In this document: positions 1-36,216 of the stretch, one piece after another
Numbering within the stretch: the stretch's first letter is position 1
Layout of the letters: every line of letters starts with the position of its first letter
Notes under the pieces: generated by a model
What the model saw: the letters and a program-made list of their open reading frames with translations, nothing else
The model's database searches: none
What the model was told of the DNA's origin: nothing
Made by a program: the position numbers and the translations under genes
NCBI GenBank assembly: GCA_900095095.1
Contig: FMBT01000616.1
Location: forward strand, 1 to 36,216
Length of the DNA stretch: 36,216 nucleotides
Reading direction: 5' to 3'
Source of the DNA: Fragilariopsis cylindrus CCMP1102
Lineage: Eukaryota > Bacillariophyta > Bacillariophyceae > Bacillariales > Bacillariaceae

Positions 1-1193
1 TACATTCTTCTTCCTATTTTGGGTGGAATTTTGTACATCGTTGAGTGTAGTAGTGTCATGGACACATAGTAGTAGTAGATTAGTAGTAGTAGTAGTAGTA
101 GTGGTGGCACAATAATTCCATGGAATACTGTACATGTGCTGCTGCTCAACTATGCGCACCACCAACATATCCATACAGAGTCGCCATGCCATGCCATGGA
201 GCGGAGGATTAAAATACTACTATGCTGAGTGAAAGAAAGAAGTTCAACAATATTGATATTTCACATTGATGGTGATGATGATGATGATGATGATGATGAT
301 GTGATGCGCTGCAACAACAACAAAAATCATTTGTGCCTTCAGAGAAATTTCATAGTTTGTGCATGCAGCAGTGTTATGTAGTGAGTGTGATGTGTGTATC
401 AACATCAAATACTACTAGGCTAGTTACTTTCCTTGCTTGGTGTTGACGTCAACCCAAATTTCATTACAGTACTTAAAAAACAAAGAATTCTACACACAAA
501 AATTTCAACTTTACCCAATATTTTCACCCTGTTGTGACCTCCATTCCAATGACTGATTCACACCATATGAACTAGTATAACCATGATCTCTCTAAGGCTA
601 TCATTGCTACTGCTGTTATACTACTGGCTTTCATCATAGTTCAACTTCAACACCACCAATTTCATGACAAAGACCTGTTTTTGATCCCATTCGAAAGGAG
701 AAGAAAGCAGGGTTGGGGACATCAAAAATTAATTATTTTACGGTCGATTTCTATAAGCGCGCGCTCCCCCAAATTCTGACACCAACAAGAACATGTTTTT
801 GATATGCCCATTTTGCTAAAACGCAACAGTCATCGATCGGCACAAGCACATGTTAGCATAAAAGCATAAGCATAATCACAAGCACAACAGAGGGTTTTTG
901 AATTTTAGCTAGGGTAGCCATAAAAGTTTTTATCTCTTCATTCCTTCACGACTAACTTATATGAGACTTACGATAAGAAAAAACCAACACAAGAACCAAA
1001 AAATAAAAATACACAAAGTATATTATACTTCCGAGTTGTACTGTACTCTTCAAACACACAACGAGAAAGTTAAAGAAGAAGAAGAAGAAGAAGAAGAAAG
1101 CGATTTCGTTTCTATCAATCAATCTCTGTTCATTCGTACTAACCTTTTCTCAAATTAATTCAAACTACTTTCAAATTCCTTACTTCAATTATT
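1..1193. other. Gene-free 5' region with microsatellites
   Basis: I see no convincing gene here. The stretch holds a TAG/AGT-type triplet repeat (about 63-105), a GAT triplet repeat (about 268-302) and a GAA run (about 1074-1099). Short open frames here are low complexity and have no protein-like composition. The right part should contain the promoter and 5' UTR of the gene that starts at 1194. Confidence 0.6.
443..452. promoter_or_regulatory. CRE-like palindrome TTGACGTCAA
   Basis: The sequence is a perfect 10-bp palindrome containing the bZIP core TGACGTCA. TGACGT elements are known in diatoms as CO2/cAMP-responsive sites. It lies about 740 bp upstream of the first gene, which is far for a diatom promoter, and one site can arise by chance. 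A regulatory role is inference only. Confidence 0.2.
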
Positions 1194-2296
1194 ATGGTTT
1201 GTTGCTGCAATACAATCGGTAATATATTTCGACTTGTCATCGTTTGTGGATGTGCATTTGCGGTAAGTTATCTTGCTTTATTGTGCTTTGTGCTCGTACG
1301 TTACATATGTACTGGTAGCTCATTTGAAATACAAGTATAAGTAGTGCGCTACTGTACGGTACGCCACACATAACATACCATACAGTAAACAGTAACAGTA
1401 CTGCGTAGTGCGCAATGTATCACGTTTTGTTTGTACAGTGCCTATACTCGTTTCTTTCTCTTCGTCGCCGTCGTCGCCGCCGCCGTCGTCATCGAGGTCT
1501 CTTTATTTCGCCATCTCTTCGAGATATGACACGTCATGAATTGACACGACATGAATCGAAAGAGTACAATATTCTATTATATTCGATTCGATTATTATCA
1601 TCTTCTGAGTTATCTCTCATACATATTTCTCATGTCTCTCTCGCTCGTCTCTTCTCCTTCCTCTTCTTTCAATTACTTGAATATCTTTTCATTTATTATA
1701 TCAAAAAGTTATTAATGCAATTTCTAAATATATATTCCTGTGATTTTATTCATTCCAAAAGTGATGATTCACTTTCAATTGGTATATGGTTTCAAACATC
1801 CTCATCATTCGATGGCAATATCGTTGACGGTGATGGTGGGGATGGTGAATGTAATATTAATGATGGGTCGTATACCGCCGAAGAAAATGGTTTAGTTGCC
1901 GGTGCACGATCAGCATTAATTATATCCATGCTTTGTGGTATGTCAGCATTAGTGATGGTGATGTTTGAATGGTGTATCTGTGAAATATGTTGTGCGGGTC
2001 TAGTAGAAGGGCTAGCATTTGTCGGTGCATGGGGGTGTGGATTAGGTGTGTATATGATCTATGGTATTGATGGATGTGGTACATTAGAAGAAGAAATTAA
2101 TGAAGGAACTACCGATGATACGTTATCTAATTTCGGTACATCGTTAATACCAGACAGTATTATTAATATACCAACTGGTACGGATTGTGATTGGGGACCA
2201 GGTGCCACCTATAATTTATTAGCATGTATTGCCTATTTTGGTTGTGGTATATTATTATGTTGTACACCACAACCAAAACCTATTTGTAAACAATAG
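1194..2296 (+). CDS. Small Cys-rich tetraspan-like membrane protein (two exons)
   Basis: Exon 1 is 1194-1262 (ATG, 23 codons) and ends at a GTAAGT donor. Exon 2 is 1709-2296, after a pyrimidine-rich tract and AAAAAG acceptor. Both junctions are phase 0, so the predicted protein is 218 residues. Joining the exons completes a first hydrophobic segment (about residues 11-33) that neither exon encodes alone, which supports the model. Two more hydrophobic stretches follow at about residues 80-130, with a Cys-rich turn (CICEICC) between helices. A last one near the C-terminus is followed by CC and a short Pro/Lys tail. The loop before it is acidic. This four-helix, Cys-studded layout resembles small tetraspan proteins of stramenopiles, but I do not recognise a named family and propose no activity. 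The open frame continuing upstream to 1415 is intron sequence (Arg-rich CGT/CGC repeat). Confidence 0.65.
1263..1708 (+). other. Intron of the tetraspan-like gene
   Basis: GTAAGT donor and AG acceptor, 446 bp, phase 0. It contains a CGT/CGC triplet run at about 1462-1490 and a long CT-rich tract near 1635-1670. The run is translatable, so the coding frame can be mistaken for starting inside the intron. Confidence 0.65.
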
Positions 2297-2984
2297 AAGC
2301 AAGAGAAACAACAACAATCAAGTGAAGGGAGAATATTATATATTTATATATATATGTGGAAAAGAATAAACGAAAAGATTAAAAATGCGTATACAGTACT
2401 AGTAGTGTACAGTTGTTTGACATAATATTTTTTCTAATGCCAGGTCATGCACAGTATAGTATACAGTAGGACTAATAGTATAGCAAGTACTGTAGAGGTT
2501 TTTACGAAAAATGAGAAAATTTGCTTGAGACGAACTACTGTGCGGTAGTTAACTAGTGTACAGTAGCATAGGATCTTACTGTATGTCACGCCATGTCATA
2601 CCATTTTTCATCCGATTGGATAATACTATATAAGTGTTTCTTCATTCATTCATACTTTTGTTGTTGTTAGGGCTATCCAAATAGAATACACAATAGAATA
2701 CAGTAGTGTGTTGGTACTACTATGACAATGACAATGACAATATCATCAGTCCTTTTTTTATGTTGCTAGGTAACTAGCTAGCTAGACTAGGTAGAAGTGT
2801 CAAGAAGATAAAAGTTTCTACTAATTCTGCATACTAAAAAACATTCAATATATATCCTAATCTTGTGGTTATCGAAACGAATGAATCGAATCGATAACCG
2901 CACCACACCACAACACACCACAACACACCACAACACACAAATACAAAAACTAAATGCGTACACGTATTATCATTTTTTTCTTTC
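2297..2984. other. Convergent intergenic region
   Basis: This is the 3' flank shared by two convergent genes. It contains an AT-only stretch at 2337-2355 and, near its right end, a 10-bp tandem repeat of unit ACACCACAAC (about 2901-2940). No gene was seen. Confidence 0.55.
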
Positions 2985-4147
2985 TCAAGCAGATACTTCG
3001 GCATCTTCGCCTTCTGCATCAGCATCAGCAATGATTTTATTACCATCGGCATCATAACCATCACCCCAATTGGCAGGATCTGAATATTCATGATCAGGAT
3101 GTTTCAACACCCATTCCTCCGTTTCTTTTTCATACGGAGCAGCAAATTTCTCAATATTTGCCCAAAAATATATTGGAAATAACCAAGAACTAAATATGAC
3201 ACCAGATATAGTTATAATTGGCGTTAGTATATTAGCAATCGTAAATGCTGTCTGTGGATCACCACCATTTGAGTGAACAATACCAGGTGCTAAATTAATT
3301 AATGCACAAATTGTAAATATACAAATCCAAATTCCTGTAAGAATTCGAACAATTAGTCTAATAACTGGATGTGTTAATGCTTCAATACCAACCTCATCTG
3401 CTGTAAAGTCTTGGATGAATGGTCGACCAAATACAAACCACATTATACCAAATCCGAATGCAAATGCTGCATTGAAGATAAAACCATTCCAGTATTTTAA
3501 AAAGTCTGTTGACGGTGGATAAGAATATGTAATAATCATTAGTATACCAAACACAAATGCAAAAATAACATCTAGCATTTTTGGCCTACGTAATAGATAG
3601 GTAATAAATAATACAATAATGAAATGATAAAGAACAGATTAGATCAGATTAGATAAAATGTGTTGGAGGTTTTGCATTGTATTTTTACAGCAGTGCATGT
3701 ACTGTAGTACCGTCTTTCTCGTGGGGCTTTTCTTCCTATTAGCCGGCTAAAAACCATATGGCTGCACGTAAAATAAACAACACAAAACACATAAGACCAA
3801 ACCTCAAAAACTTACCATGTTCGTGTTTTACCAAATTTGTATAAAATTAAATTTATAACTAATATATTAAATAATGCAATCACAAATGCAGTCAAAAACA
3901 TAATCTTAAAATCTTTTACAAAGAATGTAAGGATTAATGGTACCCACATAGCAATTCCACTAAATGTATACAATGCAATGATCAGTTTTTCAGTGCATTC
4001 GCTATTTCCATTATTATCATCGTTATTATCGTCATCACCACCACCTTCCTGTTGAACAACATCAACAACGACAACATCTGAAGTTCTATATGACCTATTA
4101 CGAGCCGGTAAGTTCGACGATCGCTTCTTACTAGTAGTAGATACCAT
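2985..4147 (-). CDS. Multi-pass membrane protein of unknown function (two exons)
   Basis: Exon 1 runs 4147 to 3816 and exon 2 runs 3585 to 2985. The intron (3815-3586, 230 bp) has a GTAAGT donor and a TAG acceptor. The split codon makes a Trp, and the joined protein is 310 residues. The N-terminus (about residues 1-52) is polar with an Asp/Asn/Gly run. Roughly six to seven hydrophobic segments follow between residues 53 and 270, and the tail is acidic with a Gly-Asp-Gly-Tyr-Asp-Ala-Asp-Gly-Asn motif. A conserved-looking loop GRPFIQDFTADE after a helix recalls the RPFT-xx-YA loop of some small bacterial membrane proteins of unknown role, but this likeness is from memory and weak. Product and substrate are unknown. 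The gene is convergent with the one ending at 2296. Confidence 0.7.
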
Positions 4148-4390
4148 CTCTTAACTAATATCTTTACTACTCTCTTCGTTTTTACTACCTTATACGTGTA
4201 CAATTACAGTAATTCCTCGTTGATCCTTGTGTTGTTTTGTGTTATGTTCTTTGCTGATCTTGTGGTTAGCGTTGGTTTTTCCGCTTTAGGAAAACTTCTT
4301 AGTATTTCTGTAAAGAAGGAGAGCGAAAGGATAACTACTTCACGCAACGGGAATTTTCAAACTGTGATGGGCCGTTTTAAATTTTTATGG

Positions 4391-4550
4391 GCTTATTACA
4401 GCGTAGGTATGCCCATACAAAGCAATCGGAGTGTATTTTATCTTGATAAGAAAGCGCGTGCCTATTTTTGAGGGAGAAACCGCCCCTTAAATAAAGGACC
4501 CCAAATTGCTAACCCATTAATGGGGCAGTAGCTTGAAAGCTGTCATTTTA
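4391..4550. repeat. Dispersed repeat, copy 1
   Basis: This copy shares with 4888-5090 an ordered series of words: GCTTAT-ACAG, GCCCATACAAAGCA, AGGGAGAAAC-CCCC, GGACCC and GAAAGCTGT. Spacing is similar but not identical. That order argues for common descent rather than chance. I see no terminal inverted repeats or target-site duplication, so the element class is unknown. Confidence 0.55.
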
Positions 4551-4887
4551 TGGTAATAGCTTGGGTGGTATTTTTCGTGTGATAAAAGCACGTGTTATTT
4601 TCAAGAAAAAGAATGAAAAACTTTGGAGGTAAGAATGAAGATGGCGAGTGGGACATAATAAATTGAGCTTCGATGTTTGTGCAACCCTAATTCAAGTCAA
4701 TCAACCCGAGCCAGTGTGGTGGTACCAAGTGAACTACAAGCGGAGTTATAGTGATTCATATACTTATATACTATCATAAATATTTTGAGTTCGTAAACCA
4801 GAAGCTACTAAGCAGCTTAGAATTTGCACAATTTCTAGCGTTAACCGCAAATATTCCCAGGTGCTCTTCCATGATTGAGTAAGTACA

Positions 4888-5090
4888 GGCTTATAACAGT
4901 GGAGGTGTGGCCCATACAAAGCAGACTTTGTTTCTTTCCACTCAATACGTGCTGTTGACCGGAGATGTATTTTGTCCCAATATAACTCTTTTAGTCCCAT
5001 TTTTTTAGGGAGAAACTCCCCTCTAGAAAATGGACCCAATAAAGTGGTGTTGTTAACTATAACGGGACCATAACAGGAAAGCTGTTAAAA
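4888..5090. repeat. Dispersed repeat, copy 2
   Basis: Second, longer copy of the element at 4391-4550, in the same orientation. It contains GCTTATAACAG, GGCCCATACAAAGCA, TTAGGGAGAAACTCCCC, GGACCC and GGAAAGCTGTTA. Extra bases between the second and third words account for most of the length difference. Confidence 0.55.
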
Positions 5091-5751
5091 TCTGGTTGCT
5101 GTTTCAGCTCATGTTCCTACATGCTTCTGGTTAGATCAGCTATAGATAGTGGAATTGAAATTATTAAACATTGTCTACTACGGCATTGAGAAACAACACT
5201 TACTCTTCTTCTCTGTCTGGTGATCTTATATTGTCTCCGGTCTCGGCTTGACTTGACTTGACTCACTGCTAGTCTCTCTGGCTACCTCTCCAGTATCAAA
5301 ACAAAGCAAATGGATCGGTCCTTTTTTCTCTCTTGTTCTTGCTCATTCTCTCTCTTTCTTGCCATAAATAATAGTACTTTATCTCTCTTTTATCTCTCTC
5401 TCTCTCTTTCCTCTCTTCCTTTCTTGCCGCGAATCCAACTTAATTTAAAACCTATTTGTAAATTTGAATATGACAACCAATGATATAAAATTTCAACCTG
5501 TTGTGGCAAAATTATAGTACTACTGTATCCTTATGACACATGCTGAATAATATGCCATTTGGGCACAATGGAGACTACAAGCTACGAAAGACATGGAATC
5601 TAACACAGATCCAATGCCATACTTCTCATTCTTTCTCCTTCGTTTCTCGTTTCTCTGTTCCGATTACTTAATTACTTACTTATTTATGCGGTGGACTGCT
5701 TGACTCTCCTTTGTCTCTTCGTCTCTTCAACTTTATTCCTATATGTAACTC

Positions 5752-6168
5752 GGTACGCGTACATCCGATGTTATGCCAGGACCAGATGATGACATTGGTA
5801 CTGTATTGGCCGATGGCACTGTCTGTTCAACAAGCGATGCGTTGCTGATAATGACGGGACGTACAGGGACGATGTCTGTCAGATTGATAGTGGTCGTCGG
5901 ACAATGGGTGTGACACGTCGGAATTAGGATTAAATCCATTGCCAAGAACACTCCAAGAAGAAGAATCTGAAGAACTAGCGAAAGAAGCACAAGAAATTGT
6001 AGTGAATATGAAACTCGGTACTCAACAAGGTATTAATGGAAAACAGGATATCATTATGTTGATGCTACGATTGGTATTGCTATCTTAGCATTATTCAATA
6101 TAGCAGTAGTCGTTATGTTAGTTTTTCAATTGCCACACTTTCGTCAAAGATCACGATTGTATTTATAA
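5752..6168 (+). pseudogene. Frame-broken C-terminal part of a single-pass membrane protein
   Basis: A chain of protein-like segments continues through three reading frames, each offset by minus one: an acidic Pro-Gly-Asp-Asp segment (5752 onward), a Cys-containing segment (about 5835-5930, CVADNDGTYRDDVCQ), a charged helix (about 5935-6035, RTLQEEESEELAKEAQE) and a hydrophobic helix (about 6060-6140, IGIAILALFNIAVVVML). A basic tail ends at TAA 6166-6168. The layout suggests a Cys-rich ectodomain with one C-terminal transmembrane helix. The start lies upstream and was not found. The breaks could be true decay or missing bases in the assembly; the uniform direction favours the latter. Function is unknown. 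Confidence 0.4.
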
Positions 6169-6224
6169 ATTATATAGATAAAGCTACGTCGTTCATTTGA
6201 TGGTATATATACTGATTAATTTCT

Positions 6225-7125
6225 CTACACCATAATTAATGTACCACCTAATATTGTTGGTAATGTTTCATTGGTTCCTAGTCCAAATTTTGATAAACTT
6301 ACAAGTAGATCAGGTATGCGGATTCATCATCATTATCATCATCATCATCATCACCTGCCGCTGCCGCTACCATCATATTACTACTACCATTATGGATATG
6401 AAACTATTTCGTAACTTTTTACCGGCTAATGGACGAATAATTTTCAGCACACATTGATAAAAGATAAGGGATTGATAATATGAAAGCCACATATTCTGAT
6501 GGTAAACACGTATTGATATGTTTGAATAACTTGCCAGATAGTTTTATATTCCAATCCGAAATTGAGTAACCCCTCTCACATAAATAATAATTCCATGTTT
6601 TTGGACCGATTCATCTTGTTGCTGTATCAGTTGATGGATTTGATACCAAACTACTTTAATAAAGTATCAGCAGAAATATCGGTATCGGCTTCGACCCACA
6701 TATCCTGGAATAAAATTCCACGCCCATCTGGATCTGTGATGACTGGAGAATATTGTAAATATTTCATGGCTGGATTATCCATGGTCATTATACCGTGCAT
6801 GGCACCACCTCCTCCATAGTCATAGGAAGGAAGGCATGCTGTAGACCAAACGTTTCTACACGACTGTCCCAATATTTCAACCATCGTTTGACTGCTAATT
6901 TTGTATTAAAACTTTCACATCGTAAGAATGTTAACTTAAAGGTATCATCACAGGCTTCGCAACCGCCAACACACCAGTAGCTGAACATCTTTCTTGGCCA
7001 ATAAATAATTTGCCTTCTTTTGACATTATGATATTATCAATCATCGTATCAAATTCCCTAATCGAATGTTCGATCAGAGCCGGTGTTTCAATTCGTGCTG
7101 GTGCTTGCTTGTATATCGTATCAGA
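6225..7125 (-). pseudogene. CRAL-TRIO (Sec14-type) lipid-binding protein, broken by about eight frame offsets
   Basis: Reading leftwards, successive frames give a coherent CRAL-TRIO protein. The N-terminal helical lobe includes DTFKLTFLRCESFNTKLAVK, then RWLKYWDSRVETFG (about 6990-6830). The lipid-binding lobe starts with DPDGRGILFQDMW (about 6730), then VWYQIHQL and ESVQKHGIIIYVRGVTQF (about 6655-6570), DWNIKLSGKLF and CLPSEYVAFHIINP. IIRPLAGKKLRN and an Asp-rich insert encoded by the ATG/GAT microsatellite (about 6324-6352) follow, and it ends at LSKFGLGTNETLPTILGGTL (to about 6230). Proteins of this family carry hydrophobic ligands such as phosphoinositides or tocopherol. Each switch of frame needs one extra base. 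Because all domain landmarks survive, I read this as a real gene with missing bases, but a decayed copy cannot be excluded. The N-terminus beyond 7125 was not found. Confidence 0.65.
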
Positions 7126-7989
7126 TCAGTAGTAGTGATATCCTGACACTGCTCTACTCTACAACTCTATGTATCATCATCTTTTATTATTATGATGTAT
7201 TCTTTATTATGATTGGCATCATACATCAAATAAAAAAGATAATAATGCAACGAAAGGTTGAAGAAAATAGCATTATGACGGGTGACTTTGACTTTGACTT
7301 TGACTCGGACTTTGACTTGATACTTGATAGACTCTTCTTGCTTGTAAACCTAACCGTGCTTGGCGTCCTGGATGCTGATCAACCACCAACAACTTGTTGA
7401 GAAAAGAAATTGGTAGAAGAAAATAATATCCAGTATCCAAGAATTAGAAGTACGTACTGTACAGTGACACTCGATCACACCAAGATTATGAGGGTGTCAC
7501 GGTACGTACTTATTCACATCACTACTACATAAAAATCAGTCATAAAAATCAGTCACTGAAATTTTTGCGGCCTGGAACCACATCGTACTGCTGTCCAGAC
7601 TTATGGTCCTTGATAAGCAAGTAATCGTTGGAAAGAGGGGAATCGAAGAAGGGGCGTGCTGATCTTTCAAACGCTCGTGGTGATTATTCGATTATGTTAG
7701 GGGGGATTTTCGTCGTACTAAATAATCGTGAAAGTGTTTGTGATTGATCACCATGAAGTAATATAAATGATGCCGTGTGTTTGAGTTTCAAGTTGTATAC
7801 GTCTCGACTGCCACTCACTACTTACAGTACTTGCTCACACAAAGAGATCCGCCAATCATTGTTTACTATTGAAGTCGGAGGTACAAGAGAGAGAGAGAGA
7901 GAGAAAGGGAGAGAGAGAGAAAGAGAGAGAGAGAGAGGCAGACGTACGTGCAATATACTGTGATATAATTGCATTTTAAAAACCGAAAA
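7126..7989. other. Intergenic region with hairpin and GA-rich tract
   Basis: No gene is supported. The region contains a GACTTT hexamer run (about 7285-7316), an imperfect inverted repeat (7449-7510, listed separately) and a (GA)n tract (about 7883-7937) just upstream of the eIF2D start. The open frames across these are low complexity. Confidence 0.55.
7449..7510. other. Imperfect inverted repeat (possible hairpin)
   Basis: AGTACGTAC (7449-7457) pairs with GTACGTACT (7502-7510), and GTGACAC (7464-7470) pairs with GTGTCAC (7494-7500). The stems are separated by a bulge of six bases on one side and one on the other, around a 23-base loop. It could be a hairpin in DNA or RNA, or the trace of a small palindromic element. 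No function is known. Confidence 0.5.
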
Positions 7990-10758
7990 ATGTTTCAAAA
8001 GGAAGGTTCATGTGTTGAAATAATAGTTTCATCATCATCATCATCATCATCATCGTCGTCGTCGTCTAAAAACAGCAGCAATAATAAAAGCAAAGGCAAG
8101 AATCAGCAGCAGCAACAGCAGCAGCAACAACAACAAGGAAATAAGAAGAAGAATGTGGAACCAACAATAATCAAAAAAGTTGTTGTGGATGTACCATTAA
8201 AAAAATCAGATCATCGGAAATTACGACAACGTGCTGCTGCCTATTTCTTTGGTACTAGCAATGTTGATAATAATAATGATGAGGAAGACGTTGACCACAA
8301 TAAAATCGTCAGCAACAACAACGAGAAGGTAACAACAGTTCCTCCATCATCAGATTCAGATAGTGAACGTAAACGTAAACAATTTGAAAATTTACTAGAT
8401 AAAATATTTTTAAGAGGTGGAACGATATCATCAGAAGTATACCTACAACAAATTCAAACAATTCAATTTCTACTAATACTAAAACAAAAGGAAATCATGA
8501 ATGTATGATACTTTATGTCAAATCTCCTTCGTCTGCGTCTTCGTCGTTAACAAATGATAATGATAATGATGATGGCAGTGATTGTGATGATCATGATTGG
8601 CCATATAAGAAAAAACATCAATTTGTATGGATGGGATTAGAAGATAAAAATCAAATACAATTATAAATGAATCACCAACTGTTGCATTTCTTGCTGTTAT
8701 TTATAATCACAATTTGATCAATCATCAATATCAACATCAAATGTGTCGTATCGTTACTGTTCCATCAGCTGTATCAAGATTTGTATGTCGGGGTGCAGAT
8801 TTAATGCGTGCTGGTATAATAACTGCACCATTATTGTCATCAACATCAGCATCAGCATCAGCATCCGCACAAGCAACAAATCTTCTTCCACAGAAGATGA
8901 AGATGATGAAGAAAATAAAGAACAACAGCAGCAGCAAGAATAATAATAATGTTGTACTACTAGATGGTGGGAATAATATGGTGATGATTTGTGTCAAAGG
9001 TAATCCACAACCATTTGCTGTTGGTAGATCATTATTGTCCAAGAGGACCGATGGTGATGAGAAACCATACGGATATGGTACAAATGGTATTGGTATTGAA
9101 ATATGGAATTGTTATGGTGATGATTTATGGAAACAACAACGAAAAGAACGACCACTAGTGGTGGTGGTGGTGGTAGCGTTCGTCATCCTCTTCCGGCAAA
9201 TGTCGATGATGGACGGTATGGTAATCCTGGATTTATTGAAACTGATAATAATGAATTATATGTATTACCTATAATCGCTCAAGATGATAGTGATAGTAAT
9301 GAAGAAGAAGATGATGATGATGATGATGTAAGTAAAGAAGAAGATGATGCAGAAGGCGTTGAGGCAACAGCAACAATTTCTCTTACGAAAGACTGTATCG
9401 ATGATGAAAAAGAAGCAGATGATGGCGGAGAAGAAGATGCTACAGCAGATGAAAAAGATGACGATGATGAAGCAGCAACAGAAACTGAAACAGCGATCGA
9501 AGTCAATGAAGATGAAGAAGTGGAAGAAGAAGAGGAAGAAGAAATCATTCTTCCACCAACACCAGATGACATTTTACATGATGCTGTTTGTCAAGCATTA
9601 GTCAATCTAAATCTTAAGAATAATGATTTACCAATGTTGGTTGGTACATTCTATACGAAACATGTATTACCACTTGATCGTACTATTGATATCAAGACAA
9701 CATCTTATAAGAAATTTGGTAATTATTTGAAGAAATGGCAACAACAACAGAACGAAACTGATTTTGGATTATTAAAAACTGGACCAGATCCATCGAATAC
9801 TAATAATACAGATCCGAATGCTATGCTAGTGTCATTCAATCGAAGACATGAAGATTTATATGGTATGAAGAAAATTAAGAAACAAAGTGATGAAACAGCA
9901 AATAGTAGAATTGTACTAGTTACATTGTATACAATTCCTAACCATTGGACAGATCTATTACGTTTAAATATTGATGATGTGAAAGCAACACATGCAAGTA
10001 GTGAAACAAGAAAAGGTACAGGTATGTTAACACTACCAGAAGTTCGTAAAATATTAGATTCGTATTTAGAAAGAGAATCATAAACCATCAATAAAGGAAG
10101 TGTTATGCTAGATGGACCATTAACAGATGCATTATACAAACAAAAAAAGAATAACAAGCAATCGAAACAACAACAACAACAACAACAACAAGCCGGTACA
10201 GGAGAAGAAAAAGTAGTATCATCCAATGAACCATTTTATCCAGAAAAAGCATCACGTAAAGAAATATCAAAATTATACATTAATAAATTAGGTACAGCAT
10301 ACGCGTTAGTATCAATGCCTGGTTCCAATATCATAAAATTAAGTATTGGACAAGCACCGAAGGTATCAATAGAAGTTATACGTAGACAAACACGTAAATT
10401 TATCACAAGATTACGTGGATTAGAAGAATATTTTGGTTGTGGTGCAAAGCCAATCGATTCAACAAAATTTTGTAAAGATATATCAAAACGATTAGCAATT
10501 AGTGGTAGTATCGATGCCGATCCACAAAGTAATGGCCGGGCTGCACTTGCAAGGAAAGGTTACGTTGAATATATATTTGGTGCTAATATTGTTGATGAAT
10601 TAGAAGCATTGTTAACAGGTGATGATTCATTGTCGGGTCATGGTGGTGCTTCCTGTGGTAGTTCTTGGGATTATCCACGTATACCGTTAGATGTAATTGA
10701 TGTTACATTACGTAAAGGTGTACCAGCACGTAAACGACGAAAACCACAAAAAAAGTAG
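7990..10758 (+). CDS. EIF2D: Translation initiation factor eIF2D (ligatin), frame-interrupted
   Basis: eIF2D delivers tRNA to the 40S ribosomal P site and helps recycle ribosomes after termination. The domains appear in family order. The N-terminus starts MFQK and has KKSDHRKLRQRAA. A PUA-type region follows (about 8490-9110: HECMILYVKSPS, RGADLMRAGIITAP, NNMVMICVKGNPQPFAVGRS, WNCYGDDLWK). An acidic linker is encoded at about 9290-9540. A SWIB-like part (about 9560-10130) has NDLPMLVGTFYTKHVLP, DIKTTSYKKFGNYLKKW and LPEVRKILDSYL. The C-terminal SUI1 domain (about 10330-10730) has VEVIRRQ-type and TRLRGLEEYFGC motifs. I chose ATG 7990 because the family starts MF; the frame opens at a TTG 21 bases earlier. 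Interruptions are a minus-one offset or a 74-bp intron (8417-8490, with TACTAAT before AAAAG), a minus-one offset near the A-run at 8646, another near the GTG repeat at about 9165, and an in-frame TAA at 10081-10083. Identity is secure; intactness is not. Confidence 0.85.
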
Positions 10759-12545
10759 TAAATAATAATAATAAGCGTTAAAAATGTGGGTGATATGCAG
10801 TGGTAAAAATATATTATCTCATAACGCCTAGTTACATACCCCACCACTCAAGTGGCAACAATAACTATTCCCCAAATACACCCTAACTAAAAAATGTAAA
10901 TTACTTGTGAAAATGACGATGGGACCTCTACTCTCTTATCATACTAGAATTCCAGTAGTAGTCAATTAGTCTCTATCTTCTCAACCACAGCCACATAAAC
11001 TGTAACTTAATCTAGCAGTATATCATGGACTAATTCCCCTTTTATCTACTGATAGAATGCACCTGAATAATACCCCTCAAGTGAAGCACTTATATTCTTT
11101 CCAATTTTACATCTTAGTTCCTAAGATTTTTTTCTCAATTCAATAATATAGAAGGAGTATCAATTCAATTTATGTGCCAAATTTGATATCCAAAACATTT
11201 GAAGATTGTACTTAAAATGAGAGTGTTTATGTGTGTGTACCTTGTTTGTGGTAACAAGAAAGTCTGGTCAGACAAGGGCAGTATGGCCCATCAGCATAGT
11301 AGTGTGAGTATTGACTTGACGTGATGATACATCTATAGCAACTGGGACTGAAGCCATGCTAACTAGTACAATAAGATGATGACAGCATAGCTTGGCAGTT
11401 GTAACAGGGAGAGTAATACCAACTCACAACTCATCTACACAGAATAGAATATTGCATGCAATATGAACAACCCAGCTGGCTAGACAGTTGAATGGAAAGC
11501 TCATAATAAATAATACTGACTATACTAGCTTAACAACAGTCTGAGCTAGACTTGTTCTGTTCAAAGACTGTGAAATCTCGGATGATACCTTTTCTATTAT
11601 AAATTATGACAGATGCAGAAGCTACTGAGGTTATTAGTCAACACAATCATATGCTTTTTTTCTCAGTCATATGTGTGGCACTTGATTGTTTGAACACACC
11701 ATGGTGTGTCTATTGGACTGGATGTGCATCTATCTGTCTATGATGTGAATCTGTATGTGATGCAGGCTCATCTCCTAAGTAAGCGCTGTGTACCTGATGG
11801 ATGGCTTCCAATAAATTGGAAATCATTTCATCTATTCATATTTATCTTGTAACCAATAAAAACACAATTGTTTCAGTAACTATACTTTTTTACCAATTTT
11901 TATGTGTTGTAGGGAAATTGCCATGATTCCTACAAATTATGAATATTACTAGTTACTTTATTCTAATATGTTATTTTCTATTTGAATAAATGGGTTGAAT
12001 GGTTTATCATGAATCTGAGTCTTGTTACTGTTAGATAATAGATACAGAAAACCAACATATCACATACAATAATAGCACATGGCTTGTGCTTTTTATTTCT
12101 CCCTGTCTTCTGCTGAGATCTTGATGATAGTAAAATATAAACAAGCATTTAATATTATATTTTGTATACATTTTTATCCACGATACCAGCGCGTTGCACA
12201 TCTAAAATCTGACAAAAATATAGCTTAAATGTTGCGCGTGTTGACTTTGAACTTCAAGATTAGCGATAATCATTTTGGATTGGCGACCCTTCTCTCTCTC
12301 TTTCTGAGTCCGCATTTTTCGCCAATTCATATGGAAAAGCTAATGAAGAGCGAGGACACGGTAAAGCCTGAGGACCCGCTCAACATGTCACAAAATTAAT
12401 GTTCAATCTATTTATTTTCATTTTTTCACACCGCCTAACTAGTAGACTAACGCGGCTTCCATACTGTACATAACATAGTACGACGGCAACTTTCAAATCA
12501 ATTTGGCATTTTTAAAGTCAAAAGAGCGGTACGACATCAATTACA
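10759..12545. other. Large gene-free intergenic region
   Basis: This stretch of 1.8 kb has no supported gene, no open frame of note and, unlike its surroundings, almost no triplet microsatellites. The one distinctive element seen is the 16-bp palindrome at 11694-11709. The right end should include the promoter of the fasciclin-type gene. Confidence 0.55.
11694..11709. other. Perfect 16-bp palindrome ACACACCATGGTGTGT
   Basis: Each half is the exact reverse complement of the other. It lies alone in a gene-free region. It could be a dimeric protein-binding site or chance; nothing nearby favours either. Confidence 0.3.
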
Positions 12546-14412
12546 ATGGAATCTTTCATGCTCTCCATTCCTTCACGGCAGGGATTTTTCGCATACCTCC
12601 TGATATTGTTTTCTGGCGTTCTCGTCGGTTGACAACATTACAGCCACGACGGCAACAATAGTGGCGGAAGCGACGACGACGCCAACGACGACGATAGAAG
12701 AAAAGGAACGAAAGAGTATCTCATCCGGAACGGAATTATCTTTAACTATCGATAAGGTTAGTAGCAGTTCTATGGAAGGTGAAATTGTACCTAATAACGA
12801 TACCGATGCATCACTAGATTTAGATTTGGGTGCTGATAGTAATTACGGTAACAACGTCAACCTCAACGAAACATTGGCGACAACAAGAACAATCTCCGAC
12901 GTATTAGCGAATCAAAATGAAACACAATTCACAACATTCGAAGATATTGTCTGTTCATCTTCTATGAGCGATCAATTTTCAATGTTGTGTAATCTCCTTA
13001 AAAAAACAAATAGTTTAGGAAGAAGTATCAACGGCGGAAGTGACGATTCAATTTCATCACGACTTTCTGTATCTAGTGCTATTGATATTGACTGGAAAAT
13101 TAACTATAATGATCCATTTACATTATTTGCACCAGTAAATACTGCATTCGATGGACAATCATTAGAGATTTTACTTCCAGTAGGACTGTCTATTGCTGAT
13201 TTTTTATCAACACATGTAGTGAATTCTGCTATATCACCTAACGAATTAAGAAGAAATTGTTACGCTAATATACCAACACGATTTGCTGGTGAAACAACAA
13301 CAACACTATGTACTTTTGATGGTCGGAATACACCTATATATCAAGTCGGGGAAGGAAATTTGTTCTCCGACCGACCACAATTTATTGGTACTGGAATCAA
13401 GATTAATGGTTTTAATGGGTTCATATACGGAATAAACAATTTCATTAGACCAAGTCAATTCCTTGAAACAAACCAACCAACAGATACACCAACTCTACGA
13501 AGCCCAACAAATAGACCAACTCTACGACCAACAGCGTCACCAATATCTACTACTTCTCCTACAGCGTCGCCGACAATTTCGCCTACAAGTTCTCCCACTT
13601 CTAGTCCATCCGGTAATCCAAGTGAGTCACCCAGTACAGACCCAAGTTCTGCACCAAGTTCGGATCCAAGTGGTGGACCAAGTAAAAGTCCTAGCTCTGT
13701 TCCTTCTTCAAGTCCAAGTGGAGATCCAAGTTCCGATCCTTCTACAAGTCCTAGTTCTACTCCTAGTTCTGGTCCAACAATTACGCCTACTGCCTCACCT
13801 ACTGCGTCACCTACTGCGTCGCCTACTGCGTCACCTACTGCATCTCCTACTGCATCGCCTACTGCATCGCCTTCCGTGACCTCAACTACAACGTCTACTG
13901 GGACGAATTCTCAATCTGTATCCGGAACGTCTACTGGGACGAGTTCTCAATCTGGAACCGGAACGTCTACTGGGACGAGTTCTCAGTCTGGAACCGGAGA
14001 TTCTACTGGAACCGGAACGTCTACTGGGACGAATTCTCAATCTGTAACCGAAGATCCTATAGATATCGAAGGTGCTTTGGTGGAGAAGTCATTAGAAGAA
14101 TCATTGCCATCATTACAACCGAGTGATGGACCATCATTACAACCGAGTGATGGACCATCATTACGACCGAGTGATGGACCGTCATTACAACCGAGTGATG
14201 GACCGTCATTACGACCAATTGACTCAGGCGCGTTCACTATAGATATCGAAGATGCTTTGGTAAAGAAGTCATTAGAAGAATCATCTTCATCATTACAACC
14301 AAGTGACGGACCGTCATTACGACCAAGTGATGGACCATCATTACAACCGAGTGATGGACCATCATTACGACCACCAAGTGGTAAAAGACAGCCATCATTA
14401 CGAACACGTTAA
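12546..14412 (+). CDS. Secreted fasciclin (FAS1)-domain protein with Pro/Ser/Thr repeats
   Basis: The long frame runs from codon 12661 (a GTG) to TAA 14410-14412. Numbered from there, it holds a FAS1-like domain at about residues 100-270, with FTTFEDIVC near its start, FTLFAPVNTAF, DFLSTHVV and INGFNGFIYGINNFIRP. FAS1 domains mediate adhesion in extracellular proteins. Repeat tracts follow: PTASPTAS units (13786-13872), STGT/SSQSG units (about 13890-14040), and two blocks of a 21-base repeat encoding PSLQPSDG/PSLRPSDG (about 14105-14215 and 14290-14370). A probable signal peptide starts at ATG 12546 (MESFMLSIPS, then FFAYLLILFSGVLVG) but meets TGA at 12630 and is out of frame with the main frame. 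Two missing bases or one extra base between about 12605 and 12630 would join them. It is probably a cell-wall or mucilage protein; this is inferred from its architecture. Confidence 0.75.
13786..13872 (+). repeat. 12-bp in-gene tandem repeat (PTAS units)
   Basis: About seven copies of a 12-base unit of the type CCTACTGCGTCA lie within the fasciclin-type gene, with third-position variation (TCA/TCG/TCT). The unit keeps the reading frame, so copy-number change would lengthen or shorten the stalk without breaking the protein. Confidence 0.8.
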
Positions 14413-14709
14413 AGGAGGAAATGGATCAACTAGTAGCATAAATACTAGTAGATACTAGTAGATACTAGTAGATGTAGATGATGGTACATATTATGGATGT
14501 AATTCGATCATAATATCTACACTACACCAGCTAGAAAAGAAGTATCTCTTCCTACACTCAAAACGTTCCGCGCACACTACACTACACTACTACACTGCCA
14601 CCTATTTAAGAAAAAATGAACGCATGATCTATCTACATCTACATACGACATTGTATTACTTTCAATTTTTTATCTTCTTTATTATAATTTTATAGTATCT
14701 TGTTAAAGT
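14413..14709. other. Short convergent intergenic region
   Basis: 3' flanks of two convergent genes. It holds a short tandem repeat of unit GATACTAGTA (about 14438-14473) and an ACACT repeat (about 14575-14594). No gene was seen. Confidence 0.55.
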
Positions 14710-16038
14710 TTAAATTATTTCTAATACAGCTAAATATCCTTCACGGATTTCACGTTCCGATTTTGATTCTGCTGGTTCCACAATTAATTTCATTTTTATT
14801 TGCGATGAATTATAATTATCATCATTACTATCATTACTATTATCATCACATAACCAATCATTTAATTCATCTGTTGTTGGTAATGCACGTGGTACTAATA
14901 AAGAATTTTGTTTTGTTTGACCTTGTACATGTGATGCACCCTGTGCATGAATAATGATTATTCTACTACCTATTTTGGTTGTATCGAGTAATTCATTTTT
15001 AGTTTTCAATAAAGCAGTTTTCATATCAGGTAAATCATGTAATGCAGAACAAAATAATACAGAACGAAATTTTGTAGTAGTAGTATCTTGTTGTTGTCCA
15101 CCTAATTTATAAAAATCATCTGCTATAAATTTACCACCATCCACTTCTATATCAGGATAAAATTGTTTTGCATAATCAATCATTTCACTAGACAAATCAA
15201 TACCATGTATTTGTTTATTGATAAAACCAACTTTTTTCAAAAATGGTATTGTGACACCATATCCACAACCAACATCTAATACCTTATCATCGTCACTTGA
15301 ACTACTGCATACATCATATGCATATTGGGATGCTTTTAATACACGATTTTGAAATGTTGTTGACATCGTACCAGTTAATGATTTACATGCTTTGGCTGTT
15401 GCAGATGCATCCCATGTGATACGTTGCATTTCCATTTGTAATTTTTCTGGTGATAAATTATTTTCTGTTAGGTATAATTCATACTTATCACGATTTTGAA
15501 CCGCAATTTCAATATCCTCATTACTAAATTTTCGACGTATTGTATCAAAGTCCATACCTGATACTCTTTTATCAAATTGTTGACATACATCACGTAATAC
15601 AAATGCTTCTTTTATTTCTGATGACATCATTGATTCAATTCTTTTTTCGGTACCTTTTGTTATTTCTTCTGGTGTTGTACCACCATACATTTTAGTAACT
15701 TTTTTTAATAATTTATTTTTTAACTCAGTTGTATTAACCTTTTTTGTTTCTCCTTTACTTTTATTATTACTACCACCCTTTTTGATGTTTTTCTTCGATG
15801 GTGCCGGTGCTCCAAATCCAGCCATAAATAGTTGAGACGTTGATGTTGACGTTGATACTCTCGATGTCAATGTCGATGTGCTCAATAATGGCATTGGAAA
15901 TTGAAACGATGAGACCAACGATACCATTAGGACAATCATTGTTGATACTGCTATTATTACCGTCATCATAATGTTACTAGTAGTATGATCGACTGTTGAA
16001 TTGTTCAACGAGACTCTTCTCTTTCTTTCTTGGTACAA
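14710..16038 (-). CDS. SAM-dependent methyltransferase with N-terminal signal segment
   Basis: The 442-residue frame is intact. Residues about 24-45 are a hydrophobic signal or anchor (MMTVIIAVSTMIVLMVSLVS) followed by SSFQFP and a Ser/Thr-rich stretch. This is the pattern of a diatom bipartite plastid leader (cleavage before Phe, then a Ser/Thr-rich transit region), so plastid targeting is plausible. The true start may be the MM pair at residues 24-25. A Lys-rich helical region follows. The class I methyltransferase fold begins with motif I VLDVGCGYG near residue 255, then HGIDLSSEMIDYAKQFYPDI (binding of the SAM ribose by the Asp), a DD pair in FIADDFY, and FCSALHDLPD. The substrate cannot be inferred. 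An Asn/Asp/Ser insert encoded by a microsatellite lies near the C-terminus. Confidence 0.8.
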   Translation of the reverse strand: MYQERKRRVSLNNSTVDHTTSNIMMTVIIAVSTMIVLMVSLVSSFQFPMPLLSTSTLTSRVSTSTSTSQLFMAGFGAPAPSKKNIKKGGSNNKSKGETKKVNTTELKNKLLKKVTKMYGGTTPEEITKGTEKRIESMMSSEIKEAFVLRDVCQQFDKRVSGMDFDTIRRKFSNEDIEIAVQNRDKYELYLTENNLSPEKLQMEMQRITWDASATAKACKSLTGTMSTTFQNRVLKASQYAYDVCSSSSDDDKVLDVGCGYGVTIPFLKKVGFINKQIHGIDLSSEMIDYAKQFYPDIEVDGGKFIADDFYKLGGQQQDTTTTKFRSVLFCSALHDLPDMKTALLKTKNELLDTTKIGSRIIIIHAQGASHVQGQTKQNSLLVPRALPTTDELNDWLCDDNSNDSNDDNYNSSQIKMKLIVEPAESKSEREIREGYLAVLEII

Positions 16039-16837
16039 TAATGGTAGTACAGCAGATTGTTTTGTTCTGATCCGTTTGTGTCGTTTCTTTTGCGTTGGTG
16101 AGCTTTTTTTCTTCTTTTGTTGGTTCGAAAGGAAAAAATCTCATACGTGTGTGTATCTTTTGAGGGCATACAGTGCTTATTATTTTATACTGTAAACTAT
16201 TCTGATTTGATGTGATGTTATGATGATGTGTGGCTGACATTTCACTCGGGATTCGATTCATTCATGATTGATGATAAGAGAAGATCTTAAAAATCGTGCG
16301 AACGATTGATTGATTTCATCTTTCTTCATTCTTCATTTTACATCAACTCGCCATATTGTGTGAAGTCATGTTAAGAAGTACGGAGTAACGTATCTCCTAC
16401 ATGGTGTGAATTTTTTCCTAAGCCAATAAAATAGTCCTACACAATTTCACCTAGCTACTAGCAGGACAGTAGGAATGCGTTGTTCGCATCTTTTAATAGC
16501 TTATGATTTCTTTCATACGATTTTCTGGGGCAAAATATGAGTCGAGACTATCGTACTTTGTCATTGCCGTTACGATTTTTCGTTCGAATGGACTTTTAGT
16601 ATACTGGTTCTTCTTTGTTCTTTTTGACTCTCTTGCCTATGCCTGTTCAACGTGAAACGATCACGCCAGAAGAAATACACGGAGCGTGGATACCCCACGG
16701 AGCGTGGATACCACACGGTGCTAAATCGGTGTGCATACTACATACTAAATGATACTGCATTTCTTCATTATTCTACCATCTGCTAGTCCATCACAACTCT
16801 TATATTGGAGCTACGATTTGGAAGACTGTAACTCAAG
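16039..16837. other. Divergent intergenic region
   Basis: Probable promoter region of the methyltransferase gene on its left side. It contains an 18-bp tandem repeat at 16678-16718 (separate entry). Overlapping short open frames at 15977-16261 on both strands are not protein-like. Confidence 0.5.
16678..16718. repeat. 18-bp tandem repeat upstream of the PARP-like ORF
   Basis: Two full copies of CACGGAGCGTGGATACC (starts at 16678 and 16696) and the first five bases of a third. The unit is GC-rich and lies about 120 bp before the PARP-like start codon, so it may belong to that gene's promoter. No function is shown. Confidence 0.6.
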
Positions 16838-17317
16838 ATGAAGTATTTTGATAGCATAGCTGAAAACCTAAAAATCCTACAAAATAAGAATGATTTCCGT
16901 TCCTTCTTACAGAAAAATAACGACTGTGCAAGTGGGCAGGTAATCTCCATCCGAGATGCAGATCCCAGCCCGGCCGCCGTATATAAGTTTTGTAGTGGAA
17001 GGGAGACAGAAGGCAAGGACAAATGGACAATGGGTATCATGTTTCATGGAACACACTATGATTCAGTGGGACCAATTTGTAGAGACGGATTTGAGGGTGG
17101 CTATTTCACTAGCAGCTTCGACTATGCGAAAAATCGTTCCCAGTACAAGCAAAGAGTAACAAAGTCCAGAGAAAAGGATGGCCGCGTGCTAGCAGTGGCA
17201 GTACTTGTACCTGAGGCTTACCGGCACGAACTAAGCCATACGGATAAGCAAGTTCCATGCCCAGAATCGCACTATGCAATACCACTTTTTCTGGTGACCG
17301 TACGAGACAATAATTGA
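16838..17317 (+). CDS. Small PARP-like ADP-ribosyltransferase-fold protein
   Basis: Intact 159-residue frame without introns. Three landmarks of the PARP catalytic core occur in order: MFHGTHYDSVGPICRDGFEG (HGT, NAD-binding His, then I-x-x-x-GF), GGYFTSSFDYAKNRSQY (Tyr-Phe-Ser/Thr followed by an Ala-x-x-Tyr-like helix), and a final strand HYAIPLFLVTV after a Cys-Pro-Glu-Ser. VLAVAVLVPEAY fits the strand before the last loop. The acceptor-site Glu of true poly(ADP-ribose) polymerases is not seen at the expected place, so mono-ADP-ribosylation or loss of activity is more likely. The first 60 residues are unrecognised. Codon use includes many C/G-ending codons, unlike the A/T-ending codons of its neighbours, which suggests a different origin or recent arrival. 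It may be a fragment of a larger gene. Confidence 0.6.
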   Translation: MKYFDSIAENLKILQNKNDFRSFLQKNNDCASGQVISIRDADPSPAAVYKFCSGRETEGKDKWTMGIMFHGTHYDSVGPICRDGFEGGYFTSSFDYAKNRSQYKQRVTKSREKDGRVLAVAVLVPEAYRHELSHTDKQVPCPESHYAIPLFLVTVRDNN

Positions 17318-17670
17318 CAATATTGATAGTACTTCTCCTGTGGACAGTATTCGATAGCACTGAATATACTCAAGGAGACGCGGATCAACAGACAAAGATA
17401 AAACATACAAGTATTAACTCAATAAGTAGAAATGCATTCTGCTACTATTGACATTGTAGTACAGTAGGTACATCATTTATTGTCTAAATTATAGTGGAGG
17501 TTTGACTCAGTTCGAAAACTGAAGTTATTGTCCTTTTTCTGTTAGTTCCTTTTCTTATCTACTATCAATCGTGTTATGCTTTTGCTTTTGCTGTTGCTGT
17601 TGCTGTTGCTGTCGCTGTCGCTGTTGCTACTATCAATCCTGATGATATCGCTGCTACCGATGCTGATGCT
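17318..17670. other. Convergent intergenic region
   Basis: Between the PARP-like ORF and the PIG-S-like gene. It contains a CTGTTG/CTGTCG-type repeat (about 17580-17625). No gene was seen. Confidence 0.5.
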
Positions 17671-18852
17671 TCATTTTATTTCTTTTTTGTCTTTGTCCTT
17701 CAATTTATTTGTATTTTCTTCTTCTGCATTTAATTTCTTATCTTTATCTTCTTCTTTTAATTTATTCATATTCTTATATCGTAAATATTCTTTGATCCAT
17801 GATATTAAAAATGGAAATAATAATGGAAATAATAATGGCATTAATACAGCCAAAAAATGTTCGAATGGAAAATTACGTACCAACTTTTTACGTTTTTTAG
17901 CGCTACTGCTTTTACGATTTTTACTACTGCTTTTTTTGTGAGTACTACTACTAATACTGTTAGTACTACGAATCATCCATGACTCTATTAATGATTTCAA
18001 TGGTGAAGAAGATGACGATGATGATGACGATAATAATGCCGGTACAATCATCGTCACTTTCGTCATCGTAGTTTTTGATGATGGATTTGCATTTACATTT
18101 ATATTTACATTTCCTTCTTCAATTGACTTCCAAGATGGGATTCCATCAAGTAGTAGTAATAGATTAGATGGAACATAAATAACAAGATTATGCTGCTGAT
18201 CCGCCGTATTCGTATTCGTATTAAATTTTTGATTCAGATAATTCTGCCATAATCGTTGATCTTGATCTTCATCTGCCTGTTTTTCTTCTTCTAGCAGCAG
18301 AGGTGCTAGTAGTGCTGCTGGACGAATAATTTCCAAATCCATTTTAAAATTGTTGTCATAATCATCCAGTTGGACTACTAATTCTGAAAGTTCATTTGTG
18401 AAATAATCTACCCAATAAGTAAGTTGTGTAACATTTTCTAATACAAGTGTTATTTTTGTATTCTTATAAAATTGTTCAAATAATGATAAATCAATAATAT
18501 CATCATCATCATCGTCGTCGTCGTTGTTGTCGTCATTGTCTTCAGATTCTTCTACCACTTCCACTTCGTCGTTGTGATCGTTTCTTTCAAAATCAAAATC
18601 AAAATACTTTGAAATAAGAATTGAATGAATAGGATGACATAATGATTCTTCCCACCATTCTTGATTCATTTTTGGATCATCACTATTATTATCTGTGAGA
18701 AAAATAAGTCTTGGTATATCTTTCGTTGTAGGACTGGTGCCTTGACTACTACTACTAGTATGATAACAAAATCCATATTGTATTGATATCCAAACAATTA
18801 TAATTAATTCAATTAATACAATACTTTGAAGTAATAATCTGGTTCCTGCCAT
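17671..18852 (-). CDS. Two-span ER-type membrane protein, PIG-S-like (GPI transamidase subunit?)
   Basis: Intact 393-residue frame. A signal-anchor helix (about residues 5-27) is followed by a large polar domain with an Asp run and then a C-terminal helix (about residues 333-354) and a Lys/Glu-rich tail. The C-terminal segment FPFEHFLAVLMPLLFPLLFP then ISWIKEYLRYKN matches the way I recall PIG-S/Gpi17 proteins ending (Phe-Pro, hydrophobic run with two Pro, Leu-x-x-x-Lys-Glu, Arg-Tyr). TKITLVLENV and NLVIYVPSNLLLLLDG also fit positions in the PIG-S luminal domain. PIG-S is a subunit of the complex that attaches GPI anchors in the ER. Against this call, the protein is about 150 residues shorter than usual and the helical middle is replaced by a Ser/Lys-rich linker. 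A generic two-span protein remains possible. Confidence 0.45.
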   Translation of the reverse strand: MAGTRLLLQSIVLIELIIIVWISIQYGFCYHTSSSSQGTSPTTKDIPRLIFLTDNNSDDPKMNQEWWEESLCHPIHSILISKYFDFDFERNDHNDEVEVVEESEDNDDNNDDDDDDDDIIDLSLFEQFYKNTKITLVLENVTQLTYWVDYFTNELSELVVQLDDYDNNFKMDLEIIRPAALLAPLLLEEEKQADEDQDQRLWQNYLNQKFNTNTNTADQQHNLVIYVPSNLLLLLDGIPSWKSIEEGNVNINVNANPSSKTTMTKVTMIVPALLSSSSSSSSSPLKSLIESWMIRSTNSISSSTHKKSSSKNRKSSSAKKRKKLVRNFPFEHFLAVLMPLLFPLLFPFLISWIKEYLRYKNMNKLKEEDKDKKLNAEEENTNKLKDKDKKEIK

Positions 18853-19857
18853 TATTACTTTTGTATGCTCTTGTTTTATTTTCTTTGTTTTTCTGTATTG
18901 TCGCTGCTGCTGTTACTACTACTGCTTGTTTACTTTCCGCTGTAGACGTCCTCGATATCGATGGTTTGTTTGTTTGTTCTTTGTTCGTTGTGTTTATTAT
19001 TTTTGTTGTCGTTGTTGTTCGTATCATCATCATTTCGCTCTTTTCACTCGACGACTCTAGAAATCAACTCAATTCAAATAAAAGGACTAAAGTAGTATGT
19101 TTTTGACACGTCACGTCCTCACGTAAAATATAGTAACTGTAACTGTAATAAAATCTAACTGACGAAAAACCTTGAATCTCGAATAATTGTTTTCAGTTTA
19201 AGTGCTTTACCTTTATTCGAACCTTCTAACACGTGTACATCAAAAAGCACAACATCATGCGAAGAATCTATGATATATGCCTCTCTGTTACATTGAACAT
19301 TAAAAACCAACAAATATCATAAAACAATTCTCATTCACAAACAAAAAGAGAAACCTGCCCTACTACGGTAGAACTTGTAAAGCAAATCCATGATAGGTGT
19401 GCTTCTTCTGCCGTTATAAAGAAGTAAAAACACTCATAACTTAATTCCTCCACCAAACACACACACACACACACACACACACTACACACGATCAATCGAA
19501 GGTCAACTACTGCTGATCAACAGTCCATACAGTAAGTTGATTAAGTTTAAAATACAGTACAGGCTTTTCTTCTTCTTTTTTCTGGGGGTGGGAGAGAAGA
19601 TTCGATTTCTGTTTTTAATAATTTGCTGTGAAGAATACGGGACGGGCGACGAGACAAGACGAGACGAGACAAACAAGACCGCAGCAAACACATCACTGCA
19701 TTACCCTACCCGGCCCGTGCGTGGAATTCGCTTTACTTCAATTCAATTCCACTTGCTTGCTTGCTTCATCACTTAATTTCAAACTGATCGGATCGAACGC
19801 TAATAATAATCGATCGGTACAGTTACAGTTACAGTTACGATTACAGTGCAGCCAAGA
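18853..19857. other. Divergent intergenic region (shared promoter)
   Basis: About 1 kb between divergently transcribed genes, so it should hold both promoters. It contains an (AC)n dinucleotide run at about 19455-19482 and a GACGA/GAGAC-type repeat near 19646-19672. Open frames seen here are low complexity. Confidence 0.5.
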
Positions 19858-22403
19858 ATGACGATGAAGGCATACCCGTCGACGGCGACAATGAAATCAG
19901 GCGAAAGTGGTACAGGAACACCAATACCAATATCAATATCAATATCAAAAACACCAGCAACTGAAACTGAAACTGAAACAACTAGTACTGAAATTACTGT
20001 TGCAGTATGTTGTGGTTGTCGTCCAAAAGCAACAGCAGCTAACAAATCTAAAACTAAAAAATATACAAAGGAACTATCCCAAAAAGGATGGTTACGTGTA
20101 TTTCATACAAAGAGAGGAACAAATAACACAAGAAGATATAAGGATACAGCTTTAGGGAATGATTCAGAATGGACTGCATTTCATCATCATACTCATCATG
20201 ATCATGATTACGATAATGACGACAATGATGATGATGATGACGATGACAATGAAAGTAGTACTAGTAGTATGTTCTTCTTTGATGCAGTCGATTATCCATT
20301 AGGTGAAGATGAATTTCCATTTCCATTTCCAGTGGATGGATATGCAATTGGTGGTCCTAATTCTGGAGTTGTTTTTACGACATCAATAGAGCATCCTGCA
20401 CCGAATGTCTCTATGGATGATCCAACAACAATGTTACGTCATTCCGCTGCTAAAGCAGTATCAGTAGCTTCGTCAAGAAACGATGACAACTATGAAGTTG
20501 ATGATGACGATGACGATGACGATGATGATGAGGGCATTGATGTAGATAGAAGAGCATTAATAACAAATCATAAGGAAGTATCTGCACGATTTCGACGAAT
20601 AAGAAAACGTTCACCATCTGAATTGCATAAATCCTTAACGACAATACAAACACCAACAACAACAAATAATAATAATAATAATCTAGAAAATGCAATTGGT
20701 TTAGCTGGTTATCCTGGTACATTAACAGTTCATGAATTAAATGAGTGTCAAAAGTTTTTAGAAGGTATAAAAAAATTAAATCCAACAGTATTAGAACAAG
20801 TATATTCATTACGTGATATTGAAGAAACACCCTATACGATATGTAGATGGTTACGTGCAACTAAATTCAACAGTGATGAAATATTACAACGACTACAAGA
20901 TAATCAATATATGTTTGATGAAGCAAAAGAATATCAATTTTATGGACCAGATATATCAAAACATATGAATAATTGTCCATTGTCAGTATTTCAAAGTCAA
21001 TATCCATTCCATCCATTGGGTAGAGGTTACAATGGTTGTCCAATCGCTTATTTTTTAGCTGGACGTATAAATCCAGAAGGTATACTATGTCTTTGTTCTA
21101 TTGATCAATTAAAACATTATTTTTGGTATTCATTCATGTATCAAATGAAAATTGAAATGAAAGAAAGTCAAAAACAAAATATTGATTTTTGTAAATGTGA
21201 GGGTATTAATGTAATAGATTTGAAAGGTTTATCAACATCAGCTCTAACACATGAAACAATGGAAGTTATTAAATTATCATCAAAAATAAGTGATTTCTTT
21301 CCAGAGGTAATTAATGTGAAACTAATCGTGATCGCGATGGTATTGTGATACTGCACTTTTTTCTTTCTTTCTCGTTCTCACTTTAAACGTCCTTCGTACC
21401 CATCGTATACTATATAGACATTGCATTGTATGTTAATTATAAATGCACCATCATTCTTTTCCTTTGCATGGAAAATAATTAAAAAACTTATTGATCCAAG
21501 AACAGCATCACGAATACAATTATTTTCATCATCCAATGAAAAGGCTTCGCAACAAGCATTAGAAAAATTAATTTGTAAACAAACACAACTTCCAACAGAT
21601 TATGGTGGTGGAAATATATCATTAGAGGATTCATTCATGAAAGCAGTACATCAATCAAATCCATTAATAACAAACAAAATATTGAACTACTACATACAAA
21701 AAAGGGTAAAAAATCAACATCAACTGTACAAATATCAAAACCATGGCCATTACAAGAAAATGAAACAATTGATATAACAATCTATACACGTTCCGTTAGT
21801 GAAGCTACTATAACTATTTTACTGAATAGTATACCAGTAAAAACAATTCAAGCACAATGTTTATTCGGTAACAATGATGATGTTGGCGATGACAAAAACA
21901 ACAATAATGATGTTAGTGATGACAATGGCAATGACAATCCAAAAACACCATACCCGAATCGTATTGTTGTATCTGAGTATGATTCATCATCATCATCATC
22001 ATCATCGGAAGAACAGCAATTCTTAGTACTTGGTCCCGGTGAAGTTACAGTAACAGCAACAGACTTAGATTCACCAATATCAAAAGAAAAACAGTATCAT
22101 CATTTATCACGTGGATATTTCTTAATAGTTGGTGATGTTAAAAAAGTAGCTGTTGATACCAAGAATCTTCATCAACAACAAGTCAGCAACAATGACAATG
22201 ACAATGACAATGACAGTAACAATAACAATAACAATAATGATAGCAATAAACATGTTACTTTTACTGGTAATACTAAGAATAATGCTCAACAGCAACAGGT
22301 TTCTATGACAATGGCTGGATTATCGACACCACCAAAATCTTCCAAGATCAACAACAACAACAATACGACGACTAGTAGTGCTAGGAACACTAGTAGGAAA
22401 TAA
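19858..22403 (+). CDS. Sec14-type CRAL-TRIO phospholipid-transfer-like protein (two exons)
   Basis: Exon 1 is 19858-21306 and exon 2 is 21418-22403. The 111-bp intron has a GTAATT donor and TATATAG acceptor, phase 0. Joining gives DFFPE then TLHCMLIINAPSFFSFAW, the classic Sec14 continuity (FPE-TL-x-x-M-x-I-INAP). The first 290 residues are low complexity with Asp runs. The CRAL-TRIO N-lobe is at about 295-360 (ICRWLRATKFNSDEIL), and the lipid-binding lobe at about 375-560 (CEGINVIDLKGLS, KLIDPRTASRIQLFS, QLPTDYGG). A beta-rich C-terminal segment (PWPLQENETIDITIYTRSVS to GYFLIVGDV) could be a GOLD-like domain, as in Sec14-GOLD proteins; this is inference. One minus-one offset at about 21680, in an A-run, must be bridged to reach it. 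ATG 19858 was chosen over the upstream GTG. The protein probably acts in phosphoinositide or vesicle-trafficking control. Confidence 0.8.
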
Positions 22404-22846
22404 ATGAAGAAGAAGATAAAGAAAACATGAAAAGGAGCATATAGATAAGATATGATGCATTATTAAATGTATTAGTCCTACATCATTAGATTGATTCAAT
22501 AGTTCGAAAATACACGATTGATAGTAAATAACAAACAGAAAAATTACAATAACTTCAATTTTCGAATTGAGTCAAATTTTCACTATAATTTAGACAAAAA
22601 ATAATGTATCTACTGTACTACAATATCAATAAGAGTAAAATACACTACTAATCATTGAGTTAATACTTGTATATTATGTCTTTTTCTTTCCTTTTTTCAA
22701 GCGGTGTGAGCGTATAATCTATATATAGGATATCTTTGATAAGCAATGGTTGCTTCTATTTTTGTGTGTGTGTGTTGCTGTTGGTTTAATTTTCGTCCTG
22801 TGCATGTTAGTTTGCATAGTACTGTTTATACATGTTGTTTATTATT
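22404..22846. other. Convergent intergenic region
   Basis: 3' flanks of the Sec14-type and glucanase genes. AT-rich, with a short TG run near 22763-22772. No gene was seen. Confidence 0.55.
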
Positions 22847-25740
22847 CTATACTTTTTCTAATTCAGTATAACCAGAATTTTCACGTTTCTTTTTATTTAC
22901 AATATAACTTCTTAATCCTAATTTATTCAGAATAAAAAATACAATCATACCAATCAATAATGGTATAAACCAACCTTGGTCTGTTGTTATTCGTCGTATA
23001 TCATACCATTGACGTAGTGGTATATTATGACGATATTCTACATCAGGACGGATTGCGCTTGGATCACTCATAACAAAATCATCATTCGCATCCCATCCCT
23101 GCCATTGATTCCAATCTAATGTACGTGGATTAGGATATTCATCAACAATCGAATAGTCATCATCAGTACGATTGTATATATCAAGACAACTGCCATATAA
23201 ACTTTCACTTGATATATTCGGTGCAGGAATTGGGGGTATCCAACCTTCCTTTAAACCTCTTAAAAAGTCCCATTCAATAAATGCACCACCTCTGTATTAT
23301 AATGCGTACAAACAGACATTTTTTGTTTTTTTTTGTTTCATTTCATGAATGACAGGTTGTGTAATGGATGGATGGAAGAGAAAGGAGAAGGGAAGAGAAA
23401 AACAATAAATATTGAAAGAAAAAAAAGATGAGATTCATCCAGTCAAAAATAAACGATTGGTGTCGAACTGAACTGAACCGAACTGAACCGAACTGAACCG
23501 AACTGAACCGAACTGAACCGAACTGAACCGAACTGAACCGAACTGAACGAATCGAGATCGGAAAGCAACGAATAGAAATAAAACAAAACAAAAAGAACTA
23601 ACTAAGAACTTACTCCATTTTAAAATTCCAGAATAACCAACCGCTAGCAATACCATTTGGTGAATCTTTCGTGATACTGTCAGCTGCCTCATATGCAATC
23701 ATTTGTGCTTGTACAAAATTACGTAAGAAATTGGATCGTTTTTTATCCACTGTTCTATTTAATAATGGTACCTGTCCATCTAACGAAATACCCTTCATTA
23801 GATTGGGTGTCAATGCTGTTGGTAATGAATCAAATGCACCGGACCATTCACCTATTAATCTTGATATACCATGGGATGGTATTGTTTTTTTTTCATCATC
23901 TTCATAACAACATTCTTTTACAGATGCTGCATCATGACGACATACGTACGCAATATGTTGTTTTGGTGTAAATGATCTACCTTGTTCAAAAAATACATGA
24001 TATGGATGACTATCAAGATATGTATTATGATGTGTTTCATTGTCAATCCAAAACGAACCATCATTGAAACGATCAGGACGGAATGTGTCACCAATAAATA
24101 TGGATGTATTGGAACCTAATATGGAACGTATATTTGTAAGGGCATCATTATAGTATTGTTTTAATACTGTTTCATTACAATCACTGAATGGTTCATTTAA
24201 TATACCAAATCCAGTAACAACATCATTTATATGATCTTTTTTAATTGCTAATGCTAAGTCAGTGATTATATCTAATGTTCTTTGTACATTTTTGGACGAT
24301 GAGGACCAACCAGAACAACTTGATTTACCTAAATAATGACCAGAATTATCAAATCCATTTTCTGATCCAGGTGCTTGTTTTGTTATTTGTGTTTTGTTCG
24401 TTCGTTTTGAGGAAGGAAATAAAATAAAAGTAGAATCGTATTAAAATATAATGAGAAAATTGTATCGTGAGAAATAAGAAGAAGAAGGAGTGAGTTGAGT
24501 TGAGTTGAGTTGAGTTGAGTGATTTCGATTTGATTCAATTCATTATAGACTGGAAAGGGAACGTTCGTTCGTTCGTCTTTGTTTTGGAATCAAATCAAAT
24601 CAAGATTCAAATCAAATCAACCCAATTCGAAAGAAAAGAATAACATCATCCAGCAACAATGATTGTAGTCATGCGTGTCGTGTCGTGTCGTGTCGTGTCG
24701 TGTCGTGTCATGTTATGTCGAGCATACACTGTATCTTTCGTTTTCATTCATTCGATCGTTCAACTCTCGTCTCGTCGACGACTCACTTGAGACAGATTTG
24801 TTTGTTTTGACGAGAGAAAAAGAAGAATGATAGATAGATAGATAAATCAATCGATTGATCAATCAACGACACGGCATCGGTACACCCGAAAATCAAAACA
24901 AACAAACAGATCCGCAGAGAAGCAAAGCAAGCGTATTTGTTTACGTATTTTTTACTGTGTACAATACTGTACAATTGTACAATATTGTACGATAGTACTG
25001 TACGTACCACCATGTAAATCAGCCCATACAATTAAATTTAATTCTCTTGCCCATTTACATGCTCGGACAAAATACTTCCATCCACCTGGTATAAATGGTT
25101 CATCATTATCATCTTCAGTAGTATTATCTTCTTCAGTTAGTCGTATCCAATATCCCATGGGTATACGTAAATGTGTTACACCATTTTTTTGTAGTGTTTC
25201 TAGGTCTTGATATGTTAAAAATGTATCCCAATGTCGTTCCATATATTTAGTGGCGGTATGAATTCCATGTATACTGTGAGAACGTAATACTTGTCCTAAT
25301 GTATATTCATCAACCGGATAATCCATACCATGTTGATTAATACCTACACCTTTATTGTTACCAATACTACTATTTGTATGTATTACATGATAATCGGTGG
25401 GTGGTTTTGCTTTTACTGCTAATACAGGTTGACATTTAGAAGTTGTATCACAAAATAAATCATTATTATTACTTTCGTTATTATCTGTGCTGATAGTACT
25501 AGTTGTGCTATTGTCGTCATGATATTTCGGTGCACCAATTTGTCCTGGATACCAACATAAACTTCCTTCTAAATGACAGGTATTGATGGCAAATAAATAC
25601 GGTGTGATAAATCGTTCTGCCATTAGCCATCCACCTATATTCACACCACGGATCCATTCTTTTTGTTTTACTTCTTCTTTGCCTTTTGACTTTGACTTTG
25701 GCTTTAGTTTTGTTCTTTCGATAACGTTACCATAATGATT
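22847..25740 (-). CDS. Membrane-anchored GH5 exo-1,3-beta-glucanase-like enzyme (at least three exons)
   Basis: Exons are 25740 (or further upstream) to 25008, 24373 to 23614, and 23291 to 22847. Junctions rebuild conserved words: LHG with APGSENGFDNSG across intron 1 (634 bp, GTACGT donor) and FWNFKME with GGAFIEWDFLRGL across intron 2 (322 bp, GTAAGT donor). Family signatures are IRGVNIGGWLMAE near the start, VTHLRIPMGYW, GFGILNEPF (acid/base Glu in NEP) and RLIGEWS (nucleophile Glu). The enzyme should hydrolyse 1,3-beta-glucans; in diatoms candidate substrates are the storage glucan chrysolaminarin and wall callose. After the catalytic domain comes a C-terminal helix (GWFIPLLIGMIVFFIL) and a basic tail, so the enzyme is membrane-anchored with its domain outside the cytosol. 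The N-terminus and signal sequence are not resolved: the frame runs upstream into an AATTTG-type repeat, and the first methionine-like start (a GTG at 25644) falls inside a conserved word. Confidence 0.88.
23461..23550. repeat. 10-bp tandem repeat inside glucanase intron 2
   Basis: About eight head-to-tail copies of the unit GAACTGAACC (with one shorter GAACT variant at the left edge). Because it is intronic it should not affect the protein, but it creates open frames on the minus strand rich in SVRF/SVQF that are not genes. Confidence 0.85.
24489..24710. repeat. Cluster of pentamer repeats in glucanase intron 1
   Basis: GAGTT units (about 24491-24520), GTTC units (about 24562-24576), AATCA units (about 24588-24622) and CGTGT units (about 24675-24710) lie in one 634-bp intron. 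Their density explains the unusual intron length for this window. Confidence 0.75.
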
Positions 25741-26864
25741 TAATTTGAATTTTGATTTGAATTTGAATTTGTGATTTTGATTTGATTTTGATTTGATTTT
25801 GATTTGAATTTGAATTTGAATTTGAATTTGAATTTTGATTGATTCTTTTCTTTCCTTTCCTTTCCTTTCCTTTCCTTTCGAATTTCTTTTGCTGCTTGTC
25901 GCTATCCCTCAAACTCACTATCTCTCTTTCTTTCTTTCTATCTCTTCCTTTCTTTCTGTTTCTTTCTGCCTCTTTCTACTGTATGACAAAGATACTGATA
26001 CTGGTGGTTGCTTGTTTTTCAAATCGAAAACGTCTTTCTTCAAATTATTATTATTACAAGAAAGAAAAGAGATTTCCGTTTATCATAAGTTCAAGTTATT
26101 AGTTATTGGCTGTCTTTCTGCTAACGTTACTAGTACCGGTACTGTCTCTTTGCTTCTGAAATTCACAAATCGAAGCGAAGTCTGAAGTGTGAAACGGAGT
26201 TGAATCGTTGCGATGACAAGGCAGGCAACAATTCATGCCATGACAGCCAACTTGAATGACGATAAAGCGTCTAGTACAGTACACTGTAACGTCGACCAAT
26301 CAGGATTGTTACGATGATGAATAGGACTTGTTTTTAAAAATTCGAAACACGCACGCACGCACGCAAAATACATTAACACGGAAAAGTACAAGTACTTCAA
26401 TCGTAACAATTTCCGTCTGCATGTCGTCACTCCTTTATTTTATGCAAAGATCTATTTTACTTATGCACGATTCGAAAACATCAACAGTATTGGGGGATCA
26501 CAATTCAATCCAAACCAAAATAAAAATGTTTGTGAAATTCGATAAGCTACTTCGTCCAGCGTATCGGTTAAAAAACTAACACGCGCAAAGCACGCTAAAA
26601 CCTTAAAATCTATTCATTCAATCGACAGGAAATTAAAAACATAAGACGATATGCTAGCATAAGAAATCACAAAAGCCAACAAGAATGAATCAATCCAGAC
26701 CCAACTTACAGCACAACAGAACTTCTATCGATTAGATTCGATTCGACGACAGATGATAATATTTAATTCACAGTCATTACCTAACGTTACACACCAGTGA
26801 AACTAAACTAGAAGTAGTTATTTTGCTATTAGATCTCCTACCGACGCCTACGGTACTGAACAAA
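25741..26864. other. Divergent intergenic region with repeats and a duplicated module
   Basis: Contains an AATTTG/ATTTTG-type repeat (about 25741-25835), TTTCC pentamers (about 25850-25880), CT-rich sequence, and copy A of the duplicated module at 26393-26483. The left part may include the unresolved first exon of the glucanase gene. No other gene is supported. Confidence 0.5.
26393..26483. repeat. Duplicated upstream module, copy A
   Basis: Shares TACTTCAATCGTAACAATTT, C/G, GTCTGCATGTC, then CACTCCTTTAT, AAAGATCT and TTCGAAAA with copy B at 27993-28080, in the same orientation and order. It lies about 470 bp upstream of the start at 26865. GC-rich ACGC repeats lie beside both copies, and AATCAATCCAGA follows both at a distance. 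Confidence 0.75.
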
Positions 26865-27548
26865 ATGTTTTCCCAACGATATTATGTCCTACGTTTTGCT
26901 ACTGCCTGTTGTCTCATGCTAGTAGTACATAATAAGTCGACGCACAGCTTCGTACCGGTAGTAGTACAACAAACATCAGGTCCATCATCTTATCCCACTA
27001 CTACTAGACTCCTGATGGTATCGACGATGAGTAGTACTAGTATGCCAGAAGTGGTGGAAATCTCCGGATGCGATGATACACTGTGGAATAGCATCCCCTA
27101 TGGTGCACAACGAGATTTAGAACGATTTTGTCGATTGGCAACGGACGAAAGTTATGAATTTGTACAAACAAAAGAATTTCCTATTTCACCCTTGGAATTA
27201 GCAAAGAATCGAGTTGACACAATGAAAGATATTAATCGCTTTGTGGTGAAAAAGAACAAGAAGAATGATGAGAACGATGATGATGATGATGCTGATGATG
27301 CTTCTCCTGTTGTTCCACCTTTTGAAGATTTGGCATGGAATAATGGTGTCAAATCGTGGGAATTAAATAATTTAGCAGAAAAAGAAATGGCACTAGCAAA
27401 AGTAAAAGCCGACAAGAAAGCCGCTATCAAAGAAGCTGCAAAGGTTGAGGCTGCTGCAAAATTGGCAAAAGAGGTAGAAGCAGAAGCAGATGCAGAGATG
27501 GCTGATGGTATGGAAAATGACGATGATGATGATGATGCATTCCAGTAA
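26865..27548 (+). CDS. Small protein with plastid-type bipartite leader, function unknown
   Basis: Intact frame of 227 residues from ATG 26865; the frame is open 42 bases further upstream but only from a TTG. The leader has a hydrophobic signal (about residues 8-20, YVLRFATACCLMLVV) followed by THSFVPVV and a Ser/Thr-rich stretch, fitting the diatom signal-plus-transit pattern with Phe at the cleavage point. Plastid import is therefore likely. The mature part (PEVVEISGCDDTLWNSIPYG, then AQRDLERFCRLATDESYEFV) does not resemble a family I can name. The C-terminal third is an Ala/Lys/Glu-rich helix, possibly a coiled coil, flanked by Asp runs encoded by GAT repeats. No catalytic motif is visible. 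Confidence 0.7.
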   Translation: MFSQRYYVLRFATACCLMLVVHNKSTHSFVPVVVQQTSGPSSYPTTTRLLMVSTMSSTSMPEVVEISGCDDTLWNSIPYGAQRDLERFCRLATDESYEFVQTKEFPISPLELAKNRVDTMKDINRFVVKKNKKNDENDDDDDADDASPVVPPFEDLAWNNGVKSWELNNLAEKEMALAKVKADKKAAIKEAAKVEAAAKLAKEVEAEADAEMADGMENDDDDDDAFQ

Positions 27549-27630
27549 TAAACAAAAGAATCAATTGATGTCGTGTCGTGTCGTGTCGTGTCCACCGTAT
27601 TTGTATTTGAATTTACGAAGAAATGTAGTA

Positions 27631-27667
<37 letters not shown>

Positions 27668-28499
27668 ATTTCAATAAAAGAAGGATAGTACAATGATTAC
27701 GGATAATGATACATTATATCTAATTATTGTTATTAATTACTACTACTACTACTACTACTGCTATTACTGTAATACAATCAAATACAATCGACACAATATC
27801 TATCTACCTGTCATGTGTAGCCTTGATTATTTCAACGCTTCTTTTGGTGTTTTTCTATGATTGTGTGTAAATTCCGACAGTTTCGTCAATATGTGCTCAA
27901 TGCATGGAGAAGATTTTTCATAAATGAAGACAATACAATTGTACTTCCATTCCATCCTACAATCTATTCTACTTCACGGAGAAGTAGCTTATTACTTCAA
28001 TCGTAACAATTTCGGTCTGCATGTCACTCCTTTATATGAAACAAGAAAGATCTGTTTTAAGCACGTTTCGAAAATCTTCACATCATGCATGACGCACATC
28101 AACACAGCGCACGCGCAAAAACAACACAAACTTCTTGCCTTTAAACGCACGCGACATATTCATTGATAGATCACACATCGGATGACGTGACAGCAAAAAA
28201 GCAAGCGAAAAATTCAAAAATAGAAGAAGAATGAATGAATGAATCGACACCAATCATCATCGCAACTTTACACGCGGCGTATGTGAATCAATCCAGAATC
28301 AATCAATCATCGATACATACATGCATGATCATCTTCTTTTCTTCTTCGCGGTTTTGAAAGAAAATGGAATTGGAATGAGGAAATGTGCGTAAATCGAAGG
28401 TAAAATAAAAGGCAATTAAATCAAACCAGATCGAATCAAATCAGATCAAATCATACATTCATCATCCCACTAAAAAATAAGATTAATAATCAGTATTAT
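27549..28499. other. Intergenic region upstream of the patatin gene
   Basis: Holds a GTCGT pentamer repeat (about 27569-27592), a (TA)n run (about 27635-27662), a TAC triplet run (about 27739-27760) and copy B of the duplicated module. A TGACGTGA element lies at about 28183. No gene was seen. Confidence 0.5.
27993..28080. repeat. Duplicated upstream module, copy B
   Basis: Second copy of the module at 26393-26483, starting with TACTTCAATCGTAACAATTT. It lies about 510 bp upstream of the patatin start at 28500, almost the same distance as copy A from its gene. Both downstream genes have leader sequences of the plastid type. Confidence 0.75.
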
Positions 28500-31151
28500 A
28501 TGGATCGCCCTTATCTTCGACGTCAACGTCAACGTCGTCGCGATGATGATGATGTCTCTGAGAAGATGAAAACTTGTTGTTCACGTATACTTTTTCATTA
28601 TTTAGCAATGGCAGCTATTTATAATACCTTTAGAACCGTGGATGGATTTCATTCACCAACAACAACAATTGTTGTTGTTAGCAATAAAACAACAAATCGC
28701 AACAACAGGAACAGGAACAACAGGAACAGAATTAATATTCCAACGATGACGACAAGAATAAAACGAAATATGCCTTGTTCTTCTTCAACATCTTCGTCAT
28801 CATCTCCTTCTTCTTCCTCCTCATGTTTACATGTTCTTTCTAATCCCAGTCGTCATCATCGGACGACCGACAATGACAACAATAAGATTGGTATCGTTGA
28901 CAACTACCTATCAAATATCAACACAAATCCATTAATGATGGATTTGCCACCAACATCAGCAGAAGAAATGATGAACAATCAAAAGAACACCAACAACATT
29001 AAATATGGCAATAGGCCTCTGATAACAACAGCATCAATAGTACAACAACAACCACCAACATCAGCTGTCAAACCGTTGCCGCCGCTAGTAGATCCATCAT
29101 TATTATTATCTATTGATGATGCTATTACATCTCATGAGGGGGCGGCTTTAATAAGTTCATTGTTTCGAAGTAGACAAAGAATAAATGGCGAGATATTATT
29201 TCCCTCTCCGTCGTCAATAATACGACCAACAACATCCACAACATCTTCTCGTTTGATAACAAAACTGAATAGTCCAAAACAATTGAAATTGAAATTAAAA
29301 CGACGTACGACGACAACAATCCTAAAAGAATTATTCAAAAAAGAAAAGAAATCACCACCATTAGAATTAACAACAGTGGAAGAATTGGATCGTTATTGGC
29401 CAGAACATATTGATGATAATGATATTGGTCCATATACTGAACCAATTGATTATAATCGTTTACTGAAAGGTATATCTGTAAAGGGTGATACACAAATTAT
29501 TGGTAGTAGTAATCATACTGATTTTATACATCCTGTATTAAAATTAATGTATGAAAGAAAGAAACTTCAAGAAGAAGAAAACGTTTCTTTTTCTTCTGAA
29601 AAAACAAAAACAGCAAACAATGAAAAGATTGCATTAGTTGTAGAAGGTGGTGGAATGAGAGGTTGTGTGAGTGCTGGGATGGTATGTGCAATACATTTTT
29701 TAGGTCTGGATGATACTATTGATATTGTATATGGTAGTTCAGCTGGTGCTGTTATTGCTGCCTATTTTGTATCCAAACAATTGCCATATTATGGTCCAGA
29801 AGTATATTATGATTCATTAACAACATTATCGTCATCATCAAGTTCATCAAGTTCAAGTTCAAGTACGTCATTATCGTCATCATCGAGTACAACATCGAGT
29901 AAAAAAAGAATAGCAACAAAACGAAAACAAAAATCAAGATCAAGATCGAGTAAACGTAATAGTAATAATGTGATTGATCAATATGAAAATAATTATTTTA
30001 TGGATTATAAACGAATAACAAGATCAATGGGATTAGGATTATGTGATCCACGTTTGTTAAAGGATGTAATAAAACGACCAATACAGGGTAAGCCAATGAT
30101 GAATTTACAATATATGTTTACAAATGTTATGCAGGATATTAAAAAAATTGACTTTGATACATTTAATAAAAGACAATCCATACAACCACTTAAGGTTGTA
30201 TCAACTAGTTTAATAAGTGAACAACCTGTTGTGTTGTCTAAAGAAAATGGTCATTTCAATTCTATACAAGATTTATGTAATTCATTACATGCCAGTTGCT
30301 TATTACCAGGTATTGCTGGTCCAGTAATGAATGTATTAAAAGATCCTCCCACAAAAGATAATAATAATGAACAACAACAACCGCTACCAACGTTTGTATT
30401 ACGGAATAATAATAATCAAAATAATGATAAAGTAATAATGATACAAAAAAAAATGAAAATATTAATCTATTATATGAGCCATTAGGTGATGCAATGTTTT
30501 CAGAACCAATCCCGTATGATATTGCAGAAAAGGATGGTAACGCAACACATATACTGGTCATCCGTTCATCACCAGATGGAACAAATTTAATTGCTTCTGA
30601 TACAATCATTAAATGGATGGGTTCATTAATATATAAACGATACTTTTTAAAGAAAAACAATCTACCAAATATGTATCAACGATTACAAAAACAACAAAAA
30701 CATCAACGTATATATGCAAAAATATATTAGAATTAAATGAATATGCATCATCATCACCACCAAAAGAATCAAAATCGGAATCAAATTCGAATTCGAATTC
30801 GAATTCGAATAGTAAACAAAAACCATCCGTAATGACAATAGCATTATCACCAAATACAACAGAAGTATCACATTTAGAAACATCAAGAGAAGGAATATTT
30901 ACGGGTGTACGACAAGGATTTGCACGCGCATATGATGCTCTTGTTGAGATCCATTAAAGCGTGGTAATGGTGCTAAAATGGCACTACAATATTTTCCTGA
31001 TGAAATATTAGATTATAATCCAAATGACATTAAGAATACTAACGATCCTGATTCTTCTCATTATTCAAATCAGCATTTGAGCTATATATTGAATCTACAG
31101 GTATCCAAACCAAAAACGTGGCAGCAACAGGAGGATGAAATCAAAAAATAA
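28500..31151 (+). CDS. Patatin-like phospholipase / acyl hydrolase, frame-interrupted
   Basis: The main frame encodes a patatin domain. It has the oxyanion motif EGGGMRG (about residue 382), the nucleophile elbow GSSAG with Ser codon at 29739-29741, and, after one frame offset, the dyad Asp in GDAM (Asp codon 30488-30490). Patatins hydrolyse acyl chains from glycerolipids. Residues 1-380 are largely polar and low complexity. An internal Met (residue 23) begins a hydrophobic leader (LFHYLAMAAIYNTF) followed by VDGFHSP and a Thr-rich stretch, compatible with plastid targeting. A long Ser/Lys insert lies after the Ser elbow (about 29830-29970). Minus-one offsets occur at the A9 run (about 30447), near 30720, and near 30948 (GAGATCCA). 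Bridging them gives VMTIALSPNTTEV, GIFTGVRQGFARAYDALVE and a final Gln/Glu-rich tail to TAA 31149-31151. All offsets have the same sign, so missing bases are more likely than decay. Confidence 0.78.
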
Positions 31152-31645
31152 AAAGAAAAAAACAGAAACAACGACAAGTGAGTTCCGAAAGACTAAAACG
31201 TAGTATAATACGTTACTACGATCAGTGTACGAATAAACGATGATACACGATAAGTAAGTAAAAGAGAAAAGAATATACAATAGAGAAAAGAAAAACACTA
31301 GCTATCTGGCTAGCAATACAATACAATACAGTACTGATATCAATAGTGGTAATAAAATTATAACTTTCATATTAACTGATATATGTACCGTGCCGTAACT
31401 AGTAACTATTGCGTTGTGTCTAGAAGTTGGAGCTGTACTTGGTGACTCACTTGGACAAGAACTAGGTAAGGACTTGGAGCTATACTAGGGAAATATGATC
31501 CTCTAGGGACAAAAACTTGCGGCTTCTGCGGGCGTATCTTCTTGAATGATGTTGTCGCATTCTTCAATGCAGGAATCTTCCGTCAGGCACGCACCGGCTG
31601 CAAAAGCCATAGGAAGAACACTTGCAAGAGTTTTTGCCGGTGCAA
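31152..31645. other. Convergent intergenic region with orphan Pro-Ser repeat fragment
   Basis: Most is AT-rich 3' flank. At about 31428-31510 the minus strand again reads like the Pro-Ser stalk of the next gene (words GSYFPSIAPS and SCPSESP in broken frames), although it lies beyond that gene's stop codon. Between 31510 and 31645 the minus strand encodes a plausible Cys-containing continuation in a minus-one frame. Confidence 0.5.
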
Positions 31646-34600
31646 CTACCCGGCTGCAGAGGAGAAAGTAGATTTGGTTCCCCAACATGAACCCTCACCA
31701 GTACAAGAACCAGCACCGATGACACCACCAGCCTTGTAGCAGGAACCCTCGCCAGTACAAGAACCAGCAGCGATGCCACCAGTAGCCCTGTAGCAGGCTC
31801 CTTTCTTGGTGCAAGAATCGGCGCCGATGGAACCTTCAATCACTCCAACACAGGCATCCTCGCCAAGACACGAACGAGTCCCAACCAAGATGGCTAAACA
31901 ATGGCAGTTTGTGCCTGGACCAACGCAACTTATGGCGCCAATACTAGCAGTAGTTCCAAGGTTTCTACAGGGGTCAGCACCATTGCACGCACCGGCTCCG
32001 ATCGTGCCTGCCGACTCTCCACAGGGTGAGTCGCCAGAAAATAGGCCAACACAACTACCGGCCCCTATTGTTGCAACAGCACCAATACAAGCGTTTTCAC
32101 CAAGGCAAGCATCTGCGCCAATAGCGGCAGCGGCAGCAGTTTGGCAGGCGTTTTCACCAAGACAAGAATTTGCGCCAATTGAAGCAGAAGGCATATGTTG
32201 GCAGGCGTTTTCACCAACACAGGCGTCGGCCCCAATGAGGCCATTCGAGAAGTCACAGGCATTTACACCAGTGCAACTATTTGCGCCAATAGTTGCAGTA
32301 GAGCAGAAGCAGGAATCATCTACTCCACAGGCACTGACACCAATAGTAGGAAGTCCGACACTATTGCATTCTAGAACATCAGCCTTATCAGCCTTGACTT
32401 CACTAGGTGGTCCACTCAGCGCTGAGCTTGGTGATGATGAAGGCTTGCTGCTTGGTGAATCGGAAGGACTTCTAGATGGCGACAAACTAGGTGAGGAACT
32501 CGGACCTCCACTTGGTGACGAACTTGGTGTTAAAGTCGGGCTAGAGGACGGTGAGGTAGTTGGAGTTGCGGTGGGAGTTGCAGAAGGCGAGGAAGTTGGA
32601 CTCGTACTAGGTTTGGTACTGTCAGTAGGAGACTCGGATGGTGCAGAACTTGGGAAGTAACTTCCACTAGGAGCAGCTGATGGTTCTCCACATTCGACAC
32701 TGACAGTTTCACAGGGAATTTCTACTCCGTATGCACAGAATTTGTAGTCACCACCCATTTCGGACAAATTATCAACATTACAGGCATCACATTGATCTGC
32801 TTCGAATTCTGCATCCATATACACGACGACAGTTACACTAGCAAATCCTTCAATACATTCACCTTTAACATCTTCAGAATCTCCAAAAATGACATTGCTC
32901 TTAATGATACAAGAATCCATACCGGCTTCGATGGCAAGGCCTGCTTCTTCTGGTATCCAATTTTGGGTAACAGTGAAGTCAACCGTATTGTTGGCAAAGT
33001 TTTGGTTGTTGATTACGATAGCATTCGCGGGCATTGGGATAGTTTCCATTTCATCTCCACCGGTTGTCATACAAACAGACTCGATAATCTTGGGCTCTGC
33101 AGGCATGTAACAATCGGTAGGCATCATAGACTGAGTTGGGTTGTTGGTAGGAGATTCAGAAGGAGAGGCACTTGGGCTGCTACTGGGTCCCCTACTTGGC
33201 AAGGAGCTCGGCAAAGTGAATGGAGATCCGCTAGGACTTGCACTAGGACCAGAAGTTGGACTAGATGAGGGTGCAGAGCTGGGAGAGCTCGTTGGACCAC
33301 CAGATGGTGCCGCACTTGGACTAGAGGTCGGACCACCAGTTGGTGCAGCAGTAGGCAAATCACTTGGAGAAGCGCTGGGCGACAATGTAGGTTTGCTGCT
33401 TGGTGATTCAGAGGGATTGGCCGTTGGGCCTCCCGTTGGACTGGTAGACGGACTAGCACTGGGACTTGCAGATGGCGCTGGACTCTTTGTTGGGCTATCA
33501 GATGGAGCAGAACTAGGGAAATACGATCCGCTAGGGGCTTCACTAGGTGATCCACTTGGCGCTGAGCTTGGTGATGATGAAGGCTTGCTGCTTGGTGATA
33601 CAGAAGGACTGCTAGATGGCAACAAGCTAGGTGAGGAACTCGGACCTCCGCTTGGACTTGCTGAAGGCACGTAACTTGGACCTCCACTTGGACCTGCAGA
33701 AGGTGAAGCACTTGGAGATCCGCTTGGAGATCCAGACAGTGAGGAACTGGGTCCACCACTTGGTACACCACTTGGTACACCACTAGGAGCAGAACTTGGA
33801 ACAGAACTTGGTGAAGCGCTTGGACTCGAACTAGGAGAGGAACTTGGAATCGAAGTTGGAACTGTACTTGGTGACTCACTTGGACTAGAACTAGGTGAGG
33901 CACTTGGAGCATGACTATTTGTAGGCGTATTACTTGGAGCTGAACTAGGGAAATAGGATCCACTAGGAGCTTCACTAGGTGATTCACTCGGTGCTGAGCT
34001 TGGTGATGATGAAGGCTTGCTGCTTGGTGATATAGAAGGACTGCTAGATGGCAACAAACTAGGTGGGGAACTCGGACCTCTGCTTGGACTTGCTGAGGGC
34101 ACGTAACTTGGACCTCCACTTGGACTTGCTGAAGGCATGTAACTTGGACCTCCACTTGGACTTGCAGAAGGTGAAGCACTTGGAGATCCACTTGGAGGTC
34201 CAGAAGGTGAGGAACTAGGTCCGCCACTTGGTACACCACTTGGTACACCACTGGGAGCAGAACTTGGTACACCACTTGGTACACCACTAGGAGCAGAACT
34301 TGAAATAGAACTTGGAACAGAACTTGGAACAGAACTAGGTGATGCGCTTGGACTCGAACTAGGAGAGGAACTTGGAATCAAAGTTGGAACTGTACTTGGT
34401 GACTCACTTGGACTAGCACTAGGTGAGGCACTTGGAGAATGACTATTTGTAGGTGTATTACTTGGAGCTGAACTAGGAAAATATGATCCGCTAGGGGCTT
34501 CACTAGGTGATTCACTCGGCGCTGGGCTTGGTGATGATGAAGGCTTGCTGCTTGGTGATACAGAAGGACTGCTAGATGGCAACAAGCTAGGCATGTAACT

Positions 34601-36091
34601 CGGACTTCTACTTGGACTTGCTGAGGGCATGTAACTTGGACCTCCACTTGGACTTGCAGAAGGTGAAGCACTTGGTGATCCGCTTGGAGATCCAGAAGGT
34701 GAGGAACTGGGTCCACCACTTGGTACACCACTAGGAGCAGAACTAGGTTCAACAGATGGGAATGTAGTGGGATAGAATGTAGGATACATTGTTGGAGGAC
34801 CTGATGGAGATGCGGTTGGATTGGTGCTAGGAGCAGAGCTTGGACTCCAACTTTTTCTGATAGTTGGACTAAAAGTTGGACCTGTACTTGGCATGGCGCT
34901 TGGAACAGAAGTTGGTGATGCACTTGGACTCGAACTAGGAGAGGAACTTGGAATAGAAGTTGGAGCTGTACTTGGTGACTCACTTGAACTAGCACTAGGT
35001 GAGGCACTTGGAGCATGACTATTTGTAGGTGTATTACTTGGAGCTGAACTAGGAAAATATGATCCGCTAGGGGCTTCACTAGGTGATTCACTCGGCGCTG
35101 GGCTTGGTGATGATGAAGGCTTGCTGCTTGGTGATACAGAAGGACTGCAAGATGGCGACAAACTAGGCATGTAACTCGGACCTTTACTTGGTGATCCACT
35201 CGGCGCTGAGCTTGGTGATGATGAAGGCTTGCTGCTCGGTGATACAGAAGGACTGCTAGATGGCGACAAACTAGGCATGTAACTCGGACCTCCACTTGGA
35301 CTTGCTGAAGGCATGTAACTTGCGCTAGGACTACAACTAGGAGAGGAACTTGGAGAAGAACTATTCGTAGTTGGCACAAAAAGCTCAATAAGTCTATCAG
35401 TAGGACTATGTGATGGCGTAGGAGTATTGCTTGGAGTGCCGCTTGGAGCTACACACGTACATTTGATCTCGAAGGTGTATTTGATTATTCCGTATCCTTG
35501 GGTGGAGTAATCTTCGTAAGGTGGTTTGGAACATTTGTCAATTTGAACGTCACCACCACTTGAAATTTCCTGTACCACAGAATCAGTATTGGATGCGAAA
35601 TATATATCAACAATCGCAAAAGATTGAACGCCATCATATTCGAAGCAACCAGCTTCAATTTCAGGTGCATCGAGTTTGCATCCGGCAGTGAGTGGCATAG
35701 ATACATAGTTAGGATCCAAAGCGTACTTGCCAACCTTTTTCATGTGTTTTATGTAGATATCTGTATGATTCGCAAAAGGATTATCTACCTTGAACTTGAC
35801 AGTGTGAGCAGCATTGATAACATTTGGTTGTTCAAAGATGATACCATAAAGAATGGGTTCACCCTCTGGTGGAGATTCTCCCGATTGCTTAATCATTTTC
35901 ACAACACCATGTGGGTTGGCTGGACAGGCGGATTCATTCGTTAATGTCTTGTAGGTTTCGTTGCAAGAGGTAGTAAAACGTTGTTGGTGGTGTTTCGTTG
36001 CCGATAACCTCGCGGTAATGACAATGGGCGCAACAAGCAACAAGCTGCCGAACGCAAAAGAAATCCTCATGATGATAGATAAAAATTTCAA
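31646..36091 (-). CDS. Giant secreted mucin-like surface protein with Pro-Ser stalks and Cys repeats
   Basis: Intact 1481-residue frame. A signal peptide comes first (MRISFAFGSLLLVAPIVITA; Met 1 or Met 8). Globular domain A is at about residues 40-216, with conserved-spaced Cys, N-glycosylation sites and VKFKVDNPFANHTDIYI. A Pro-Ser stalk of PSxxPSxx units fills about 217-990 (DNA about 33120-35440). Globular domain B (about 990-1133) resembles A in its Cys pattern, its Val-x-Phe-x-Val strand and its aromatic strand near the end. A short second stalk follows, then about twelve units of IGAxSCxGxxAC type (about 1235-1481). No transmembrane helix or GPI signal is visible at the stop. Pro-Ser rich secreted proteins are typical of diatom cell walls, girdle bands and adhesive mucilage; I infer an extracellular structural or adhesive role. 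A minus-one offset at GGGTAG near the stop would extend the Cys region by about 50 residues, to a stop near 31503. Confidence 0.8.
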   Translation of the reverse strand: MKFLSIIMRISFAFGSLLLVAPIVITARLSATKHHQQRFTTSCNETYKTLTNESACPANPHGVVKMIKQSGESPPEGEPILYGIIFEQPNVINAAHTVKFKVDNPFANHTDIYIKHMKKVGKYALDPNYVSMPLTAGCKLDAPEIEAGCFEYDGVQSFAIVDIYFASNTDSVVQEISSGGDVQIDKCSKPPYEDYSTQGYGIIKYTFEIKCTCVAPSGTPSNTPTPSHSPTDRLIELFVPTTNSSSPSSSPSCSPSASYMPSASPSGGPSYMPSLSPSSSPSVSPSSKPSSSPSSAPSGSPSKGPSYMPSLSPSCSPSVSPSSKPSSSPSPAPSESPSEAPSGSYFPSSAPSNTPTNSHAPSASPSASSSESPSTAPTSIPSSSPSSSPSASPTSVPSAMPSTGPTFSPTIRKSWSPSSAPSTNPTASPSGPPTMYPTFYPTTFPSVEPSSAPSGVPSGGPSSSPSGSPSGSPSASPSASPSGGPSYMPSASPSRSPSYMPSLLPSSSPSVSPSSKPSSSPSPAPSESPSEAPSGSYFPSSAPSNTPTNSHSPSASPSASPSESPSTVPTLIPSSSPSSSPSASPSSVPSSVPSSISSSAPSGVPSGVPSSAPSGVPSGVPSGGPSSSPSGPPSGSPSASPSASPSGGPSYMPSASPSGGPSYVPSASPSRGPSSPPSLLPSSSPSISPSSKPSSSPSSAPSESPSEAPSGSYFPSSAPSNTPTNSHAPSASPSSSPSESPSTVPTSIPSSSPSSSPSASPSSVPSSAPSGVPSGVPSGGPSSSLSGSPSGSPSASPSAGPSGGPSYVPSASPSGGPSSSPSLLPSSSPSVSPSSKPSSSPSSAPSGSPSEAPSGSYFPSSAPSDSPTKSPAPSASPSASPSTSPTGGPTANPSESPSSKPTLSPSASPSDLPTAAPTGGPTSSPSAAPSGGPTSSPSSAPSSSPTSGPSASPSGSPFTLPSSLPSRGPSSSPSASPSESPTNNPTQSMMPTDCYMPAEPKIIESVCMTTGGDEMETIPMPANAIVINNQNFANNTVDFTVTQNWIPEEAGLAIEAGMDSCIIKSNVIFGDSEDVKGECIEGFASVTVVVYMDAEFEADQCDACNVDNLSEMGGDYKFCAYGVEIPCETVSVECGEPSAAPSGSYFPSSAPSESPTDSTKPSTSPTSSPSATPTATPTTSPSSSPTLTPSSSPSGGPSSSPSLSPSRSPSDSPSSKPSSSPSSALSGPPSEVKADKADVLECNSVGLPTIGVSACGVDDSCFCSTATIGANSCTGVNACDFSNGLIGADACVGENACQHMPSASIGANSCLGENACQTAAAAAIGADACLGENACIGAVATIGAGSCVGLFSGDSPCGESAGTIGAGACNGADPCRNLGTTASIGAISCVGPGTNCHCLAILVGTRSCLGEDACVGVIEGSIGADSCTKKGACYRATGGIAAGSCTGEGSCYKAGGVIGAGSCTGEGSCWGTKSTFSSAAG
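31650..32390 (-). repeat. In-protein Cys repeat array (IGAxSCxGxxAC)
   Basis: About twelve units of 17 to 22 residues, for example TIGANSCTGVNACDFSNG and SIGADSCTKKGACYRATG. Each has a small hydrophobic start, one Cys at about position 6 and one at about 12. Regular short units with two Cys suggest a solenoid such as a beta-helix with stacked disulfides, which is inference. Confidence 0.75.
33120..35440 (-). repeat. Nested tandem repeats coding the Pro-Ser stalk
   Basis: The base unit is about 12 bases (Pro-Ser-x-x). These units are arranged in longer blocks that recur near-identically. The landmark encoding SGSYFPSSAPSNTPTNSHAPS-type text occurs at about 33518, 33951, 34480 and 35057, so the higher-order period varies from about 430 to 580 bases. 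Block ends carry the same words (GPSYMPSASPS, SKPSSSPS). Recent duplication by unequal crossover is the simplest explanation. Confidence 0.85.
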
Positions 36092-36216
36092 TTGCTACTA
36101 GATTATTGATGGTTGTTTTTCCACTAGGTTAGCATATGAATATAATTTGAAATAAAACAATAGTGGTGAGTGAAAACATTGCACAAATAATATACGGGTT
36201 GAAATATATACCAGAA

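Follow-up and report, generated by a model that had tools for sequence, protein, structure and literature searches.

A candidate adhesive glycoprotein of a diatom with a mosaic of modules common to sister genes

Introduction

The underwater glue of diatoms drives their gliding, their fouling and the biofilms that they form, and to our knowledge few of its proteins are known. Both GDPH domains and ice-binding-like domains are reported among the adhesive proteins described from diatoms (PMC7335047, PMC8027222, PMC11420354, PMC10713564), and the GDPH domains are said to be diatom-specific and tied to adhesion (PMC7335047, PMC8027222). CaTrailin4, from the trails of Craspedostauros, is presented as a very large, modular protein of about 900 kDa (PMC11420354), and its predicted structure is described as like that of a bacterial ice-binding protein (PMC10713564). 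GDPH proteins are, however, reported absent from Nitzschia inconspicua (PMC8329260), so on that report they are not required in every benthic diatom.

The DNA analysed here, termed the window, is a stretch of 36,216 nucleotides (contig C698), and the genome that was searched with it comprises 67.9 Mb in 818 contigs and is that of a diatom, given its 27 matches to the silicic acid transporter family PF03842 (best E 1.1e-226). The window contains a gene for a large surface-type protein in which two Cys-rich domains, designated A and B, are separated by a Pro-Ser stalk and followed by a second stalk and a Cys solenoid, an architecture that is not described in the literature searched.

Results

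Gene model and module order

The minus strand of 31646-36091 is open for 1481 codons, while a frame read on the plus strand of the same region is interrupted by many stops. The first Met of the minus-strand frame, at 36070, yields a protein of 1474 aa, and the TTG at 36091 is dispensable as a start. From this Met the order is leader, domain A, stalk, domain B, second stalk and Cys solenoid, with the following features.

36008..36070, minus strand: start codon and probable signal peptide (MRISFAFGSLLLVAPIVITAR), by eye
35450..35980, minus strand: domain A, DUF7633-superfamily-like and Cys-rich, from sequence and profile comparison
33116..35449, minus strand: first Pro-Ser stalk with PT/PS repeats, from composition and Pfam PT (PF04886)
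32687..33115, minus strand: domain B, acidic and DUF7633-superfamily-like, from sequence and profile comparison
32375..32686, minus strand: second Pro-Ser stalk, with a mosaic border near 32515, from composition and DNA comparison
31646..32374, minus strand: Cys solenoid, Pfam DUF7640, twelve coils plus the window-frame stop at 31646-31648, from Pfam and periodicity
31503..31645, minus strand: solenoid continuation of two coils and FCP tail, in frame in contig C350 and in other frames in the window, from haplotype comparison

The N-terminal leader is hydrophobic as judged by eye (MRISFAFGSLLLVAPIVITA). Domain A ends at residue 207 and contains seven Cys, and the first stalk (residues 208-985, 778 aa) is 39.8% Ser and 24.4% Pro with a total of 14 Lys and Arg. 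Domain B (residues 986-1128, 143 aa) contains nine Cys and has 27 acidic residues against 4 basic ones, and the second stalk (residues 1129-1232, 104 aa) leads into the solenoid (residues 1233-1474, 242 aa, 27 Cys). Up to E 0.1 the only Pfam families in the window protein are DUF7640 and the disordered PT repeats (E 6.4e-29), pAdhesive_15 being absent, and the window has no match in Rfam. The minus-strand frame with its 778- and 104-residue stalks bears out the surface-type order of signal, A, stalk, B, stalk and Cys repeats that was given, with no strand named, in a preliminary description of this DNA. Among the places found in the genome, the complete order A-stalk-B-stalk-solenoid occurs only in C698 and C350, the two haplotypes.

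Other frames in the window include a second adhesion-type frame at 12604-14412 (plus strand), in which a fasciclin (FAS1) domain (E 1.6e-7) is followed by PT/PS repeats; three fasciclin proteins are listed among raphid-signature genes (PMC7335047). A patatin-like phospholipase (28404-30485, plus strand), a glycosyl hydrolase of family 5 (23610-24440, minus strand) and a methyltransferase (14710-16140, minus strand) have no visible link to the surface-protein gene.

The 3' end and the second haplotype

Contig C350, which is 98.7% identical to the window region across 6053 bases, is regarded as its other haplotype. Its single open frame, of 1534 codons from stop to stop and 1517 aa from Met, passes the stop of the window frame and adds two extra Cys coils and a tail ending in FCP. 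The stop of the window at 31646-31648 reflects a difference in frame from C350, and the gene extends beyond it. The window keeps the same 3' pieces in three different frames, down to about 31503, as a result of two small length differences, seen as two frame changes, towards the 3' end of its haplotype, which may be an assembly error or a young lesion. Neither a membrane anchor nor a GPI-like end was seen by eye in the C350 tail, and when the region behind the window stop was searched by tblastn for remains of DUF7633, of B or of the domain set E (a further group of relatives, see below), no hit fell below 0.088. Downstream of the FCP stop, at 31300-31502 on the minus strand, there is a short Ser-Pro-rich stretch (SSCPSESPSTAPTS) that resembles the remnant of a stalk and may point to a formerly longer gene.

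Domains A and B

Neither domain A nor domain B of the window matches a Pfam family up to E 10, and for these two domains the suggestion in the preliminary description that the protein may be undescribed holds, although it does not for the solenoid (see below). Its proposal that A and B are related agrees with a direct comparison of their profiles by hhalign, which gave 76.5% (E 2.2e-5) when the alignments held 5 and 12 rows but fell to 53.8% (E 1.3e-4) when they held 4 and 7. Higher values were obtained when copies of DUF7633 were compared with A (88.7%, or 89.4% with smaller sets) and with B (93.9%, or 95.7%), and the set E (n=7, chosen by eye) gave 96.6% with B, 90.5% with DUF7633 and 56.3% with A. 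The controls reached at most 1.3% in 12 comparisons with reversed alignments, 1.9% in 120 column shuffles and 0.1% with the solenoid. These profiles were built for domain A from 5 of its 7 places in the genome (C350 and C323 left out), for domain B from 11 of 19 places together with a copy from locus L079 (C350, two further C99 copies and five fragments left out), for DUF7633 from 10 of 16 (one duplicate, one partial copy and four without locus sequence dropped), and for the solenoid from four copies (C350, C655, C50 and C439), other copies being left out. Because A and B show profile homology to DUF7633 yet match no Pfam model, they form separate families of one superfamily with it. On these comparisons A, B and DUF7633 are placed in one old superfamily, in which the direct relation between A and B is the weaker link.

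Two Cys that are present in all four other domain-A rows are both absent from the window copy, where Tyr and Ser are found, and such a joint loss is as expected if the pair form a disulfide. Single-sequence AF2 models were too weak to use for either domain (A: all-beta, mean pLDDT 39.8; B: pLDDT below 50 across the domain). Searches of the PDB by sequence gave no convincing relative for A (best E 0.69) or B (best E 0.083) and none for DUF7633, and in viral contigs no relative was confirmed for A (125 pattern hits) or DUF7633 (16 pattern hits).

The Cys solenoid

The preliminary description treated the solenoid as part of a possibly undescribed protein, but it is already represented in Pfam as DUF7640 (PF24646), which it matches in two stretches with 156.7 bits (E 3.8e-46) against a curated cut-off of 28.1 bits. 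DUF7640 has 28 matches in this genome and none in 14 control genomes, and neither it nor DUF7633 is named in the literature searched. The estimate of about twelve Cys repeats was accurate, the window frame containing the starts of twelve coils. The coils are 18-22 residues long and are made up of [IV]-G-A-x-[SA]-C hexads. Sequence identity at a lag of 18 residues is 0.246 in the window solenoid, where none of 2000 shuffles exceeded 0.165, and 0.236 in the longer C350 solenoid, compared with 0.159 when shuffled. Counted with a coil motif that does not require Cys, 10 of the 26 gaps between Cys in the window solenoid are of 6 residues and 9 of the 26 are of 12 or 13.

Hexapeptide-repeat models gave lesser matches. 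Pfam Hexapep matched three of the four solenoid members (best E 0.052) and Hexapep_2 one of the four (0.0066), the window member matching DUF7640 alone, while LpxD was weakly matched in all four (best E 6.9e-4; 18.7 bits against a curated cut-off of 242.5). In the NCBIfam control the reversed solenoid set matched only an unrelated model (0.59). The top match in a profile search of the PDB, 9lti (E 0.039), does not belong to the hexapeptide proteins, and the reversed profile matched an unrelated enzyme at E 0.084, equal to the best acyltransferase match of the real profile. With its hexapeptide pattern the solenoid is probably a Cys-rich beta-helix. Solenoid relatives were confirmed neither in viral contigs (47 pattern hits) nor in other genome contigs (38 pattern hits), the latter queried with the solenoid only. 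In two DUF7640 loci, L033 (C655) and L041 (C579), the coil is preceded by long Ala-Thr-rich stretches, another kind of stalk.

Genes that share the modules

Domain A was found at seven places in the genome, on C698, C350, C340, C44, C78, C195 and C323, and the GDPH pattern accompanies it at three of these (C78, C195 and C323). On C78, GDPH is in frame with domain A, and the frame of 1178 codons encodes a Cys-rich region, CGVWGDPHIITCDDLHYDCQ, pAdhesive_15 (residues 686-962, E 6.6e-13) and then domain A. We take pAdhesive_15, like the ice-binding-like domain of CaTrailin4, to be a choice-of-anchor-A domain. Von Willebrand D was not matched in the C78 frame up to E 0.1, and its GDPH stretch matched RGM_C at 0.00097, under the cut-off of that model. 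On C195, a similar GDPH stretch is about 1.1 kb upstream of domain A in a frame of its own, presumably an earlier exon, and on C323 a GDPH hit, at pattern level and not translated, lies at a matching distance among the matches listed. The domain-A frames of C195 and C323 are identical, and these contigs look like two haplotypes. Among the matches listed there is no GDPH near domain A on C340 or C44, and one, far away, on C350; GDPH is absent from the window protein, with 0 coding patterns in the window DNA. Across the genome the GDPH pattern was near chance among the matches listed (112 coding patterns compared with 99 for the reversed pattern) and was dropped as a genome-wide marker; the hits used here are only those that fall within a domain-A frame or shortly upstream of one.

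pAdhesive_15 occurs at four places and DUF7633 at 16 places in the genome, and the two come together on C108, where DUF7633 is about 1.3 kb further downstream. DUF7633 also terminates a DUF7640 frame (C50) and a frame with a B-like domain (L079), as well as the frames of four of the 12 DUF7633 loci examined (L078, L082, L086 and L087), which are metalloprotease-like and carry the motif HEIGHNLGLAH or HEVGHNLNLGH. We take these four to resemble gametolysin and the algal gamete lysins. Since DUF7633 follows metalloprotease-like frames too, its superfamily is not specific to glue.

Mosaic origin and selection

The nearest relative of domain A is the C-terminal domain of the GDPH and pAdhesive_15 protein on C78 (74% identical), that of domain B is on C770 (90%), and those of the solenoid are on C216 and C439 (90%). 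A and B are thus each far closer to a domain of another gene than to one another, and the internal duplication that was suggested in the preliminary description as the source of the pair is rejected. The DNA was compared in 150-base windows with selected loci only, C350 being left out, and 2 of 51 such windows were matchless. The nearest DNA is that of C439, C216, C307 and C146 (90-97%) from 31500 to about 32515, that of C770 (91-97%) from there to about 33540, stalk DNA of C99, C558, C439 and C216 (74-94%) from there to about 35430, and that of C78 (78-94%) beyond. BLAST places the first border at 32514/32515 and extends the C770 match to 33610. The window gene is on this evidence a mosaic of modules common to sister genes, in a new architecture. 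Because the block borders near 32515 and at 33540-33610 lie in Pro-Ser repeat DNA, they suggest that recombination between stalks produced it. In addition, the very long Pro-Ser frames on C99 (14508-30970; L013-L015, L017 and L018), the longest of 3286 codons, contain repeated copies of B and, towards the end, a copy of DUF7633, and may encode a giant protein of the trail type.

Values of dN/dS are 0.25 (C78) and 0.16 (C340, with synonymous sites saturated) for domain A, 0.33 for the domain-A pair C340-C44 in which the window is not involved, 0.23 (C770) and 0.22 for domain B, and 0.38, 0.64 and 0.72 for the solenoid. By this measure A and B are under purifying selection and the solenoid is less constrained. 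Between the window and C350, dN is 0.005 in A and 0 in B, with too few changes for dN/dS to be interpreted. Both the dN/dS values and the retention of one frame in the C350 haplotype show that the coding is real.

Discussion

The best explanation of these data is that the gene encodes a secreted, mucin-like adhesion or extracellular-matrix (EPS) glycoprotein of the diatom, assembled as a mosaic from a larger family, a reading to which a probability of about 0.6 is assigned. The window protein is probably a component of the cell's sticky outer coat, a function read from the company of its modules and its composition alone. The adhesive reading is favored because relatives of A occur in genes with GDPH and, on C78, pAdhesive_15, and a role as a matrix or trail component rather than a receptor is favored because the C350 tail has no visible membrane anchor or GPI-like end. 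The hydrophobic leader would direct secretion, and the Pro-Ser stalk would be O-glycosylated and stretched and would keep A and B apart as putative binding heads. The very acidic domain B might be bridged by calcium, and the C-terminal DUF7640 coil, as a rigid, Cys-stapled beta-helix, would anchor the molecule to the mucilage or cell coat or cross-link it there.

PT/PS repeats and Cys-rich domains could also be exported with silica, where they would glue or template it, and a matrix protein of the frustule, the silica cell wall, is an unlikely but reasonable alternative. PT repeats are reported in many silicon-responsive proteins of Thalassiosira, including TpSIL1 and silaffin-like proteins, as is the response to silicon of an eight-Cys, SiMat7-like family (PMC5501833), and the window protein has five KXXK motifs. 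None of the five, however, is in the 778-residue stalk and one is in the second stalk, and with only 14 Lys and Arg in the first stalk the lysine clusters described for silaffin-like proteins (PMC5501833) are not apparent; the shared modules, moreover, point towards GDPH genes. Some GDPH proteins, in Seminavis robusta, are reported to respond to sex pheromone (PMC8027222), and DUF7633 follows metalloprotease-like frames in this genome, as might suit a mating-induced surface protein for sexual or cell-cell recognition whose mosaic heads recognize partners. A recognition gene would be expected to be diverse, yet the haplotypes are near-identical in A and B (dN 0.005 and 0), and this role is considered distinctly improbable.

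It is very improbable that the gene is a decaying or already inactive mosaic, generated by recombination among genes rich in repeats, that has lost its 3' frame and is dispensable. The pair of frame changes close to the 3' end in the window, the possible Ser-Pro-rich remnant downstream and the loss from domain A of two Cys that are kept in all four other rows are what such decay might leave, but C350 keeps one open frame of 1534 codons, dN/dS is well under 1 for A and B, and all of the 3' amino-acid pieces persist in the window, as expected of an assembly error or a very recent change.

The window gene connects the uncharacterised families DUF7640 and DUF7633 and two unnamed domain families with genes that bear the GDPH and ice-binding-like markers of adhesion, and it suggests how adhesive proteins may get remade, by recombination within low-complexity stalks. 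A bolder proposal, tentative and with the odds leaning against it, is that DUF7640 is a disulfide-stapled hexapeptide beta-helix, a bacterial sugar-acyltransferase fold that was reinvented or captured as an extracellular rod of diatoms, with Cys ladders at its corners in place of the catalytic site, and that this rod, DUF7633-type heads and Pro-Ser stalks are shuffled between genes through recombination of stalk repeats into adhesive mosaics, of which this gene would be a recent one. If the Cys coil is such a stapled beta-helix, it would be a new extracellular building rod.

Compared with known systems, the window solenoid matches DUF7640 (PF24646), a Pfam entry whose name states no function, whereas A and B align by profile with copies of DUF7633 (PF24636) and do not match the Pfam model itself. 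Like the left-handed beta-helix proteins of the hexapeptide type (LpxD, LpxA, GlmU and gamma carbonic anhydrase), the solenoid has coils of ~18 residues with hexads of the form [IV]-G-x-x-[SA]-x, but unlike them it closes most hexads with Cys and is probably extracellular, and it scores far under their curated cut-offs where shown. The C-terminal domain of Tapirin (6n2b), which we take to be a bacterial cellulose-binding adhesin, is a lead only, at 7% identity to a solenoid model whose better part has a pLDDT of about 53-69. While the window protein is without GDPH and pAdhesive_15, it has domain A in common with the C78 frame that carries both, and its large, modular build is that of the GDPH and trail adhesives described from diatoms, the trail proteins of Amphora coffeaeformis and CaTrailin4 of Craspedostauros australis.
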